A stretch of DNA of 64,000 bases, taken from contig JAJYXB010000007.1 in assembly GCA_021791195.1 (NCBI GenBank), positions 124,001 to 188,000 on the forward strand, in the 5' to 3' direction. This document shows, piece after piece, positions 1 through 64,000 of the stretch. The first letter of the stretch is position 1. Each line of letters starts with the position of its first letter. The position numbers and the translations under genes were made by a program. The notes under the pieces are model-generated. The model did no database searches. It was not told the DNA's origin and saw nothing but the letters and a program-made list of their open reading frames with translations. Origin of the DNA: Actinomycetes bacterium. GTDB lineage: Bacteria > Actinomycetota > Thermoleophilia > BMS3ABIN01.

Positions 1-336
1 GTCCCGCGGGTCCAGCAGGTGGTTGAGCGCACCCACGCCCGCTTCGGAGAATATGTGCCGCACGCCGGCCTGGGCCAGCACCCGGAACACCTGCCGCGAA
101 GCCGCGCCACGGCTGACGCCCTCACGCCATCCGTGCAGCCTGACCGTAAGACAGCGGCGGCCGGCGGCGGTTTCAAACAGCCTGAATGGAGGCGAGACGC
201 CATCCGGAGTGTCAAATATCATCTGGTCGTCAAGGACGCTGGCACCGGCGCCCGCGTCTGCGGGAAAGTCGCAGCCGGCGGTGCCGGAGCCACCAATCAC
301 GGCCCACGCCGCTTCCGGAATCGCGCGCGAATTCAT
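1..336 (-). CDS. Partial phosphorylase of the MTAP/purine nucleoside phosphorylase family
   Basis: The window edge cuts this gene; its first 112 codons are visible, reading leftward from an ATG at 336. The N-terminus carries AVIGGSG (about residues 12-18), the phosphate-binding glycine loop that opens S-methyl-5'-thioadenosine phosphorylases, then DTPDGVSPP and a segment ending VGALNHLLDPRD that matches the family's conserved central strand. Members cleave methylthioadenosine or purine nucleosides with phosphate. Which substrate is used here cannot be told without the C-terminal half. It begins 11 bases after the stop of the M23-like gene upstream, so the two are probably co-transcribed. No strong ribosome-binding site is visible before the ATG. 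Confidence 0.75.
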   Translation of the reverse strand, partial: MNSRAIPEAAWAVIGGSGTAGCDFPADAGAGASVLDDQMIFDTPDGVSPPFRLFETAAGRRCLTVRLHGWREGVSRGAASRQVFRVLAQAGVRHIFSEAGVGALNHLLDPRD

Positions 337-347
337 CCCGGCCGGAC

Positions 348-1115
348 CTACCTGACCACGTCGACCTGCATCTGCAGGTGGTTGCCGTTATCGGATGTGT
401 AACGTTTCAGTGGCTGGTCCACGCAACCGTCCAGACCGCGGACCGCCCCCAGTTGGGTGACGCCGGCACGAATCGGCTGCCCCAGGGTCACCTGGGGCTG
501 GTCGATATGCGTCAGCACCACCAGCATCGTCGCGTCGGATTGAGGGCGGACCTTGATCTCCACATCCGGACAGTGGCCGTCGATCGCATAGCTCCTGATC
601 CCGGCGATCATACCATTCACCGGCGCGTACACTCTGGTGCCTGCCGGCGCCCCCAGATCCATGGCCTGTGTCGCCGGACCGAAGCCGTTGCCATCGCCCA
701 TGGTTACGTACTGGAATCCGCCCTGGGGAAAGAAGAAGTCGATGCCGCGGGAAATGAAGGAACCATTGGCCTGGTGACCGGTCGGCGCCAGCGTGACCGC
801 GTCCGGGCTGTTGGCCGCGTGATAGCCGATCGCCGTGATCTCGCCGCTGTAAACGGGCAGCATCAGCTGCAGGCCGCCCGCCTGCGCGACGGGGACTTTC
901 TCGGGCGGCCGGGTGCTTGCCATCTCCCGCATAGCCGACATCGTGGTGTTGTCAAGAAGGGGGGTCGACGGTGCTCTCGAAGATACGATAGTGGCGCCAA
1001 GTGCCGCCATCGCGATGACGAGCATGGTCGCAAGAAAAGCCGCGGAGTGCCATTTGTACGTATATCTTCTGTACGTGCCTGCCCGCGGCCTCAGCATGTG
1101 GGGCTGTGAAGCCAT
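348..1115 (-). CDS. Membrane-anchored degenerate M23 (LytM-type) domain protein
   Basis: This 255-residue protein has one N-terminal membrane segment (about residues 22-47) and a C-terminal domain with the M23/LytM fold pattern (AMDLGAPAGTRVYAPVNG). In active M23 peptidases zinc is held by HxxxD and HxH. Here the first histidine is missing (TQAMD) and the last motif reads NHLQMQ instead of HLHFE, so hydrolase activity is unlikely. A regulatory or binding role, like that of EnvC-type degenerate LytM proteins, is an inference. A -35/-10 pair lies so close upstream that the mRNA is predicted to start at the ATG. The gene is followed at 11 bases by the phosphorylase gene. Confidence 0.7.
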   Translation of the reverse strand: MASQPHMLRPRAGTYRRYTYKWHSAAFLATMLVIAMAALGATIVSSRAPSTPLLDNTTMSAMREMASTRPPEKVPVAQAGGLQLMLPVYSGEITAIGYHAANSPDAVTLAPTGHQANGSFISRGIDFFFPQGGFQYVTMGDGNGFGPATQAMDLGAPAGTRVYAPVNGMIAGIRSYAIDGHCPDVEIKVRPQSDATMLVVLTHIDQPQVTLGQPIRAGVTQLGAVRGLDGCVDQPLKRYTSDNGNHLQMQVDVVR

Positions 1116-1121
1116 CGCGTA

Positions 1122-1149
1122 ATTAAACCATTTGAATTTATAATTTCAA
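1122..1149 (-). promoter_or_regulatory. Predicted leaderless promoter for the M23-like gene
   Basis: On the minus strand TTGAAA (1149-1144) and TTTAAT (1127-1122) are 16 bases apart. The ATG at 1115 begins only six bases after the -10 box, so the transcript would have no leader. Confidence 0.5.
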
Positions 1150-1241
1150 CCCCCTAAGTGCGATAAGTCACAAAGTGGAGCTGGGATCGCTGACGCCGAA
1201 GCTGATAATATCGGGGTGAGGTCAACAGCCGGGAGGCATGC

Positions 1242-2354
1242 ATGAACTTAAGAATCCCCAGATGGATGCAGATGGTCGGCCTGCCGGTTCTGATCATCCT
1301 GGTATGGCTCACCGCCTCGATGGTGACCACGGCGCTGTTCGTCTTTTTGAGCGCGACGCTGCTGTCGCTGATCCTCAACCCGCTGGTCAAGCGGCTGGAA
1401 TCGTTGAAGATCCCCCGATTCCTGGGAGTCTTCATCGTCTACGCGGCACTGCTGGCCGTGATCGTGCTCTTCTTCATCCTCATCATCCCGCCGACGATCA
1501 CACAGCTGCAGCTCCTTATCAACAACCTCCCCGGCTACGGCGAGACCGTACGCCAGCAGATCGAAAGCTGGAAGACGGCGCTGCAGGGGCTCAACCTCGG
1601 TTTCGATGTCGGGGGCCAGATCAGCAAGCTCGCGGACCGGCTGCAAAACGCGATCGTCGACCTGGGGCCCACGATCCTCGCCTACTCGATCAACTTCGTG
1701 GGAGCGCTGTCACAGTTCCTGCTGATCGTCATCATCTCCATCTACATGCTGCTCGACGCCCGGCGCATCGGCCGCTTCATCCGCAGCATGTTCCCCAAAG
1801 ACAGCGAGGAGGACGCGGACATGTTCGTCCTGCGGACGCAGCGGGCGGTCACCCACTGGATCCAGGCACAGGCGCTGCTCAGCCTCCTCATCGGACTCAG
1901 CGTCGGGTTGGGCATCTGGTTCCTGGGACTCATCGGAGTCTGGCCCGAGGGCACCAGTTATTCGGTGTTCTTCGGCGCCTGGGCGGGGCTGACCGAGTTC
2001 ATCCCTTATCTGGGCCCGATCCTGGGGGCGATCCCGCCGGTGGTGACGGCGCTGTTCGCGTCCCCCTGGGCGGCGCTGGCGGTCGTGGTCGTCTTCGTCT
2101 TTATTCAGGAAGTGGAAGCGCATATACTCGTGCCTAACATTATGGGAACCGCGATGGGTGTACATCCGCTGGTGGTCATCTTCGCCATGATCGCCGGCGC
2201 GGAGATCCGCGGCATCATCGGCATCCTGCTGACGCTGCCCATGGTGGCGCTCGGCCGGGAGATAGTTGTATTCTTCCGTCCGAGGATCTCTTTGGAGAAA
2301 TGGAACAGGACGCCAGCACCGCTGGAGGAAGCCGCCGACAGCGAGAACGATTAG
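1242..2354 (+). CDS. AI-2E family membrane transporter/permease (first copy)
   Basis: A 370-residue polytopic membrane protein of the AI-2E (TqsA/YdiK/PerM) family. N-terminal hydrophobic segments are followed by a soluble stretch (about residues 85-150) and further membrane segments. The C-terminal half has the family signatures FIPYLGPILGAIPP and ILVPNIMGTAMGVHPL, ending in a charged tail. Family members have been linked to autoinducer-2 or sodium/proton export, but most are uncharacterised, so no substrate is assigned. GGGAGG five bases before the ATG supports the start. A second, diverged copy follows after 42 bases, so the pair may work together or reflect an old tandem duplication. Confidence 0.88.
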   Translation: MNLRIPRWMQMVGLPVLIILVWLTASMVTTALFVFLSATLLSLILNPLVKRLESLKIPRFLGVFIVYAALLAVIVLFFILIIPPTITQLQLLINNLPGYGETVRQQIESWKTALQGLNLGFDVGGQISKLADRLQNAIVDLGPTILAYSINFVGALSQFLLIVIISIYMLLDARRIGRFIRSMFPKDSEEDADMFVLRTQRAVTHWIQAQALLSLLIGLSVGLGIWFLGLIGVWPEGTSYSVFFGAWAGLTEFIPYLGPILGAIPPVVTALFASPWAALAVVVVFVFIQEVEAHILVPNIMGTAMGVHPLVVIFAMIAGAEIRGIIGILLTLPMVALGREIVVFFRPRISLEKWNRTPAPLEEAADSEND

Positions 2355-2396
2355 CGCACCCGCGCGCGGCTCCCGCCGCGCCGTCAAGGCAAGGGT

Positions 2397-3500
2397 ATGG
2401 TCAAGGAAAAGATACTGGTTCCCAAATACGTGCAGTACGCGCTGCTGCCTGCTGCCGTCCTGCTGGCGCTGTGGTTCATCAGCACCGTCAGAAGCATCGT
2501 CCTGCTCTTCATCCTGGCGTCCATCCTGGCGTTCGTGCTGGACGTGCCGGTCAGCTTCCTGCAGGACCGGCTGCGCCTGCCGCGGCTGGTGGCCACCCTG
2601 GCCGTCTGGCTGGTGATCATCGGCACCGTGGGCGGACTGCTGATGTTGATTGTGCCGCTGGTCATAAACGAGCTTAATAACTTCCTTGACAATCTGCCGG
2701 CTTATGCTGATCGCGTCCAGAAGCTGGTGCAGGACATCCAGGACGGTTTCCGTCATTCGAGCTTTCCTCTCAAGCCCGACATTACCGCTTCCGATGTGTC
2801 CGACCGGCTGGTGACGCTGGGAGAATCGGCGGCAACCACCTCGCTGGGGGTGGCCACCACCATCGGCCGGATGGGCTTTAACGCTTTCCTCATCCTGGTC
2901 ATCTCCGTCTACATGCTGATCGACGCCCGCCGGCTGAAGCGGGCGGTCAAGAACGTCTTTCCGGAAAAATTCCGGCCGGACGCCATCCATCTCTTCAGCA
3001 ACCTGCAGCGGGCACTGGGCAGCTATCTGCGCGGCCAGTTCATCGTCTCATCCTGCATGGGCATCATCGGCGGCACGATCGCCTGGTACGGCGGCGGAGG
3101 CTACGCCGCCATTGTCGGCGTCTGGGTCTTTCTCACCGAGGTGATCCCTTTCATCGGACCTTTCCTCGGGATGGTGCCGGCGGTGATCCTGGCCTGGCTC
3201 GCGGGAGGACCGCTGCACGCGCTGGTGGTTACCGGCCTGTTCCTGGCAGCGCAGCAGCTGGAGGGGCAGATCCTGGTGCCCAAGATCATGGGCCGGAGCG
3301 TTGGCGTGCACCCGCTGTGGGTGATGTTCGCCGTTTTGAGCGGCGCCACGTTCGGCGGCCTGATCGGAGCCCTGCTGGCCGTGCCGACCGTAGCCGTCGT
3401 CCGCACGCTGGTGATCTTCGCCAGGGAAGAGATGGCCCTGGAGAAGTGGGACCGGCCGCTGCTGGAAAAGACAGGCGCAAATGACGCCGAGTCGGTATGA
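2397..3500 (+). CDS. AI-2E family membrane transporter/permease (second copy)
   Basis: A 367-residue paralogue of the preceding gene with the same arrangement: paired N-terminal membrane segments, a soluble loop (about residues 90-150), and a C-terminal core with VIPFIGPFLGMVPAVI and ILVPKIMGRSVGVHPLW. Both copies end in a short cytoplasmic tail containing an aromatic EKW motif (LEKWNR in the first, LEKWDR here). That shared tail supports duplication. Transport substrate unknown. A Mur ligase gene begins 37 bases downstream, so read-through from this transcript into it is plausible. Confidence 0.88.
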   Translation: MVKEKILVPKYVQYALLPAAVLLALWFISTVRSIVLLFILASILAFVLDVPVSFLQDRLRLPRLVATLAVWLVIIGTVGGLLMLIVPLVINELNNFLDNLPAYADRVQKLVQDIQDGFRHSSFPLKPDITASDVSDRLVTLGESAATTSLGVATTIGRMGFNAFLILVISVYMLIDARRLKRAVKNVFPEKFRPDAIHLFSNLQRALGSYLRGQFIVSSCMGIIGGTIAWYGGGGYAAIVGVWVFLTEVIPFIGPFLGMVPAVILAWLAGGPLHALVVTGLFLAAQQLEGQILVPKIMGRSVGVHPLWVMFAVLSGATFGGLIGALLAVPTVAVVRTLVIFAREEMALEKWDRPLLEKTGANDAESV

Positions 3501-3537
3501 AACCGGCTAAGTTGCGCGGCGCTGTGAGCTCTAAAGA

Positions 3538-5013
3538 ATGAAACTTTCGCAGGTATTGTCAGGGATCGCAGTGCGGCGGCGGATGGCGGCGCCGGAATCG
3601 GAGATCCGCGCCATCATCTACGACTCGCGGCGGGCGGCGGCGGGATCGCTTTTTTTTGCTGTCCCCGGGTTCAAGGTGGATGGCCACGGGTTCGCCGCCG
3701 GAGCCCTCCGGCGCGGCGCGGCCGCCGTCGTCACCGAGCGCTGGCTGGAAGGCATCGGCCCCCAGGTGCAGGTTGATAATGTTCGCCTGGCGATGGCCGC
3801 CGCGGCGGCGAATTTCTACCGGCAGCCTTCGCGCCGGCTCAAGATTGCGGCGGTCACCGGCACCAACGGCAAGACCACCACGACCTTCCTGCTGGACAGC
3901 ATCCTGCGCGCGGCCGGCAAGCTCACCGGGCTGGTCGGCGGCATCGAGTACCGGGTGGCCGGGCGCGGCGCCCCCGCCAAACGGACGACGCCGGAAGCGC
4001 CCGATCTGGAACGGATCCTGGCCGAGATGGTTGACGCCGGCGTGGAATTTGCTACTATCGAGGCTTCCTCCCACGGCGTTGACCTCTACCGGACTGCCTG
4101 TATCGATTTCTCCGTGGCAGTCTTCACTAACCTCACCCCCGACCATCTCGATCTGCACTCGGACATGGAGAGCTACTTCCAGACCAAGCGGCGGCTTTTC
4201 CTGCCGCGGGCTGACGAGGCCGGCTGCCTGGAAAGGGAACGGCCGCCCCGCGCCGCGATCAACATCGGCGATGAATACGGACGGCGGCTGTTCAAGGAGC
4301 TGGGCCCGGACCGGACACTGAGCTTCGGTTTGGACGAGAGCGCCGACGTGCACGCCAGGGAAGTCACCAGGCGCCGGTGGGGAACGGACTTCATGCTGGT
4401 AACGCCGGCCGCGTCGGCGCCCGTCAGCCTCCGCCTGCCCGGACGTCATAATCTCGAGAACGCCCTGGCCGCCGCCGCCGGCGGGTTGCAGCTGGACGTG
4501 GCGCCGGAGGCTATCGCCACGGGACTTTCCACGCTGGAATCGGTCCCCGGCAGGCTCGAGCCGGTCGAAACCGGTGCCCCTTTTGACGTCATCATCGATT
4601 ACGCACATAACGAAGACGGCCTGAAACGATCGCTGCTCGCCGCGCGCGAACTTGCCTCCGGACGCCTGATCGTGGTTTTCGGCTGCCCCGGGGAACGCGA
4701 CCGCGACAAGCGGCCGAAAATGGGCCGGGTAGCCGGCGCCCTCTCCGATCTGGCTATCCTCACAACCGACGACTGCTACGGCGAACCCCCCGGACAGATC
4801 CTCGATGAAGCCGAAACCGGTCTGGCTGCCTCCGGCAAGCCCTATCTCCGCATCGCCGACCGCCGCCAGGCGATCGCCGCCGCGCTGGCTGAAGCCGGGC
4901 CGGGCGACCTCGTGCTTGTCGCCGGCAAAGGGCATGAGACAACCCAGATCCTCGCCGGCGGGCCGGTGCCTTTCAGCGACCACGAAGTCGTGCGGGATCT
5001 GCTGTCCCGATAA
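3538..5013 (+). CDS. murE: MurE-type Mur ligase with atypical amino-acid specificity motif
   Basis: This 491-residue ATP-dependent ligase has the three Mur domains in order. The N-terminal UDP-sugar-binding domain contains IIYDSRRAAAGSLFFAVPG. The central ATPase has the P-loop TGTNGKTTTT, the MurE motifs RTTPEAPDL and ASSHGVDL, and FQTKRRLF with the lysine that is carbamylated in the family. The C-terminal domain has GRHNLENALAA and IIDYAHNEDGL. MurE adds the third stem-peptide residue to UDP-MurNAc-Ala-Glu. The usual meso-DAP motif DNPR is replaced by TTDDCYGEP, so the amino acid added, or the substrate itself, may differ. The gene is not inside a division/cell-wall cluster, so a second, specialised MurE is possible. 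Confidence 0.82.
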   Translation: MKLSQVLSGIAVRRRMAAPESEIRAIIYDSRRAAAGSLFFAVPGFKVDGHGFAAGALRRGAAAVVTERWLEGIGPQVQVDNVRLAMAAAAANFYRQPSRRLKIAAVTGTNGKTTTTFLLDSILRAAGKLTGLVGGIEYRVAGRGAPAKRTTPEAPDLERILAEMVDAGVEFATIEASSHGVDLYRTACIDFSVAVFTNLTPDHLDLHSDMESYFQTKRRLFLPRADEAGCLERERPPRAAINIGDEYGRRLFKELGPDRTLSFGLDESADVHAREVTRRRWGTDFMLVTPAASAPVSLRLPGRHNLENALAAAAGGLQLDVAPEAIATGLSTLESVPGRLEPVETGAPFDVIIDYAHNEDGLKRSLLAARELASGRLIVVFGCPGERDRDKRPKMGRVAGALSDLAILTTDDCYGEPPGQILDEAETGLAASGKPYLRIADRRQAIAAALAEAGPGDLVLVAGKGHETTQILAGGPVPFSDHEVVRDLLSR

Positions 5014-5152
5014 GGCGAAAAAATATATCCCGCAATTTGCTGACGTGCTGAGCCGCCGGCCGGCGCGTGCCCTTGCCTCTCCTGGATGTCTGTGATAATT
5101 ATTCAGCGTCGTCCATTATGACAACAGTGAAACGCGGCAGCGGGAGGCGACC

Positions 5153-6166
5153 ATGCGGAAGCGGAAGTGGACGTTGATATTGATGACGATGTTGCTGTTA
5201 TTGCTCACGTCCGGCAGCGGGCCGGCGGTGGCAAGCGGGGGGAGGTGGTGCGGCTTCGATCCGCATCTTCGGCAGGGCGGGCTGGCGCGGCCGGTGCCGG
5301 GACCGGTCACACGGGACTGGCAGCTGGATTGCAGTTCCGGGAAAGGCCACCGCGGAGTCGACCTTGCGGCAGCGGCGGGCACGGCGGTTCTTGCCGCCGC
5401 GGACGGAATGGTGATTTTCTCCGGCTACACGCCGGCGGAAGGCGGCAGCATGACGGTGTCGATCGGCCACCCCGGCGGTTACCACACCACATATCTGCAT
5501 CTGTCCAAAGTCCTGGTTACCGACGGCCAAAACGTGGCACGGGGCCAGGAAATCGCCGAGAGCGCCGGACCCTATATTCACTTCGGTCTCAAGTCCGGAA
5601 GCGATCCCGCGCAGTATTCCAATCCATTCCCTTTTCTGACGGTTCCGGCAGCCGGCACGGCCGCAGCGGTGGGGGCCCCGGAGCCCGTCACGCCGGCGCC
5701 CGGCCAGGCAACGCCGGCTCCGCCCGCCAGCCACGCCGCCGGTCCCGTCGCGGCCGCGCCGGCTGAGCCGGTTGTGATACCGGGTGAGATGTCGCCGGCT
5801 ACGGCGGCGCAAGGCAAGCCGGAAGCGGTAGCCGGCCGGGCTGGCAGCTCCGCAAGACAACCGGCGCCGCAGCCGGCAGAGGCTGCCTCAGCAACGAGCC
5901 TGGCCGTTCCGGCGGCGGACGGGCGGTCCTGGCTGGCCGCGCCAGCCGGACACACGGCGTCCACAAGCGCGGCCCCTGTTTCCGCCCGCGCTGCGGCGGG
6001 AATCAATTCCGGGGCGCCACCTGCCGGCCGCAGCGGCCCGGCGGGACGGCTCTTCGCAGTCGTCCTGGCGACCGGCCTGCTGATCGGCGGCTGCCTGTTG
6101 GCGGGCCGGGCGCAAGGGAAGAACCGCATCCGCGGGCCGGCCACGGCGGCACACGCCACAGCATAG
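5153..6166 (+). CDS. Secreted M23-domain protein with Ala/Pro-rich stalk and C-terminal membrane anchor
   Basis: The 337-residue product has a signal peptide (residues 1-27), an M23 domain (about 45-160), a long Ala/Pro/Gly-rich linker (160-300) and a C-terminal hydrophobic segment followed by basic residues. The zinc ligands look intact (HRGVD, and the histidine of YIHFG), and YLHLS supplies a catalytic-type histidine. The first histidine of the usual HLHFE is replaced by tyrosine, so activity may be reduced or altered. The architecture suggests a peptidoglycan-facing protein tethered across the wall. GGGAGG seven bases before the ATG supports the start. Confidence 0.72.
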   Translation: MRKRKWTLILMTMLLLLLTSGSGPAVASGGRWCGFDPHLRQGGLARPVPGPVTRDWQLDCSSGKGHRGVDLAAAAGTAVLAAADGMVIFSGYTPAEGGSMTVSIGHPGGYHTTYLHLSKVLVTDGQNVARGQEIAESAGPYIHFGLKSGSDPAQYSNPFPFLTVPAAGTAAAVGAPEPVTPAPGQATPAPPASHAAGPVAAAPAEPVVIPGEMSPATAAQGKPEAVAGRAGSSARQPAPQPAEAASATSLAVPAADGRSWLAAPAGHTASTSAAPVSARAAAGINSGAPPAGRSGPAGRLFAVVLATGLLIGGCLLAGRAQGKNRIRGPATAAHATA

Positions 6167-6209
6167 TCTGGTACTATAACTGGGTTCCTGGAACCAGGCG
6201 CGCTCGCCG

Positions 6210-7739
6210 ATGAAGACATTCTATGTAACAACTCCCATATATTATGTCAACGACGTGCCGCATATCGGCCACGCGTACACGACCATTGCCGCCGACATCC
6301 TGGCGCGATATCACCGCCAGCTGGGCGAAGATGTCTTTTTCCTCACCGGCACCGACGAGCACGGCAACCCCGCCGCGCGGGCCGCTGCCCGCCGCGGCGT
6401 CACGCCGCAGCAGCATGCCGACGAACTGGTGGTTAAATTCAGGGAGCTGGCCCGGCGCGTCAACGCCAGTAACGACTTCTTCATCCGCACCACCGATCCG
6501 GAACACGCACGCGTGGTGCAGAATTTCCTCACTGGACTGTACGAGAGCGGCGATATCTACCTGAAATCCTACAAGGGGCTGTACTGCGCCGCCTGCGAAG
6601 CGTTTTATTCCGAAAAAGAGCTGGTGGATGGCAGGTGTCCGGACCATGGCACCGTCCCGGAAGAGGTCGAGGAAGAGAACTACTTCTTCCGGCTTTCTGC
6701 ATATCAGCAACGCCTGCTCGACTATTTCGACCGCCATCCGGATTTCATCCAGCCGGCGAGCCGCTACAACGAAGCCCGCAGCTTCATCAGCCAGGGCCTG
6801 GAGGACATCAGCATCAGCCGGGCGACGCTGGAGTGGGGCATCCCGGTGCCGTGGGACGAAAGCCAGGTGATCTATGTCTGGGTCGATGCCCTGCTGAACT
6901 ACATCAGCGCGCTAACCTATGCCGCGCGCGAGAACCTGACCGGCAGATTCTGGCCCGCCGACTGCCACCTGATGGCCAAGGACATCCTCAAGTTCCACGC
7001 GGTCATCTGGCCGGCGCTGCTGATGGCTTCCGGCTACGAGCTTCCCCGGCGCCTGTTCGTACACGGTTACCTGCTCATGGGAGGGCAGAAGATGAGCAAG
7101 ACGCGCGGCAACGTGATCGACCCTTTCACGGTGATGGACACTTACGGCGTGGACGCCTTCCGCTTTTACTGTTTCCGCGAGGTCGCTTTCGGCCAGGACG
7201 GCGTCATCTCGCTGGGGGGCTTCAGGATGCGTTACAACTCGGAGCTGGCCAACGACCTGGGGAACCTGGTGAGCCGCACCGTCGCCATGATCGGCAAATA
7301 CCTTGCCGGCAGGATCCCGGATGTGTCCGTCGATCCGGCGGAATCGCAGGTCGCCGGGGCTGCGGCCACAAGTACATCCGACATGACCGCGGCCATGCTG
7401 CGGATCGACCTCTCCGGCGCCCTGGAAAAAACGTGGCGCCTGGTGCGTCTCCTAAACAAATATGTCGAGGATGCGGCCCCGTGGAAGCTGGCCAAAGACG
7501 AGGGCAGTCAGGCCGAGCTCGCGAAAGTGCTGTACGAGCTGGCCGAGGGGCTCAGGATCTGCGCAATCCTGCTTTACGCCTTCATCCCGGATACCTCGGT
7601 GGAGATTCTTACCCGCCTGGGCCAGGAACACGGCCGCTCCAGCCTCGCGTTGACGGATGCCGGCACCGCCTGGGGCGGGCTGCAAACAGGCGTTGATGTT
7701 CAGGCCGGCGCGCCGCTGTTCCCCAGACTGACGGATTGA
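6210..7739 (+). CDS. metG: Methionyl-tRNA synthetase
   Basis: Charges tRNA-Met with methionine. The 509-residue sequence has the class I signatures: TTPIYYVNDVPHIGHAYTT (HIGH motif, residues 7-25) and GQKMSKTRGN (KMSKS-type loop), plus TGTDEHGNP. The zinc-knuckle region around CAACEAFYSEKEL and CPDHG is of the two-cysteine-pair kind. It ends after the anticodon-binding helical domain and lacks the C-terminal EMAP-like tRNA-binding extension found in some bacteria. tatD follows almost directly, the common metG-tatD arrangement. Confidence 0.96.
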   Translation: MKTFYVTTPIYYVNDVPHIGHAYTTIAADILARYHRQLGEDVFFLTGTDEHGNPAARAAARRGVTPQQHADELVVKFRELARRVNASNDFFIRTTDPEHARVVQNFLTGLYESGDIYLKSYKGLYCAACEAFYSEKELVDGRCPDHGTVPEEVEEENYFFRLSAYQQRLLDYFDRHPDFIQPASRYNEARSFISQGLEDISISRATLEWGIPVPWDESQVIYVWVDALLNYISALTYAARENLTGRFWPADCHLMAKDILKFHAVIWPALLMASGYELPRRLFVHGYLLMGGQKMSKTRGNVIDPFTVMDTYGVDAFRFYCFREVAFGQDGVISLGGFRMRYNSELANDLGNLVSRTVAMIGKYLAGRIPDVSVDPAESQVAGAAATSTSDMTAAMLRIDLSGALEKTWRLVRLLNKYVEDAAPWKLAKDEGSQAELAKVLYELAEGLRICAILLYAFIPDTSVEILTRLGQEHGRSSLALTDAGTAWGGLQTGVDVQAGAPLFPRLTD

Positions 7740-7753
7740 GGCGGCCGGCGGCA

Positions 7754-8563
7754 ATGGATCATGGCCAGCAGGAATCCGGGGTTGCCGGCGGTCCCGTCCT
7801 GGTGGACTCGCATGCCCACCTGGATTTGTGTGGCGACGATCCGTCGGCAACCGTGAAGGAAGCGCGCGAGGCGGGACTCGGCCGGATCCTGGCGGTCGGC
7901 ATCGACCTCGACAGCAGCCGGAGGGCGGTGGACCAGGCTTCGCGCTTTCCTGAAGTGCTGGCCTGTGTCGGCATACATCCCAACGAGGCTGCGGGCGCCG
8001 ATGACGCGGTCCTCGCGGAACTGGAACAGCTGGCGCGCTCCCCGCGCTGCGCCGCGATCGGCGAGACCGGTCTGGATTATTACCGCAATCGCGCGCCCCG
8101 CGAGGTACAGCTTGCGGCATTCATCCGTCACCTGGAGCTGGCGCGAGCCACAGGGCTGCCGCTGGTGGTGCACACCCGCGAGGCCGCGGCTGACACAATG
8201 CGCATCCTGGCGGAAAACGCCGATGGCATCACGGTGGTGCTGCACTGCTTCTCGCTCAGCGAGGAGGTCGCCGAGTGTGCCCGGCGCGGCTACTACATGT
8301 CACTGGCCGGAAACGTCACATTCAAGAACGCCGCGAACCTGCGCGGCGCGGCGGTGGACATCCCGCCGGAGCTGCTGCTCACGGAAACCGACTCTCCCTT
8401 CCTGACCCCGGTCCCCTACCGGGGACAGCCGAACCGGCCGGCCCACGTTGGCCTGGTGACAGCCTGTCTGGCCCGGGAACGCGGCGTTGCACTGACCGGG
8501 CTTGCCGCTCAGGTGCTGACAAATTACGACCGCGTCTTTTCGCCGGCGCGGGCCTCTGCCTGA
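7754..8563 (+). CDS. tatD: TatD family metal-dependent hydrolase/DNase
   Basis: A TIM-barrel metal-dependent hydrolase with the ordered TatD motifs VDSHAHLD, IGETGLDYY, VVHTREA, LHCFS and LLTETDSPFL, which together supply the metal ligands. TatD proteins act as 3'-5' deoxyribonucleases in DNA repair or clearance. An ATG at 7754 is preferred (269 residues); a TTG at 7736 overlapping the metG stop would add six residues, and neither has a convincing ribosome-binding site. Co-transcription with metG is likely. A hairpin terminator lies about 140 bases downstream. Confidence 0.92.
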   Translation: MDHGQQESGVAGGPVLVDSHAHLDLCGDDPSATVKEAREAGLGRILAVGIDLDSSRRAVDQASRFPEVLACVGIHPNEAAGADDAVLAELEQLARSPRCAAIGETGLDYYRNRAPREVQLAAFIRHLELARATGLPLVVHTREAAADTMRILAENADGITVVLHCFSLSEEVAECARRGYYMSLAGNVTFKNAANLRGAAVDIPPELLLTETDSPFLTPVPYRGQPNRPAHVGLVTACLARERGVALTGLAAQVLTNYDRVFSPARASA

Positions 8564-8599
8564 CCCCCTTTCACCAATCCCTTTTCATCTGCCCGGCTC

Positions 8600-8661
8600 G
8601 CGAGCCTGCAAACCTGTCTGCGTTCGACCTGCGAGCCTGCGAACCGGTCTGCGTTCGTCCT
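8600..8661. repeat. Two-unit 31-bp tandem repeat after tatD
   Basis: Two adjacent 31-base units (8600-8630 and 8631-8661) differ at only three positions. Each starts with GCGAGCCTGC. The same ten-base core recurs in the 3' arm of the hairpin after the iscU-like gene (11367-11376). Confidence 0.7.
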
Positions 8662-8704
8662 GCAAACACGGCAATTACCCCGCCATAAGCTGCGCTTATG
8701 ACTT

Positions 8705-8730
8705 CCTGTCCCCATGGACAGGCGGGTTTT
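8705..8730 (+). terminator. Intrinsic terminator after tatD
   Basis: CCTGTCC (8705-8711) pairs with GGACAGG (8716-8722) around a four-base loop and is followed by CGGGTTTT. A second small hairpin (CATAAGC/GCTTATG) lies just upstream, at about 8685-8701. Confidence 0.6.
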
Positions 8731-8768
8731 ACCGGCGGCGGGCGCGGGTAAATAATCCTCGTATATTG

Positions 8769-8797
8769 TTGACTGCAGGGGTCTACATTATTAAACT
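8769..8797 (+). promoter_or_regulatory. Predicted leaderless promoter of the Rrf2-TusA gene
   Basis: TTGACT (8769-8774), 17 bases, then TAAACT (8792-8797). The ATG at 8805 is seven bases past the -10 box and lacks a ribosome-binding site, consistent with a leaderless mRNA. Rrf2 regulators often repress their own promoters, so a binding site may overlap here (inference). Confidence 0.55.
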
Positions 8798-8804
8798 GGC
8801 GCTT

Positions 8805-9503
8805 ATGCTTATCTCATCAAAAAGTGAATACGGCCTGCGCGCGCTGATCGACATCGCCGCTCATGAGGATGTCGGCCCGGTGGGCCGCTCAGGCATTGCC
8901 GAACGGCAAAGGATTCCGCTGGCCTTCCTGACGCAGGTTCTAAGAACGCTGGTCGCCGGCGGACTGCTGGAAAGCACGCGCGGTCCGGCGGGCGGCTACC
9001 GGCTCAGCCGCAAACCCGGTCGAATCAGCGTTCTGGACGTTATCACCGTGCTTCAGGGGCCGGTTGCGCCGGCCAACTGTGCCGGTGCCAGCCAGGCTGG
9101 AGACTGCGGCCACGAGAATGGCTGCAGCCTCGCCGGCGTTTGGTCACGTTTACAGAGCGCAAACGAGGAAGTGCTCAGCCAGACAAGCCTCGCCGACATA
9201 CTGGCCGGTGGCGTCCAGCGCGATGCGCGCCTGAGCGATAAAAAGGCCTCGGCGTCCGACCGCCTGGACGGCGAACCCGCCAGGAAGCTGGACTGCATCG
9301 GTGACGCCTGTCCGCTGCCGATCGTCAGGATCGCCCAGGAGATGCGCGAGTTAAGACCGGACCAGGTGCTGGAAGTCTGGGCCGACGACGAGGGTTCCAA
9401 GGCTGACATCCCGGCGTGGTGCATGGGAACTGGCAACCATTTCCTGGGCAGGGAAGAATTCGGCCTGCAGATGAAATTCATGATCCGCAAGGGAGCATTC
9501 TAG
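8805..9503 (+). CDS. Rrf2-family transcription regulator fused to a TusA-like sulfur-carrier domain
   Basis: The first 135 residues are an Rrf2 winged-helix regulator (SEYGLRALIDIA, RGPAGGYRLSR). Its three cysteines C92, C101 and C107 sit where IscR holds its Fe-S cluster. Residues 160-232 form a TusA/SirA domain: LDCIGDACPLPIVR with the CPxP sulfur-carrying cysteine C169, and DIPAWC with C206. Rrf2 proteins upstream of nifS/nifU genes normally adjust Fe-S assembly to cluster supply. Joining a persulfide-carrier domain could let this protein also read sulfur status; that is inference. The start at 8805 is chosen because the Rrf2 fold begins MLISSKSEYGL and a promoter lies immediately upstream. 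It is followed by nifS. Confidence 0.85.
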   Translation: MLISSKSEYGLRALIDIAAHEDVGPVGRSGIAERQRIPLAFLTQVLRTLVAGGLLESTRGPAGGYRLSRKPGRISVLDVITVLQGPVAPANCAGASQAGDCGHENGCSLAGVWSRLQSANEEVLSQTSLADILAGGVQRDARLSDKKASASDRLDGEPARKLDCIGDACPLPIVRIAQEMRELRPDQVLEVWADDEGSKADIPAWCMGTGNHFLGREEFGLQMKFMIRKGAF

Positions 9504-9537
9504 CGAGTGAAAATCGCCTGCCACTGATCAGGCGGAT

Positions 9538-9569
9538 CTCCCCGTTTTACCGGGCAGCCGGCCGGGGAG
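9538..9569 (+). repeat. Inverted repeat in the leader of nifS
   Basis: CTCCCCG (9538-9544) and CGGGGAG (9563-9569) are perfect complements around 18 bases, just ahead of the strong nifS ribosome-binding site AGGAGAGG. A preceding CGCCTG/CAGGCG pair adds to the potential structure. Function unknown. Confidence 0.4.
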
Positions 9570-9599
9570 ACACATAATAGGCAAAGGAGAGGAAACCTG

Positions 9600-10841
9600 A
9601 TGGATAGCGCCATATTCCTGGACAATGCGGCAACCACGAGAACAGACCCGGATGTGCTGGAAACGATGCGCCCCTGGCTGGACGAGAACTTCGGCAGCCC
9701 GGCCACACTCTACACCTTCGGCTCGCAGGCCAAGCAGGCGATCGAAGCCGCGCGCCAGCACGTCGCCGACCTGATCGGCGCCGACCCCAAGGATATCTTC
9801 TTCACCAGCGGCGCGACGGAATCCAATAACTGGGCGATCAAGGGCGTGGCCGAGGCGCTGGAGGAACGCGGCAGGCACATCATCAGCAACCAGGCCGAGC
9901 ATCACTCAATCCTGATGCCGCTGCGCCACCTGGAGAAAAAGGGCTGGGAGGTCACATATCTGCCGGTGGACAGTGACGGCTTCGTCGATCCGGACGCGGT
10001 AGCCGCGGCGGTCCGCGATGACACCGTGCTGGTGACGATGGTTCATGCGAACCACGAGATCGGCACCATCCAGCCGATTGCCGAGATCGGCCGTGTCACC
10101 GCTGAAAAGGGGGTGGCCTTCCATGTCAACGCCGCCCAGACCGCCGGCCATATCCCGATCAGCGTGCAGGAACTCGGCGCCGGCCTGATGTCGCTCTCGG
10201 CGCACAAGTTTTACGGCCCCAAAGGCGTGGGCGCCCTCTATATCCGCCGGGGCGTGCGCATCACGCCGCTGCTGCACGGCGGCAGCCAGGAAAAGAAGCG
10301 CCGCGCCGGCACTCACAACGTCCCCGGCATCGTCGGCATGGGCAAGGCGGCCGAGCTGGCCCGCGCCAATCTGAAAGCCGAGGTCGACCGTCTCTCCGGG
10401 CTGCGTGACCACATCTTTGACTGGGTTGAGAAGAATATCGATGACATCCGCATCAATGGCCACCGCACCAGGCGGCTGCCCAACAACGTCAACTTTTCCA
10501 TCGAGGGAATCGAGGGGGAATCCATCATGCTGTCGCTCTCGTACCCGACCGCCGACGGCGCCCGTCCCGTCTATATCTCCACCGGATCGGCGTGTGTCTC
10601 CGGCAGCCTGGAGCCGTCGCATATCCTGCTGGCGCTGGGCATGCCCGCGGAGCTGGCGCACGGCTCGGTGCGCATCAGCATGGCTAAAGGCGACAACCAG
10701 GAAGACATCGATTACGCGCTGTCGCAGATCGCGGCCGTAGCCGAGCGGCTCAGGAGCATGTCGCCGGTCTACAAGCGGGGCAATAAAAAATGCGCCGCCG
10801 GGAGCGACCCCAACGGCTGTGAATGTGAGGCGGCCGGCTAG
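9600..10841 (+). CDS. nifS: NifS/IscS-type cysteine desulfurase
   Basis: A PLP enzyme (413 residues) that takes sulfur from cysteine for Fe-S clusters. It has FLDNAATT, TSGATESNN, the Schiff-base lysine K203 in LSAHKFYGPKG, and the catalytic cysteine C332 in GSACVSGSLEPSH. Two positions differ from the usual pattern: the aspartate that normally contacts the PLP ring nitrogen is asparagine (N177 in FHVNAAQTAG), and the usual NNEIGT reads NHEIGT. The C-terminus has an extra cysteine-rich tail (C-x9-C-x-C). AGGAGAGG precedes the ATG. It lies between the Rrf2-TusA regulator and the scaffold gene, forming a small Fe-S assembly operon. Confidence 0.93.
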   Translation: MDSAIFLDNAATTRTDPDVLETMRPWLDENFGSPATLYTFGSQAKQAIEAARQHVADLIGADPKDIFFTSGATESNNWAIKGVAEALEERGRHIISNQAEHHSILMPLRHLEKKGWEVTYLPVDSDGFVDPDAVAAAVRDDTVLVTMVHANHEIGTIQPIAEIGRVTAEKGVAFHVNAAQTAGHIPISVQELGAGLMSLSAHKFYGPKGVGALYIRRGVRITPLLHGGSQEKKRRAGTHNVPGIVGMGKAAELARANLKAEVDRLSGLRDHIFDWVEKNIDDIRINGHRTRRLPNNVNFSIEGIEGESIMLSLSYPTADGARPVYISTGSACVSGSLEPSHILLALGMPAELAHGSVRISMAKGDNQEDIDYALSQIAAVAERLRSMSPVYKRGNKKCAAGSDPNGCECEAAG

Positions 10842-10926
10842 CCGGAAAACGCCGGCAGCTTTCCGGATCGACGGCAAGGCCCGGCAACGATTATCGCTAT
10901 CAAACTTCATTTCGAGGAGGAACGAC

Positions 10927-11304
10927 ATGTACACGGAAAAAGTAATGGATCATTTTCAGAACCCCCGCAACATGGGCGAAGTCGAGGACCCGGACGGCGT
11001 CGGCGAGGTGGGCAACCCCCAGTGCGGCGATGTCATGCGGATCACCATCAAGGTCGACGAGAATGAGGACCGCATCGAGGACGTCAAGTTCAAGACGCTG
11101 GGCTGCGGCGCCGCAATCGCCACCAGCAGCATGGTAACGGAGCTGGCCAAGGGCAAGACGCTGGATGAGGCGCAGGAGATCTCAAAGAAGGTAGTCGCTG
11201 ACGCGCTCGGCGGCCTGCCGCCCCAGAAGATGCACTGCTCCAATCTTGCCTCTGACGGCCTCAGAAAGGCGATAGAGGACTACCGCGCCCGCCACGCCCA
11301 ATAA
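10927..11304 (+). CDS. IscU/NifU N-terminal-type Fe-S cluster scaffold
   Basis: A 125-residue scaffold on which Fe-S clusters are built with sulfur from the adjacent desulfurase. The three ligand cysteines are present: C33 in NPQCGDV (followed by the conserved aspartate), C60 in LGCGAA and C104 in KMHCSN. The start MYTEKVMDHFQNPRN is the standard N-terminus and follows an excellent GAGGAGG site, so the longer in-frame extension to 10819 is rejected. No NifU middle or C-terminal domain is present, so this is an IscU-like single-domain form. A hairpin terminator follows. Confidence 0.94.
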   Translation: MYTEKVMDHFQNPRNMGEVEDPDGVGEVGNPQCGDVMRITIKVDENEDRIEDVKFKTLGCGAAIATSSMVTELAKGKTLDEAQEISKKVVADALGGLPPQKMHCSNLASDGLRKAIEDYRARHAQ

Positions 11305-11356
11305 CTCCACCCCGAATGCGCTAAAGCCAGAACGCCCGCGGTCCGATTAACTTGCT

Positions 11357-11386
11357 AGGCTCGCGTGCGAGCCTGCATTTTCTTTT
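11357..11386 (+). terminator. Intrinsic terminator after the iscU-like gene
   Basis: AGGCTCGC (11357-11364) pairs with GCGAGCCT (11367-11374) around a two-base gap and is followed by GCATTTTCTTTT. It closes the Rrf2-nifS-iscU unit. Confidence 0.65.
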
Positions 11387-11420
11387 CTTAAAGGGCGCTT
11401 TTCAAGGGCATTTTGGGCGG

Positions 11421-13874
11421 ATGAGCTTGAGCTTCAAACCCCGGATCGGCTTGCGCGGCAAGCTGTCCATTATCATCGGCGCGGCGGTTCTCATAATCGC
11501 CGCCATTCTCACTTTCTACACTTCCCATTACTTAAGCAACGCCATTAATCAGGAATACCGGCACCGCGCGGAAACGGTCGCCAGTTTTTTTGAAGCCAGC
11601 CTGGTAAGCATGCATGGAACGACGCTGGCCGCGCACATGCAGGGCGAGATTGACTCGCTCATGCAAAAGAACCCGGACATCCAGGAGATCTCAGTCTACG
11701 CTCCTTCCAGCGGCAGCATAATCAACATCGCCAGCAGCGATCATCGCATTGTTGGTGCTGCCGCCTCCACGGAGGATGTTGCGCCGCTGATAAGCGGCAG
11801 CGGCACCACTTTTTCCGATACCTGCCCGGACGGAACCGCGACCACCGCGGTAGCGGGCGCAGCAGCCGGCACCAGCGGCGGCCCGAATGACAACCATGCC
11901 CGGGACAGCATCGAGATGATCGCACCGGTGCATGATCCGGGCGGCAATGTCGTCGCCTCCATCGGCATCTATCTGAACACTGCCGCACGTGACGGCCTCA
12001 TCCGCTCGCAGCAGATCCGCTTTGCACTGATCACCAACCTGCTGCTGCTGGCGCTGCTGGTGATCCTTTACTTTTCCTTCAGCCGCATCCTGGTTAGACC
12101 GGTGAAACGGCTGACTAAAGCGGCACACCTGCTCAGCGAAGACAACTATGACCAGCCGCTGGCAACCAGCCGCCGCGACGAGATCGGCAACCTGGCCATC
12201 GCCATCGACCGGCTCTCCTCATCGCTCAAATCGCGCGACGAGGAGGTCGGCCTGCTGCTGGACGCCAGCGCCGCGGTCTCATCGACGCTGCACGTGGACC
12301 GGATCCTGCAGACGCTGTGCGAAAAGATCTCCAGCTCACACAAGGTTACTTACTGCCGCATCTCGCTGCTGGATCCCACCAGCGGCAACCTGGCGGTCAA
12401 GGCAGCTTCGCCCACGCGCAGGATGGACTGGAGCCACGGCATCGGCCAGACGCTGCAGCTGTCGCAGGCGGGCCACCACGCCGAAGTCCTGACATCGGGC
12501 AAGCCGATCGTGCTGCGCCGCCACGGCCAGCTGTCGATGGAAGGCAACGAGAAAGAGTGGGAATGGGCGCTGACGCCCGACACGCAGTCGGCGCTGCTGC
12601 TGCCGCTCTGGTCCAAGGACGAGGTGATCGGGGTGGTCACGCTCGGCGAGGTCAGAAGCTGGGAACGTACCCCCTTCAGCCGCAAGAAGATTGAGTTCTA
12701 CCAGACGCTGATGAACCAGGCGGCGGTGGCGATCGACAACGCCCGGCTCTATGAAAAGACCCAGTGGCATGTGCAGGAGCTGTCGGCGATGCACAATCTG
12801 AGCCACGCTTTCACCTCCACCCTCAACTATCAGGAAGTAATCAGCGTGGTCTCCCAGCGGGTGGGCAAGCTCATCGGCGCCCAGTTCGCCTCCGTGCTAC
12901 TGCCGGATGAAAACCGGCGCTTTCTCAACATCGTCGCCAGCTACAACCTTTCCGCGGAATATATCTGGGCGATCAACAAGAAGCGGCGGGTGCCGCTGGG
13001 CGTCGGCCCACTGGGTAAGGCCTTCGTCGAGCGCAGGCCATTCGCAGTCGAGAACGTCATTTATGACCAGAGCTACGATCAGTGGAAGCACATCGCCGCC
13101 ATCCAGGGCTACTCGTCGCTGATCGCGTTGCCGCTGCTGGCAAAGGATGAAAGCATCGGTGTCATCTGCATATATTTCGCCGAGCCGCGGATGCTGGCCG
13201 CGGACGAGATCGAACTGCTGGCTACTTCGGCCAATGAGGCCGCCATTGCCATCGAGAATGCCCGCGTATACGAAGACCTGCAGGACGCGTTTGTCGGCAC
13301 TATCCGCTCGCTGGCGGAGACGATCGACGCCAAGGACACCTACACCCGGGGTCATTCCGAACGGGTGTCGCTTTACAGCGAAGCCATAGCCCGGGGCCTG
13401 GAATTGCCGCCAGACGAGCTGCAGAAGATCCGTTATGCGGGTTACCTGCATGACGTGGGCAAGATCGGCATACCTGACGCCATCCTGACCAAGCCCGGCA
13501 AACTGACGCTGGAAGAATTCAAGATCATCAAGCGGCATCCGGTGCTGAGCGAGCGCATCCTCAAACCGGCAGGCTTCCCCTTCCCGGTGCAGCCGATCGT
13601 GCGCCATCACCATGAGCGCTACGACGGCAAGGGTTATCCCGACGGACTGGTCGGCGAGGAGATACCGCTGGGCGCCAGGATCCTGTTCGTCGCCGACGCT
13701 TACGAGGCGATGACATCGGATCGCCCGTACCGCAAAGCGCTGTCGGTCAAGCGGGCGCTGAGCGAGCTGACAAAAAACAAGGGCACGCAGTTCGATCCCA
13801 AGGTGGTAGAAGCCCTGGCCGCGATCATCAAGGCTGGCGACAGTACCACGCGCGAGATGCGCAAGGGCGCCTGA
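11421..13874 (+). CDS. Membrane HD-GYP c-di-GMP phosphodiesterase with HAMP and two GAF domains
   Basis: An 817-residue sensor enzyme. A membrane segment (about 14-35), an extracytoplasmic domain (35-198) and a second membrane segment (200-220) are followed by HAMP (222-277), two GAF domains (about 283-446 and 453-616) and a C-terminal HD-GYP domain (623-810). The catalytic set is complete: HDVGK, the HHHERYDGKGYP stretch carrying GYP, and DAYEAMTSDRPYR. HD-GYP enzymes hydrolyse c-di-GMP, so this protein should lower c-di-GMP in response to outside or GAF-bound signals. The start at 11421 (MSLSFKPR) follows GGGCGG; the upstream extension overlaps the terminator. A GGDEF gene follows about 110 bases later. 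Confidence 0.93.
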   Translation: MSLSFKPRIGLRGKLSIIIGAAVLIIAAILTFYTSHYLSNAINQEYRHRAETVASFFEASLVSMHGTTLAAHMQGEIDSLMQKNPDIQEISVYAPSSGSIINIASSDHRIVGAAASTEDVAPLISGSGTTFSDTCPDGTATTAVAGAAAGTSGGPNDNHARDSIEMIAPVHDPGGNVVASIGIYLNTAARDGLIRSQQIRFALITNLLLLALLVILYFSFSRILVRPVKRLTKAAHLLSEDNYDQPLATSRRDEIGNLAIAIDRLSSSLKSRDEEVGLLLDASAAVSSTLHVDRILQTLCEKISSSHKVTYCRISLLDPTSGNLAVKAASPTRRMDWSHGIGQTLQLSQAGHHAEVLTSGKPIVLRRHGQLSMEGNEKEWEWALTPDTQSALLLPLWSKDEVIGVVTLGEVRSWERTPFSRKKIEFYQTLMNQAAVAIDNARLYEKTQWHVQELSAMHNLSHAFTSTLNYQEVISVVSQRVGKLIGAQFASVLLPDENRRFLNIVASYNLSAEYIWAINKKRRVPLGVGPLGKAFVERRPFAVENVIYDQSYDQWKHIAAIQGYSSLIALPLLAKDESIGVICIYFAEPRMLAADEIELLATSANEAAIAIENARVYEDLQDAFVGTIRSLAETIDAKDTYTRGHSERVSLYSEAIARGLELPPDELQKIRYAGYLHDVGKIGIPDAILTKPGKLTLEEFKIIKRHPVLSERILKPAGFPFPVQPIVRHHHERYDGKGYPDGLVGEEIPLGARILFVADAYEAMTSDRPYRKALSVKRALSELTKNKGTQFDPKVVEALAAIIKAGDSTTREMRKGA

Positions 13875-13985
13875 GGCAGATGAACCCTCGCTTGATCTGC
13901 TCGGCGACGTACAGGCAGCGGACGCAACAGGCTAAGTTTTTCATGGGGTCAAGCCGATAACACCGCAACTGAATCAGGGGGGCAA

Positions 13986-14891
13986 ATGAATATCTACCAG
14001 TATTTAAGCGGCGCGGCCGGTCACATCATCGCCATGACCGACGGAGACACAGGGAAAGAGGAACTCTTTCCCGCCATTCTGGAAGCCTTCAACCTGGCCG
14101 TAGCGATGATCGCTTTCTATTTCGCCATCAGGGTGCTGCCTTCGATCTCAAAGGACGTGCGCAAGCGCTCGTACCTGTTCCTGGTGCTGGCGGCCATCAC
14201 CTTCGCCATCGCCGAGATCATCGGTACGCTCAATGAGCTGGCGAAGATCTCGATCGATGGACTCTACGAGGGCGTGGAGGCTGTTTTCGTGATTCTGTTC
14301 GCGGCCGGCTTCTATTTCATGTTCACCAGCGAGCACAGGGAAGCGCTGAAGTTAAGACGCCAGTCGACGACTGATGACCTCACCAGCCTTTACACCCATG
14401 GATTCTTCCAGACCTACCTGGTAAACAAGGTCAGCAGTCTCAAGAGCGACGGCACCGAACTGACCATCCTGTTTCTCGACATCGACGATTTCAAGGAATA
14501 CAACGACAAATTCGGGCACCAGGAAGGCGACTACGTGCTGCAGAAGGTGGCGCAGACCATCCAGCATGAGGCGCGCGGCGAGGACGTGGCGTCCAGGTAC
14601 GGCGGCGAGGAATTCACGCTCATCCTCGGCTGTAACTTCGAGACCGCCTGCCGGGTAGCCGAACGGCTGCGCTCGAGCATCGAGGAGCGCTGCTCCACGT
14701 TCGCCGATCCCAGCATGCGGCGCAGCGTCACCGTCTCGATCGGTCTGGCCTCTTTCGGCCGGGACTCGGAGCACGCCGACAAGCTGGTGCATATCGCCGA
14801 CGCGCGCATGTACAAAGCCAAGCGCCTGGGGAAGAACCAGGTCTATGCAGGCGAGATCGGCCTGGAAGAAGCCTCGCCGCACGCTGCCTGA
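13986..14891 (+). CDS. Membrane diguanylate cyclase (GGDEF)
   Basis: The 301-residue product has three hydrophobic segments in the first 115 residues and a GGDEF domain (about 135-290) with the active-site motif RYGGEEF. An RxxD inhibitory (I) site, RGED, sits exactly five residues before GGEEF, so product feedback inhibition is expected. It makes c-di-GMP from two GTP, opposite in effect to the HD-GYP protein encoded just upstream. The ATG follows AGGGGGG at an ideal distance. Confidence 0.93.
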   Translation: MNIYQYLSGAAGHIIAMTDGDTGKEELFPAILEAFNLAVAMIAFYFAIRVLPSISKDVRKRSYLFLVLAAITFAIAEIIGTLNELAKISIDGLYEGVEAVFVILFAAGFYFMFTSEHREALKLRRQSTTDDLTSLYTHGFFQTYLVNKVSSLKSDGTELTILFLDIDDFKEYNDKFGHQEGDYVLQKVAQTIQHEARGEDVASRYGGEEFTLILGCNFETACRVAERLRSSIEERCSTFADPSMRRSVTVSIGLASFGRDSEHADKLVHIADARMYKAKRLGKNQVYAGEIGLEEASPHAA

Positions 14892-15000
14892 CGCCCTGGA
14901 GAGCCGGTACAGCCAAATATTCCGGCATCGGTTCAGCAGCACCGGCTGGCTGCCGATGAAGATTGTAGACCGGATTAATGCCACTTCCCCGTGCTGACAA

Positions 15001-15699
15001 ATGATACTCTGGGGTAAGATAAGCCACTTCTCCGTCTTCATGGTGCTCCAGCTCCTGGCCAGCTACAACAAGACCGGCCAGCTGGAGATTGAAGATAATG
15101 AAGAACGGGCCACTATCTACCTGATGGATGGTTTCGTCGAGGCCGTATCGGTCCCGCGTTCCGATCATCTGCTCGGCGCCAAGCTGGTAAAAGCGGGGCA
15201 CCTGTCCCAGACCGACCTGCGCAAGGTCATACTCGCTTCAGCGCTCAGGGATGACAAACGCGAGTTTCTGGGCCTGACCCTGATGAAGAGCGGCATGGTC
15301 GAACCGGAGATAATCGCCGGGACGATTACCGAGCAGGCTTACGAAAACACGCTTGAGCTTTCCAACTGGGTCGAAGGCACGTTCAAATTCACTTCGCCGC
15401 GTCAACCGGTGGTATTTCCTTTCCCTCCCCGGATCAACGTGCAGCACCTGCTGCTGGAGACGAGCCGCCGCCTGGATGAGGGGCAGCGCCCGTCCAAGAG
15501 CAAGGCCGTGCTCCCTGGAGACGAACTCTGCCACAGCTGCTCCGCCAACTGCACCGAGGCACAGAAAGACAAGTATCTGAAGGACGGCATCTGCCTCTGG
15601 CGCAACATGCCTGTGATCACCAGGGAAGCAATCTTCGCGCCTGAAAACACCGGTTTCGGCGGTCCGGAAGATATTGCCCTGGACATCCCCTTTCTTTAG
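15001..15699 (+). CDS. DUF4388 (PatA-like) protein with cysteine-rich C-terminus
   Basis: A 232-residue cytoplasmic protein that begins with the DUF4388 pattern (GKISHFSVFMVLQLLASYNKTG, shown here as key residues G5, L16-L18, T24-G25). DUF4388 proteins often occur with response regulators and Ras-like GTPases in gliding, pilus or c-di-GMP signalling, but the biochemical role is unknown. The C-terminal part has a potential metal-binding set CHSCSANC followed by another cysteine in DGICLW. It lies after the HD-GYP and GGDEF genes, which fits a signalling role. No clear ribosome-binding site precedes the ATG. Confidence 0.75.
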   Translation: MILWGKISHFSVFMVLQLLASYNKTGQLEIEDNEERATIYLMDGFVEAVSVPRSDHLLGAKLVKAGHLSQTDLRKVILASALRDDKREFLGLTLMKSGMVEPEIIAGTITEQAYENTLELSNWVEGTFKFTSPRQPVVFPFPPRINVQHLLLETSRRLDEGQRPSKSKAVLPGDELCHSCSANCTEAQKDKYLKDGICLWRNMPVITREAIFAPENTGFGGPEDIALDIPFL

Positions 15700-15820
15700 C
15701 CGCCAGCATCGCCGGCAGCCTGGCAGCCGCAGGAGCATCCCGCGCTCACTCCCGCATCCTTCGTTGAAAACGTCAGGGCCTTTGAGTAGACTTGGACTGC
15801 CCGCGGGCATATGACAATTC

Positions 15821-16849
15821 ATGATTCCCATCAAACGCATATTCGTTCTCGTAACGATTCTGGTTGTGATCGCCGCCGCCGGCACGGCGGGTTTCGTGTT
15901 GACCGAAGGCTACGGACCGCTGGACGCCTTTTTCACCACGGTCGTGCTGATCTCAACGGTAGGGCTAGGGACGGCGCCGGCCTCTGCCGCGGGCAAGGTC
16001 CTGGCGATCGTCCTGATCATCGTCGGCGTAGGGACGCTGGTCTATGCCTTCTCGACGGTGATCGAATTTTTTATGGAAGGATACCTGGGTGAGATGCTGG
16101 AGGAGCGCGGCATGAAAAAGAAAGTTGCCGAACTGAGGAACCACTTCGTGATTTGCGGCTACGGCCGCGTCGGCGAACAGGTGGCCAGGGAATTCACCCG
16201 CGCCGGCGAGGTTTTCGTCGTAGTGGACTCAAGCCCCGAGAGCATCGCCCGCTGCAAGGAGCACGGGCTGCTGTTTGTCGAGGGCGACGCCGCCGACGAC
16301 GAGACGCTGAGCGCAGCCGGACTGCACCGCGCCCAGGGACTGGTGGCCTGTGTGGACTCCGACGCCGACAACGTCTTTGTCACTCTGTCAGCGCGTGTGA
16401 TGGCGCCAAACCTGCGCATCGTCGCCCGCGCCAACCTGGAAGACTCTTACAGCAAGCTGAAAAAAGCCGGCGCCGACAAGGTCATCTCACCCTACGCCAT
16501 CGGCGGCAGAGAGATGGCGACCCTGATGCGCAAGCCACAGGTCAGCGACTATCTCGACGTGGTCACAGGCGGCGGCGAGCTGGAGCTGCGGGTAGAGCAA
16601 TTCACGCTTTCGGAGGGGTCGCCGGCGATTGGCAGGAGCATCAAGGACCTGGAGGTCCGCCGCCGCACGGGCGCCATCATCCTGGCGGCGAGAAAGCCGG
16701 GCGGAGCCTTCGACACCAATCCCGAGCCGGATACGACCCTGAGCAACGAGGATACCATCATCGCCGTCGGCGCACCGGATGAGATCCAGTCGCTGGAAAG
16801 CCTGCTGGCGCCGGCAACAGGAACCGCTGCCGGTAGTGGCGATGCCTGA
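15821..16849 (+). CDS. Two-TM potassium-type channel with RCK (TrkA-N/TrkA-C) domains
   Basis: A 342-residue ion channel subunit. Two membrane helices (about 7-27 and 60-83) flank a pore loop. A TrkA-N/RCK domain with the nucleotide-binding motif GYGRVG (about 114-119) and a TrkA-C domain (about 245-330) follow. This is the MthK-like layout for ligand-gated potassium flux. The selectivity filter reads TVGLG (46-50) rather than TVGYG, a change also known from some two-pore-domain channels that could alter ion preference. The last eight bases overlap argS, an unusual pairing implying co-transcription. Confidence 0.87.
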   Translation: MIPIKRIFVLVTILVVIAAAGTAGFVLTEGYGPLDAFFTTVVLISTVGLGTAPASAAGKVLAIVLIIVGVGTLVYAFSTVIEFFMEGYLGEMLEERGMKKKVAELRNHFVICGYGRVGEQVAREFTRAGEVFVVVDSSPESIARCKEHGLLFVEGDAADDETLSAAGLHRAQGLVACVDSDADNVFVTLSARVMAPNLRIVARANLEDSYSKLKKAGADKVISPYAIGGREMATLMRKPQVSDYLDVVTGGGELELRVEQFTLSEGSPAIGRSIKDLEVRRRTGAIILAARKPGGAFDTNPEPDTTLSNEDTIIAVGAPDEIQSLESLLAPATGTAAGSGDA

Positions 16850-18575
16850 GATCGCTGACTTCCTCTTTCAGATTACCAGCCTGATCCGCGAGACCGCCGC
16901 TCAGCGCCTGGCTGAGTGGGGCTGCGGCGAGCTCGCAGACGGTATCGAGCTTGAGCGGCCGGCAATCAGCAAACACGGCGACTACTCGACAAACATCGCC
17001 CTGGTGGCTGCCGGCAGGGCCAAACGGCCGCCGCGCGAACTGGCATCGCAGCTGGCAGATGATTTTTCGGCAGCCAGAACCCTCCAGCCGTTGCTGTCCC
17101 ACACCGAGATCGCCGGGCCGGGATTCATCAACTTTTTCCTCCGGCCGGCGGCGCTCGCAGGCGCGGTCCAGACCGGCATCACCCTGGGCGCGCGCTTCGG
17201 CTCCAGTCTCCCGGCGGCGCCGGAAAAGATCCTGCTGGAATTCGTCAGCGCCAACCCCACCGGTACGCTGCACGTCGGCCACGCGCGTTACGCCGCATAT
17301 GGTGACGCGCTCAGGCGCATCCTCGAGTTTGCCGGTCACGATGTCACATCAGAGTTTTATATCAATGATTATGGCACGCAGATGGAGATCTTCGGCCGCA
17401 CGCTGGCGGCGCGCTACGCCCAGGAGCTCGGCCTTGGCGGGAAAATCCCCGACGAAGGCTACCAGGGCGAATATCCCCGGCATGTGGCCAAGCTAATTGC
17501 GGAAGAGGCGGGCGACCGCTTTGCCGGCGAAATGACGCCGGAGCCCACACCGGCAGCGCTGTCATTCTTCAGGCAGAGAGGCTGCGAGCTGGTGCTCGGT
17601 GAGATGAGGGCCGAGCTGGAACGTTTCCGTGTCGGCTTCGACAGCTGGTTTTCCGAATCCCGGCTTTACAGCTCCGGCGAGGCGGAGGCCGCCATCGAGG
17701 AGCTGAAGCGTGCAGGAGAGGCGGTGGAGCGGGAAGGGGCGCTGTGGCTGCTGACGACCCGCTACGGCGACGACAAGGACCGCGTGCTCATCCGCGGCAG
17801 CGGCGAGCCGACCTATTTCGCCTCCGACATCGCCTACCACCGCGACAAGCTGGAGCGCGGCTACGACCGCCTGATCAACATCTGGGGCGCGGATCACCAT
17901 GGCTACGTGCCGCGGATGAAAGCCGCCTTCGAGGCGCTGGCGCACGATCCGGAGCGGCTCGAGATCATCATCGGCCAGCTGGTCAACCTGATCCAGATGG
18001 GGGAGCGCCGGCAGATGTCCAAACGCGCAGGGACGATGGTGACCCTCGCCGAGCTGGTGGACGGCATCGGTGTTGACGCCGCCCGCTTCTTTCTGGTGGA
18101 TCGCAGCCACGACACCACGCTCGATCTCGATATGGAGAAAGCAAAGCTGAAATCGGAGGAGAATCCCGTCTATTACGTGCAGTACGCTCATGCGCGCATC
18201 TGCAGCATCCTCAGAAAATCAGAGACCGGAGGAGAAGCCGGCGTGGAGACCGGGGGAGAGGAGGAACCGGCCGGCGCCACGCAGACCGCGGCCGGCGGAC
18301 CATTCAGCCTGCAGCCGCAGGAGCGCGAGCTCATCCTCAAACAGGCCGACTTTCCCGCCGTGGTGCGCGCCGCGGCGATTACACGCAGCCCGCAGCGGCT
18401 GACGACCTATGCCCGGGAGCTCGCGGCCGTCTTCCACGTCTTTTATCACAATTGCCCCGTACTGCGGGCAGACCCCGGCACCGCTGCATTCCGTCTGGAC
18501 CTCTGCCGGCTCACCCGGTACGTGATCGCGCGCAGCCTCGACCTGGTTGGTGTCGCGGCGCCTGAAAAAATGTGA
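16842..18575 (+). CDS. argS: Arginyl-tRNA synthetase
   Basis: Charges tRNA-Arg. The 577-residue product contains the N-terminal additional domain, the class I signature FVSANPTGTLHVGHAR (HVGH in place of HIGH), INDYGTQME, and RRQMSKRAG at the KMSKS position. It ends in the DALR anticodon-binding domain. The ATG at 16842 overlaps the channel gene; the upstream in-frame extension lies inside that gene and is rejected. An insertion of about 20 Gly/Glu-rich residues separates the catalytic core from the DALR domain. Confidence 0.95.
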   Translation: MPEIADFLFQITSLIRETAAQRLAEWGCGELADGIELERPAISKHGDYSTNIALVAAGRAKRPPRELASQLADDFSAARTLQPLLSHTEIAGPGFINFFLRPAALAGAVQTGITLGARFGSSLPAAPEKILLEFVSANPTGTLHVGHARYAAYGDALRRILEFAGHDVTSEFYINDYGTQMEIFGRTLAARYAQELGLGGKIPDEGYQGEYPRHVAKLIAEEAGDRFAGEMTPEPTPAALSFFRQRGCELVLGEMRAELERFRVGFDSWFSESRLYSSGEAEAAIEELKRAGEAVEREGALWLLTTRYGDDKDRVLIRGSGEPTYFASDIAYHRDKLERGYDRLINIWGADHHGYVPRMKAAFEALAHDPERLEIIIGQLVNLIQMGERRQMSKRAGTMVTLAELVDGIGVDAARFFLVDRSHDTTLDLDMEKAKLKSEENPVYYVQYAHARICSILRKSETGGEAGVETGGEEEPAGATQTAAGGPFSLQPQERELILKQADFPAVVRAAAITRSPQRLTTYARELAAVFHVFYHNCPVLRADPGTAAFRLDLCRLTRYVIARSLDLVGVAAPEKM

Positions 18576-18659
18576 TGGCGGCGGCGGGCGCGAATCGGCG
18601 CAGTTCCATGTTTTCCGCCGGCCTCGTTGACAATTCTCCCCGCTTTCAAAATCAAATTC

Positions 18660-19889
18660 ATGTTTAAATCCTTAAAACAGCTCCACTGGAGCATCTACAT
18701 CATCTCCCTGGCCAACGGCGTGATCATGACCGGCTTCATGATGGTGCTGCCGCTGCTTCCCGGCTACGCCAGCCAGCTGGGCTTCAGCGAATATGCCATC
18801 GGCGTGCTGATGGCCTCTTACTTTGTAGGCAGGGTCCTGTTCGAATTCCCCGTGGGCATCATCTCCGATTACATCGGCCGGCGCCTGGTGATGTGGGCGG
18901 CGCTGCTGGTATTCGCCGTGTCGACCGCCGCCTACGCGCTCACCACCACGGCGGCGCTGATGATTACTTTCCGGCTGGTGCAGGGATCGGCGTCCTCGGC
19001 GTTCGTCGTGGGCTCCCAGGCATACATCAACGACGTGACTCCACATGAACTCCGCGGGCTGGCCAACGGCGTCAACAGCAGCGCCATCAACGCCGGCGTG
19101 ATTGCGGGACCGCTGCTGGCCGGCTTCCTGTCACAGGCCTACTCGATCCGGACGCCGTTCTGGATCGGCAGCGCCCTGGCGGGGATGTGTTTCTTCCTCA
19201 GTCTTGCCATCCCCGGAGCCGAGGCTGGCCTGAGGGCGCAGCTCGGCGGGATCTCCATCAGGCTGGCTGGAATCAGGGAACTGCTGAGGCACGTCCTCTG
19301 TCTGCCGGCAGCCGCGCTTTCGGCCGTGCATTTCCTGCAATGGATGGGCGTGACCATCTTCCTGACGATCGCGCCCATCATCACCGCCGAAAGGCTCGGC
19401 TGGAGCCCGGAGCTGGTGGCCGCCGCCCTGGCTGCCAGTGGCGCCGTCTCGGCCCTCTCCAGCCCGCTGCTGGGCCAGATCTCCGACCGCAGCGGCCGCA
19501 TCCTGGGAATCGCCGCCGGCCTGCTGGTAATGGCCCTGGAGAGCCTGATTGTGTTGTTCCACCCTGGGACAGGTCTTACCATCGCCGCCTTCGCGATCGG
19601 CGGCCTGGGAGCGCCGGCTTATTTTAATTCTTTCCTGTCGCTGATTGGAGACGTCACTGCATCCGGCCAGCGCGGCGCCGTCACGGGCTTCATCGGTTCT
19701 TTTGGCGAATGGGGCAGCATCATCGGCAGCGGTTTGATTACACCTTTGCTCTGGCATAATATCAACAGCGGAGCTCCGCTGGTCGCGGACGTGGCGGTGT
19801 TTCTGGCGACGACGGCTTTCGTCTTCGCGGCCCGATCGGTGCTCATAAGGCAGCTGGGCGACACGCGCCCGGCTCAGGCGCGACCGTAG
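18660..19889 (+). CDS. Major facilitator superfamily transporter
   Basis: A 409-residue, 12-helix MFS permease. The loop between helices 2 and 3 carries the MFS motif-A pattern GIISDYIGRR, repeated in the second half as GQISDRSGRI. Substrate not predictable; the resemblance is to drug/sugar efflux members. The start MFKSLKQLHWS at 18660 places the first helix correctly. A TTGACA box (18627-18632) overlaps an in-frame TTG that could be mistaken for the start. fpg follows closely. Confidence 0.85.
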   Translation: MFKSLKQLHWSIYIISLANGVIMTGFMMVLPLLPGYASQLGFSEYAIGVLMASYFVGRVLFEFPVGIISDYIGRRLVMWAALLVFAVSTAAYALTTTAALMITFRLVQGSASSAFVVGSQAYINDVTPHELRGLANGVNSSAINAGVIAGPLLAGFLSQAYSIRTPFWIGSALAGMCFFLSLAIPGAEAGLRAQLGGISIRLAGIRELLRHVLCLPAAALSAVHFLQWMGVTIFLTIAPIITAERLGWSPELVAAALAASGAVSALSSPLLGQISDRSGRILGIAAGLLVMALESLIVLFHPGTGLTIAAFAIGGLGAPAYFNSFLSLIGDVTASGQRGAVTGFIGSFGEWGSIIGSGLITPLLWHNINSGAPLVADVAVFLATTAFVFAARSVLIRQLGDTRPAQARP

Positions 19890-19904
19890 CGGAAAGGAGT
19901 CATT

Positions 19905-20726
19905 CTGCCCGAGCTTCCCGAAGTGGAGACCATCATGCGGCAGCTGCAGCCGCTTTTGCCCGGCAAAGTGATCGGGCGCGTCGATGTGCTCGACCCGCGG
20001 ATAACTGCGCCTGTGACGCCAACCGCCTTTAGCCGCAGCCTGAAGGGCAAGCAGATCGAGGCGGTGACGCGGCGGGGCAAATACCTCAGGCTGGAACTGG
20101 CCGGTGGCGAGGTACTTGTCATCCACCTGCGCATGACCGGTGTGCTTTCATTCGAAGCCGCGGGCAAGCATGCTGCCCGCCCGCATCTGCGCCTGGTGAT
20201 CGAATTTGCCGGCGGCGGCGCGCTGTTGTTCCAGGACCAGCGGCGTTTCGGCACCGCGACATTGCTCGATCCGGTCCGGGCGCAAACCTATTTCAGCCGC
20301 CTGGGGCCGGAGCCGCTGGAGCGCTCATTCAACGCCGCCCGCCTGCGGGAGCTGCTGACCGGCCGCCGGCGCCCGGTCAAATCCCTGCTGCTGGACCAGC
20401 ATGTCGTTGCCGGCATCGGCAACATCTACGCTGATGAGGCGCTCTACCGCGCCGGTATCCGTCCCACCCGCGAGGCCGGCGATATCAGCGCCGGCGAAGC
20501 CGCACGCTTGAGCGCCGCGATCAAGTCAACACTGCGCGACGCAATCGCGCTTCAGGGCAGCTCGATCGACACGTACCGTGATTCCCGCGGCCGCCGCGGC
20601 CGCTTCCAGGAGACCTTCCGCGTCCACCGCCGCGCCGGCGAGCCTTGCCCTGGGTGCGCCGGAGAGATCGTAAAAATAAAGCTGGGGGGGAGGGGGACTT
20701 ACTACTGCCCCCGGTGCCAAAAATGA
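19905..20726 (+). CDS. mutM: Formamidopyrimidine-DNA glycosylase, apparently starting at CTG
   Basis: Removes oxidised purines such as 8-oxoguanine and cuts the strand. Fpg requires an N-terminal Pro2-Glu3. The in-frame codons from 19905 read CTG-CCC-GAG-CTT-CCC-GAA-GTG, giving the invariant MPELPEVET, with AAGGAG at 19894-19899 five bases before CTG. The first conventional start (GTG, 19923) would delete the catalytic proline, so CTG initiation is inferred. The protein (273 residues) also has the conserved RRGKYL lysine, GIGNIYADEALY, and a C-terminal zinc finger C-x2-C...C-x2-C with the DNA-contacting arginine. Confidence 0.92.
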   Translation: MPELPEVETIMRQLQPLLPGKVIGRVDVLDPRITAPVTPTAFSRSLKGKQIEAVTRRGKYLRLELAGGEVLVIHLRMTGVLSFEAAGKHAARPHLRLVIEFAGGGALLFQDQRRFGTATLLDPVRAQTYFSRLGPEPLERSFNAARLRELLTGRRRPVKSLLLDQHVVAGIGNIYADEALYRAGIRPTREAGDISAGEAARLSAAIKSTLRDAIALQGSSIDTYRDSRGRRGRFQETFRVHRRAGEPCPGCAGEIVKIKLGGRGTYYCPRCQK

Positions 20727-20742
20727 AGAAGGCCTGCAGGGA

Positions 20743-21765
20743 TTAAAAGACTACCTGTGGCTGGAGGCTGAAATCGCGGTAGCGCGCAACGGCGCCGCCC
20801 CCGATCGCCTTTGCCAGGTAGAGCGCCCGGTCGGCTTTGGCCCTCAGGGCACCAACGTCAGCACCATCGGCGGGGCAGCAGACCACGCCGATCGACACGC
20901 CGGTCATCTCGCGGCCACCGGTCCTCAGGTTCAACGCCTGTACGCGGTGCCTGATGCGGGTAGCCAGGCGCTCGGCATCCCCGGTCACCGTGCCCGGCAG
21001 CACCAGGAAAAACTCGTCGCCGCCGTAGCGCACCGCAATGTCGGTTTCCCGCTTCTCCTCACAGATCACCCCTGCCAGATGCCTGAGGGCGCGGTCGCCC
21101 TCCTGATGGCCGCAGGCGTCATTGAGCTGTTTGAGCCGGTCGAGGTCCATCATCAGCAGCGAGAAGGGAATGCGGTAGCGCTTGTAAAGCTCCAGGTTGC
21201 GATGCAGCTGCTGGCGGAAGTAGCGCACATTATAGAGCCCGGTGAGTGGATCGGTGTTGGCCTGATATTGCAACGCCACGGAGTGCTGCTCGATGAATGC
21301 CTCGATTCCGGCGCTCAGCAGCTGATAAAAACCCTCGTCCAGCCGCTGCGCCATTTCCAGCACGGCAATGTCGCTGGCGCGCAGCTCCGCCGCGACAGCA
21401 GCGACGATCTGCCGCTTCAGCGCCGAATAGTCGTCGATGATGTTCGCAACCGAGGGGTCTTCCCGGCGCAATGTGGCCATCTTCGCCGCCAGCGTGCCGG
21501 ACTCGAAGCTGGCGGAAAAATCGGCGGAGGGATCGGTGAGGGACTTGGCGATCTGCGCGATCAGCCCGGGGAGGCAGCTGGCGAACTCCTGTGTGGGGAA
21601 GGACTCCAGTGATGCGAGGCCGAGGCTGTCGATCACCGATTTAAACCACTCCCTGACTACCTGCGTCTGGCGCCGCCTGAGAGATTCGCTTGCCTTGAAG
21701 GCCACGATGGCGCTGCCGTTGGCAGTCACGCCGCCGCCATGCCCATTTATCGGGTTTCGGGCCAT
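20743..21765 (-). CDS. Soluble diguanylate cyclase (GGDEF) with N-terminal helical sensor
   Basis: A 340-residue cytoplasmic protein. The N-terminal 165 residues are helical and resemble globin-like or RsbR-type sensor domains, but are not clearly assigned. The C-terminal GGDEF domain begins at DPLTGLYNVRYF and contains the active RYGGDEF. An RxxD I-site (RETD) lies five residues before GGDEF, so feedback control is likely. No membrane segments. It ends next to fpg (convergent) and is followed upstream on the same strand by a hypothetical protein and the c-di-GMP riboswitch-controlled gene, which makes this a local c-di-GMP locus. Confidence 0.92.
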   Translation of the reverse strand: MARNPINGHGGGVTANGSAIVAFKASESLRRRQTQVVREWFKSVIDSLGLASLESFPTQEFASCLPGLIAQIAKSLTDPSADFSASFESGTLAAKMATLRREDPSVANIIDDYSALKRQIVAAVAAELRASDIAVLEMAQRLDEGFYQLLSAGIEAFIEQHSVALQYQANTDPLTGLYNVRYFRQQLHRNLELYKRYRIPFSLLMMDLDRLKQLNDACGHQEGDRALRHLAGVICEEKRETDIAVRYGGDEFFLVLPGTVTGDAERLATRIRHRVQALNLRTGGREMTGVSIGVVCCPADGADVGALRAKADRALYLAKAIGGGAVARYRDFSLQPQVVF

Positions 21766-21794
21766 ATGACTTTCAGGTCTGATGAATTCAAATC

Positions 21795-22400
21795 CTAAAG
21801 AGTCCTTTTAAACAGAGCCGCCATACCCTCGTGCATGCTGCCGTGGCCGCCGTTTCCACCCGGATTTTCGCCGGCTGTATCGCCAGCGGCCGGCGGACGC
21901 AGAGCAGGCTCCATCGCCGCAGCCGGCTGACGGCGCAGCTCGCCGGCGATCGCATCGAGCCTTACCCTGGCTTCGCGCCTGAGGCTGAGGGCAATATCCA
22001 TGATCGACTCCACAGTCTGCAGCGTCTCCAGCCTCGCTCTTAATATATTTTTTTCCAGCCGGGCATAGTCTCCTGCCAACTGCTCGGTCATTTCCAGCAT
22101 GCGCCCGGCCATCCCCGCCAGGGAAGCATCCACCAGCTCCGCAAACTGCGACAACTCCTGCTGCGCATCCGGTGCGGTGGACAGGAGGCTGGTATCCGCT
22201 GCCCCGGATTCATGGCCACGGCGCGTTTGCGGAGGGATGGATGGGGGGAGGGCTTCCCTCCGCTCCCAATGTTCACGATCTGCTCCTGATGAAAATTCAG
22301 CGCGGTCGCTGTGCTCCGGGAAAGAACCTGCACGCAACCGGGGTTCGGACTGGTACCTGAGTTCGGCGATGCGACGATCGACCAATTCCTGTAGATCCAT
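21795..22400 (-). CDS. Hypothetical protein with coiled-coil segment
   Basis: I do not recognise this 201-residue protein. It starts MDLQELVDRRIAELRYQ after AGGAGG, so an upstream in-frame extension is rejected. A low-complexity polar region (about 25-75) is followed by a long amphipathic helix or coiled coil (about 80-165) and a Gly/Pro-rich tail. No membrane segment or catalytic motif is seen. It sits 29 bases upstream of the soluble GGDEF gene on the same strand and is probably co-transcribed with it, so a partner or localisation role for that cyclase is possible but unproven. Confidence 0.6.
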   Translation of the reverse strand: MDLQELVDRRIAELRYQSEPRLRAGSFPEHSDRAEFSSGADREHWERREALPPSIPPQTRRGHESGAADTSLLSTAPDAQQELSQFAELVDASLAGMAGRMLEMTEQLAGDYARLEKNILRARLETLQTVESIMDIALSLRREARVRLDAIAGELRRQPAAAMEPALRPPAAGDTAGENPGGNGGHGSMHEGMAALFKRTL

Positions 22401-22575
22401 GGGCCTCCTGTCATGAGGTAGCGGCTTGACTGCTTTCCTGGACCCAAAACGCAGCAAAGCCCAGGTGCTAGCCTGATTGCCATTACGTATGCGCAGGGTC
22501 TTGCGAGGAGCGGCCTGCCAGGGGTTGCTGCCGGGGCCGCATGATCTTTTTCTACATGGTCGCGTTGGTTTCCTT

Positions 22576-22644
22576 CAAAAAGACTACGGCGGCCTTGCGT
22601 CCCATCCCGACTTGCCGGGATTCGGACAGGAACGCAACGCCGCC
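22576..22644 (-). terminator. Long hairpin with T-tract downstream of the riboswitch-controlled gene
   Basis: On the minus strand GGCGGC (22644-22639) pairs with GCCGCC (22593-22588), extended inward by TTGCG/CGCAA and ATCCCG/CGGGAT. TCTTTTT follows four bases after the stem. It would end the transcript of the secreted-protein gene. The loop side contains GGGACGCAA, which resembles but is not a second c-di-GMP riboswitch. Confidence 0.5.
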
Positions 22645-22674
22645 GCGGTCAAACTCTATCCCCGGAACGATGAA

Positions 22675-23076
22675 TCAGAGCACCGTTACGGTGATGACGA
22701 CCTCACTGTAAGCAGGGACTGAACCGGCATCACGGACGGCACCGCCGGCTGCTGCAATGGCTTGCCCCGCCGGGAGTCCGACTTCACCGCCGCCTGCGCC
22801 CTCATGGCCAAGCAGCTGATTGCCCTCCGGTGTCGGCGATGCCGTCCGTGTTATTAGCTGAGTGATGATTTGCGCCCCCGGAGTCCCGCCCTGGTTGCTG
22901 AGGGCGTCCTTGCCGAAATTCACGCGGAGGGCGTCCCTGACGGTGACACCGACCCTGGTGGTGCTGGCCGCGGATTCGGCCAGAACTGCGGAGGGAATAA
23001 AACAAGCGCAAGCAAAAGCGGCTAAAAACAGTGCCGTGACGCTCTTCACACGCTTTTTTTTTGCTGTTTTGTCCAT
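22675..23076 (-). CDS. Small secreted protein controlled by a c-di-GMP riboswitch
   Basis: A 133-residue protein of unknown family. It has a basic N-terminus and signal peptide (about residues 1-33, cleavage near VLAES) and a mature part of about 100 residues that is Gly/Ala/Thr-rich and cysteine-free, ending in a beta-like SEVVITVTVL. ATG at 23076 (MDKTAKKKR) follows GCAGGAAC and is preferred over the one at 23100. A class I c-di-GMP aptamer and a terminator lie directly upstream. A surface or extracellular role switched by c-di-GMP is therefore likely; the molecular function is unknown. Confidence 0.7.
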   Translation of the reverse strand: MDKTAKKKRVKSVTALFLAAFACACFIPSAVLAESAASTTRVGVTVRDALRVNFGKDALSNQGGTPGAQIITQLITRTASPTPEGNQLLGHEGAGGGEVGLPAGQAIAAAGGAVRDAGSVPAYSEVVITVTVL

Positions 23077-23100
23077 TGTTCCTGCCAGTCCAATGGACAA
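23069..23100 (-). repeat. 10-bp perfect inverted repeat spanning the start of the secreted-protein gene
   Basis: TTGTCCATTG and CAATGGACAA (23069-23078 and 23091-23100) are perfect complements around 12 bases. In the mRNA the start codon would sit in the stem and the ribosome-binding site GGCAGGAA in the loop, so translation could be controlled in addition to the upstream riboswitch. Confidence 0.5.
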
Positions 23101-23146
23101 ACCGCGTCGCCGCTTCGCTTGCGCTTGGCTACCCGGCGAAGGCGCT

Positions 23147-23186
23147 AAAAAAGCTCAGCTACCCCGCCAGTCGGAGCAGATGAGCT
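23147..23186 (-). terminator. Intrinsic terminator forming the riboswitch expression platform
   Basis: Minus strand: AGCTCA (23186-23181) pairs with TGAGCT (23157-23152), extended inward by CTGCTCC with GGGGTAG, loop of seven, then six T residues. It lies between the c-di-GMP aptamer and the coding start. The GCTGCT just after the aptamer could pair with AGCAGC in the 5' arm to form an antiterminator. Confidence 0.8.
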
Positions 23187-23240
23187 GCTTGCGCAGAACA
23201 TGTCTCGGCGCTCGAATTGAAGAGCAGCCTATCAAGCTTC

Positions 23241-23306
23241 GGCGGCCGGGCTGTCTCCCTCAGGGAGACCCCTAGCTTTGCGCCCCCACCTCGCGATGGG
23301 TTTGCC
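23241..23306 (-). promoter_or_regulatory. Class I c-di-GMP (GEMM-I) riboswitch aptamer
   Basis: Read on the minus strand from 23306, the RNA contains GGCAAACC, then hairpin CCCATC-GCGA-GGTGGG with a GNRA tetraloop, then GGCGCAAAGCTA (consensus GACGCAAAGCyA), then hairpin GTCTCCC-TGA-GGGAGAC, then AGCCCGGCCGCC (consensus AGCCrGGuuRCC). This order and the two paired elements match the c-di-GMP-I family. The ligand-contacting position equivalent to G20 is G, which favours c-di-GMP over cGAMP. A terminator downstream provides the switch. It controls the small secreted protein gene at 22675-23076. Confidence 0.88.
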
Positions 23307-23379
23307 TTTTCGTTCTTACATCCTCAATATCGGTCCCGCTTTGACACAGCTTAAATAATTTCCTTTTTTCCCGAGCTAA

Positions 23380-24831
23380 ATGAGCGTTATAATGGAGGCT
23401 ATCAAAAGTGCCTTTCGCGCGGTTTGGGACCACCTGAAAATGAGCAGAGCAACGACGATACAGCACAAAAGCGGCGGCAAGACTACCGCCAGGCGAAAGA
23501 CGATCATGATTGCCGGCGCGGCGGTGGTAGCGCTGCTGGTCCTTTCCTACATATCCATGGCATCGGTCTTTCCCGCAGGGATCAAGGTAAGTCCGGCCGA
23601 CGGGAGCCAGGACGTTTCCCTCGACCAGCAGATCTCGGTTTCCACCAGCTGGATGCGCGGGCACATCAATAGCGTCAGCGTTAAACAGTCTTCACTCAAT
23701 CCCTCCGGAGCTTCCGTCGGCGACAAGACCATCAACGGACACCTGGGCGGCGGCATATTCGTCACGGACAACGGGCCCCTCAAGCTGGAGCAGGATTCAA
23801 AATATGCCGTGACCGTCGACGCCGATCTGACTGAATTCTCGCTGACCGGCCCGCATCACCGCGAGGTGACGCAGACCTTTACTTTTCAAACGATCACCAC
23901 CCCGGCGCCGATTTTTTCCCAGGACACGCAGATAGTGCCGATGGGGCAGCCGATCACCGTGGACTTCAACACGCCCATCCAGTCCTTCAATTATCAGCTG
24001 AGCCCGAACGTGCAGTCTTCGTCCAGCATCGACAGCTCCAATCCCACCAGGGCCTATATCACGCTGGCCAATTACCAGCAGGGGCAGAAGTTCGACCTGA
24101 CGATCACCGCGGCCACCGGAAAAGACGGCGTGCAGATGAGCCAGCCATACACGCAGAAGATTTCTACAACCGAGCCGCTCAAGGTCAAGTTCGTCCCGGG
24201 AGACGGTGAGGCCGGCGCCAGCGTCTACGAGGAGCCAACGCTGACCTTCACGGAGAACATCAAGAATCAGGGGGACGCCGACAAGCTGCTCTCGATCGAT
24301 CCCGCGACGCCGGGTTCATGGGACTGGGCCGCGCCCAACAAGGTGGCGTTCAAGCCCGCCCGGAACTGGAGCAACGGCGAGAAAGTGACGATCCACCTGA
24401 AGGGCGGTCAGGACGCCTTCCGCGGCGATAGCGGCAGCTTCCTGCGCGAGGACGTCAGCAGCACCTTCACGGTCATCCCGGAAAAAGTAATCGAGGTAAA
24501 CCTATCACAGCAGCGCGTATACGCTTATGACAACAACCATCTGGTCAGAACCCTGATCTGTTCCAGCGGCTCGCAGGCGACGCCCAGTCTCACAGGCACG
24601 TACGCCGTTTACGCCAAATCACCGGCGGTCGACATGAGCGGCCCCGGTTATCACGCTCCACACGTCCCCTGGGTGCTCATGTTCAACGGGGACTACACCA
24701 TCCACGGCAATTACTGGGCGACCAGGTTCGGCGTGCCCACCAGCCATGGATGCGTCGGCCTGCCGGTACCCGACGCCCAGTGGCTCTACAGCTGGACGCC
24801 GCTGGGCACCATCATCAAGATCCACTACTGA
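23380..24831 (+). CDS. Membrane-anchored L,D-transpeptidase (YkuD) with Ig-like domains
   Basis: A 483-residue cell-wall cross-linking enzyme: cytoplasmic N-terminus, one membrane anchor (about 42-65), three Ig-like/Big_5-type domains (about 68-360) and a C-terminal YkuD domain (about 370-483) with HGNYW and the catalytic cysteine in SHGCVGLP. L,D-transpeptidases join stem peptides in 3-3 links. The usual SHGCxR arginine is a glycine here, unusual for the family. It is divergent from the riboswitch-controlled gene. The 5' ATG at 23380 is taken as start; later in-frame ATGs (for example MSRATTIQ) would still keep the anchor. Confidence 0.88.
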   Translation: MSVIMEAIKSAFRAVWDHLKMSRATTIQHKSGGKTTARRKTIMIAGAAVVALLVLSYISMASVFPAGIKVSPADGSQDVSLDQQISVSTSWMRGHINSVSVKQSSLNPSGASVGDKTINGHLGGGIFVTDNGPLKLEQDSKYAVTVDADLTEFSLTGPHHREVTQTFTFQTITTPAPIFSQDTQIVPMGQPITVDFNTPIQSFNYQLSPNVQSSSSIDSSNPTRAYITLANYQQGQKFDLTITAATGKDGVQMSQPYTQKISTTEPLKVKFVPGDGEAGASVYEEPTLTFTENIKNQGDADKLLSIDPATPGSWDWAAPNKVAFKPARNWSNGEKVTIHLKGGQDAFRGDSGSFLREDVSSTFTVIPEKVIEVNLSQQRVYAYDNNHLVRTLICSSGSQATPSLTGTYAVYAKSPAVDMSGPGYHAPHVPWVLMFNGDYTIHGNYWATRFGVPTSHGCVGLPVPDAQWLYSWTPLGTIIKIHY

Positions 24832-24867
24832 CGCCGGGACGGCCCCATCCGGCCGGCCCACGGCACC

Positions 24868-24896
24868 ACAAAAAACGGGAAGCAATCGCTTCCCGT
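24868..24896 (-). terminator. Intrinsic terminator of trxA
   Basis: ACGGGAAGC (24875-24883) and GCTTCCCGT (24888-24896) form a 9-bp stem with a four-base loop. The A-run on the left gives the T-tract for leftward transcription. A T-run at 24905-24911 may help stop the converging L,D-transpeptidase transcript. Confidence 0.8.
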
Positions 24897-24931
24897 GAAA
24901 AATCATTTTTTTCTGTTTGGCCGTCGACGTG

Positions 24932-25255
24932 TCAGGAAAGGCCCAGCTCTGAAACGAGAGCCGTTTTCGGCATGGCGCCGACAACCTGCTTGGAAACCGA
25001 GCCATCCTTGAACAGCAGGATGGTGGGGATGCTCATGATCCCGTACTTGCCGGCTGTTTCCCGGTTCTCGTCGACGTTGAGCTTGGTTACCTTGACCTTG
25101 CCCTCGTAATCATTGGCGATTTCCTCGACCAGGGGCCCGACCATGCGGCAGGGACCGCACCAGGCCGCCCAGAAATCAACAATTACGGGCAGGTCGGAAC
25201 CCAGGACCTCAGCCTGGAAGTTCGCATCGTTTACTTCTAAAACACTACCTGCCAA
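24932..25255 (-). CDS. trxA: Thioredoxin
   Basis: A 107-residue thioredoxin with the redox motif [10 protein letters not shown], the conserved proline loop SIPTILLF and the usual length. It reduces disulfides of cytoplasmic proteins. Start is TTG at 25255 with AAGGAGAA seven bases upstream; the sequence [13 protein letters not shown] is the normal N-terminus. It is the last of three small redox/metal genes on this strand (FmdB zinc ribbon, ferredoxin, thioredoxin). Confidence 0.95.
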
Positions 25256-25329
25256 CTTGTTCTCCTTTCGTTAGAACAGAAACCGGACCGCCGCCGTCAG
25301 GCGGCAGGTCAGATTTAATCATACCCGAA

Positions 25330-25524
25330 TTACAGATGCCGAATCCTGATCGCCTTTTCGGGGCAGGCGGATACGCAGTCGCCGCACCCCCGGCAAAGGG
25401 AGCCATTGACCGTCACGATCTCGCCCGGATCCATCTGGAACAGGGCCTTCGTGGGACAGGAGTCGCGCGCGGGACAGCGCTCGTGCGCCGCGCATGACTC
25501 AGAATCGACTACTGCCTGTTGCAT
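25330..25524 (-). CDS. Small ferredoxin-type 4Fe-4S protein
   Basis: A 64-residue protein. The second half holds a complete 4Fe-4S motif CRGCGDCVSACPEKA (C-x2-C-x2-C-x3-CP). The first half has a variant set CAAHERCPARDSCPTKA, in which the spacing of the first cysteines is stretched, so it may hold a second cluster or a different metal. Likely an electron carrier, possibly paired with the thioredoxin gene 75 bases downstream. AGGAAAG precedes the ATG. Confidence 0.8.
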   Translation of the reverse strand: MQQAVVDSESCAAHERCPARDSCPTKALFQMDPGEIVTVNGSLCRGCGDCVSACPEKAIRIRHL

Positions 25525-25597
25525 CTTTCCTGCCTGATACCTGGATATTTACTGGAACAACATTGTTCGCGGCCACACGGACCGCCACCGCTTAGCC

Positions 25598-25804
25598 TCA
25601 GCCGAAGCTGAAACCGCCGCCGCCGCTGCCGCAGCTGCCGCCGGAATGCGACGCGCCGCCAATGCCGAACGAGCTGTTATAGACCTGCCGGACATCCCGG
25701 CTGTTGCAACTGGGGCATTCCTTGTCGCTCTCGCCCAGAAACCCGGTCACGAATTTCTCAAACTCGTTCCCGCACTGATTGCATTTCAAATCATATATCG
25801 CCAC
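25598..25804 (-). CDS. FmdB-family zinc ribbon protein (first copy)
   Basis: A 68-residue protein with a CxxC...CxxC zinc ribbon (CNQC, CPSC) and a Ser/Gly-rich tail ending GGGGFSFG. The FmdB family is found next to diverse redox and nucleic-acid genes; its role is not established. Start is GTG at 25804, eight bases after GGAGGTG. A second member lies at 30246-30467, so the genome carries at least two types. Confidence 0.85.
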   Translation of the reverse strand: MAIYDLKCNQCGNEFEKFVTGFLGESDKECPSCNSRDVRQVYNSSFGIGGASHSGGSCGSGGGGFSFG

Positions 25805-26014
25805 TTAATTCACCTCCGAAACTGACCGGCCCGCACCGGACCGGTAGATAATCACGGTTGACAGGTTGACACCTGAATAACAACCTTTTTGATGTTAACG
25901 CCGGTTAAAGGATTCAAACCCGGACAAGGGGAGTGGCGGACGCCAAACATGCCGGCTCATGTTAGACTATCCCGCATGTATCGAATCCTTTACACGAAAA
26001 AACCAGTCTAACAG

Positions 26015-26614
26015 ATGAAACAGCTTGTTCCCACTGATGAAGCGTTAATTGCGCGGATCAGGCGTCATGATAATGACGCTCTCGAGCAGCTGGTGTCGCG
26101 GTATGAGGTAAGGGTGTACAATCTCGCCTACCGGATGCTGGGCAACCGTGAAGACGCCGAGGATGTGCTGCAGGATACGTTCGTGAACGTCGTCCGGGGG
26201 CTGGACAAATTCCGGGGCAGGTCGAGCTTTTCCACCTGGCTCTATCGCGTCGCCGCCAACGCCGCGCTGACGAAGATCCGCAAGCGCAGCCGGCGGGAGA
26301 AGAGCGAGAGTGAATTTCTCGATGACGTCTATTCCGTCAGGGAGACGGCGCATTCAGGCAGCCTGCTGACGGACTGGTCGAGCAATCCGGCGACGCGGCT
26401 GCTTGACGAAGAAGCGAAAAACGAGATGAACCGGGCGATTGACGACCTGCCAGAGATATACAGGGCGGTGTTCGTGCTCAGGGATGTGGAAGGCCTGCCG
26501 GCGGCCGAGGTCGCCGAAGTGCTCGGCCTCTCGGTGGCGGCGGTCAAATCAAGGCTTCACCGGGCGCGCCTGTATCTGCGAAACAGGCTGTCTGGCTACT
26601 TTACAGCGGAATAG
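26015..26614 (+). CDS. ECF-type RNA polymerase sigma factor
   Basis: A 199-residue extracytoplasmic-function sigma factor with region 2 (RMLGNREDAEDVLQDTF, TWLYRVAANAALTKIRKR) and region 4 (LPEIYRAVFVLRDVEGL, then the helix-turn-helix AEVLGLSVAAVKSRLHRAR). It directs RNA polymerase to stress-type promoters. The anti-sigma gene follows 18 bases later, the standard arrangement for ECF factors that respond to envelope or redox stress. Target promoters are unknown. Confidence 0.94.
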   Translation: MKQLVPTDEALIARIRRHDNDALEQLVSRYEVRVYNLAYRMLGNREDAEDVLQDTFVNVVRGLDKFRGRSSFSTWLYRVAANAALTKIRKRSRREKSESEFLDDVYSVRETAHSGSLLTDWSSNPATRLLDEEAKNEMNRAIDDLPEIYRAVFVLRDVEGLPAAEVAEVLGLSVAAVKSRLHRARLYLRNRLSGYFTAE

Positions 26615-26632
26615 AGACGGGACGGGATCGAC

Positions 26633-26863
26633 TTGGATTGCCAGGAAATATTCGAAGAACTCTCGGAATACATAGACGAGAACCTGGCGCGGCAGAAATG
26701 CCGCGAGCTTGAACGGCACCTCGAGACGTGCCATAACTGCCGGGTAGTGGTCGATACGCTGCGGCGGACAGTGGCGCTGTATCATTCCATGCCTGATGAA
26801 GAGGTGCCTGAAGACGTGCGGCTGCGCCTGCACAAGATCATCCGCCTCAAACCCGAAGAATAA
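26633..26863 (+). CDS. Zinc-binding anti-sigma factor (zf-HC2 type)
   Basis: A 76-residue soluble protein with the ZAS signature HLETCHNC (HxxxCxxC) at about residues 29-36 and an earlier cysteine, C3. Such proteins bind and hold the partner ECF sigma factor, often releasing it on thiol oxidation. No membrane segment, so it should sense a cytoplasmic signal. Start is TTG at 26633. It ends eight bases from the converging hps-rraA gene. Confidence 0.85.
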   Translation: MDCQEIFEELSEYIDENLARQKCRELERHLETCHNCRVVVDTLRRTVALYHSMPDEEVPEDVRLRLHKIIRLKPEE

Positions 26864-26870
26864 CGCGCTT

Positions 26871-28157
26871 TCAGGTCTTCTCCCATTTCTCCAGATAGGC
26901 GACCTGGCTCAGGGTGCTGCCGTCTTCGATCTCCCGCCGCAGACGGTTCTCGCGCTCCATCACATCCATGGCGCGGTTTGCGATCTCCACCGCCCGGGCC
27001 GCGGGCAGCACCACGACACCATCATCATCACCAGCGATCCAGTCGCCAGGCCGCACCTGCTGGCCGGCCACCGTCACCGGCACGTTGATCTCGCCGAATC
27101 CCTTGGGCTCGCCGGCTGTCGGCGTCACGATGCTGCTGAAGAGGGGGAACTTAAGCTCACGGATCTCGGGCGTGTCCCTGACCGCGCCATAGATCACCAC
27201 CCCCGCCAGGCCCCGCTCGCGGGCGCTGTGGGTCGCCAGCTCGCCCCACACCGCGGGCGGGGCGCCGCCGGCGTCGATCACCAGCACGTCGCCTGGACCG
27301 GCAACGTCGATCGCCTCCACCGGCTTGGCCCAGTCGCCGGGATAGGTGCGCACGGTGACCGCGCGGCCCGCCATCCGGATGCCCGGAAAAACCGGCCGCA
27401 GACCGGGCAGATCGCCCTGGCGGTGGCGGGCGTCGGAGATGTTGGCGGTCGATACCTGCGCCAGTGCCGTGCCGATCGTCTTAAGCGTTGCCCGCTTGTA
27501 AAGCTTTGTCGCCTGCCCCTGGCCGGTATCGATCGCCCGGCGGATCTGCCGCGCCGCAGCCTCGGCGTCGGCGGCCTTGATGATGGCGCCGCCAACGATG
27601 ATGATGCCGGCGCCGGCTCTAGCGGCCTCCGCGGCAGTTTCCGAATTGATGCCGCCGGCGACTGCCAGCGGGACGCTCACGGCCGCGGCGACCCGCTGGA
27701 TCAGATCCAGCGGCGCCTCGCCGCGCATCTGCTGGTCGATGGCGGTGTGGATGCCGATAAAATCGGCGCCCAGCTCCTCCGCTTGCCGGGCGCGCAGCAC
27801 CGGGTCGGCCACCTCGATCATGTCGACGATCACCTGGAGGCCGTAGTTGCGGCCAACCTCGATGCACTCACTGATGGTGGCGTCAGAGGCGGCTCCCAGC
27901 ACGCCGGCGATGCTGGCGCCCGCCTTGGCGGCAGATTCCATCTCGAAGCGGCCCGCGTCCATGGTCTTCAGGTCGGCTACGATCGTGGCGGCCGGAAAGC
28001 GGCGCTTCAGCTCCCGCACCGCTTCGAGGCCTTCGCTCTTGATCAGCGGCGTGCCTGCTTCCAGCCAGTCGACACCGCCGCGCATGGCTTCGTCGGCGAC
28101 CGCCAGGGCGCGGGGGAGGTCGAGGAAATCAAGCGCCAGCTGCAGGATGGGGGGCAC
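26871..28157 (-). CDS. 3-Hexulose-6-phosphate synthase fused to an RraA-like aldolase domain
   Basis: The 428-residue fusion has two parts. Residues 1-210 are a hexulose-6-phosphate synthase (LQLALDFLDL, GGVDWLEAGTPLIKSEG, catalytic DLKTMDAG), which condenses formaldehyde with ribulose 5-phosphate or runs in reverse. Residues 220-428 are RraA/HMG-aldolase-like, with a complete metal motif VIYGAVRDTPEI (G-X20-R-D-X2-E). Similar fusions are known in archaea, where HPS helps make pentoses. Start is GTG at 28157, three bases after yjbQ. It is the last gene of a panC-panD-yjbQ-hps/rraA operon, so a link to pantothenate-related one-carbon chemistry is possible (inference). Confidence 0.88.
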   Translation of the reverse strand: MPPILQLALDFLDLPRALAVADEAMRGGVDWLEAGTPLIKSEGLEAVRELKRRFPAATIVADLKTMDAGRFEMESAAKAGASIAGVLGAASDATISECIEVGRNYGLQVIVDMIEVADPVLRARQAEELGADFIGIHTAIDQQMRGEAPLDLIQRVAAAVSVPLAVAGGINSETAAEAARAGAGIIIVGGAIIKAADAEAAARQIRRAIDTGQGQATKLYKRATLKTIGTALAQVSTANISDARHRQGDLPGLRPVFPGIRMAGRAVTVRTYPGDWAKPVEAIDVAGPGDVLVIDAGGAPPAVWGELATHSARERGLAGVVIYGAVRDTPEIRELKFPLFSSIVTPTAGEPKGFGEINVPVTVAGQQVRPGDWIAGDDDGVVVLPAARAVEIANRAMDVMERENRLRREIEDGSTLSQVAYLEKWEKT

Positions 28158-28160
28158 CGG

Positions 28161-28616
28161 TCAGACCCCCACTATCTGCACGGCAACCCGCCGCCGGCGG
28201 GGGCGGTTGTCAAAATTGACCAGCACGATCTGCTGCCAGGTTCCCAGTGTCAGCCGGCCGCCGACCACCGGCACCGCCATCGAGGGGCCCAGCAGGCCCG
28301 CCCGCACGTGGGAATGCCCGTTGCCGTCGTCCATGCGCACGTTGTGATCGTAGTGATCGTCGCGCGGCGCCAGCCGTTCGATCGCCCGGCGGAAATCGGC
28401 GATTACGCCCGGCTCATATTCCAGGCAGGTGACGGCGCCGGTGGCCCCGGGGATAAACACCGTGGCCGTGCCGGTATGCACGCCGCTGGCCGCGACAGCC
28501 GCGGCGACATCGGCGGTGATATCGGCGGTATCGAAATCTTCGCCCAGATCGTATTCGAACTCGCGCATGGACAGGGTCAGGCCACCTGCGGCCACCCCGT
28601 CTTTCCTGACTTGCAT
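28161..28616 (-). CDS. YjbQ/UPF0047 family protein
   Basis: A 151-residue protein of the YjbQ family. Recognisable parts are VFIPGATGAVTCLEYEPG, the histidine-rich segment HYDHNVRMDDGNGHSHVR and LGTWQQIVLVNFDNRPR. Family members can replace thiamin phosphate synthase activity in some tests, but the true role is uncertain. GGGAG lies about nine bases before the ATG. It overlaps neither neighbour but sits seven bases or less from each, within the pantothenate operon. Confidence 0.85.
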   Translation of the reverse strand: MQVRKDGVAAGGLTLSMREFEYDLGEDFDTADITADVAAAVAASGVHTGTATVFIPGATGAVTCLEYEPGVIADFRRAIERLAPRDDHYDHNVRMDDGNGHSHVRAGLLGPSMAVPVVGGRLTLGTWQQIVLVNFDNRPRRRRVAVQIVGV

Positions 28617-28622
28617 CTGGAT

Positions 28623-29003
28623 CTAGTCTCCCTTCGGATGTCGACTGGCGGCGGCCGCCGGCGCCACAGCCGCGTTGTGCTCGTCCACGCGGACGATGAG
28701 CGGCGGGAAATCTTTCAGCTCGGCTTCGGTCAACTCGGCGTAGGTAAGGATGATCACCCGGTCGCCGACCTCGACCAGGCGGGCGGCGGCGCCGTTGACA
28801 CAGATCTCGCCCGGACCGCCGGTGATGGCGTAGGTGGTCAGCCGGGCGCCGCTGTCGATGTCCAGCACATGCACCTGCTCGTGTGGCAGGATGTCGGCGG
28901 CGGCCATCAGGCCGGCGTCGATGGAGATGCTGCCTTCGTAATCGATGCTGGCGCCGGTCACCGTGGCGCGGTGGATCTTGCTTTTTAGCATCATCCTGCG
29001 CAT
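28623..29003 (-). CDS. panD: Aspartate 1-decarboxylase
   Basis: Makes beta-alanine for pantothenate. The 126-residue proenzyme has [15 protein letters not shown] and the self-cleavage site DYEGSISID, in which Gly-Ser is cut to form the pyruvoyl group, then [17 protein letters not shown] strong GGAGGAG precedes the ATG. It follows panC directly (3 bases) in the same operon. The C-terminus is a little longer than usual. Confidence 0.95.
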
Positions 29004-29006
29004 GGC

Positions 29007-29969
29007 TCAGTCTCCTCCGGCGGGCAATAGCAGCATGTTGTCGATCAGGCGCGTGCGGCCAACCCTGGCGGCCACCGCGGCCAGAACCGGGCCTTCGACC
29101 GCGCTGACCGGCTCCATGGTCGCGGGATCGACGACCTTCACGTATTCGAGGTCCACCAGGTAATGTTCGGCTATCTTCCGCTTCATCTGGCGGCGCAGGC
29201 GGGCAACGCTGGTCTCTCCGGCGGCGACAGCATCGCGCGCCTGCGACAACGCCTCGAAAAGCGCTACCGCCTGCGTGCGCTCGTCCGGCTCCAGATAGGT
29301 ATTGCGGGAACTCATCGCCAGCCCGTCTCCCTCTCTGACGATGGGCTCCACGGACACCTCGACGTCAAAGTTGAGGTCCGTGGCCATCCGCCTGATCACC
29401 GCTGCCTGCTGGGCGTCTTTCTGGCCGAAAAAGGCGATGTCGGGGGCGAAGATGTTCAGCAGTTTGGCCACCACGGTGGCCACACCGCGGAAATGGCCGG
29501 GCCGGCTGGCCCCGCACAGGCCGGTGGCGATGCTGCCCGGCTCCACCGCGGTTTCGAATCCCGGGGGATACATCTCGCCGTCCGGCGGGGCGAACAGGAG
29601 GTCGGCGCCGGCGCCGGCGGCCATCGCCAGATCGCGGTCCAGATCGCGGGGATAGGTGTTGAAATCATCGGTGCCGCCAAACTGGATCGGGTTGACGAAT
29701 ACGCTCACGGCCACGAACGAGCACCGCGACCGGGCGGCCCGCATCAGGCTCAGATGGCCTTCATGGAAAGCGCCCATCGTCGGCACCAGGCCGACGACCG
29801 CATCCGGCTGGCGACGGGCGACGGCAATGCTTGCGCGTACATCCGCGATCGAACGCACGTACGCGATGGCGGTTTTGCCTCCGGATCCGGCCCGCGAGGA
29901 GGCGTCGCCCATGATATATCCGGATTGTTGACGGCTACCGGTTCCGCCGGATGGCGGGGATGGATTCAT
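29007..29969 (-). CDS. panC: Pantothenate synthetase
   Basis: Joins pantoate and beta-alanine with ATP. Motifs: LVPTMGAFHEGHLSL, FVNPIQFG, DLLFAPPDGEMYPPGF, FFGQKDAQQAAVI and MSSRNTYL. The 320-residue frame has about 35 extra N-terminal residues; an internal ATG at 29912 (MGDASSRAG) would give 301, nearer the family norm. First gene of the panC-panD-yjbQ-hps/rraA operon. The hydroxymethyltransferase gene panB, which supplies pantoate precursor, is not in this window. Confidence 0.95.
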   Translation of the reverse strand: MNPSPPSGGTGSRQQSGYIMGDASSRAGSGGKTAIAYVRSIADVRASIAVARRQPDAVVGLVPTMGAFHEGHLSLMRAARSRCSFVAVSVFVNPIQFGGTDDFNTYPRDLDRDLAMAAGAGADLLFAPPDGEMYPPGFETAVEPGSIATGLCGASRPGHFRGVATVVAKLLNIFAPDIAFFGQKDAQQAAVIRRMATDLNFDVEVSVEPIVREGDGLAMSSRNTYLEPDERTQAVALFEALSQARDAVAAGETSVARLRRQMKRKIAEHYLVDLEYVKVVDPATMEPVSAVEGPVLAAVAARVGRTRLIDNMLLLPAGGD

Positions 29970-30245
29970 CTCAGGCAGTCACTCCGTTCCGTTCTCGAAA
30001 GAGATACCAGACATTGGCTGTCTCTTGCGTACAAAAGCCCGGCGGCGCCCATGGTTGTCCGCGGCATTATCTCGCATCCGGCAAGAGCCGGGCCTTCTTT
30101 CCATCAAAGAGAATATCAGCGGCACCGCCTTCTTGCAAAGGATACCGGTTATCAAATAAAGTTGTAACAGAGGTGCAAATCGGCGAAAGCCGCCGCATAA
30201 ATGCCTGATTTGCGGCGCCATTATCACAATTCGACAATTGCGAAC

Positions 30246-30467
30246 ATGCCCATTTATGAGTATTGCTGCGGGTCGTGCAAGGCCCGGTTCGAAGAACTGG
30301 TCAGATCCATGGAGGCGAGCGCAGACGTGCGCTGCCCGGCCTGCGGTTCCCTCAAGACCGACCGGCTGATGTCCGGTTTCTCGTTTTCTTCCGGCGGCTC
30401 CGGCGGCAGCGCTTCGGGGAAGAGCTGCGGCACCTGTTCCAGCACATCCTGTGCCAGCTGTGGCTAG
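30246..30467 (+). CDS. FmdB-family zinc ribbon protein (second copy)
   Basis: A 73-residue zinc ribbon starting MPIYEYCCGSCKARFEEL, the classic FmdB N-terminus, with the second CxxC in CPACGS and a Ser/Gly/Cys tail ending CSSTSCASCG. The ATG at 30246 is preferred over an upstream in-frame one at 30201. Its end overlaps the glycosylase gene by 17 bases, so the two are translationally coupled. Exact function unknown; regulatory or metal-handling roles are suggested for the family. Confidence 0.85.
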   Translation: MPIYEYCCGSCKARFEELVRSMEASADVRCPACGSLKTDRLMSGFSFSSGGSGGSASGKSCGTCSSTSCASCG

Positions 30468-31200
30468 CGCCGACCCCGCCACCAGGCTTGCGGAGCTCCA
30501 GCGCGAAGCCGCCGCCTGCAACGCTTGCCCGCTGCATGAAGGGCGGACCAACAGCGTGTTTGGCGCCGGCAGCTCCCGGGCGCGGCTGATGTTTGTGGGG
30601 GAGGCGCCCGGATACCACGAAGACCGCCTCGGCGAACCTTTTGTGGGCCAGGCGGGCAAGCTGCTGGACAAACTGCTGGCAAGCATAGGGCTCAAGCGCG
30701 GCGACGTCTACATCGCCAACGTGCTCAAATGCCGCCCTCCCAACAACCGCGACCCGCAGACGGCTGAGATCGAAAAGTGCCGCGGCTTTCTCGAACAGCA
30801 GATCGGACTGATCTCGCCCGCCATCGTCTGTACGCTCGGCAACTTTTCCACCAGGCTCCTGTCGGGACAGCCGCACGGCATCTCCCGCGTTCATGGGCGC
30901 CCGCAGGCGATGCCTGGCAGCGATATCAGGCTTTATCCGGTATATCATCCCGCCGCCGCGCTCTACACTCCCGCCAACCTCAAGGTGCTGGAAGAGGATT
31001 TCAGCCGGCTGGCCGGCATCCTGGAGGCAAACCATCAAGCGAAAGTCGAGCCGTCCCCAAAGGTCGATGCGGCGCCGGCAGCTAACCCTCAAGTTGCAGT
31101 CGAGTCTACGGACGGAGATGCGGCGGCAGGCGGGGACGGCACCGGTACCGCGCCTGCCGGCGAGGGCATGCCCGGGGGCGAGCAGCTCGGCCTGTTCTAG
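30451..31200 (+). CDS. Family 4 uracil-DNA glycosylase (Fe-S type)
   Basis: Removes uracil from DNA. The 249-residue protein has the family 4 motifs GEAPGYHEDRLGEPFVG and the HPAAAL catalytic-region motif (YPVYHPAAALY). Four cysteines at the usual places (CNACPL; LKCRPPNNRDP; EKCRGF) hold a 4Fe-4S cluster. The C-terminal 60 residues are a low-complexity Ala/Gly/Pro tail. Start is GTG at 30451 inside the FmdB gene. tsaE begins four bases after the stop, so DNA repair and tRNA modification genes share a transcript. Confidence 0.93.
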   Translation: MPAVASADPATRLAELQREAAACNACPLHEGRTNSVFGAGSSRARLMFVGEAPGYHEDRLGEPFVGQAGKLLDKLLASIGLKRGDVYIANVLKCRPPNNRDPQTAEIEKCRGFLEQQIGLISPAIVCTLGNFSTRLLSGQPHGISRVHGRPQAMPGSDIRLYPVYHPAAALYTPANLKVLEEDFSRLAGILEANHQAKVEPSPKVDAAPAANPQVAVESTDGDAAAGGDGTGTAPAGEGMPGGEQLGLF

Positions 31201-31203
31201 CCG

Positions 31204-31671
31204 ATGATATCCGCCGTTTTAGGCTCGGAGGAGCAGACGCAGAAATTTGCGGCGGCCGTGGCCCGGCTGTTAAAACCCGGCGATACGGTTTTCCTCATCG
31301 GTCCGCTCGGCGCCGGCAAGACTTTTTTCATCCGCGCCGCGGCGCGCGAACTGGGCGTAACGGAGCCGGTCACCAGCCCCAGCTTTACCATGGCGCAAAC
31401 CTATCAGGGGGTGGTGACTGTCCATCACCTCGATCTTTACCGGCTGGCGACCTTCTCGGCGGACGACCTTCCCGATTTCGACCCTTTTTTTGAAGCGAAT
31501 GCCGTCACTTTCATCGAATGGCCCCAGCAGGCGCAGCCGTTTCTGCAAGAACCGGCGCTGGTACTCGAACTCAGCCATGTCGATGTACGCAGCCGCCGCA
31601 TCCGCATCGCCGGCGGCCGCAAGGAACTGATCCGACAACTGGAGGAAGAGATTGCCGGCACTGGCGATTGA
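31204..31671 (+). CDS. tsaE: tRNA t6A biosynthesis ATPase TsaE
   Basis: A 155-residue P-loop ATPase (GPLGAGKTFFIRAAA, SPSFTMAQTY, HHLDLYRL) that supports threonylcarbamoyl transfer to A37 of tRNAs with TsaB and TsaD. It overlaps tsaB by 20 bases. Part of the tight operon udg-tsaE-tsaB-rimI-tsaD. Confidence 0.95.
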   Translation: MISAVLGSEEQTQKFAAAVARLLKPGDTVFLIGPLGAGKTFFIRAAARELGVTEPVTSPSFTMAQTYQGVVTVHHLDLYRLATFSADDLPDFDPFFEANAVTFIEWPQQAQPFLQEPALVLELSHVDVRSRRIRIAGGRKELIRQLEEEIAGTGD

Positions 31672-32392
31672 CACATCTACCGAAATTTGCAGCGTCGCGC
31701 TCGGGCCTGGCGGGGAGCCGCCGGACGAGATCGCCATCGACGCGGGCCGGACGCATCTGGAGGTGCTGCTTCCGGCTGTCGAGGAGCTCCTGGGAAGGCA
31801 GGGCGTGACCGCCGCCGCGCTGGAACTGATAGTCGCCGGCACCGGCCCCGGCACCTTCAGCGGCCTGCGGGTGGGGATCGCTACAGCGCGCGCCCTGGCG
31901 CAGGCGCTGGAAATCCCCATCACCGGATCCAGCTCGCTGGCGGCGCTGGCCGCGGCCACGGCCGCCTCAACGGAGCTGACCAGCCTCGCGGCCACGGCAG
32001 AAAGCCCGGCGATCCTGCCCGTGATCGACGCCAGACGCGGGCAGGTTTTCGCGCAGATTTACAGAACAAACGGGGGAGGGATCGAGCCCGGCTCGGAGAT
32101 CTTCTGCCTGTCTCCCGATGAACTAATCGCACAGGTTTCAAAAACAGCCGGCGCCACGGTGGCGGTCGGCAACGGCGTGCTCGCCTACCATGACCTGTTT
32201 GCCGCCAGCCCGCTCAGGCTGCCCCTGCCCGCAAGCGGGCTGCACCGTATCAGCGCAGCCTGGCATCTGCCCGGTGAGCCCGTGCGGCTGAAGTACAGCC
32301 CGGCCGATCTGCTGGCAGTCAAGCCCGTTTACGTGCGCGCGCCAGACGCCGACAAGACCGTTCTGCTGAGAAAGAGAGAACCATGGCTATGA
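31652..32392 (+). CDS. tsaB: tRNA t6A biosynthesis scaffold TsaB
   Basis: A 246-residue ASKHA-fold protein (LAIDTSTEICSVAL, GTGPGTFSGLRVGIATARAL, DARRGQVFAQIY) that partners TsaD. It lacks the metal-binding histidines of TsaD, as expected. Start is TTG at 31652 within tsaE; the sequence MPALAIDTST is the standard N-terminus. It overlaps rimI by 10 bases. Confidence 0.94.
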   Translation: MPALAIDTSTEICSVALGPGGEPPDEIAIDAGRTHLEVLLPAVEELLGRQGVTAAALELIVAGTGPGTFSGLRVGIATARALAQALEIPITGSSSLAALAAATAASTELTSLAATAESPAILPVIDARRGQVFAQIYRTNGGGIEPGSEIFCLSPDELIAQVSKTAGATVAVGNGVLAYHDLFAASPLRLPLPASGLHRISAAWHLPGEPVRLKYSPADLLAVKPVYVRAPDADKTVLLRKREPWL

Positions 32393-32835
32393 TCAGACGA
32401 ATGCAACTGGCTGATGTGAAACCGGTCGCGGAGATCGAGAATGAAGCCTTCCCCAGGCCGTGGTCGCAGAACGCATTCATCACACAACTGGCAAAGTCTT
32501 CAAGCATCTGCCTGGTGGCGGAGATCGACGGCGGGGTGGTCGGATACCTGATCGCGACGCAATACGTGGAGGTCTGGCACCTGCTTGACCTGGCGGTACA
32601 CGTGCGCTACCGGCGCCACTATGTGGCCACCGAACTGCTGGAGAATTTTTTTGAGCTCACCGGGCGGGATCAGCACCGGGGCTACACGCTCGAAGTGCGC
32701 AAGTCCAACCGCGGCGCCATCAAGATGTACGAGAGCTTCGGCTTCATCTGCACCGGGCTGAGAAAGGGATACTACAGCGACAACGCTGAGGATGCCCTGA
32801 TCATGTGGAAGGATTCCGAGGATATGCTGGCATGA
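32383..32835 (+). CDS. rimI: Ribosomal protein S18-alanine N-acetyltransferase-type GNAT protein
   Basis: A 150-residue GNAT acetyltransferase with the start MIRRMQLADVKPVAEIENEAF, an acetyl-CoA-binding region (VHVRYRRHYVATELLENF, where the usual Q/RxxGxG/A loop is poorly conserved) and VRKSNRGAIKMYESFGF. It is placed between tsaB and tsaD, the usual position of rimI. The weak loop means substrate and activity should be treated as predicted. Confidence 0.88.
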   Translation: MAMIRRMQLADVKPVAEIENEAFPRPWSQNAFITQLAKSSSICLVAEIDGGVVGYLIATQYVEVWHLLDLAVHVRYRRHYVATELLENFFELTGRDQHRGYTLEVRKSNRGAIKMYESFGFICTGLRKGYYSDNAEDALIMWKDSEDMLA

Positions 32836-33833
32836 TCCTGGCGATCGAGACCTCGTGCGACGACACCTGTGCCGCCGTGCTCGACGGCGACCGGCTGCTG
32901 TCCAGCGTCGTCTCCTCGCAGACCAGGTTCCATGCCCGCTACGGCGGCGTCGTGCCGGAGGTGGCGTCGCGTCATCACCTGGAGCTGATTAACCCGGTGG
33001 TGGCCGAAGCGCTCTCCCGGGCGGACGCGCGCACCCGCGACCTCAGCCGCATTGCCGTCACCACCAGTCCCGGCCTCATCGGCGCGCTGCTGGTGGGCGT
33101 CGCCACGGCAAAATCAATCGCCTGGGCCAGCCGGGCGGCGCTGGTGCCAGTCAGCCACCTGGAGGGTCACATCGCCGCCAACTATCTGCCCCCGGAGCCG
33201 GTGGAGCCGCCTTTCATCTGCCTGATCGCATCCGGCGGCCATACCTCGATCGTGCATGTCCGCCAGCGCGGCGCTTTCGAGCTGCTGGGGCAGACGCTGG
33301 ACGACGCCGCCGGTGAAGCCCTCGACAAGGGCGGACGCCTGCTGGGGCTGGATTATCCCGGCGGGGCCGAGCTGGACGTGCTGGCGGCAGGCGGCGACCC
33401 CGCCATCACCCGCTTCCCAGTCGGGCTCGACCGCCCGGACAGCCTGGATTTCAGTTTCAGCGGCGTCAAGACCGCGCTTTACTATTTCCTCCGTGACCTG
33501 GAGCCGGAACAGGTGCAGCGCCACCGGGCCGACATCGCCGCTGCTTATCAGGCCGCGGTGGTCACGGCGCTGGTCAGGAAGGTGCTGGCTGCCGCCCGGT
33601 TGTGGAACTGCCGGCAGATCTGCCTCGCCGGCGGCGTGAGCGCCAACTCCGAGCTGCGCCGCCGCCTGCAGGCTGAATGCGGCCGCGAGGCGCTGAAGCT
33701 GCGCGTGCCGCCGCCGGAGCTCTGCACTGACAACGCCGCCATGATCGCCAGCGCCGCCCGCTTCCTGCCGGCGATCCCCTTCCCCGAGTACCTGTCGCTG
33801 GGCGCGCGCGCCTCGGGCGGCCGGGCCGCCTGA
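32832..33833 (+). CDS. tsaD: tRNA N6-threonylcarbamoyladenosine transferase TsaD
   Basis: A 333-residue Kae1/Qri7-type enzyme. It starts MILAIETSCDDTCAA, has the metal ligands HLEGH, ASGGHTS, the phosphate loop DDAAGEALDKGGRLLGL, FSFSGVKTA, LAGGVSANSELR and LCTDNAAM. It transfers threonylcarbamoyl to A37 of ANN-decoding tRNAs. ATG at 32832 overlaps the rimI stop (ATGA). Last gene of the operon; a TATAAT at 33887 after it probably starts the next transcript. Confidence 0.96.
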   Translation: MILAIETSCDDTCAAVLDGDRLLSSVVSSQTRFHARYGGVVPEVASRHHLELINPVVAEALSRADARTRDLSRIAVTTSPGLIGALLVGVATAKSIAWASRAALVPVSHLEGHIAANYLPPEPVEPPFICLIASGGHTSIVHVRQRGAFELLGQTLDDAAGEALDKGGRLLGLDYPGGAELDVLAAGGDPAITRFPVGLDRPDSLDFSFSGVKTALYYFLRDLEPEQVQRHRADIAAAYQAAVVTALVRKVLAAARLWNCRQICLAGGVSANSELRRRLQAECGREALKLRVPPPELCTDNAAMIASAARFLPAIPFPEYLSLGARASGGRAA

Positions 33834-34005
33834 TCGCCGGCGGCGTTACAAACCGCCAAAAGCAGGGAATACGGCCACCGGCCGAGTATAATTATTGCCG
33901 TACCCTTTCATTGATGGGTGCGCGGCATATTGAGGGCCGGCCGATGGCGGCGGCCCGGGCCGCAATCCGGGAAAAATCAACAGGCTAAAGGATCGGCGGA
34001 CAGGT

Positions 34006-34650
34006 ATGTTTTTCGAAGACAGGAAAGATGCCGGCGAACGGATGGTGGCCATGCTGGAGGAGTACCGGCAGGCGGCGGACACGCTGGTACTGGGCCTGCC
34101 ACGCGGCGGCGTCGCGGTGGCGTTCGAGGTCGCGGCCAGACTGAAACTGCCGATGGACGTGTGGGTGACGCGCAAGATCGGCGCGCCGTTCAATCCCGAG
34201 CTGGCGATCGGCTCGGTCGACTCCGACGGCAACCTGCTCCTGGATGAGGACACGGCCAGGCTTTATGAGGTCAGCGACCGTTATATCCGCGAGGAAGTCG
34301 AAGCGCAGAAAGAAGAGATCAAGCGCCGCTACAAGGAGTACCGCGGCGTCGAGAGTGCTCCGGACGTAAGCGGCAAGACCGTGCTCGTGGTCGATGACGG
34401 CGTGGCCACTGGCTATACGATGATGGCGGCGCTGCAATCGGTCAGGGCCGGGGGAGCGGCCACGGTCGTCTGCGTCATCCCCGTCGCGCCGCCCCGGGTC
34501 ATGCGCAAACTTGACCAGCTGTCAGACCGTGTCGTGTGCTTTTCGACACCTTCCTACTTCGGCGCGGTCGGAGAGTTCTACCGGAATTTTGACCAGGTGT
34601 CTGACAAAGGAGTAATCGAGTATATCAAGCAGGCGCGCGAGTCGTTCTGA
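34006..34650 (+). CDS. Phosphoribosyltransferase-fold protein
   Basis: A 214-residue type I PRTase-like protein with the PRPP-binding motif VLVVDDGVATGYTM (about 126-139) and an N-terminal LGLPRGGVAVAFEVA. This group is often annotated as putative phosphoribosyltransferase or erythromycin-esterase-linked PRTase; substrate unknown. A TATAAT box at 33887-33892 lies upstream, with no good -35 seen. Confidence 0.82.
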   Translation: MFFEDRKDAGERMVAMLEEYRQAADTLVLGLPRGGVAVAFEVAARLKLPMDVWVTRKIGAPFNPELAIGSVDSDGNLLLDEDTARLYEVSDRYIREEVEAQKEEIKRRYKEYRGVESAPDVSGKTVLVVDDGVATGYTMMAALQSVRAGGAATVVCVIPVAPPRVMRKLDQLSDRVVCFSTPSYFGAVGEFYRNFDQVSDKGVIEYIKQARESF

Positions 34651-34861
34651 TCCTGGCGGGACACGCCGGCCGCTCCCAGCCAGCCCTCTGATTTCCTCCA
34701 GGCATGGATCGCAAACCGTCCCCTTCCACCCGATTCATGTTCTGCCGCCGGCGACCGACAGGTTAAGGACGCGCAAGGTTTGACCGCAACGCTTCAGGGT
34801 AGGAAGTGCGCAAGATGCGAACCGGCCGCTTCTTCACTGGGGCAGAGAGGAGGGGGACATC

Positions 34862-35269
34862 ATGACTGCTTTCAAGATCAGCTGTACGGTTATTCCGGAG
34901 CGGGAGAACGACACGATGTCAGCGAAGTTCCTCGTTGTGGCGCCGGAGGACAGGATCGTCTGGATTGCCACGTCCGGGCCCGGCCAGACCCCCGATTTTA
35001 GCCAGGAAGGGCGCAAGCGTGCGGTGGCCCAGGCCGGCCTCAAGAGCCTGCTCGGCAAATTGAAGCGTGAGGAGGCCACCGACGGCGACATCCTCGAGCT
35101 TTCCGACGACCAGATCGACTGCCGCGACCGCAACCTCGGCAAATGCAGCCGTTATCCACGTTCGACAGCGATCATCTGCCACCGTCCCGAGGGCGCCGTC
35201 GAGGCGGAAAAGGACGAATGCTATCCTGGCGTCCTCGAATGCTGGCTGCTGGAGGAAGGTATGGATTGA
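34862..35269 (+). CDS. Hypothetical cysteine-containing protein
   Basis: Not recognised. The 135-residue product follows an excellent AGGAGGGGG site. It contains four cysteines in the second half (DQIDCRDRNLGKCSRY, ICHRP, DECYPGVLECW), a beta-rich start and an acidic end. Soluble; no signal peptide. It stands alone, with a hairpin terminator downstream and 200 bases of unremarkable sequence upstream. Confidence 0.6.
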   Translation: MTAFKISCTVIPERENDTMSAKFLVVAPEDRIVWIATSGPGQTPDFSQEGRKRAVAQAGLKSLLGKLKREEATDGDILELSDDQIDCRDRNLGKCSRYPRSTAIICHRPEGAVEAEKDECYPGVLECWLLEEGMD

Positions 35270-35334
35270 GCCCCGGCCGGACCGGCGGCGCCGCGGTTTC
35301 CACGCTGCCGGTCAGGGATAAATAATCGGTCAGG

Positions 35335-35369
35335 ACAGATACGGGCGGCCTCAGGGCCGCCTGATCTGT
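35335..35369 (+). terminator. Extended hairpin after the cysteine-containing gene
   Basis: ACAGAT (35335-35340) and ATCTGT (35364-35369) close a stem continued by GGCGGCC/GGCCGCC around TCAG. The T-tract is weak. The hairpin ends one base before the next promoter's -35 box and may insulate the two units. Confidence 0.55.
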
Positions 35370-35370
35370 C

Positions 35371-35399
35371 TTGCAGACTACTATAACTTGTAGTATTAT
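35371..35399 (+). promoter_or_regulatory. Promoter with BlaI/MecI-like operator between -35 and -10
   Basis: TTGCAG (35371-35376), 17 bases, TATTAT (35394-35399). The spacer holds the dyad ACTAC (35377-35381) and GTAGT (35390-35394), similar to BlaI/MecI half-sites and to the dyad before the blaI-like gene at 39037-39051. Repressor binding would block polymerase. Controls the lipoprotein-polyferredoxin operon (inference). Confidence 0.65.
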
Positions 35400-35441
35400 C
35401 CGCCGTAGTTTACCAATCCCCGACTCTGTAACGGAGGAACA

Positions 35442-35765
35442 ATGAGAGAAAAGCTTGTTGCGGCTCTCGCCGCGGTGCTGGTGATAACCACGCTGGCGAT
35501 CGCGAGCGGCTGCGGAACGGCGACTGCGGGCCAACCGGCTGAGCTCAGCGCCGACAAATACAACCAGATCAATGTGGGCATGACTTCGGACCAGGTCAAA
35601 AGCATCGCCGGCGACCCCGCCAGGACCGAAAGCAAGGATACCGGCTCAATGCCCGGCATGCATATGAACGGCAGCCAGATGGACTACTGGTATTACCAGG
35701 GCAGCCACGGCTGGGTCCGCATCGAGGTCTCTGAGGGTAAAGTCACAGCCAAGTCCGGCTATTAA
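35442..35765 (+). CDS. SmpA/BamE-like lipoprotein with Met/His-rich loop
   Basis: A 107-residue lipoprotein: signal peptide with lipobox ASGC (lipidated C24), then YNQINVGMTSDQVKSIAGDP, the SmpA/BamE-type (BLIP-like) repeat. A loop with M70, M73, H74, M75 and M80 (MPGMHMNGSQM) could bind copper or another soft metal; this is inference. GGAGGAA precedes the ATG. It lies under the BlaI-like operator and is followed after nine bases by the membrane polyferredoxin. Confidence 0.72.
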   Translation: MREKLVAALAAVLVITTLAIASGCGTATAGQPAELSADKYNQINVGMTSDQVKSIAGDPARTESKDTGSMPGMHMNGSQMDYWYYQGSHGWVRIEVSEGKVTAKSGY

Positions 35766-35774
35766 GAGCGCGCT

Positions 35775-37352
35775 GTGGATATGAGCAGTCAGACAACCAA
35801 CGATTTTTCCCTGCTTGTCCCGTACCTGATCTTCATTATCGTGGCCACGCCGGCCATTATCCTGCTATTGATGCGCAGCGCCAGCCGCACCCGCGCCAAA
35901 GCAGCCGCCCGGGGCCAGAACGCCGACGGGGGCGCCGCGGTGATGGCGCCGGCGCACCGCCGCGACCTGCTGCGGATACCGGCGGTGAAACGCCTGCTGA
36001 AGATGCGGGCATTCCAGTTCATCATGCAGTTGCCGAACGTGATTGTTTTCGGCTTGGTGATCGCCGCCGGCATCTGGGGGACGCAGCTGGGCGACAAGAA
36101 TTTCGCCACCGTCCTCACGTGGCTCGTCTGGTGGGCGGTCATCATCTTCACGTTCCTCTTCCTGTCACGCACCTGGTGCATGGCCTGTCCGCTGGTGTCA
36201 GTCGCTGAATGGATCCAGCGGGGCAAGCTCTGGGGGGTCAGCAAGCGCTCGATCAGCCTTAACCGCAAATGGCCCCGCAAACTTCGCAATTTCTGGATTC
36301 CGACCGTTTTCTTCATCGTTCTCACCTGGATGTTCCTGAACCTGGAGCTGGCCACGAATCCGTTCCTGACGGCCGCTGTAGCCCTGGGCCTTTTCATCGT
36401 GCCGGCCATTTTGATATCGCTGGTCTTCGAGCGCCGGACTTTCTGCCGTTACGTCTGTCCCATCGGCGGCGTCATCGGCGCCTACTCGATGACGGCGCCG
36501 CTGGAGATCCGCAACCGCAGCGACCAGGTCTGCCGCTCGTGCAAGGAGAAGGCCTGCTACCGCGGGAATGAAAAGGGCTACGGTTGCCCGATGTTCATGA
36601 TGCCGCAGACGATGGAGACAAACACTTACTGCACCATGTGCACCGAGTGCATCAAGACCTGCCCCAACGACAATATCGCCCTGAACGTGCGACCGTTCCT
36701 GTCCGACCTGTGGCAGACACGCAAGATGGGGATCGACGTGGCCGCCATCGTGGTGCTGATGCTAGGCATCACCGTGTTCCAGACGCTGGAGATGCTCCAG
36801 CCCTGGGAGAACATCTCCAGCTCGCTGCAAAGCGCGACCGGCCTCAGCGGACACATGGTCCTGACGCTCAGCTTCCTGGCGATGGGCGTGATCGCGCCGT
36901 TGGTCATCTTCACCGCCTGGTCGGCGCTGACCCGCTGGATCGGCGGCAACGGCGCCAAGCTGAGGACGGTATTCATCGGCTTCTCGTTCGCCTTCCTGCC
37001 AATCGCCCTCGGCGCGCATCTGGCGCACAATCTGAACCACTTTCTGAGCGAGGGTCCGCCGGCGGTGGTGCCGGTGATATCCGACCCGTTCGGCTGGGGC
37101 TGGAACCTGTTCGGCACCGCAAACCTGGTGATCGGTCCGCTGCTGTCGATGAGTCCGCTGCGGCTGCTGCAGATGACGCTGGTGGCGCTGGGTTACATCG
37201 GCGCTGTCTATACCGGCTGGCGGGTGGCGCGGCAGACCTTCGGCGACAACCTGCGCTCGATCGCCGGGCTGGCGCCGATGCTGGTGCTGATGATCGCCTT
37301 CGCCGGGATCAACCTCTACCTGCTGAACCTGCCGATGTCGATGCGGGAATAA
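35775..37352 (+). CDS. Membrane 4Fe-4S polyferredoxin of the NapH/NosR/CcoG type
   Basis: A 525-residue integral membrane protein with about nine hydrophobic helices. Cysteine motifs resemble NosR/NapH/CcoG: WCMACPL, FCRYVCPIGG, CRSCKEKACY and CTMCTECIKTCP. The last two lie in a cytoplasmic ferredoxin-like loop that should hold one or two 4Fe-4S clusters. Such proteins move electrons across the membrane to periplasmic reductases or copper centres; the exact partner is unknown. GTG at 35775 or ATG at 35781 may be the start. It is co-transcribed with the Met-rich lipoprotein. Confidence 0.86.
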   Translation: MDMSSQTTNDFSLLVPYLIFIIVATPAIILLLMRSASRTRAKAAARGQNADGGAAVMAPAHRRDLLRIPAVKRLLKMRAFQFIMQLPNVIVFGLVIAAGIWGTQLGDKNFATVLTWLVWWAVIIFTFLFLSRTWCMACPLVSVAEWIQRGKLWGVSKRSISLNRKWPRKLRNFWIPTVFFIVLTWMFLNLELATNPFLTAAVALGLFIVPAILISLVFERRTFCRYVCPIGGVIGAYSMTAPLEIRNRSDQVCRSCKEKACYRGNEKGYGCPMFMMPQTMETNTYCTMCTECIKTCPNDNIALNVRPFLSDLWQTRKMGIDVAAIVVLMLGITVFQTLEMLQPWENISSSLQSATGLSGHMVLTLSFLAMGVIAPLVIFTAWSALTRWIGGNGAKLRTVFIGFSFAFLPIALGAHLAHNLNHFLSEGPPAVVPVISDPFGWGWNLFGTANLVIGPLLSMSPLRLLQMTLVALGYIGAVYTGWRVARQTFGDNLRSIAGLAPMLVLMIAFAGINLYLLNLPMSMRE

Positions 37353-37390
37353 ATCAGCACGCGTGGGAAACATGAACTGAACTGCACTGG

Positions 37391-37416
37391 GCGCCCCGGA
37401 ACGGGGCGCTCTTTTT
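37391..37416 (+). terminator. Intrinsic terminator after the polyferredoxin gene
   Basis: GCGCCCC (37391-37397) and GGGGCGC (37403-37409) around GGAAC, followed by TCTTTTT. Confidence 0.88.
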
Positions 37417-37526
37417 GCGCCCTGCTAACAGGAGTTCCGGGGTGAGTTGCGTGATTGTGGCCCTGGGCGAAGCGGAGAAAAGCACAGCCGCAGCCGGGAG
37501 AAGCGTGAGGAGCGGCCGCCTGCGGA

Positions 37527-38462
37527 TCAGGGATTGGCGTGCTGCTGGTGATCCACCGTGCAGATGCCGTCAGGGCCGGTGCCCTGCTGATGCTCGGTGA
37601 AGCAGATGAAGGCGCCGCGCTGGTCGGCGCTGGCAACGGAGAGGGTGCTAAGAGAAAAAAACGTGAAGGTCGCTGCGGCCACGGCGACAAAAGGCATCAA
37701 CCGCCGCCATGAGCGCCGCGGGCTTTTCTCTTCCCGCACCAGATCCTGGAGACGTCCGGTTATGTCGCCGCTGCCGGTGACCGCCACCGCCAGCTGATCC
37801 ATCCTGCTCAAACGGCTTGCCTTGGCGATCCCCGCCAGGGCTGAGGCTACCGCCAGCGGACTGCCGACCGCGGTGGCCGCCTTGCGGTCCGCCGCGATCT
37901 CGAGACTTAAGCGCATCATCCCAAGCGCCATCTTCGGACCGGGCAGATAAAAAAGAGTCAGCGACACCGCTTTGGCGGAGGCCACAATCAGATTGTCGCG
38001 TCCGCGGCGGTGCGCATCCTCGTGCTCCACAACCGCGGTCAGATCCGCTCCAGACAATGAGTCGACCATCCCCCGGGAGATCACGATTCGCGGACGCAGC
38101 AGCCCCACAGTCACGGCCAGCGGCTCCATGGAGGCGATCAGGCACACCCGCTCGGCCCAGGGCTTGCCGCTGATGGCCGGCAGAGCCGCGCAGTGGCGCG
38201 CTCCCTGACGGCACCGGCTTTTCTGGCGATGGCTGACACGCAAAAGCCGCGTGCCGCCTCCCAGAAGGAAGGCCAGCTGCAACAGGAAGACAACAGTCAG
38301 GAACGCTGCCAGCAGATAATTGAGCCGGCTGGCGGCCAGAAAGCCGTGCCCGAGCGCGAAGATGCCGCCGCAGGCGTTCCCCATGGCTGCCAGCGCCGAT
38401 CCCGACAGGAACCGCAGCAGCACCAGCGCCAGGACCACAGCGGTGGAGATACCCGCAGCCAT
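37527..38462 (-). CDS. BlaR1/M56-type membrane metalloprotease, probable receptor of the BlaI-like repressor
   Basis: Membrane protein with several hydrophobic segments and a cytoplasmic M56/M48-like protease domain carrying the HExxH motif in VVEHEDAHRRG. The C-terminus has another membrane segment and a short tail of about 35 residues, much smaller than a BlaR1 penicillin-sensor domain. Such proteins cleave or trigger removal of BlaI-type repressors. The first ATG is 38462, but in-frame coding continues upstream (about 41 codons with a plausible first helix, LTLALSYLLILSSP, then PWVIKHWLGG) to about 38585 without ATG, GTG or TTG. The true start may be a rare codon overlapping the blaI-like gene. 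Confidence 0.82.
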   Translation of the reverse strand: MAAGISTAVVLALVLLRFLSGSALAAMGNACGGIFALGHGFLAASRLNYLLAAFLTVVFLLQLAFLLGGGTRLLRVSHRQKSRCRQGARHCAALPAISGKPWAERVCLIASMEPLAVTVGLLRPRIVISRGMVDSLSGADLTAVVEHEDAHRRGRDNLIVASAKAVSLTLFYLPGPKMALGMMRLSLEIAADRKAATAVGSPLAVASALAGIAKASRLSRMDQLAVAVTGSGDITGRLQDLVREEKSPRRSWRRLMPFVAVAAATFTFFSLSTLSVASADQRGAFICFTEHQQGTGPDGICTVDHQQHANP

Positions 38463-38566
38463 GATCGATGAGAGATAAAAAAATGCCGATGCCCGCGGGC
38501 CGATGCGTCCGCCAAGCCAGTGCTTGATTACCCAGGGACTTGAAAGGATCAGCAGGTAGGAAAGTG

Positions 38567-39025
38567 CTAGGGTGAGGTAACCGATGGTTTTGCGTTTCCC
38601 TTCTTGGCTTCGATCAACCGGATCAGCTCGTCCAGCTTGGCTTCGTCCTCGGAACCAACCGTTTCGACGAAGTTGGATAGCACCGGCTCCCCGAATCCCC
38701 CCAGCAGGCCACGCATTACCGTACTGATCGCATCAGAGCAGAATTCGTCACGGGTCTGGACCGGCGCATAAAGGAAGGCGCGGCCGCGTTGTTCCCGCTT
38801 GAGCAGGCCTTTCTCCGCCAGGCGGCTCATGACGGTCATCACTGTGGTGTAAGCGATAGTACGCTTTTTGGCGATCCGCTCGTGAACGTCGCGGACGCTG
38901 GCGGGGCTTTCCTGCCAGACCTGTTCCATGATATCGGCTTCCAGATCGCCCAGCACCTGCCGGATCCCCTTTTGCTGGGTCCTCAGGTTTACCAGGCGGC
39001 TGAGTTTTTTGCGTGGCGATGCCAT
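38567..39025 (-). CDS. BlaI/MecI/CopY-family transcriptional repressor
   Basis: A 152-residue winged-helix regulator with the BlaI pattern LGDLEADIMEQVW, SVRDVHERI and TTVMTVMSRLAEKGLLKRE. It has an N-terminal basic extension of about 25 residues. It normally represses its own operon and targets until the partner M56 protease acts. A dyad ACTAC-N5-GTAGT lies just upstream (39037-39051), and a similar one precedes the Met-rich lipoprotein gene. An adjacent -10-like TAAAAT six bases before the ATG suggests a leaderless mRNA. Confidence 0.9.
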   Translation of the reverse strand: MASPRKKLSRLVNLRTQQKGIRQVLGDLEADIMEQVWQESPASVRDVHERIAKKRTIAYTTVMTVMSRLAEKGLLKREQRGRAFLYAPVQTRDEFCSDAISTVMRGLLGGFGEPVLSNFVETVGSEDEAKLDELIRLIEAKKGNAKPSVTSP

Positions 39026-39030
39026 GCGCC

Positions 39031-39052
39031 AATTTTACTACTGCGCGTAGTG
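39031..39052 (-). promoter_or_regulatory. BlaI-like operator and -10 region of the blaI-M56 operon
   Basis: Dyad ACTAC (39037-39041)/GTAGT (39047-39051) with five bases between halves. The minus-strand -10 TAAAAT (39036-39031) directly abuts it, and the ATG is at 39025. Fits autorepression. No strong -35 is seen. Confidence 0.65.
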
Positions 39053-39096
39053 AAAAACCAGCATTCCGGGATCGAAAACGCGGGGGAGAGGCGGAA

Positions 39097-39792
39097 TCAT
39101 GCTTCCGTCGCAGCCGGCCCGGCGGCGGCCCGCGCCGCGGCCGCTTTCTTCACGCCGGACATCGTCAGCAGAAAGCCGGCGAACATCACCATGATCCCGG
39201 CCGCCTGCCCGATCGACTGCAGCTCATAACGGCCCAGGTTCGAGAGCGAGCTCCCTCCGGCAACGATCAGCGTGCCGGCCGCGATGAGGATGTTTGCCAG
39301 CGGCAGCCGGCGGAAGACGGCGGAGTAGATGGCGCCGCCCACCAGTATCAAGGTGCCGATGCTGCTGACCGCGATGGCAAGCACGGTCAGGATCGCCGGT
39401 TTCTGGATCGCCTTCCAGCCTGGCTCGGCGCCGGCGGCGAGCGCCGTCCGGTCCATGCCGGCCCTGGCCAGCAGGATGGCCGACACCGCGGTGATGACAA
39501 GCATCGCTGCCAGCCAGACGCGCGCTACACGCCGCGGCGCCAGCAGGTAAAGCGTTCCCAGACCGAGAAAGCCGACCACGACCGTGGCGCCACAGAGGTA
39601 ATAAACCTTGGAGACAAAAGGTGTCCAGCCGCCGATGCTTCCCAGAAAGTCGCAGGCCGAGGCCACGGCAAAGATGAACAGCGCCGCCGCCCATGCCAGA
39701 TGTGCGGGATGGCGCCGGGCGCTATACTGAAAAAGCACGATGCCGGAAAACAGGGCGCTGATCAGGGCAGCGGCCAGCGGGAAAATCCACAT
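39097..39792 (-). CDS. Hypothetical polytopic membrane protein
   Basis: Not recognised. A 231-residue, very hydrophobic protein with about seven membrane helices and an Ala-rich C-terminal tail (AAAARAAAGPAATEA). AGGAGGAAG precedes the ATG. No conserved catalytic motif is visible; the layout resembles small 7-TM sensor or transporter proteins. It lies between the CoA-binding protein (10 bases upstream) and the blaI-like gene, probably co-transcribed with the former. Confidence 0.7.
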   Translation of the reverse strand: MWIFPLAAALISALFSGIVLFQYSARRHPAHLAWAAALFIFAVASACDFLGSIGGWTPFVSKVYYLCGATVVVGFLGLGTLYLLAPRRVARVWLAAMLVITAVSAILLARAGMDRTALAAGAEPGWKAIQKPAILTVLAIAVSSIGTLILVGGAIYSAVFRRLPLANILIAAGTLIVAGGSSLSNLGRYELQSIGQAAGIMVMFAGFLLTMSGVKKAAAARAAAGPAATEA

Positions 39793-39802
39793 CCTCTTCC
39801 TC

Positions 39803-40219
39803 CTATGGAAATATTTGCCGGTGCACTTTCTTGATGCAGCGGTCCATGATCACTTCCAGGCCGCCGTCACGCGCGATCGCCGCCGCCTCCTCGCTGATGA
39901 TGCCTTCCTGTAGCCACAGCGTGCGGGCGCCGATCCGGACCGCCGCGCGGGCGATATCGGGACAGGCCTCGGCCCGGCGGAATACATCGACGATGTCTAC
40001 CGGCCGGGGGATCTCCGCCAGCGAAACGTAGCATTTCCTCCCCAGGATCTCGTTGACCCTGGGCCGTACCGGGATGACTTCAAAGCCATGTTCGATCAGG
40101 TACGCCGCCACCCGGTTACTCGGCCGCGCCGGATTGGGGGAGGCGCCGACGACGGCGACCACGGGATTGCCTGAAAGAATGGATTTCAGCTGCTCTTTGT
40201 CGTAATCCGTCACGAGCAT
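39803..40219 (-). CDS. CoA-binding (YccU-type) Rossmann protein
   Basis: A 138-residue single-domain CoA-binding protein: PVVAVVGASPNPARPSNRVA, GFEVIPVRPRVNEILGRKCY, IPRPVDIVDVFRRAE, LWLQEGI and MDRCIKKVHRQIF. The family binds CoA and has been linked to CoA-thiol redox regulation; precise function unknown. ATG at 40219 (MLVTDYDKEQLK) is the family start; the longer upstream frame lies in the rpsB leader and is rejected. A GATAAT box sits just upstream. Confidence 0.88.
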   Translation of the reverse strand: MLVTDYDKEQLKSILSGNPVVAVVGASPNPARPSNRVAAYLIEHGFEVIPVRPRVNEILGRKCYVSLAEIPRPVDIVDVFRRAEACPDIARAAVRIGARTLWLQEGIISEEAAAIARDGGLEVIMDRCIKKVHRQIFP

Positions 40220-40270
40220 AACATTATCAGAAAACCCGGCACCGCAAACTGGAAACAGGCAGGCGAAACC

Positions 40271-40279
40271 TGTTAGAAT
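40271..40279 (+). promoter_or_regulatory. Extended -10 promoter of rpsB
   Basis: TG-T-TAGAAT (40271-40279) is an extended -10 box; no good -35. Transcription would start near 40286 and give a leader of about 165 bases before the rpsB start. Confidence 0.5.
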
Positions 40280-40293
40280 ACTCTGGCTAAAGT

Positions 40294-40323
40294 CAGGCAC
40301 GGGTGAACCCGGCGCCTGTTTTT
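40294..40323 (+). terminator. Attenuator-like terminator in the rpsB leader
   Basis: CAGGC (40294-40298) pairs with GCCTG (40314-40318), continued by GGGT/ACCC, then five T residues. It lies about 130 bases before rpsB and could allow regulated termination, for example by S2, which represses its own operon in other bacteria (inference). Confidence 0.6.
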
Positions 40324-40451
40324 GCGTGCAGGTTTCGCCTGCATTTTCGATTTTCCGGTTTATACCAGGATGCGCCGCAGCGGAAAAGCCGCCCCGCCGC
40401 GAACGCCAAACCAGGAGCGGCATCATAAAACTCGAGAGAAAGGATCTCGGT

Positions 40452-41465
40452 TTGTCTGCTGTCACCATGAAAGAACTGCTTGAGTCCGGAGTCCATTTCG
40501 GACACCAGACCCGCCGCTGGAATCCCCGGATGAAGCCCTACATCTTCACCGAGCGCGGCGGCATCTACATCATCGACCTCCAGAAGACGATCAGGCTGAT
40601 CGACAAGGCCTTTGACTTCGTCAAAGACCTGACCGCTGACGGCAAGATGGTGCTGTTCGTCGGCACCAAGAAGCAGTGCCAGGACACCATCGCCGATGAA
40701 GCGACGCGCTCCGGCATGCCTTATGTCTCGCACCGGTGGCTGGGCGGTCTGCTGACCAATTACGCCACGATCTCGCAGCGCATCAAGCGGATGCACGAGC
40801 TGCGCCGCCTGCGCGACGAGGGCCAGCTGGAACTGCTGCCCACCAAGGAGCGCATGGTGCGCCTGGCGGAGCTGCGCAAGCTGGAGCAGAACCTGGGCGG
40901 CGTGGCCGATATGGACAAACTGCCGGCGGCCATCTTCGTGATCGACCCGCGGCGCGAGGCCATCGTCATCCGCGAAGCCCGAAAGCTGGGCATCCCCGTG
41001 GTGGCGCTGGTGGACACCAACTGCAATCCGGACGACGCCGATTTCGTCATCCCCGGCAACGACGACGCCATCCGCTCCTGCGGCCTGATCATCCGGGCCA
41101 TGGCCGACGGCGTCCTCGAGGGCAGGCAGCTGCTCACCGAGAAGGAGATGCGGGCGGCCGCCGCGGCGCAGAGGGAAGCCGCTGAGCGGGCCGCCGCCGA
41201 AAAGGCCGCAGCCGAGAAAGCGGCGGCGGAGCAGGCCCAGGCCGGCAAGGAGGCAGGCAAGCCCGGTGAGAAGCCCGCCGCGGGCAAGGAGGCGCCCAGG
41301 CCGGCGAAGGCCGCCAGGCCAAGGCCGAGGCCGAAGACCGCCAAGCCGAAGGCTGAGGCCGCCGAGCCGAAGGCCGCACCGGCCTCGTCCGAGGGCAAGC
41401 CGGCGGAGGTCAAGGAAGAAGCAGCCGGCGACGCCGCCAAGGAAGCCGGCGGCGATAAGGAATGA
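40452..41465 (+). CDS. rpsB: Ribosomal protein S2 with long C-terminal extension
   Basis: S2 of the small subunit. Motifs: TMKELLESGVHFGHQTRRWN, YIIDLQKTIRLIDKA, KKQCQDTIADEA, RWLGGLLTNYATI and DTNCNPDDADFVIPGNDDA. The TTG at 40452 is chosen because it follows AAAGGA and gives the actinobacterial-type start M-S-A-V-T-M; the longer ATG frame runs through the leader. The core ends near residue 230; about 105 extra residues are Ala/Lys/Glu/Pro-rich and probably disordered. Leader attenuator and downstream hairpin suggest graded expression with tsf. Confidence 0.96.
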   Translation: MSAVTMKELLESGVHFGHQTRRWNPRMKPYIFTERGGIYIIDLQKTIRLIDKAFDFVKDLTADGKMVLFVGTKKQCQDTIADEATRSGMPYVSHRWLGGLLTNYATISQRIKRMHELRRLRDEGQLELLPTKERMVRLAELRKLEQNLGGVADMDKLPAAIFVIDPRREAIVIREARKLGIPVVALVDTNCNPDDADFVIPGNDDAIRSCGLIIRAMADGVLEGRQLLTEKEMRAAAAAQREAAERAAAEKAAAEKAAAEQAQAGKEAGKPGEKPAAGKEAPRPAKAARPRPRPKTAKPKAEAAEPKAAPASSEGKPAEVKEEAAGDAAKEAGGDKE

Positions 41466-41466
41466 C

Positions 41467-41488
41467 CCGCGGCCGCGCCGCGGTTTTT
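41467..41488 (+). terminator. Intrinsic terminator between rpsB and tsf
   Basis: CCGCGGC (41467-41473) and GCCGCGG (41477-41483) around CGC, then TTTTT. Likely partial, lowering tsf expression relative to rpsB. Confidence 0.7.
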
Positions 41489-41531
41489 CATAACATTTTT
41501 TCGTGACATCAAGTAACAGAGAGGTGCTTAA

Positions 41532-42131
41532 GTGGCAGTCAGCGCGAAAGAAGTAAAGGCGCTCCGGGATCAGACCGGCGCCGGCATGATGGATTGCAAG
41601 AAGGCGCTTGCCGAATCCGGCGGCGACGTGGAGGAAGCTGTCAAGCTGCTGAGGACCAAGGGACTGGCCGACGCCGCCAAGCGCAGCGGCCGGGTAACGA
41701 CCCAGGGGCTGGTCGACAGCTATATCCACGCCGGCGGCAAGATCGGCGTGCTGGTCGAGGTCGGCTGCGAGACCGACTTCGTCGCCAAGACCGATGATTT
41801 CCAGACCTTCGTCCACGACATCGCCATGCATGTGGCGGCCGCGGCGCCGAAATACATCAGCCGCGAAGACGTGCCGGCTGAGGAGACCGAAGCCGAGCTG
41901 TGCATCTACAAGGAGCAGGCGAAAGCCACCGGCAAGCCTGAGAATATCCTGGAGAAGATCGCGCACGGCAAGCTGGAGAAGTATTACACCCAGGTCTGCC
42001 TGCTGGAGCAGGCTTTCGTCAAGGACGACCAGTTCACCATCGAGCAGCTCCGCGGCCACCTGTCGGGCAAGATCGGCGAAAACGTCGAGATCAAGCGCTT
42101 CGCCCGCTTCGAGCTGGGCAAGGAAGAATAG
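41532..42131 (+). CDS. tsf: Elongation factor Ts
   Basis: Guanine nucleotide exchange factor for EF-Tu. The 199-residue product has the signature VKALRDQTGAGMMDCKKAL (N-terminal domain) and GCETDFVAKTDDF (exchange loop). It is the short form with one core subdomain, as in several Gram-positive lineages. Start is GTG at 41532 after GAGAGG. Confidence 0.96.
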   Translation: MAVSAKEVKALRDQTGAGMMDCKKALAESGGDVEEAVKLLRTKGLADAAKRSGRVTTQGLVDSYIHAGGKIGVLVEVGCETDFVAKTDDFQTFVHDIAMHVAAAAPKYISREDVPAEETEAELCIYKEQAKATGKPENILEKIAHGKLEKYYTQVCLLEQAFVKDDQFTIEQLRGHLSGKIGENVEIKRFARFELGKEE

Positions 42132-42161
42132 TCCGGTGCCGGGCATGAGGCGGGAGAAAAG

Positions 42162-42932
42162 GTGACCGCGGATACCAGATCGGGGCTGGCCGGCTACGCG
42201 GGCAAGCCCGCGGTCTTCAAGCGGGTGCTGATCAAACTTTCCGGCCAGGCGCTGCAGGGCGAGGACCGCCACAGCATCGATCCCGCGAAAATCCACGCCA
42301 TCTCCGAGCAGATCGGCATGGCGGCCGGGCGCGGCGTGGAGATCGCCATCGTCGTCGGCGCCGGCAATATTTTCCGTGGCGTAGCCGGCAGCGCCCATGG
42401 CATGGACCGCGCCACCGGCGACTACATGGGCATGATCGCCACCGTCCTCAACGCGCTGGCGCTGCAGGACGGCATGGAGAAGATGGGCCTGGAGACGCGT
42501 GTGCTCTCCGCCATCCACATGCAGGAGGTAGCCGAGCCCTATATCCGCCGCCGCGCCATGCGCCACCTGGAGAAGAAGCGCATCGTCATCTTCGCGGCCG
42601 GGACAGGAAACCCGTATTTCACCACCGACACCGCGTCGGCGCTGCGCGCGCTTGAAATCAATGCCGAAGCCATCCTGATGGCCAAGCGCAAGTATGACGG
42701 CGTCTACGATTCCGATCCCGAGACCAATCCCGACGCCGTCTTCCTTCCCGAAGTGACCCATCTGGAAGCCATCGAGCGGGGCCTGAAGGTGATGGACACC
42801 ACCGCGCTTTCGCTGTGCATGGACAACAACCTGCCACTCTACGTATTCAACATGACCGAGGCGGCAAACATCCACCGCGTGCTTTCTGGCGAAAGAGCCG
42901 GAACTGTAGTAAGCTCACCGGCGAAAAGGTAA
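42162..42932 (+). CDS. pyrH: UMP kinase
   Basis: Phosphorylates UMP to UDP. Motifs: [58 protein letters not shown] and [13 protein letters not shown]. Start is GTG at 42162, giving about 18 residues more than the conserved core; GGGAG is placed correctly. It is followed by frr in the usual translation/lipid order. Confidence 0.96.
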
Positions 42933-42946
42933 GTGGGGAGGCCCGC

Positions 42947-43513
42947 ATGAACGAGATGGTTGAAGAGTTCTTCAATGACGGCCGTGAGCGGATGGACAAG
43001 GCTGTGACAGCCACCCGCAACGAATTCAATTCGATCCGCACCGGAAGGGCCTCTACGTCGCTGCTGGACCGCATCAGCGTCGATTATTACGGCGCCCGCA
43101 CGCCGCTCAAGCAGCTGGCCAACATCAGCGCCCCGGAACCGCGGCTGCTGGTGATCACTCCCTACGACAAGAGCGCCATCAAGGAAATCGAGCACTCGAT
43201 CATGGAATCGGAGCTGGGCCTGAACCCCAGCAACGACGGCGCGCTCATCAGGCTGAGCATCCCGGAGCTGACCGAGGAGCGCCGGCGCGAGCTGGTGAAA
43301 GTGGTCAAGGGGCTGTCCGAGAACGGCCGCGTCGCGGTCAGGAATATCCGCCGCGACGTCATCCATGAACTCAAGAAGCTGCAGAAAGACGGGGACATCT
43401 CCGAGGACGAGCTGCGCTGGGCTGAAGAAGAGCTGCAGAAAGTCACCGACGGCCACACCGAGCAGATCGACGAGATGCTGAAGCACAAGGAGGCGGAAAT
43501 CCTGGAGGTATGA
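42947..43513 (+). CDS. frr: Ribosome recycling factor
   Basis: A 188-residue RRF that splits post-termination ribosomes with EF-G. Motifs: NSIRTGRASTSLLDRISVDYY, SAPEPRLLVITPYDKSAI (quoted in part), LIRLSIPELTEERRRELVK and the C-terminal IDEMLKHKEAEIL. ATG at 42947 follows GGGGAGG; an upstream in-frame ATG inside pyrH is rejected. uppS starts two bases after the stop. Confidence 0.96.
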   Translation: MNEMVEEFFNDGRERMDKAVTATRNEFNSIRTGRASTSLLDRISVDYYGARTPLKQLANISAPEPRLLVITPYDKSAIKEIEHSIMESELGLNPSNDGALIRLSIPELTEERRRELVKVVKGLSENGRVAVRNIRRDVIHELKKLQKDGDISEDELRWAEEELQKVTDGHTEQIDEMLKHKEAEILEV

Positions 43514-43514
43514 T

Positions 43515-44261
43515 GTGAGCCTGTTCGACCTCCTGAGAAATCTTCGCCGGGTGCAGACTTCCCGCGAAGATTTTTTAATGAGCGGTGAACCGCCCCGTTA
43601 CGTGGCCGTTATCATGGACGGTAACGGCCGCTGGGCCGCCCGCCGGCATCTGCCGGCCATCGCCGGCCACCGCGAAGGCGCCAGGGCGCTGAAGCGGATC
43701 ATCAAGGCTTCGCATAACGCCGGCGTCAGGGAGCTGACGGTTTATGCTTTCTCGACCGAGAACTGGCAGCGGCCGCGCGAGGAGGTCGACGCCCTGATGG
43801 ACATGTTCGCCGAGCTGATCGACAGGGAAGTGCCCGAGCTCAACGATGAGCGCGTGCGGGTCAGTTTCATCGGCCGGCGCCGGGAGCTCTCCGAGCGCCT
43901 GCTGGGCCGCATCCGCTGGGCCGAGGAGCTTACGGCCGGCAACCGGGAGATGACCCTGTTCATTGCATTTAACTACGGCGGCCGCGCCGAGATCGCCGAC
44001 GCGGCCAAGGCGGCCGCCGCCGCCGGTTTTGACGGAGGCGAAGAAGATTTTGGCAGATTCATGTATGCACCCGACATGCACGATCCTGAACTGCTTATCC
44101 GCACCAGCGGCGAGCAGCGCGTCAGCAACTTCCTGCTGTGGCAATGCGCCTACAGCGAGCTTTACTTCTCTGACAGGATGTGGCCGGATTTCCGGGACGA
44201 GGACCTCGCCGCCGCCTTCAACGATTTCAGCCGCCGCAGCCGCCGGTTCGGAGCCCGCTAG
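43515..44261 (+). CDS. uppS: Isoprenyl (undecaprenyl-type) diphosphate synthase
   Basis: Cis-prenyltransferase that makes the lipid carrier for wall synthesis. Motifs: VAVIMDGNGRWA with the catalytic aspartate, GHREGARALKRII, YAFSTENWQRP, FAFNYGG-type FIAFNYGGRAEI, and LLIRTSGEQRVSNFLLWQ. GTG at 43515 or an internal ATG at 43578 (MSGEPPRYVAVIMDG) may be the start. cdsA follows at three bases. Chain length cannot be read from the sequence. Confidence 0.95.
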   Translation: MSLFDLLRNLRRVQTSREDFLMSGEPPRYVAVIMDGNGRWAARRHLPAIAGHREGARALKRIIKASHNAGVRELTVYAFSTENWQRPREEVDALMDMFAELIDREVPELNDERVRVSFIGRRRELSERLLGRIRWAEELTAGNREMTLFIAFNYGGRAEIADAAKAAAAAGFDGGEEDFGRFMYAPDMHDPELLIRTSGEQRVSNFLLWQCAYSELYFSDRMWPDFRDEDLAAAFNDFSRRSRRFGAR

Positions 44262-44264
44262 ACA

Positions 44265-45056
44265 GTGCTGATCACACGCGCACTCATCGGCATCCTGGGC
44301 GTGCCCCTGGCGATCCTGGTCATTTATTACGGCGGCGTTTTCCTGCTGGTGTCCCTCATCCTGCTGACGCTGCTGGGACTGCATGAGTTCTACCACATGA
44401 CCGCCGCATACCGGCCCAACCGCCTGGCGGGATATCTGGGCGCGGTGCTGGTGCTCGTGGGCGCCTATACCGGCCTGCTGGAGGGCACGCTCAGAGGCGC
44501 CATCTATCTTTTCGGACTCACTTTCCTGCTGAGCGCCATCCGCGGGCTGCGCCCGGGGATGATTGTGGAGATGGCGGTTACTTATTTCGGCGCATTCTAT
44601 CTCAGCGTCGGCTTCGCCCACATCCTCCTGCTGCGCTCGCCGGCTTTCGGCATCAGCCTGACGATCGTCGTGCTGCTGGCCACGTGGACCTCGGACACCC
44701 TTGCTTACGTCGTCGGCCATTACTACGGCCATCGCCCCATCTCGCCAGTCGTCTCGCCGCACAAGACGATCGAGGGCACGCTGGCCGGGTTTTTGGGGGC
44801 GATCCTGGTGGTGCTGGTGGCCGGCAAGTCGCTGGACTGGATGAGTTCGGGGCAGTTTTTCATCCTGGGCGTGGCGCTGGCTGTGGCGGCGCCCGTGGGC
44901 GACCTGTTTGAGTCCTATCTCAAAAGAGCATCACAGGTTAAGGACGCGGGCACGATCATCCCCGGACACGGCGGCATCCTCGACCGGTTCGACTCGCTGC
45001 TGTTCGCCGGGGTTACCGCTTTCTACCTGGTGTCGGCGCTTGTCGGCGTTAAGTAG
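44265..45056 (+). CDS. cdsA: Phosphatidate cytidylyltransferase
   Basis: Makes CDP-diacylglycerol for phospholipids. A 263-residue membrane protein with about eight helices, and the C-terminal CDS signature spread over SYLKRASQVKDAGTIIPGHG and GILDRFDSLL. Start is GTG at 44265. Its product feeds CDP-alcohol phosphotransferases such as the one encoded at 60598-61170. Confidence 0.95.
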   Translation: MLITRALIGILGVPLAILVIYYGGVFLLVSLILLTLLGLHEFYHMTAAYRPNRLAGYLGAVLVLVGAYTGLLEGTLRGAIYLFGLTFLLSAIRGLRPGMIVEMAVTYFGAFYLSVGFAHILLLRSPAFGISLTIVVLLATWTSDTLAYVVGHYYGHRPISPVVSPHKTIEGTLAGFLGAILVVLVAGKSLDWMSSGQFFILGVALAVAAPVGDLFESYLKRASQVKDAGTIIPGHGGILDRFDSLLFAGVTAFYLVSALVGVK

Positions 45057-45092
45057 GCCGGCCCGCCGGGAAAAATCATTCCGGTTGAAACT

Positions 45093-46238
45093 ATGACGAA
45101 ACGAATCCTGATATTAGGCTCCACCGGCTCCATCGGCGTTCAGGCGCTCGAGGTCATCTCGGAGACGCCCGGACTCGAAGTCGCCGGCCTGGCTGCCGGC
45201 GCCAACTACCGCCTGCTGATCGAGCAGGCGCAGCGGTTCGGCGCCGCTGAAGTGGCGATCGTCGACGAGACGGCCGGCAGCAAGGTGATGTCGGCGCTGC
45301 CGGAGGCAACGGTGCGCTCCGGACCCGGCTGCATCCGCGGCCTGGTGGAGGAGACCGGGTGTGACATCGTCCTCAACGCCGTGGTCGGAGCCGCCGGCCT
45401 GGAAGCGACCGTGGCGGCGCTGGAACACGGCCGTGACCTGGCGCTGGCCAACAAGGAGAGCCTCGTGGTCGCCGGCGGTTTCGTGATGCAGATGGCCGCG
45501 GAGAAGGGCGTGCGCATCCTGCCAGTCGATTCCGAGCACAGCGCCATCTTCCAGTGCCTGCGGGGACAGCCACAGCCGCGGCGCCTCTATCTCACTGCTT
45601 CGGGAGGGCCGTTCTTCGGCAAGACGGCGGACGAGCTGGCCTCCGTGACGCCGGAGGAAGCACTGGCGCACCCCCGCTGGGAGATGGGCAACAAGATCAC
45701 CGTCGATTCGGCCACGCTGATGAACAAAGGGCTGGAGATCATCGAGGCCCACCATCTCTTTGGCGTCGGCTATAATGAGATCGAGGTGATCGTCCATCCG
45801 CAATCGGTTGTACATTCCCTGGTGGAGTTCGCCGACGGTTCCATGCTGGCACAGCTGGGAATCCCGTCGATGAAGCTGCCGATCGCTTATGCGCTCAATC
45901 ATCCGGAGCGCCTGCCGGTTTCGCAGGCGCGGCTGGATCTTGCCGCCCTGGGCCGGCTGACGTTCTTCGAGCCGGATCTGGAGGCCTTCCCCTGCCTCAG
46001 GCTCTCGATGGAGGCCGGCCGGCGCGGCGGCGGCGCGCCGATCGCGCTGAACGCCGCCAACGAGATCGCGGTAGCCTCGTTCCTGACCGGCCGCATCAGG
46101 TTTCAGGCGATCGCCGGCATCGTCGAGCAGACGCTCACCTCGCTGGACGGCAAACTGCCTTCCCGCATCGGCAGCCTCGAGGAGATCGAGGAGATCGACC
46201 GGCAGGCACGCCTGCTGGCGGAAGCGCTAATAGATTGA
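45093..46238 (+). CDS. dxr: 1-Deoxy-D-xylulose 5-phosphate reductoisomerase
   Basis: First committed step of the MEP pathway. 381 residues: NADPH motif LILGSTGSIGVQALEVI, ALANKESLVVAGG, PVDSEHSAIFQ, LTASGGPFFG, HPRWEMGNKITVDSATLMNK (20 residues) and NAANEIAVASFL. Supplies isoprenoid units, also used by UppS. Confidence 0.96.
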   Translation: MTKRILILGSTGSIGVQALEVISETPGLEVAGLAAGANYRLLIEQAQRFGAAEVAIVDETAGSKVMSALPEATVRSGPGCIRGLVEETGCDIVLNAVVGAAGLEATVAALEHGRDLALANKESLVVAGGFVMQMAAEKGVRILPVDSEHSAIFQCLRGQPQPRRLYLTASGGPFFGKTADELASVTPEEALAHPRWEMGNKITVDSATLMNKGLEIIEAHHLFGVGYNEIEVIVHPQSVVHSLVEFADGSMLAQLGIPSMKLPIAYALNHPERLPVSQARLDLAALGRLTFFEPDLEAFPCLRLSMEAGRRGGGAPIALNAANEIAVASFLTGRIRFQAIAGIVEQTLTSLDGKLPSRIGSLEEIEEIDRQARLLAEALID

Positions 46239-46253
46239 TCTACAGGTAGTAAA

Positions 46254-47321
46254 TTGCTAATATTCATTTCCATCGTCGGCATCGGGCTCCTGATCCTGGT
46301 GCACGAAGCCGGTCATTTCATCGTCGCCAGGCTCTGCGGCATGAAAGCGGAGAAATTCTACCTCGGCTTCCCGCCGGCAGTCATCAAAAAGAAGATGGGG
46401 GAGACCGAATACGGCGTCGGTTTCATCCCGCTGGGCGGCTACGTGAAGATCATGGGCATGTCCCGCGAGGAAGAGGTCCCCGAGGGGGAAGAAGGGCGCG
46501 CCTATTATTCCCAGCCGGTGTGGCAGCGGGTGCTGACGATCGCCGCCGGCCCGGCGATGAACGTGCTGCTGGCGCTGCTGCTCTTCTTTGCCTTCTACTG
46601 GGTGGCCGAGCCGGATTACCGTGCCAACACCACCATCCACAGCGTTCAGTCAGGCACCGGCGCCCAGGCGGCCGGTCTCCAGCCCGACGACCGCCTGCTG
46701 GCCATCGACGGAGTCAGCTCAAATAACGCCGAAACGCTGCGCTCCCTGCTGCGAAGCAAGCCCGACCAGCCGGTAACCCTGACCGTCGAGCGCAACGGCC
46801 AGACGCTGACTGTCACGGCCAACGTCGGCCACGCGCCGGGCGATCCTTCCCAGGGGTTTCTGGGAATCGCCTTTGGCGCCGACCTGGTGGGAACCAAATC
46901 CATGCCGATCGGCGACGCCGCCAAAAACGCGTTCATGGACCTGGGCTCCATCACCAAAGAAGTGTTTGTCGCCATAAAAAACCTGTTTGTCAGTCAGCAG
47001 AGCCGCTCCGAGCTGTCATCACCGATCGGCATCGTGGCGATCTCGTCGCAGACGATCAAGCTGGGCTGGGGCGTTTACATCCGCGTGCTCGGTTTCATCA
47101 GCCTGCAGCTGGCGATCTTCAACCTGCTGCCGCTGCTGCCACTGGACGGCGGCCATGTGCTTTTCAACGTGCTGGAAAAGATCAAGGGCTCGCCGATCAA
47201 AAAAGAGACTTTCGAGCGCGTCTCCGTGGTCGGACTGGGGCTGTTTGCGATATTGTTCATCATGGGCCTGGTCAACGACATCCAGCGGCTGCTGGGACCC
47301 GGCTTCGGCATCGGACCGTAA
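46254..47321 (+). CDS. rseP: Site-2 zinc metalloprotease RseP/RasP
   Basis: Intramembrane protease that cuts anti-sigma factors and signal-peptide remnants. 355 residues: HEAGH in the first helix (zinc site), GFIPLGGYVKIMG, a PDZ domain (about 125-205), and NLLPLLPLDGGHVLF with the third zinc ligand. Start TTG at 46254, fifteen bases after dxr, because the first helix (MLIFISIVGIGLLILV) begins there. The dxr-rseP-ispG order is common in actinobacteria. Confidence 0.95.
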   Translation: MLIFISIVGIGLLILVHEAGHFIVARLCGMKAEKFYLGFPPAVIKKKMGETEYGVGFIPLGGYVKIMGMSREEEVPEGEEGRAYYSQPVWQRVLTIAAGPAMNVLLALLLFFAFYWVAEPDYRANTTIHSVQSGTGAQAAGLQPDDRLLAIDGVSSNNAETLRSLLRSKPDQPVTLTVERNGQTLTVTANVGHAPGDPSQGFLGIAFGADLVGTKSMPIGDAAKNAFMDLGSITKEVFVAIKNLFVSQQSRSELSSPIGIVAISSQTIKLGWGVYIRVLGFISLQLAIFNLLPLLPLDGGHVLFNVLEKIKGSPIKKETFERVSVVGLGLFAILFIMGLVNDIQRLLGPGFGIGP

Positions 47322-47384
47322 CTTTGGAGCTCGCGACGCCTGGCCTTTTATTCCAGGTTCGCCAGCAGGAAACTCAGGGCAGGT

Positions 47385-48437
47385 ATGGCCAGTAAAATCC
47401 AGATAAGGATCGGCAACGTCCCTATCGGCGGCGGCGCCCCGGTGGCGGTGCAATCGATGACCAGCACCGATACCCGGGACGCCGAAGCGACGCTGGGCCA
47501 GATACGCTCCCTGGCCGCCTACGGCTGCGAGATCGCGCGGGTAGCCGTGCCTGACGAAGCGGCGGTCGCGGCGCTGGAGCGGATCACCGCCGAGTCGCCG
47601 CTGCCGGTGGTAGCCGATGTACATTTCCAGGCGCGGCTGGCGATCGCCTCCGTTGCCGCCGGCGCCGCCGGGCTGCGCATCAACCCCGGCAACATCGGCA
47701 GCCGCGAGCGGGTCGCCGCCGTGGTGGAAGCCGCCCGGCAGGCGGATATCCCCATCCGCATCGGTGTCAACGCCGGCTCTCTGCCAAAGGCGAAGCGCCG
47801 GCAGGCCGAAAGCGATCCGGTCGCCGCGCTGGTGGAGACCACGCTTGATTTCGTGCAGATGTTTGAGGACATGGATTTCCACAATTTCAAAGTGTCGGCC
47901 AAGTCCTCGTCCGTGCCGGAAACCATCGGCGCCAACCTGGCGCTGGCAAACCTGATCGATTATCCCCTGCACCTGGGCATCACTGAAGCCGGCACCAGGT
48001 GGGCGGGTTCCATCCGCAGCGCCGCCGGCATCGGCGCGCTGCTGGCGCGGGGAGTGGGGGATACCATCAGGGTCTCACTCACCGGCGATCCGGTGGAGGA
48101 GGTCAGAACGGCCTACGAGCTGCTGCAGTGCCTCGGGCTCAGGGAGCGCGGCGCATCTTTGATCTCGTGTCCTACATGTGGCAGAACCGAGATCGACGTC
48201 GAGGCGATCGCCGTGGAGGTCGAGGAAAGGCTGCGCGGCTATGAACGGAAGCTCGAAGTGGCGGTGATGGGCTGCGTGGTCAACGGTCCCGGCGAGGCGC
48301 GCCGGGCCGACTACGGCATCGCCGGCGGCAGGGGAGAAGGTCTCATCTTTGCCCACGGTGAGCCCATCCGGAAAGTGGCCGCCGAACGCCTGGTGGCGGC
48401 GCTGTTTGAGGAAATCGAAAAGAACGAAGCGCTCTGA
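47385..48437 (+). CDS. ispG: 4-Hydroxy-3-methylbut-2-enyl diphosphate synthase
   Basis: MEP pathway Fe-S enzyme. 350 residues: VAVQSMTSTDTRDAEAT, VADVHFQARLAI, LRINPGNIG, and the 4Fe-4S ligands in LISCPTCGRTEID and MGCVVNGPGEAR. Works with dxr product lines; ispH is not in the window. Dependence on Fe-S assembly links it to the nifS/iscU group. Confidence 0.96.
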   Translation: MASKIQIRIGNVPIGGGAPVAVQSMTSTDTRDAEATLGQIRSLAAYGCEIARVAVPDEAAVAALERITAESPLPVVADVHFQARLAIASVAAGAAGLRINPGNIGSRERVAAVVEAARQADIPIRIGVNAGSLPKAKRRQAESDPVAALVETTLDFVQMFEDMDFHNFKVSAKSSSVPETIGANLALANLIDYPLHLGITEAGTRWAGSIRSAAGIGALLARGVGDTIRVSLTGDPVEEVRTAYELLQCLGLRERGASLISCPTCGRTEIDVEAIAVEVEERLRGYERKLEVAVMGCVVNGPGEARRADYGIAGGRGEGLIFAHGEPIRKVAAERLVAALFEEIEKNEAL

Positions 48438-48442
48438 ACCTG

Positions 48443-48473
48443 CCCCTGCGCGCCCCGCGCCCGCAGGGGGTTT
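48443..48473 (+). terminator. Terminator-like hairpin after ispG
   Basis: CCCCTGCG (48443-48450) pairs with CGCAGGGG (48462-48469), then GTTT. The T-tract is short, so termination may be inefficient. Confidence 0.5.
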
Positions 48474-48715
48474 GAATACGCAGGATGCCGGGGCATCCCC
48501 CAGAGACGCCCCGGCAAACAAGCGTAGGCCAAAACCACATAAAACCGGCATCTAAACCGAGCTGCCATAAATTTCCCTCTTCTTTAGACTTACCCCGTTA
48601 GCCGCCCGAGAAACAGCTTGCCGGCCACGATATCGCTTCAAACCGGCCCTTGCCGGACCGCGACGTCACCGGCGCTTGCACTTCCATGGCCGGAATCTGT
48701 AGGCTTAAGGCCGTC

Positions 48716-50407
48716 ATGCGAGCATCAAGACTGTTTTTTCCCACACTGAAAGAAGACCCCGCCGAAGCGGAAGCGGTCAGCCACAAGCTGATGATCCGTG
48801 CCGGCCTGGTGCGCCAGCTGGCGGCGGGCCTCTACATCTACCTGCCGCTGGGGCTGAGGGTGGTCAACAAGATCAACCGCATCATCCGCGAGGAGATGGA
48901 CGCCATCGGCGCCCAGGAGCTGTCGATGCCGGTGTTGCAGCCGGCGGAGATCTGGCAGCAGAGCGGCCGCTACGAGGCGATCGGCGAGGAGATGTTCCGG
49001 CTGAAGGACCGGGGAGGACGGGAGATGGTGCTGGGGATGACTCACGAGGAGATCGTCACCTGGCTGGCGGCGCGCGAGATCCGCTCCTACCGCGACCTGC
49101 CCCAGGTCTGGTACCAGCTGCAGACCAAGCTGCGCGACGAAGCCCGCCCCAAGAGCGGCATCCTGCGCACGCGCGAGTTCGTCATGAAGGATTCCTACAG
49201 CTTCGATGTGGACGAGGCGGCGCTGGAAGAAAACTATTACCTGCACACCCGCGCGTACAAGCGGATTTTCCAGCGCGCCGGTATCGATTTCTACATGGTG
49301 GAGAGCGACCCGGGAATGATGGGCGGCGCCACGGCGCATGAGTTCATGGCGCCCAGCAGCGCCGGCGAGGACGAAGTGGCCCTCTGTCCCGCCTGCGGTT
49401 ACGCCGCCAACGTGGAGCTGGCGCACTCGATGCCTTCCCAGCCGGCCCGTCCGGCGGCCGGCCTCGAAGAGGTCGAGACGCCGAATGTGCGCTCGATCGA
49501 TGAGGTCTCGCGCTTCCTTGATATCACTCCCGATCTGCTTATCAAGTCACTGCTGGTGATCGCGGATGAAGGCCCGGTGCTGGCGATGGTCCGCGGCGAT
49601 CACGAGCTGCAGGAATCAAAACTGCGGCGGCTGATCGGTGAGCACCGGCCGGCGCAGGCAGAAGAGATCGGGCGCATCACCGGCGCCGAGGCCGGCTTCA
49701 TCGGGCCGCTGGGGCTGGATGATATCCGCATGATTGCGGACGAGTCGCTCCATGGCGGCGTATTTGCCGCCGGCGCCAACAAGACCGGTTATCACGTCAG
49801 GGGCATCGTCCCCGGGACGGATTTCGAGGCCGGATTCGCCGACATCCGGCGGGTGCGGGAGGGGGAGAAGTGCCCGCACTGCGACGCTTCGCTCAAAATC
49901 GAGCGCGTCATCGAGATCGGAAACATCTTCAAGCTGGGCACCAAGTACAGCAAGCCGCTGGGCGCCACGTATCTGGACGAGGATGGCAAGGAGCAGCCGA
50001 TCGTGATGGGCAGCTATGGCATCGGCCCGGCGCGCGTGGCGGCCGCCGCGGTGGAGCAGCTGGCTGACGGTAAAGGGATCGTCTGGCCGCTGGCGATCGC
50101 GCCGTTTGCCGTGCATCTGGCGCTGGTGCAGCCCGCTGACAGCCAGCAGAAGGCTGTTGCCGAAAAGCTGTATGCGGAGCTGATGTCGCGTGGCGTCGAG
50201 GTGCTGCTGGACGACCGCAGCGTCTCGCCCGGGGTCAAATTTGCCGAAGCCGAACTCCTGGGATGCCCGCTGCGGGTTACCGTCGGCAAACGGACGCTGG
50301 CTGAAAATGCGGTGGAGGTCCAGATCAGGCGGGGGAGAGAGCAGCTTTCTGTCCAGCTGCCCGGCGCCGCAGGCGCGATCGCCGATCTGCTGGACGAAAT
50401 CGGCTAG
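48716..50407 (+). CDS. proS: Prolyl-tRNA synthetase (bacterial type with editing domain)
   Basis: Class II synthetase, 563 residues. N-terminal MRASRLFFPTLKEDPAEAEA and LAAGLYIYLPLG, motif 2 region RTREFVMKDSYSFD, a YbaK-like editing insertion (about 225-390, with CPACGYAANVE and AGANKTGYH), motif 3 GSYGIGPARVAAA and an anticodon-binding domain. ATG at 48716 is the usual start; the frame's earlier ATG-type starts lie in the intergenic region. The 278 bases before it contain only the hairpin after ispG and nothing else recognised. Confidence 0.96.
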   Translation: MRASRLFFPTLKEDPAEAEAVSHKLMIRAGLVRQLAAGLYIYLPLGLRVVNKINRIIREEMDAIGAQELSMPVLQPAEIWQQSGRYEAIGEEMFRLKDRGGREMVLGMTHEEIVTWLAAREIRSYRDLPQVWYQLQTKLRDEARPKSGILRTREFVMKDSYSFDVDEAALEENYYLHTRAYKRIFQRAGIDFYMVESDPGMMGGATAHEFMAPSSAGEDEVALCPACGYAANVELAHSMPSQPARPAAGLEEVETPNVRSIDEVSRFLDITPDLLIKSLLVIADEGPVLAMVRGDHELQESKLRRLIGEHRPAQAEEIGRITGAEAGFIGPLGLDDIRMIADESLHGGVFAAGANKTGYHVRGIVPGTDFEAGFADIRRVREGEKCPHCDASLKIERVIEIGNIFKLGTKYSKPLGATYLDEDGKEQPIVMGSYGIGPARVAAAAVEQLADGKGIVWPLAIAPFAVHLALVQPADSQQKAVAEKLYAELMSRGVEVLLDDRSVSPGVKFAEAELLGCPLRVTVGKRTLAENAVEVQIRRGREQLSVQLPGAAGAIADLLDEIG

Positions 50408-50643
50408 ACGCCCTCGCCGGCCCCAACCGCGTGAGCGCTGCCGGTTCACACGGGACTGGCCACAAATCCTCCCAGGGAATGCCCTTATTTTTTGCCGGCG
50501 GCCGGCTATCCCTGTTAAGAAATCCTCTGTTCTGGTATTCTAAGGGTGGCCACTTCTTCAAAAGCCTGAGAGTCTTCGGCTCCATGGGCGGGAAGTTTTT
50601 TTCGGGGATGAATCCCGTTATTCCCTCGGTCCACGAATTTATG

Positions 50644-50676
50644 GCGAAAATGGGTGATGAAAATCGCCCATTTCGC
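50644..50676. repeat. 14-bp hairpin with GAAA tetraloop between converging genes
   Basis: GCGAAAATGGGTGAT pairs (one bulge, one wobble) with ATCGCCCATTTCGC around GAAA. It lies between the proS and gatD stops, where a bidirectional terminator would be expected, but T-tracts are weak (GTTT on the right). The rest of 50408-50689 shows nothing recognised. Confidence 0.55.
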
Positions 50677-50689
50677 GTTTAAGCTCGCG

Positions 50690-51415
50690 TTAACGCGCTG
50701 CTTTCACCGCCACCGCCCGGGCGGCATCCTCGAGACTGTCGTCCAGTGCGGCCAGACTGATCTCGCCGTGACGGCGGCTGAGCGCTACCCGCAGCAGGAA
50801 ATCCGTAAGTCCGGGGTTCTTGGGGAGCAGGGGACCGTGCATGTAAGTGCCGATGGCGCCGCGATAGATGATCCCCTCGGTGCCGTCCTCGGCGTTGTTG
50901 CCGTAACCGGATACCACGCGTCCGAGCGGCTCCTGTCCCGCCTCCAGGTAAGTCTTGCCGGAATGGTTCTCAAACCCGGCCAGCTTGAGCTTCGATCCTC
51001 CCAGCCGCGACTCGATGACCACATTGCCGATGCAGCGCCGGCTGCCCGCCACGGTATGAGCCTTAAACAGCCCGACGCCCTCCATCGTGTCACCCGCGGC
51101 GGTGCGGTAATACTCACCCAGCAGCTGGTAGCCGCCACAGATGGAAAGCAGCGCCGCACCGCCCAGCACCGCTTCAATCAGGCCCGCGCCCTTGGCGGCC
51201 AGGTCGCGCGCCACCAGCAGCTGTTCGCGGTCCTGGCCGCCGCCCAGGTAGAAGAAATCGTATGCCTGCCAGTCGGGCGTTTCTCCCGGCCCGAAATCAT
51301 CCACCCGCACGCCGATGCCACGCCAGGAACAGCGCTGCGACAGGGTGATGATATTGCCGCGGTCGGCATAGATGTTCATCAGGGAGGGATAGAGATGTGC
51401 GATTTTTACTTCCAT
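50690..51415 (-). CDS. gatD: Lipid II isoglutaminyl synthase, glutaminase subunit GatD
   Basis: A 241-residue CobQ-like glutamine amidotransferase. VKIAHLYPSLMNIYADRGN is the GatD start; the catalytic cysteine C93 is in LSICGGYQLLG; the C-terminal YMHGPLLPKNP supplies the histidine. With MurT it amidates the D-Glu of lipid II to D-isoGln. The ATG lies 10 bases inside the end of murT, so the two are coupled. Confidence 0.94.
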   Translation of the reverse strand: MEVKIAHLYPSLMNIYADRGNIITLSQRCSWRGIGVRVDDFGPGETPDWQAYDFFYLGGGQDREQLLVARDLAAKGAGLIEAVLGGAALLSICGGYQLLGEYYRTAAGDTMEGVGLFKAHTVAGSRRCIGNVVIESRLGGSKLKLAGFENHSGKTYLEAGQEPLGRVVSGYGNNAEDGTEGIIYRGAIGTYMHGPLLPKNPGLTDFLLRVALSRRHGEISLAALDDSLEDAARAVAVKAAR

Positions 51416-52827
51416 ACCAGATCCCCCATCTCGCCTTCAGGCCGGAAATGCTGGTGAATGACCTGCCGCAGCGCCAGCATCGCCGTGTAAGTGGGCAGCA
51501 CGTACAGCGTCTCATCGCTGTTTGTCTGATCGAGCGCGGCCTGGAAGGCCTGACGCAGGCCACGCCTGACATTGAGCCGCTGCGACTCGACGCCGGCGTA
51601 TTTGAGGCGCATCGCCATTTCCTCGGCCCGCGTGCCGGAGCAGACAGCGCTCCGCACGCCGCCGGCGAGGTTCTCCAGATCGACATCCCAGATCCAGGAG
51701 ATGTCGCGGCCATCGGCGATGCGGTCATTGAGCGCTACCATCAGGCTCTTCTGCCCTGGTTCGATGAGCAGCGTGCGCACTACTTCGTTAAAGCCGGCGG
51801 GGTTCTTGACCAGCAGCAGGCAGACAGACTTGCCGCCGATGCTGAGCGTCTCCACGCGGCCGAATGCGGCCGAGAACGCCGCCAGGCCCCTGACGATGCC
51901 TGCCGGCGCCAGGCCCATCGCCGTGCAGCCAGCGGCCGCGGCCAGCGCGTTATAAACGTTGTAGAGCCCCGGCAGCCTGATGTCGACACGGACGCGGCTG
52001 CTCCCGGGCGTGATCAGGTCGAAGCTGGATCCCCGCATCCCGTCCAGGCTGACGTTTTCCGCGAAAACGGTGGGGGAGGGACGGCGGTTGCCGCAGTTGG
52101 GGCAATGATATTTCCCCAGATGTCCCATGTAGAAGACCTCGTAATCAAACGGATGACCGCAGACGGTGCAGTACTTGGAGTCGGATGCGTGCTGCGACAC
52201 CAGGCCGCCGGCCGTGGCATCCTCGATGCCGAAACAAAGCGACTGCTCCGGCCGCAGCCTGGCCATCCCGGCCACCAGCGGATCATCGGCATTGATCACC
52301 GTGGTCGTCAGGGGGCTCAACCGCGCCATCGACGCGCGCCAAATTTCCGCCAGATGTTCCAGCTCGCCGTAGCGGTCCAGCTGGTCACGGAAAAGATTCA
52401 TCAGCAGCACCGCTTTGGGGTCCAGCTGCCGCGCCACCTCGGGAAACACGGCCTCGTCTACCTCGAACAGGCCCAATTCTGCCCCCGGACCCCCTCCCAG
52501 CGAAGCTTTTTTCAGCAAGGCCGTTGCCACGCCCGCCGCCAGGTTGGCGCCCTCCCTGTTTCTGGCCAGACTGATGCTCTCTTCCTCCATTATGCGCGCT
52601 ATCATCGCGCTGGTGGTCGTCTTGCCGTTCGTGGCCGAAACCAGCATGCAGCCGCGCGGCAGCCTGCTGGCCAGGCGCCCGGAGATGCCCGGATCGACCG
52701 CGCGCACGACCCGTCCCGGCAACGTCGTTCCGCCGTGGCCGGCGCGGCCGCTTATCAGCGCCACGGTTCGCGCCAGCGCGATCTTGGCGGCGATCGCCGC
52801 TTTGGAATTCTGCACTATTTCCAGCAT
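51406..52827 (-). CDS. murT: Lipid II isoglutaminyl synthase, Mur-ligase subunit MurT
   Basis: A 473-residue ATPase: P-loop VSATNGKTTTSAM, FEVDEAVFPEVA, NLFRDQLDRYGE, and the MurT zinc ribbon with CTVCGHPFDYE and YHCPNCG, then LPGLYNVYNALAAA. ATG at 52827 (MLEIVQNSKAAI) follows TGAGGAA; a longer frame reaching 53010 is low-complexity and rejected. Together with GatD it indicates amidated lipid II, as in many Gram-positives. An extended -10 box lies about 40 bases upstream. Confidence 0.94.
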   Translation of the reverse strand: MLEIVQNSKAAIAAKIALARTVALISGRAGHGGTTLPGRVVRAVDPGISGRLASRLPRGCMLVSATNGKTTTSAMIARIMEEESISLARNREGANLAAGVATALLKKASLGGGPGAELGLFEVDEAVFPEVARQLDPKAVLLMNLFRDQLDRYGELEHLAEIWRASMARLSPLTTTVINADDPLVAGMARLRPEQSLCFGIEDATAGGLVSQHASDSKYCTVCGHPFDYEVFYMGHLGKYHCPNCGNRRPSPTVFAENVSLDGMRGSSFDLITPGSSRVRVDIRLPGLYNVYNALAAAAGCTAMGLAPAGIVRGLAAFSAAFGRVETLSIGGKSVCLLLVKNPAGFNEVVRTLLIEPGQKSLMVALNDRIADGRDISWIWDVDLENLAGGVRSAVCSGTRAEEMAMRLKYAGVESQRLNVRRGLRQAFQAALDQTNSDETLYVLPTYTAMLALRQVIHQHFRPEGEMGDLVWK

Positions 52828-52864
52828 TTCCTCAGATTTTCCCGTCCAGGGCAAGTCACTGGCT

Positions 52865-52873
52865 AGTATAGCA
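52865..52873 (-). promoter_or_regulatory. Extended -10 promoter of murT-gatD
   Basis: TG-C-TATACT on the minus strand (52873-52865), about 38 bases before the murT ATG. No -35 recognised. Confidence 0.5.
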
Positions 52874-52984
52874 TCGACAGGCGGGCGGGCAGGACAGGGC
52901 GCGGGCGGCTTGCTTGCGCTCCGGGCCGGCCATCCGGACGGCTGCGCCCGGCGACCGGTGCGCCGGCCTCCCCGACCATGCACG

Positions 52985-52998
52985 ATAATATATATTAT
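52985..52998. repeat. AT-only 14-bp palindrome in the murT/rlpA intergenic region
   Basis: ATAATATATATTAT is a perfect palindrome in otherwise GC-rich DNA between the divergent murT and rlpA-like genes. It may be an operator or promoter element. The rest of 52828-53166 contains a TTGGCA (53074-53079) with TTAAAC 18 bases on, a possible promoter for the rlpA-like gene, and nothing else recognised. Confidence 0.5.
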
Positions 52999-53166
52999 GT
53001 AACCTTGCACTTTTTCCTCCTGACAGACCCGGCCCCGGGTACCCCTCTCCTTCCGCCTGGCCAGTGACGTTTCTTGGCAAATCCAGTCCGGGTAATGTTA
53101 AACTCTGGAGTCGTTGCGTCGATAGTACGTGCGTGGGTCTATCAATTCGCCAGTGATGACTTCAAA

Positions 53167-54264
53167 ATGAAATCCGGGGATTTTCATCCGCGCCCGGCGG
53201 CGCTTGCAGCCGCGGTGCTAATAGCGCTGCTGCTGGCCGGGCTGACATTCTCCGCCGTCGTCATGGCCCAGGCCGCGCCGCTGTCATCTGATTCTTCCGG
53301 CTCGGTGACCTCCCGGGCGCAGAACCCGCCCAACTCCGCTAATATCGCTGCCAGCATCGCCAGTCAGGAAGTCGCCCTCGAACAGGCGCGCTCCAACATG
53401 GCCATCCTGGATTTGAGCATCGCCTCGGCGCAGGAGTACCTGGATCAGAGCCGGCTGGACCTGGCGGACGCCGACAACCGCCTGGCGATCGCCGAGGACC
53501 AGTACAATCGATCCCTGCAGATCTTCGACGGACGCCTGACGCAGATATACAAGCTGGGAGAAAACGAGGATTACGCGGTGCTGGTGTCAAGCGACAATTT
53601 CGGTGACGCCGTGTCGAGGATATCCTATCTGGCCAGCATCTCCGAGAACGACCAGAGGCTTGTCGACCGGGTCAGGGAGCAGGCACAGCTGGTGCAGTCG
53701 CTGCATCAGCAGATCGACAATATCAAGCAGAACCAGGCGCGCGGCTTCAACGACCTGTTGAATCAGCGCGGCCAGCTGCAGTCACAGATCGATACAGGAG
53801 TCAGGAACATCGATGCGGCCCAGGCACAGCTGGCGCAGGCGCAGGCGCGTGAGCAGGCCAAGGAGGCCGGCAGGCTGGCCCGGGAGGCAGCCGCAAGCGC
53901 GGGCCGCTTCACTGCCGGCGGCATGGATGGCGGAACGCCGATCGTGGTCGGAGATTCGCAGCCAGACGGCCTTCAGCCCAGCGGCGTCATCCTGCGGGGG
54001 GTCGCCAGCTGGTATGGTCCCGGCTTCAACGGCCAGCACACCGCCGACGGCGAGAACTACGACATGTTCGCCTACACGGCGGCCAGCAAGACGCTGCCCT
54101 TCGGAACCTGGCTCAAAGTCACCTTCAACGACCGTTCGGTCTTTGTCAGGATCAACGACCGCGGCCCCTACGTGGGCGACCGCATCCTTGACCTTTCCTA
54201 CGCCAGCGCGCAGGCCATCGGGCTGACCGGCATAGGTTACGTCACCGCCGAGATATACCGTTAA
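53167..54264 (+). CDS. Secreted coiled-coil protein with RlpA-like double-psi beta-barrel domain
   Basis: A 365-residue exported protein. Signal peptide/anchor (about 10-36), a long coiled coil (about 65-235, rich in Gln/Ala/Arg, like the N-terminal domains of cell-wall hydrolases of the PcsB/NlpC group), then an RlpA domain (about 265-365) with GVASWYGPGFNG, HTADGE and VRINDRGPYVGDR, including the catalytic-type aspartate. RlpA proteins act as lytic transglycosylases or bind the septal wall. ATG at 53167 is chosen because the earlier TTG (53074) lies in the promoter. Confidence 0.86.
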   Translation: MKSGDFHPRPAALAAAVLIALLLAGLTFSAVVMAQAAPLSSDSSGSVTSRAQNPPNSANIAASIASQEVALEQARSNMAILDLSIASAQEYLDQSRLDLADADNRLAIAEDQYNRSLQIFDGRLTQIYKLGENEDYAVLVSSDNFGDAVSRISYLASISENDQRLVDRVREQAQLVQSLHQQIDNIKQNQARGFNDLLNQRGQLQSQIDTGVRNIDAAQAQLAQAQAREQAKEAGRLAREAAASAGRFTAGGMDGGTPIVVGDSQPDGLQPSGVILRGVASWYGPGFNGQHTADGENYDMFAYTAASKTLPFGTWLKVTFNDRSVFVRINDRGPYVGDRILDLSYASAQAIGLTGIGYVTAEIYR

Positions 54265-54292
54265 GCGGGCGCGGACAGCGGCCGGCCGGGGT

Positions 54293-54814
54293 CTACTCCC
54301 CTTCCACCTTGATCAGGCTCATCAGGTCATAATCCTTCAGCTTGTTCCGGCCGGCGAGAAAAGACAACTCGACAATAAAGGCAACGCCCACCACTTCGCC
54401 GCCCAGCTTCTCCACCAGGTCGCACTTGGCGCGGGCGGTGCCGCCGGTAGCCAGCAGGTCGTCATGCACCAGCACGCGGGTGCCGGGGCCGATGGCGTCT
54501 TCGTGGATCTCGAGGCTGTCAGTGCCATATTCGAGCTCGTATTCGGCCGCGATCGTCTCGTAAGGCAGCTTGCCGGGCTTGCGCGCCGGCACGAAACCGG
54601 CGCCGAGCGTGTAAGCCAGCGCCGCTCCCAGAATGAATCCCCGCGCCTCGGCGCCGAGCACGATGTCTACCTTCTTTGACACGGCGAACTCAGCCATCTG
54701 GTCCACGGCGTAACGCAGTGATTCGGCGTCCTGCAGCAGCGGTGTGATGTCCTTGAAGATGATCCCCGGCTTGGGGAAATCGGGGATGTCCCGGATCTTG
54801 GCGGCAATGTCCAT
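54293..54814 (-). CDS. apt: Adenine phosphoribosyltransferase
   Basis: Salvages adenine to AMP. 173 residues: [48 protein letters not shown] and the PRPP motif [21 protein letters not shown] precedes the ATG. Last gene of an operon with the rsiG-like, garA-like and ftsR genes. Confidence 0.96.
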
Positions 54815-54872
54815 GCGCTTGCTCCTTTCTGGGCGCCCGCGGCGTCATCCGGCCACGGCGCGAGTGGCTTGG

Positions 54873-55586
54873 TTAACCGGTGGTGAAGCTTCTCAGTTCC
54901 TTAATCAGCAGAAGATGTTTCAGATGGGACGACACCGTCGCCAGATTCTCCAGCGCCGCGACCCCCTCCTGCCGCGCGGCGGGATTCTTCGATTTCAGCG
55001 TCGGGGAAAGCACTTGCAACAACAAAGCTGATTCTCGGTCAACGGAACTCTTCAGCGTCCGCAGGTTCCTCGCCCCCACTCCGTATCTGGCCAGGTCAGA
55101 TGCGGCGGCCATTACCTCCACATCGGTCTGATCGAAATGCTTGACGCCGCCACTGGAACTGCCCGAGATCAGGCCATACTCCTCCAGCTCACGCACCAGA
55201 TCTTCGCCGGCGCCGGAGGTCTCCAGCGCCTCTTCAAGCGTGTAGATGCGCGTCTCCGCCTTCGGCGTCTTGAGGCTGATCTTCTTGAAGCGGCCAGTAG
55301 ACGCCGGTCTGACGGCGACGGTGCCCTTGCGCGACAGTTCCTGGCGGATAACCTTCAGCGGCAGGAATTCGTCGCGCTGCAGCGTGAGGATGGTGCGCAG
55401 CCGTTCCACGTCGGCCTTGGAGAAGATGCGGTAGCCGCCCGCCGTCCGTTTGGGCAGGATCAGCTTCTCATCCTCGAGGTAGCGGATCTTGCTGATGCTG
55501 ACGTCGGTGAATTCAGACTTCAGTTGCTTGACTACGGCGCCGATAGTCAGTGTCTTGCGCTCGCCCCCACTCTCCTGGCGGCTCAT
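54873..55586 (-). CDS. ftsR: MerR-type regulator, FtsR-like
   Basis: A 237-residue MerR-family protein: TIGAVVKQLKSEFTDVSISK, IRYLEDEKLILPKRTAGGYR and the rest of the winged helix, followed by a second, longer effector half. It follows the FHA gene with a 4-base overlap, the same order as garA-Rv1828 in mycobacteria and odhI-ftsR in corynebacteria, where FtsR activates ftsZ. The assignment rests on both sequence pattern and gene order. Confidence 0.85.
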   Translation of the reverse strand: MSRQESGGERKTLTIGAVVKQLKSEFTDVSISKIRYLEDEKLILPKRTAGGYRIFSKADVERLRTILTLQRDEFLPLKVIRQELSRKGTVAVRPASTGRFKKISLKTPKAETRIYTLEEALETSGAGEDLVRELEEYGLISGSSSGGVKHFDQTDVEVMAAASDLARYGVGARNLRTLKSSVDRESALLLQVLSPTLKSKNPAARQEGVAALENLATVSSHLKHLLLIKELRSFTTG

Positions 55587-56050
55587 CGCTCAATGAATGT
55601 CAGTTTGTACTTTCCGATCTGAACCTGATCGCCATCGGAAAGCTTCTGGGTCTCGACGCGAACGTGATTGACGTAGGTGCCGTTGAGACTCCCCTGGTCC
55701 TGGATGAAGTAGGCATCATCACGGTGGATCAGCAACGCGTGGTTGCGGGAGACGGTAATATCGTCGAGAAAGATGTCACTGCTGGGGTGACGGCCGATGG
55801 TGGTCTTCTCGGTTTCCGGCCTGAACGATTCACCTGTCATATCCCCGCCGCTGCGCACGACCAGCGACACGCCCTCTCCGGCTATCTCGTGGATGGCTGT
55901 ATCCGGCTCCCGCTCTTCAGCGTCGGGTGAGAAGCGGACAGTGGTTTCCGCGCCGGTATCGCCCTCCTCCAGAAGGGCGCCGCATTTGCTGCAGTATTTG
56001 CTTTCTCTCGGGCTTTGATGGCCGCATTCCTGACAATAGACCCTGGTCAC
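55583..56050 (-). CDS. garA: GarA/OdhI-like FHA protein with N-terminal zinc ribbon
   Basis: A 155-residue phosphopeptide-binding protein. The C-terminal FHA domain (about 65-150) has TTIGRHPSSDIFLDD, VSRNHA and GSLNGTYVNH. Ahead of it is ETTVRF, resembling the ETTS/ETTV site phosphorylated by PknB/PknG in GarA/OdhI, which then folds back on the FHA domain and controls oxoglutarate metabolism. Unlike those proteins it begins with a zinc ribbon (CQECG, CSKCG). Overlaps ftsR by four bases. Confidence 0.88.
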   Translation of the reverse strand: MTRVYCQECGHQSPRESKYCSKCGALLEEGDTGAETTVRFSPDAEEREPDTAIHEIAGEGVSLVVRSGGDMTGESFRPETEKTTIGRHPSSDIFLDDITVSRNHALLIHRDDAYFIQDQGSLNGTYVNHVRVETQKLSDGDQVQIGKYKLTFIER

Positions 56051-56056
56051 CGTATC

Positions 56057-56311
56057 CTATTCGCCTCCGCGCGCCTTAAACGCTTTTTCTATTTCTTCCT
56101 CAACGGCGTTGACGACCTCGGGACGCTCCAGCATCTCGCGCCGCCAGACTTCCGTTGTATTATTGATGACGTATGGCTCGGCCAGAGCCTGCTCCAGGGT
56201 CTTGCCGTCATGGATCTCCTGGACGACGAAGCGCAGGACCCGGGCTTCAACGATATCGACTCCGAGGTCTTCCAGGAGACGCTCGATGGCCGTGACTACT
56301 CGATCAGGCAC
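56057..56311 (-). CDS. Small hypothetical protein
   Basis: Not recognised. An 84-residue, mostly helical, acidic protein (MPDRVVTAIERLLEDLG start, GTG codon; C-terminal EEEIEKAFKARG). It is located between the rsiG-like and garA-like genes with short gaps, so it belongs to that operon. No motifs suggest a function. Confidence 0.65.
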   Translation of the reverse strand: MPDRVVTAIERLLEDLGVDIVEARVLRFVVQEIHDGKTLEQALAEPYVINNTTEVWRREMLERPEVVNAVEEEIEKAFKARGGE

Positions 56312-56366
56312 GATTGATGAACCTCCTCAAGGTGAAGTGGAATAGAAGCGGTACCCGAAGACGCAG

Positions 56367-56636
56367 CTATTTGTCGCCGGGTGATCCCCCCATGGGAAAC
56401 GGTTCCCGCCGGGATAGAATCTCGCTCAGCATCGACACGTCGTCGTTGGTGATCAGAGACTCTCCCTTCCCCCTCTTCTTTGACAGCCGCTGCACCAGCT
56501 CAGCCCGCAAAATATCGATCTTTCCGTGCAGGATACGCCTCTGAAAACTCAGCTCCTGCTCTTTGGCTGCGAGCTCGCGGATCATCGTCTTCAGATCCTG
56601 ATCGGTCATGCTCGACAGTTCTGGCAGATTCTCCAA
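56367..56636 (-). CDS. RsiG-like small helical protein with c-di-GMP-binding motif
   Basis: An 89-residue protein that is almost entirely one helical hairpin (about 10-55). It has E26, S30, R33, H37 and D41 in the spacing E(X)3S(X)2R(X)3[H]X3D, matching the c-di-GMP motif E(X)3S(X)2R(X)3Q(X)3D of the Streptomyces anti-sigma factor RsiG except for His in place of Gln. Single-motif homologues are known to act as homodimers in deep actinobacteria. It is therefore a candidate c-di-GMP-responsive anti-sigma factor, though no WhiG-type sigma gene is adjacent. TTG start at 56636 after GGAGGT. First gene of the garA-ftsR operon. Confidence 0.72.
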   Translation of the reverse strand: MENLPELSSMTDQDLKTMIRELAAKEQELSFQRRILHGKIDILRAELVQRLSKKRGKGESLITNDDVSMLSEILSRREPFPMGGSPGDK

Positions 56637-56665
56637 CTTGACCTCCGGGATCGCTGTTTGGATTC

Positions 56666-56694
56666 ATTATAATCTCAGGCAGCCAAAGGTTCAA
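56666..56694 (-). promoter_or_regulatory. Promoter of the rsiG-like/garA/ftsR/apt operon
   Basis: Minus strand: TTGAAC (56694-56689), 17 bases, TATAAT (56671-56666). Transcription would start about 56659; GGAGGT and the TTG start follow. Confidence 0.75.
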
Positions 56695-56856
56695 CCTTGC
56701 CTTGAGAATGAGGGACTGGACACATGCGCGGGCGCTGCCGATAGCAAATTAAGGGCATTGCCGCACAAGCAAGAAAAACAGCCTGCAATTTCTAAATTTT
56801 AATTCCTCCTATTGAGCGGTTTTTTGCAATTCGCGGGCGCAGGAGAGGAAATCAGC

Positions 56857-57360
56857 TTGGGAAATAACCGTACACTGGTCAGTTCGCAGCTCGATGCCGC
56901 GATGCAGGTGCTCGACGGACTGTGGACGGAGCTTGCGCCGCGGTTCCTGGGCCTGATCACGACCAGCGGCCACATGCTGACGCATGTCGCCGGCAGTTTC
57001 AGGGGCAGTGTGGATTCGCTGGCCTCGCTGGCCTCGGGCTCTTTCGCCGCCACCCGGCAGCTGACGCTGCTGATGGACGGCTGCGACCTGAACGTGATGT
57101 ATCAGGAGGGGTGCGACGTAAATATTTACATCTCCCAGGTGACCGAAGATGTTCTGCTGGTGATATGCTTCGGAAAGGGCACGCAGCTGGGCAAGGTGCG
57201 CCTGATGGCCGGCAGGGCAAAAGAACCGCTCGCGCTGGCGCTTGAGAGCGCGGATGAGCCTGCTGCCCCTGTCCCGGGCGGCGATGATTACGCCCGGGGC
57301 GTTAGCCAGGCAATTGACGAACTTCTGAGCATCGAAGGAGAACAAAGTGGCACTGATTAA
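56857..57360 (+). CDS. MglB-like Roadblock/LC7 protein
   Basis: A 167-residue protein whose central part (about 25-110) fits the Roadblock/LC7 fold: GLITTSGHMLTHVAG, followed by a repeat of hydrophobic strands (NIYISQV, VLLVICFG). Partner of the Ras-like GTPase encoded next, acting as its GAP or activator. TTG at 56857 follows AGGAGAGG, so the upstream in-frame extension is rejected. The end overlaps mglA by 14 bases. Confidence 0.82.
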   Translation: MGNNRTLVSSQLDAAMQVLDGLWTELAPRFLGLITTSGHMLTHVAGSFRGSVDSLASLASGSFAATRQLTLLMDGCDLNVMYQEGCDVNIYISQVTEDVLLVICFGKGTQLGKVRLMAGRAKEPLALALESADEPAAPVPGGDDYARGVSQAIDELLSIEGEQSGTD

Positions 57361-57958
57361 TCTCGCCGCGGGCGAGATCAATTACAAGATCGTCTATTAC
57401 GGTTGCGCCCTGGGCGGCAAAACCACCAGCATCCAGCATGTTTACAGGAAGATCACGCCGCAGGTAAAGGGAAAGCTGGTCTCAATTGCCACCGAAGAGG
57501 AACGGACGCTGTACTTTGATTTCCTGCCGCTGACGCTGGAGAAGGTGCGGGGGCTGAAAACGCGTTTCCACCTTTACACGGTGCCGGGCCAGCCACAGTA
57601 CAACGCCAGCCGCAAGCTGGTCATCCAGGGAGTCGACGGCATCGTCTTCGTAGTCGATTCACAGCTGGAACATCTCGACGAGAACATCGAAGCCTACCTC
57701 AATATGTGGGACAACCTCGCCGACCAGGGCGACAGCCCTCTGGACCTCGGCCTGGTAATGCAGTTCAACAAGCGCGACCTCACCAACGTCTTCCCGGTCA
57801 ACGACCTCAACGAGCTGCTCAACCAGACCGGCTCGCCGGCGGTGGAATCCTGCGCGCTCACCGGCGAGGGAGTGTTCGAAGCACTCAGAAACGTCACCAA
57901 GCAGGTTATCGCGCGTACCGAGGCCGCCGAGGAGATGGCGCCGGGTTCCTCCCGCTGA
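57347..57958 (+). CDS. MglA-like small GTPase
   Basis: A 203-residue Ras-like bacterial GTPase: P-loop YYGCALGGKTTS (about 18-28), switch region with TLYFDFLP, TVPGQPQYNASRK (in place of DxxGQ: Val-Pro-Gly-Gln) and QFNKRDL for guanine recognition. MglA-MglB pairs set cell polarity and motility in myxobacteria; in actinobacteria the role is unclear. GTG start at 57347. The DUF4388 protein at 15001 belongs to a family that often works with such GTPases. Confidence 0.9.
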   Translation: MALINLAAGEINYKIVYYGCALGGKTTSIQHVYRKITPQVKGKLVSIATEEERTLYFDFLPLTLEKVRGLKTRFHLYTVPGQPQYNASRKLVIQGVDGIVFVVDSQLEHLDENIEAYLNMWDNLADQGDSPLDLGLVMQFNKRDLTNVFPVNDLNELLNQTGSPAVESCALTGEGVFEALRNVTKQVIARTEAAEEMAPGSSR

Positions 57959-57983
57959 CGCCTGCCAGCTCCCGGGGCAGCAT

Positions 57984-57999
57984 CGATCCCGCGGGATCG
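57984..57999. repeat. 16-bp palindrome between converging genes
   Basis: CGATCCCGCGGGATCG is a perfect palindrome between the mglA-like and the downstream (minus) gene. No T-tract; purpose unclear. Confidence 0.5.
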
Positions 58000-58000
58000 C

Positions 58001-60514
58001 TCAGACTTCCTGCTCGTGCCGCGACATGACCTCGTCCAGCTTGGCGGCAAAGCGTTCCAGCAGCTCCCGCGAGTCATCGATGGTGTTGCCTTCCGCGTAT
58101 ATCTCGAACAGCGGCTCGTCCGGCGAAGGCAGGATCTGCACCCAGCCTTCGTCCAGGAACACCTTGACACCATCGAGGCGGTCGACTTTCTCCTCGTCAA
58201 GAACGCTCTCGGAGATCTCCCGCATGGCCGCGCCCTTGAGCGACCACGGGCAGCTCCTGGTCTCGTGTAGCAGCGTCGATTCCGGGATCTCGGCCACCAG
58301 CTCCGAGAGCGGCTTTTCAGACAGCGCCAGCAGCTCCAGGACCTTGCCCATGCTCATCAGCGCGTCCTCCGCGGGCAGAAAGCCCGGGAAGATGTAATCA
58401 CCGTTTACGGCGCCGGCAAAGATGACCCCGGGAGCGGCGGCGGCCTCCGTGAGCGCGGCCGCAGAGGCCTTTGTCCGCAGGATCTCGCAGCCAGTGCCCT
58501 CCACCAGTTCTTCCACCAGCCGGGAAACCGGCAGCGGCACGGCAATCTTGCCCTCCACCTCTGAGCCGGCCATCAGCTTCAATAGCAGGAACAGGGTTTT
58601 CTCGGGTGGGATCTGGTTGCCCAGCTCATCCACCAGGTAGATCTTCTCGGCAGCGTTGTCGATGGTGATGCCCATGTCGGCGCCGGCGGACAGCACAAGC
58701 TTCTGCATCCGGCTGGAATCGGTCTCGAAGCGCGAGGCGGCGCTGGAGGTCTTTTCCTCATCCAGGAAAGTGTTCATGGCGATGATCTCGGCGCCCAGCT
58801 TTGACAGCAGGCGGCCGGCGACCAGGGAAGCCGAGCTGTAGCTGTAGTCGAGCAGGAAGCGGAAGCGCCGGGCGCGGATCTTCTCGGTGTCCCACGAGGA
58901 CAGCAGTCCCTGGACGTACTCCTCGGTAGAACGGGCCGGATAGACCAGCTTGCCGATCTCGGTATAAAAGGCACGGCGGTAGTTGTGCTGGTTGTAATAT
59001 TTCTCGATCTCGCGCTCGGTGGCCTGGGAGATGGGGCTGCCAGGAGGCTCGAAGAAAAGGATCTGCATCACCTCCGGATGCCACGCCGACACCCGCACAT
59101 GGATGCCCCCGGCGGCACTGCCGCTCTTGAGCCCGAAGCGGTTGACGGCCGCCGGCGTCACCCGCAGATCGCGCACGTTGACACCCGTGGAGGTCAGTCC
59201 GGCGATGATCGCCCGCTTGATCATCCGCGACGCCGGATGTTCGTCGCGGCTGCAGGTCACCTGCACTCCCTTGTCCAGCACCGTGCCGTAAGCCATACCG
59301 AGTTTGAGCGCCAGCTCGGTGGTGATATCGACATTGACCAGGCCGGAGACGCCGTCGCGGCCGAACAGGGTGCTCAGCGCCCGCCACTCCCAGATGATGC
59401 TGCTGAAGACGTGGGCGCCGGCTTCGATCACCTTGAACGGATAGATCTTGACGTTGCTGGCGATCATGCTGTGGGCGCCGATGCTGCACTCGTCGCCAAT
59501 GGCGGCGTTGGCATGCACGGTCGCATTCGGCTTGATCTCGCAGTTCTTGCCTACCAGCGAGCCGCTAATCTTGGCGCCGGAGCCGATGTAGGTGTTGGAG
59601 TCGACCACGCAGTGGTCCGTCTCGGCGTTGTCCTTGATGATGACATTGTTGCCGAAAATGGAATATGGCTGGACTTTGGCCTCGGAGTCCACCTTGGCGT
59701 AGTTGCCGATCAGCGCCGGGCCGCGAATGTTGTCCAGGCTGTCGAGGTTGAGCTTCTCGCCGATGTAGATGTTCTCCTTGAGCCTGATGCCGGGGATGTT
59801 GACCTTCACCTTGCCGTCGAGGGCATCGTGGTTGGCGCGAAGGTACTGGTTGATGTTGCCGATGTCCTGCCAGTATCCTTCGCAGGGGAAGCCGAACATC
59901 GGCTTGCCGCGCTCGAGCATCTTCGGGAACAGCTGCTGGCTGAAGTCATACTTGGTCTGCTCGGGGATGTAATCGAAGATCTCCGGCTCCAGAACATAGA
60001 TGCCGGTGTTGACGTAATCGCTGAAAACCTGGCCCCAGCTGGGCTTCTCCAGGAACTGCTTGATGCGCCGGTCTTCATCGACGATGACGACGCCGAACTC
60101 GAGCGGATTCTCGACCGATTTCAGCGCGATGGTGATCAGCGATCCCTTGCTGCGGTGGAAGTCGATGATGCCGGTGAGGTCGAAGTCAGTGAGCGCATCG
60201 CCGCTGATGACGATGAAGGTCTCATCCAGATGCTCGGCGGCGTTGCGCACGCTCCCCGCGGTCCCCAGCGGACTCTCCTCCACCGAGTATTCGATCGAAA
60301 CGCCGAGCGAAGATCCGTCGCCGAAATAGCCGCGGACGTTTTGGGGCAGGAAAGCGACGGTGACGACGATATCGGTAAGACCGTGCTGCTTGAGCAACTC
60401 GATGATGTGCTCCATGCACGGCTTATTGACAATCGGGACCATCGGCTTGGGCTGATTGCTTGTCAGCGGCCGCAACCTGGTCCCCTCTCCCCCGGCCATA
60501 ACTACTGCCTTCAT
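58001..60514 (-). CDS. Fused NDP-sugar pyrophosphorylase and phosphomannomutase-like protein
   Basis: An 837-residue fusion: nucleotidyltransferase (1-230, [30 protein letters not shown]), left-handed beta-helix (about 250-365, hexapeptide repeats such as [13 protein letters not shown]) and a phosphohexomutase-like part (about 375-837). The mutase part lacks the standard active-site serine motif TASHNP (VRVSAWHP is found instead), but GADMGITID resembles the metal loop. Enzymes of this type are found in actinobacteria and cyanobacteria; GDP-mannose or a related sugar nucleotide is a likely product. A near-perfect nucleotidyltransferase start supports ATG 60514. Confidence 0.87.
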
Positions 60515-60597
60515 CTAACCCCTCTCGTCCGAAGTCTGGCGACGCCTGCCCCGGAATGTCACGCTCCAGTCCGCAATTATATAGCAAAACCGGCGGC

Positions 60598-61170
60598 TTA
60601 AGCCGCAGCCGACCTGTTTCTCAACGTGGAAATGCCCTGGACTACATAGACTGCTCCCGATGCCAGCGAGCCGGCCACCCCGGTCCAGAAAAGCAACCGC
60701 CACGGTCCTAGATCGGCCAGCGACAGGACGATGGCGAGCATGAAAAGAGCCGTGTAGGACTTGCCCAGCAGGGATACACGCAAGATGACGCCGCGGTTTC
60801 TAAGCAACTTATACCCAAGAATCAGGAAAACATCCCTTGCCACCACTATCGCCACGCCGGCCAGCGGCAGCCTCCCGGCCAGCACGAGGGCGATGATGGT
60901 GCCGCTGATGAAGATCCTGTCGGTCAGAGGATCGAAAAGCTTGCCGACCTCAGAAACCGTGCCGGTCCGGCGGGCAAGCTGGCCGTCGAGAAAGTCGGTA
61001 AGCGCCGCCGCCAGAAACACAGCCGCGGCAACGTTGCTGGCGCCGTCAGGGGAGCGCAGCACCATGATCATTATCAATGGCAGTGCGAGCAGGCGCAGCA
61101 GGGTCAGGGCGTTGGCGGCTGTGAACAGGCTAACCTCGATTCTCGTTGAAGGCCGGCTTGGGCCCGGCAA
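60598..61170 (-). CDS. CDP-alcohol phosphatidyltransferase (PgsA-like)
   Basis: A 190-residue membrane enzyme with the CDP-alcohol motif D-G-x2-A-R-x8-G-x3-D-x3-D (DGQLARRTGTVSEVGKLFDP then LTDR). It moves a phosphatidyl group from CDP-diacylglycerol to an alcohol, most likely glycerol 3-phosphate, but cardiolipin or inositol phosphate are possible. The substrate donor is made by CdsA. About 83 bases separate it from the fused sugar-nucleotide gene downstream on the same strand. Confidence 0.88.
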   Translation of the reverse strand: MPGPSRPSTRIEVSLFTAANALTLLRLLALPLIMIMVLRSPDGASNVAAAVFLAAALTDFLDGQLARRTGTVSEVGKLFDPLTDRIFISGTIIALVLAGRLPLAGVAIVVARDVFLILGYKLLRNRGVILRVSLLGKSYTALFMLAIVLSLADLGPWRLLFWTGVAGSLASGAVYVVQGISTLRNRSAAA

Positions 61171-61534
61171 TTAAAATATCACAGGCGCAAACGCCTAAAA
61201 AGCAGGCGGGCGGGATTAATCAATCGTCGTCGCCGTCACCGGGCGGCGCGGACGCACCTGGCGCCCGAGGCAACCGTGGCTGCAGTCGTGACTGAGCTGC
61301 CGGCAGCGCCAGCCGTCGCGCCGCCAGGCGCCGCCAGCGGAATGAGTGCCCGTGCTCCCGCAGCGCCTCCCAAAAAACTTTGTCATCATTGGCTGCTCCA
61401 GCCAGAGGAATTCGTTGCTGATTCCAGTATATTTATGTCATATCTGTTAATTTTGGGACATTTTGTCAATGGAATCGTGCTCGCGGCAGCGCTGGTACTT
61501 GAAATTAATGGTTTAGAGTAATTTAATTGTATTA
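61171..61534. other. Intergenic region without a confident gene
   Basis: GC-rich on the left, AT-rich from about 61430. Two overlapping open frames exist: plus 61276-61521 (81 codons, ending in a hydrophobic stretch) and minus 61220-61432 (71 codons, no start codon, containing DDKVFWEALREHG). Neither has a good start signal or known domain; the second may be a remnant. A promoter for the PAS gene is at 61499-61527. Confidence 0.4.
61499..61527 (+). promoter_or_regulatory. Predicted leaderless promoter of the PAS gene
   Basis: TTGAAA (61499-61504), 17 bases, TTTAAT (61522-61527), with the ATG at 61535 seven bases later. Confidence 0.55.
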
Positions 61535-62035
61535 ATGGATATAAACGGCGCCGAAGACATACACGCTGGCGGCAGACCGCCAGGCAAGGGTGCTTGCCTC
61601 GATATTCTCGATATCGGCGTCCTCGAGGTTCTCGATTCCCTCCCTTTTTACGTGATGCTGATCGACAGGAATCACCGCATAATGCTCGTGAACAAGGCTG
61701 TGCGCAACGGGCTCAATCGTGAGCCGGAGGAGATCATCGGGGCTTATTGCCCCAAAGTCGTCCATGGATTGGCCGATGGAGAGGAATACCCGGGCTGCCC
61801 GCTGGAGGCGGCGGTCAGAAAAGACGAGCCTATCGAATGGGAGCACTTTGACGACAAGATCGGCAGATGGCTGCGGACAGGCATATATCCCACTGCCAGC
61901 CGCCTGCCTGACGGTGAAAAGATTTATTTCCACATGGTAGCCGACATCACCGAACAGAAGAACGCCGAGTCCAAAGTCAGGCGAAGTGAAGAGAAGTACC
62001 GGCTGCTGCTCGAAGAGCTGATCAAACCGTTGTAG
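61535..62035 (+). CDS. PAS-domain protein without an output domain
   Basis: A 166-residue protein: short N-terminus, PAS domain (about 30-145, VLDSLPFYVMLIDRNHRIML, GAYCPKVVHG, CPLEAAVRKDEP) and a C-terminal helix typical of the link to a kinase (RRSEEKYRLLLEEL). The frame ends there, with no kinase or GGDEF following, so it may be a truncated sensor or a stand-alone PAS protein. Cysteines (C79 region and C91 region) could bind a cofactor. Lower-GC surroundings suggest transfer. Confidence 0.7.
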   Translation: MDINGAEDIHAGGRPPGKGACLDILDIGVLEVLDSLPFYVMLIDRNHRIMLVNKAVRNGLNREPEEIIGAYCPKVVHGLADGEEYPGCPLEAAVRKDEPIEWEHFDDKIGRWLRTGIYPTASRLPDGEKIYFHMVADITEQKNAESKVRRSEEKYRLLLEELIKPL

Positions 62036-62346
62036 CGGTTCGGCAAGGCAGGAGATTGGTCGAGCTGTTCGGACGTTATCTGAACAGCCCTGACGTTCTT
62101 ATTTTACTGCAGGTGGCGAGACTTGCGAAGAAGATTCATCGAATCGGCTCAAATCTCAGGTATCCAACTGCTTGATTAAGTCGTAATTGAGACAAAGTTA
62201 GCTGGCATTGACACTGTCAGGGAAGCTGTTGACTTTTACAGCTAGCGTTCACCTGGTTGTCCTGGTTGATAGCGGGGGCGCAGCGAAAAATCCGTGGCAA
62301 GCGACCGTTCGAAAGACGCCCAAACATCTACCAAGGTTTCATGGAT
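62036..62346. other. Intergenic region holding one copy of a short coding repeat
   Basis: Contains repeat copy 1 (62056-62136) within a possible 39-codon frame (62056-62175, TTG start, LVELFGRYLNS then LLQVARLAKKI). The remainder shows no gene, RNA or clear terminator. Confidence 0.5.
62056..62136 (+). repeat. Short coding repeat, copy 1
   Basis: The first 33 bases (62056-62088) are identical to copy 2 at 62910-62942 and both copies end in GCGAAGAAGATT. Copy 1 is 9 bases (three codons) longer, so the pair differ by an in-frame indel, as expected for coding sequence. Confidence 0.8.
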
Positions 62347-62814
62347 TCACGACACTGTTACCTGAAGAACCAGACACGTGCCGTTAGTGTTATTTGGATC
62401 CTCTATGCATCGGCCTGTAACCGAGATCACCGCCGTTCCGCTGCTTTTAGCCACGAATGTCGAGGTCGCGCCACCGTCGCTTCGGTCGGATAGGCCCAGG
62501 ACCGAGAGTTCGTTGCTGGAGGGCGCTGAGTAGCTTTCCATGTGAATTTGGAGCCGCTCCCCCCTTTGTAGAGAAATGTTCGGCGGAGCGGTAGCGGGGA
62601 GCAGCATGACACAGTTCCCAAGCTCATGAACGGCACCGCTATCAATACGATACTCGGCTGCCCGCCCGCAATTATATGTGCCCGGCGGACGTTGCCACCA
62701 TGGGCGTGATGTGGTCGAGCCCGATGTAGATGAGCTCGATGCAGCGCAGCTCGCAACTATCAGAAGTGCGAGAGTAATGATCACTACCACTGGCAACAAC
62801 CATAATCTATGCAT
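62347..62814 (-). CDS. Hypothetical lipoprotein
   Basis: A 155-residue protein with a basic start, hydrophobic segment and lipobox VASC (lipidated cysteine about residue 23), then a Ser/Thr-rich linker and a small domain with cysteines in YNCGR, LGNCVM, GRCIED and GTCLVL that could form disulfides. No known family recognised. ATG at 62814 (MHRLWLLP) is preferred over a TTG at 62856. Lies between the two copies of the short repeat. Confidence 0.65.
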   Translation of the reverse strand: MHRLWLLPVVVIITLALLIVASCAASSSSTSGSTTSRPWWQRPPGTYNCGRAAEYRIDSGAVHELGNCVMLLPATAPPNISLQRGERLQIHMESYSAPSSNELSVLGLSDRSDGGATSTFVAKSSGTAVISVTGRCIEDPNNTNGTCLVLQVTVS

Positions 62815-62909
62815 ACGGTTGATCTGTCTTGTCAAACCGCCAGATTCTGCGAGCAACTTTAACGATTCACACCATCCTCTAAAAAGGAGGGTTGTTCGAG
62901 GTAAAGATT

Positions 62910-62981
62910 TTGGTCGAGCTGTTCGGACGTTATCTGAACAGCTCCATTTTACATCAGGTTAGTGGGCTTGCGAAGAAGATT
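62910..62981 (+). repeat. Short coding repeat, copy 2
   Basis: Second copy, read as LVELFGRYLNSSILHQVSG then LAKKILGAG and a stop at 62994-62996. A possible 34-codon frame begins at TTG 62892 just after AGGAGG. The segment GAGCTGTTC...GAACAGCTC is also a 9-bp inverted repeat. Confidence 0.8.
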
Positions 62982-63008
62982 TTGGGGGCGGGTTGATTCT
63001 ATATATCC

Positions 63009-63911
63009 CTATGAGACGAGTCCCCTTTTAAACTCCTGCTCACTTATCAAGCGCAAGAAAAGATGGCGAACGGAGTACTGATGTGTTTTTGTCGTCTCGC
63101 TTGTTGTCTTCGTTTCGGTAACGACAAACTCATCAAGAGTGGCTTTCTTAACCCACCCAGTTTCAAGATCAATATAGATATCGCCTTTGTATTCAGAACC
63201 GCCCTCAGTTATTGCATCTTGGTTATTGGAAAGCGCTAAGGTCATTTTCAGCGTGCTTTCACCGGAGTCGTAGCCGACCAATGCGCATGCAGATCCGTTT
63301 ACGACACTGATGCCTTTGAGCTCAAGCGTAACTTCTCCGTTCTTAAAAACAGACCCTGGCTTAATCGCTGTGCCAAGACTGAGCGGAGTCTCAATGAAAG
63401 CTGATGCATGTACTATCCGATTGCCAATGTTTTTTAATTGCTCTATTCCTTTGCCAAACATCGGCCGTGAAAATATGTCATTTAGGGAATGAAAATCAAT
63501 AAAATTGTTATAAACTGCATAGCGGATATCGGGAGTAAGTCTGTTGCCTTTGCTATCAACCAAATCCTCGAACTGCTCATGCGGAATTCCAAATACAGAT
63601 CCTTCGTTTATTCCAGACATTAGGTCGAATTGATAATCCCAGAGCTTAAGGGCAGGAATCGTGGTAATGTTTTTGTCATCGAGCTGCAAACCGAACTCAT
63701 GACAGGTATATTGATCCAGTTTTTCCCCCAACAGTTCACCAGGAGTACAGCGAAGTTTGAGCATATAGGATTCAGAACCGGTGCGCCTGCCGTCAAACCC
63801 TATATGGATGAATTGGGTTTGCATAAAGAAATGCTGGATCCCGGGTTTCCGGCTGATTGAAAGATCAAACGCGCCGTTAAGCTCTTGGGAAAAGTTTTGT
63901 GAATTTTTCAT
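63009..63911 (-). CDS. Hypothetical 300-residue protein
   Basis: Not recognised. A 300-residue soluble protein, no signal peptide, lower GC content than the rest of the window. Predicted mostly beta (for example NGEVTLELKGISVVNG, GDIYIDLETGWVKKATL). The C-terminal half resembles the repeat-rich lipid- or substrate-binding folds in general, but no family can be named. A TATAAT box lies six bases before the ATG, suggesting leaderless transcription. Confidence 0.65.
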   Translation of the reverse strand: MKNSQNFSQELNGAFDLSISRKPGIQHFFMQTQFIHIGFDGRRTGSESYMLKLRCTPGELLGEKLDQYTCHEFGLQLDDKNITTIPALKLWDYQFDLMSGINEGSVFGIPHEQFEDLVDSKGNRLTPDIRYAVYNNFIDFHSLNDIFSRPMFGKGIEQLKNIGNRIVHASAFIETPLSLGTAIKPGSVFKNGEVTLELKGISVVNGSACALVGYDSGESTLKMTLALSNNQDAITEGGSEYKGDIYIDLETGWVKKATLDEFVVTETKTTSETTKTHQYSVRHLFLRLISEQEFKRGLVS

Positions 63912-63917
63912 ATATCG

Positions 63918-63945
63918 ATTATATCACCGCAAATTGACCCAACAA
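63918..63945 (-). promoter_or_regulatory. Predicted leaderless promoter of the terminal hypothetical gene
   Basis: Minus strand: TTGTTG (63945-63940), 16 bases, TATAAT (63923-63918), then six bases to the ATG at 63911. Confidence 0.5.
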
Positions 63946-64000
63946 TGGTTTTGTGTAAAAGGCCGGAATGATGGTTTTCCAAAAGGGGAATTAGGCGAAC

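Follow-up and report, generated by a model that had tools for sequence, protein, structure and literature searches.

RsiG, the anti-sigma factor of the flagellar-type sigma factor WhiG, needs c-di-GMP to hold WhiG in Rubrobacter and Streptomyces. For Rubrobacter, in which RsiG together with c-di-GMP holds WhiG, control of type IV pili and of c-di-GMP turnover genes has been reported, and the flagellar/WhiG promoter consensus was given as TAAA at −35, about 15 nt and GCCGATAA at −10 (PMC8325347); riboswitches are mentioned nowhere in that paper (0 occurrences). Class I c-di-GMP riboswitches can be made to accept other ligands, as a G20A mutant binds cGAMP and a G20A/C92U mutant binds c-di-AMP (PMC7288161). 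The locus described here, on a 64-kb stretch of DNA (the window), carries a WhiG-type promoter motif stacked on such a riboswitch, in a genome that encodes both WhiG and RsiG. This combination is new, with the limit that our coverage of the literature, in which no work joining c-di-GMP riboswitches with WhiG promoters was found, was partial and does not prove novelty. We consider it probable that the locus gives rise to a WhiG-started and probably monocistronic mRNA with a c-di-GMP-I riboswitch at its 5′ end, coding for a small exported protein.

A search of the whole window with the Rfam models returned one match at gathering level, a class I c-di-GMP aptamer at positions 23237–23315 on the minus strand. 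It scored 63.9 bits against RF03167 (c-di-GMP-I-GGC; gathering score 59, E-value 8.9e-13 in 64 kb) and 65.2 bits against RF01051 (gathering score 35), while zero matches to these two models were obtained in 14 control genomes. The original prediction, made from the letters of the DNA, had named the motifs of a class I aptamer and proposed a covariance-model search; every named motif was found, and the score of that search is significant and far above chance. The aptamer is in the place foreseen but reaches to 23315, about 9 nt past the predicted edge at 23306. The nucleotides which we take to determine specificity, G20, A47 and C92 in Vc2 numbering, are all of the c-di-GMP-binding type. Since G20 and C92 are present, and since the exchanges G20A and G20A/C92U switch the ligand, c-di-GMP is the predicted ligand of this RNA. 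RF03167 was the best family in cmscan, and on this ground the aptamer could be taken for a c-di-GMP-I-GGC variant, maybe differing from normal c-di-GMP-I in its ligand or ligand affinity. We regard this as highly improbable, given the c-di-GMP-type G20 and C92 and the slightly higher bit score of RF01051. Moreover, the RF03167 consensus has a G at position 47 (CGCGAA), presumably the position to which "GGC" in the family name refers, where the aligned window RNA reads CGCAAA. A47 speaks against a true member of the variant family, and the aptamer was therefore filed as an ordinary c-di-GMP-I aptamer.

As is typical of RF01051, the aptamer is placed in the 5′ leader ahead of a conserved gene, which encodes a protein of 133 amino acids (22675–23076, minus strand). 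A search of 60 genomes for this protein found relatives in 11, including its own genome, almost all of them from the same taxonomic family, and an aptamer search of the same 60 genomes placed a c-di-GMP-I aptamer approximately 140–165 nt upstream of nearly every small-protein start codon; the loci of G006 and G008 were added from the aptamer side. Eleven orthologous loci, in 10 genomes of the same family, have kept aptamer, leader, start-codon hairpin and small protein alike, and hardly any position of the aptamer varies among the 12 loci of the alignment. When the conserved sequence of the aptamer was sought in 84,980 species, 10 stretches were returned, 9 of which have the small gene (records titled Thermoleophilia, Gaiellales, Actinomycetes, Bacterium BMS3Abin01 and uncultured bacterium). 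The tenth, from a record titled Chloroflexi, has a different gene downstream: on this contig (L110:3296–3336, minus strand) the same aptamer core is followed by an EAL-type reading frame. The retention of the riboswitch–protein pair across genera speaks for a genuine regulatory connection. Both the riboswitch and its target are real and conserved, the riboswitch class as such being already known.

Of 200 shuffled sequences, 199 fold less well than the entire leader (z = −3.1). Between aptamer and terminator lies a hairpin, here called hairpin A (23207–23229, minus strand; GGCTGCTC...GAGCGCC), in which three of five pairs show changes on both sides among the 12 loci. The strong intrinsic terminator that had been predicted is present at 23147–23186 (minus strand); it reads AGCTCA-T-CTGCTCC...GGGGTAG-C-TGAGCT followed by TTTTTT, is supported by folding, and its stem is kept with compensatory changes across the 12 loci. 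The predicted antiterminator fared less clearly. By inspection of the sequence, a candidate pairing of GATAGGCTGCT (23233–23223) with AGCAGCTCATC (23189–23179) was found on the minus strand, whose 5′ strand coincides with the 5′ arm of hairpin A and which is incompatible both with hairpin A and with the terminator. Equilibrium folding of the small-protein leaders, however, revealed no consistent switch direction, and at the window locus it neither favoured nor excluded the antiterminator.

Downstream of the terminator, the leader alignment shows a conserved block, GCCAAGCGCAAGC..GCGACGCGG (23102–23140, minus strand). No known RNA family matched this block or an intergenic element when both were searched, and a search for the block as a free-standing element elsewhere (model R1) gave convincing matches only at small-protein loci. 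The block is followed by a hairpin around the start codon, TTTGTCCATTG / CAATGGACAAA (23068–23101, minus strand), with the Shine-Dalgarno sequence AGGAA (23083–23079) in its loop and the ATG in its 3′ arm. Besides folding, covariation speaks for this hairpin: 91% of cells are paired in the 12 loci compared with a mean of 85% in shuffles, none of 5000 shuffles reached 91%, and four pairs show both-side changes; because related sequences inflate such tests, we read this as support and not as proof. The start-codon hairpin had been missed by the original prediction and is among the new elements of the locus. Its covariation in all loci, together with the erosion of the terminator U-run in G009 and G012 and its interruption in G008, would fit control that is mainly translational, exerted through the start-codon hairpin and the leader block, with a terminator that is secondary or decaying. 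The covarying terminator stem and the T-run retained in most loci speak against such a division of labour, which we consider unlikely, and a terminator in regulatory use is still preferred.

The 133-residue protein begins with a signal-peptide-like segment (judged by eye), as had been predicted, and the statement that it belongs to no known family held in Pfam, NCBIfam and PDB, none of which gave a match. A single-sequence scan of genome contigs retrieved no relative, and the profile of the family is too variable for scanning. The homologues diverge fast, with 22–64% identity to the window protein, and what they retain is the signal-peptide-like segment, a strand-like V-x-V-T-V stretch and a C-terminal T-x-x-x-L. 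An AlphaFold2 model was uninformative (pLDDT 45), and comparison of the small-protein profile with WxL-like proteins gave a probability of 58% over 31 columns, which is suggestive only. The small protein is a new, lineage-specific one.

Downstream of the small gene, two further genes follow on the minus strand. The first encodes a coiled-coil-like protein of 201 amino acids (MDLQ..., 21795–22400), which has no Pfam family and is syntenic in nearly all orthologous loci. The second, also a syntenic neighbour, encodes a diguanylate cyclase with RsbRD_N-like and GGDEF domains, as assigned by domain matches (20743–21765); it and a gene at 13986–14891 on the plus strand are the nearby GGDEF genes of the original prediction. 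The plus-strand region 13986–15699 codes for a membrane GGDEF protein and then a DUF4388 protein, and a divergent gene at 23380 encodes an L,D-transpeptidase that carries Ig-like domains. One might suppose that small protein, MDLQ protein and cyclase form a three-gene unit under the riboswitch, which would put a diguanylate cyclase under direct feedback by c-di-GMP. The co-directional order of the genes, syntenic across genomes, and the gap of about 30 bp between the MDLQ and GGDEF genes are in line with this idea. Behind the small gene, however, a GC-rich hairpin is followed by TTTTT (22576–22645, minus strand), a probable terminator of which the G004 orthologue has a similar version. A conserved promoter-like element, AAGGAAA-N-TGTAGAAA (22530–22575, minus strand), itself followed by a conserved hairpin, precedes the MDLQ and GGDEF genes and possibly serves another alternative sigma factor. 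The three-gene unit is therefore rather improbable, and from the hairpin and T-run we conclude that the small gene is probably monocistronic.

Directly ahead of the aptamer, the original prediction had missed an element that resembles a σ28/WhiG-type promoter (23327–23353, minus strand). It consists of a −35 TAAG (23353–23350), a spacer of 15 nt and a −10 ACCGATAT (23334–23327), and is close to the consensus, the window having TAAG in place of TAAA. When the upstream DNA was aligned, TMAA-N15-YCGATA, which is the flagellar/WhiG consensus, was found in the same register ahead of each of the 12 orthologous aptamers. Eight of the 12 small-protein loci match the strict and 12 the relaxed motif, where dinucleotide shuffles lead one to expect 0.14 and 0.68, respectively, and in the strictly matching loci the motif lies 9–12 nt before the aptamer. 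The strict motif occurs within 80 nt upstream in 20 of 61 aptamers (0.17 expected). The counts for the small-protein loci apply to 125 nt of upstream DNA, and over this distance the strict motif was present at 9 of 12 WxL-like loci (11 of 12 in relaxed form) and at all seven GH26 loci (7 of 7 in either form). In its own genome, a pattern search for TMAAD-N14/15-NYCGATAW yielded 14 sites compared with 3 in the reversed control, and this genome encodes a FliA/WhiG sigma factor (TIGR02479, 272 bits, cut-off 189.6). These data lead us to infer that the element is a WhiG-type promoter.

A gene for RsiG, likewise overlooked at first, lies in the same window (56367–56636, minus strand). Its product is of the single-motif type, scores 63.3 bits against PF22802 (cut-off 27) and matches the solved RsiG structures 7lq2–7lq4 and 6pfj. 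A search for the exact RsiG motif pattern gave nothing convincing in this genome, because the glutamine of the c-di-GMP-binding motif E(X)3S(X)2R(X)3Q(X)3D is replaced by histidine, so that the window protein reads E(X)3S(X)2R(X)3H(X)3D. The exchange is common to the own genome, the members of the same family that were read out and two genomes of another family. G020, a relative from the same class, has an RsiG with the canonical motif which also matches the solved structures. With this protein as query, 36 of 40 genomes were matched at an E-value of 0.1, including the window gene. The neighbours of rsiG are genes for a zinc-ribbon/FHA protein (55583–56050) and a MerR-like regulator (54873–55586); an FHA-looking gene adjoins RsiG in G020 too, as does, by eye, a DUF4388-looking frame (L143). 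As the motif glutamine is exchanged for histidine, the window RsiG can be regarded only as a candidate for c-di-GMP binding.

The changed motif residue is one of two points in favour of an ordinary c-di-GMP-I riboswitch that is transcribed by another sigma factor, the CGATA motif being coincidental or belonging to a different regulator, with no double control. The other is that such a riboswitch needs no WhiG: none of 14 pilin aptamers has a strict match within 125 nt upstream, and the short-leader aptamers mostly lack one as well. Against this stand the occurrence of the motif in register at every small-protein aptamer and at all GH26 aptamers, far above shuffles, and the fact that genomes with the motif have RsiG and WhiG, the latter tested in the own genome. 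A WhiG-free origin of the transcript thus appears doubtful, and we continue with the WhiG-type promoter.

The other three aptamers of this genome precede genes for a type IV pilin (PF07963), for a WxL-like protein, behind which a 506-aa exported-looking protein is encoded, and for a 610-aa glycosidase-like protein that weakly resembles GH99 and GH71. Relatives have an additional target, a protein with a GH26 domain (PF02156). The label WxL-like is based on sequence features, Pfam offering no family support. By association with these pilin, WxL-like and glycosidase targets, it is plausible that the small protein is a surface factor. When pairing of the aptamer with the rest of the RNA was forbidden, the terminator probability in several pilin leaders rose, for instance from 0.00 to 0.97, 0.03 to 0.97 and 0.32 to 0.93, and in many others it was near 1 either way. 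In these models, the pilin leaders are consistent with OFF switches. The pilin aptamers at G000:C14:44970–45067 (L052) and at the pilin loci of relatives have another promoter-like sequence, TGTCTA..GTTGGGTAGCAT, and their terminator is able to pair through its 5′ arm with the P1 3′ strand. In L065, L075, L077, L086 and L101, a conserved stretch is bordered by a pair of divergently oriented c-di-GMP-I aptamers, separated by about 10 kb; a gene for a GH26-type protein lies in front of one of them, and a gene for a WxL-like protein in front of the other. Weak, altered GEMM-like aptamers with the core GGCGACC were seen at L090:2616–2693 (G013:C2; 42.5 bits) and G018:C2:14089–14166 (40.7 bits), ahead of a gene for a small, secreted-looking protein that contains EPAEAV repeats; they are possibly a variant with another ligand.

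In the mechanism that we propose, transcription would start at the WhiG-type promoter, with WhiG restrained by RsiG. If RsiG needs c-di-GMP for this as in Rubrobacter and Streptomyces, fewer transcripts should already be initiated when c-di-GMP is high. The growing transcript would then bind c-di-GMP and choose between terminator and read-through, in whichever direction, and the start-codon hairpin would add a translational gate. From the arrangement of the elements we infer two points of control by c-di-GMP, the first at initiation and the second at elongation or translation. The encoded protein probably has its role at the cell envelope, within a c-di-GMP regulon to which pilin, secreted glycosidases and WxL-like surface proteins also belong. 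That c-di-GMP is sensed twice in series on one gene, by RsiG at the WhiG promoter and then by the riboswitch, throughout the lineage and at several surface-protein genes, is a broader claim, to which we give an even chance. If true, the GEMM riboswitch and the RsiG–WhiG switch, known separately as c-di-GMP sensors, would be joined in one regulatory path, and a c-di-GMP surface regulon of pilins, WxL-like proteins, glycosidases and a new small exported protein would be outlined for uncultured Actinobacteria. Threshold setting for a second messenger would then become testable with purified parts.

Compared with RF01051 (GEMM-I) riboswitches, the window RNA has the same core, GNRA tetraloop hairpin, specificity nucleotides and position in a 5′ leader with a terminator, and it differs in the WhiG-type promoter directly ahead, in the conserved leader block and start-codon hairpin behind, and in an unnamed target protein. 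With RF03167 it shares its best cmscan score, but not the consensus G at position 47. It resembles the RsiG–WhiG system of Rubrobacter in having WhiG, a single-motif RsiG, flagellar-type promoters and surface genes in the regulon, whereas promoter and riboswitch are stacked here and RsiG carries the Q→H exchange. Tandem riboswitch logic gates also place two sensing steps on one transcript; in the arrangement proposed here, a protein sensor, the anti-sigma factor, and an RNA sensor would respond to the same ligand.
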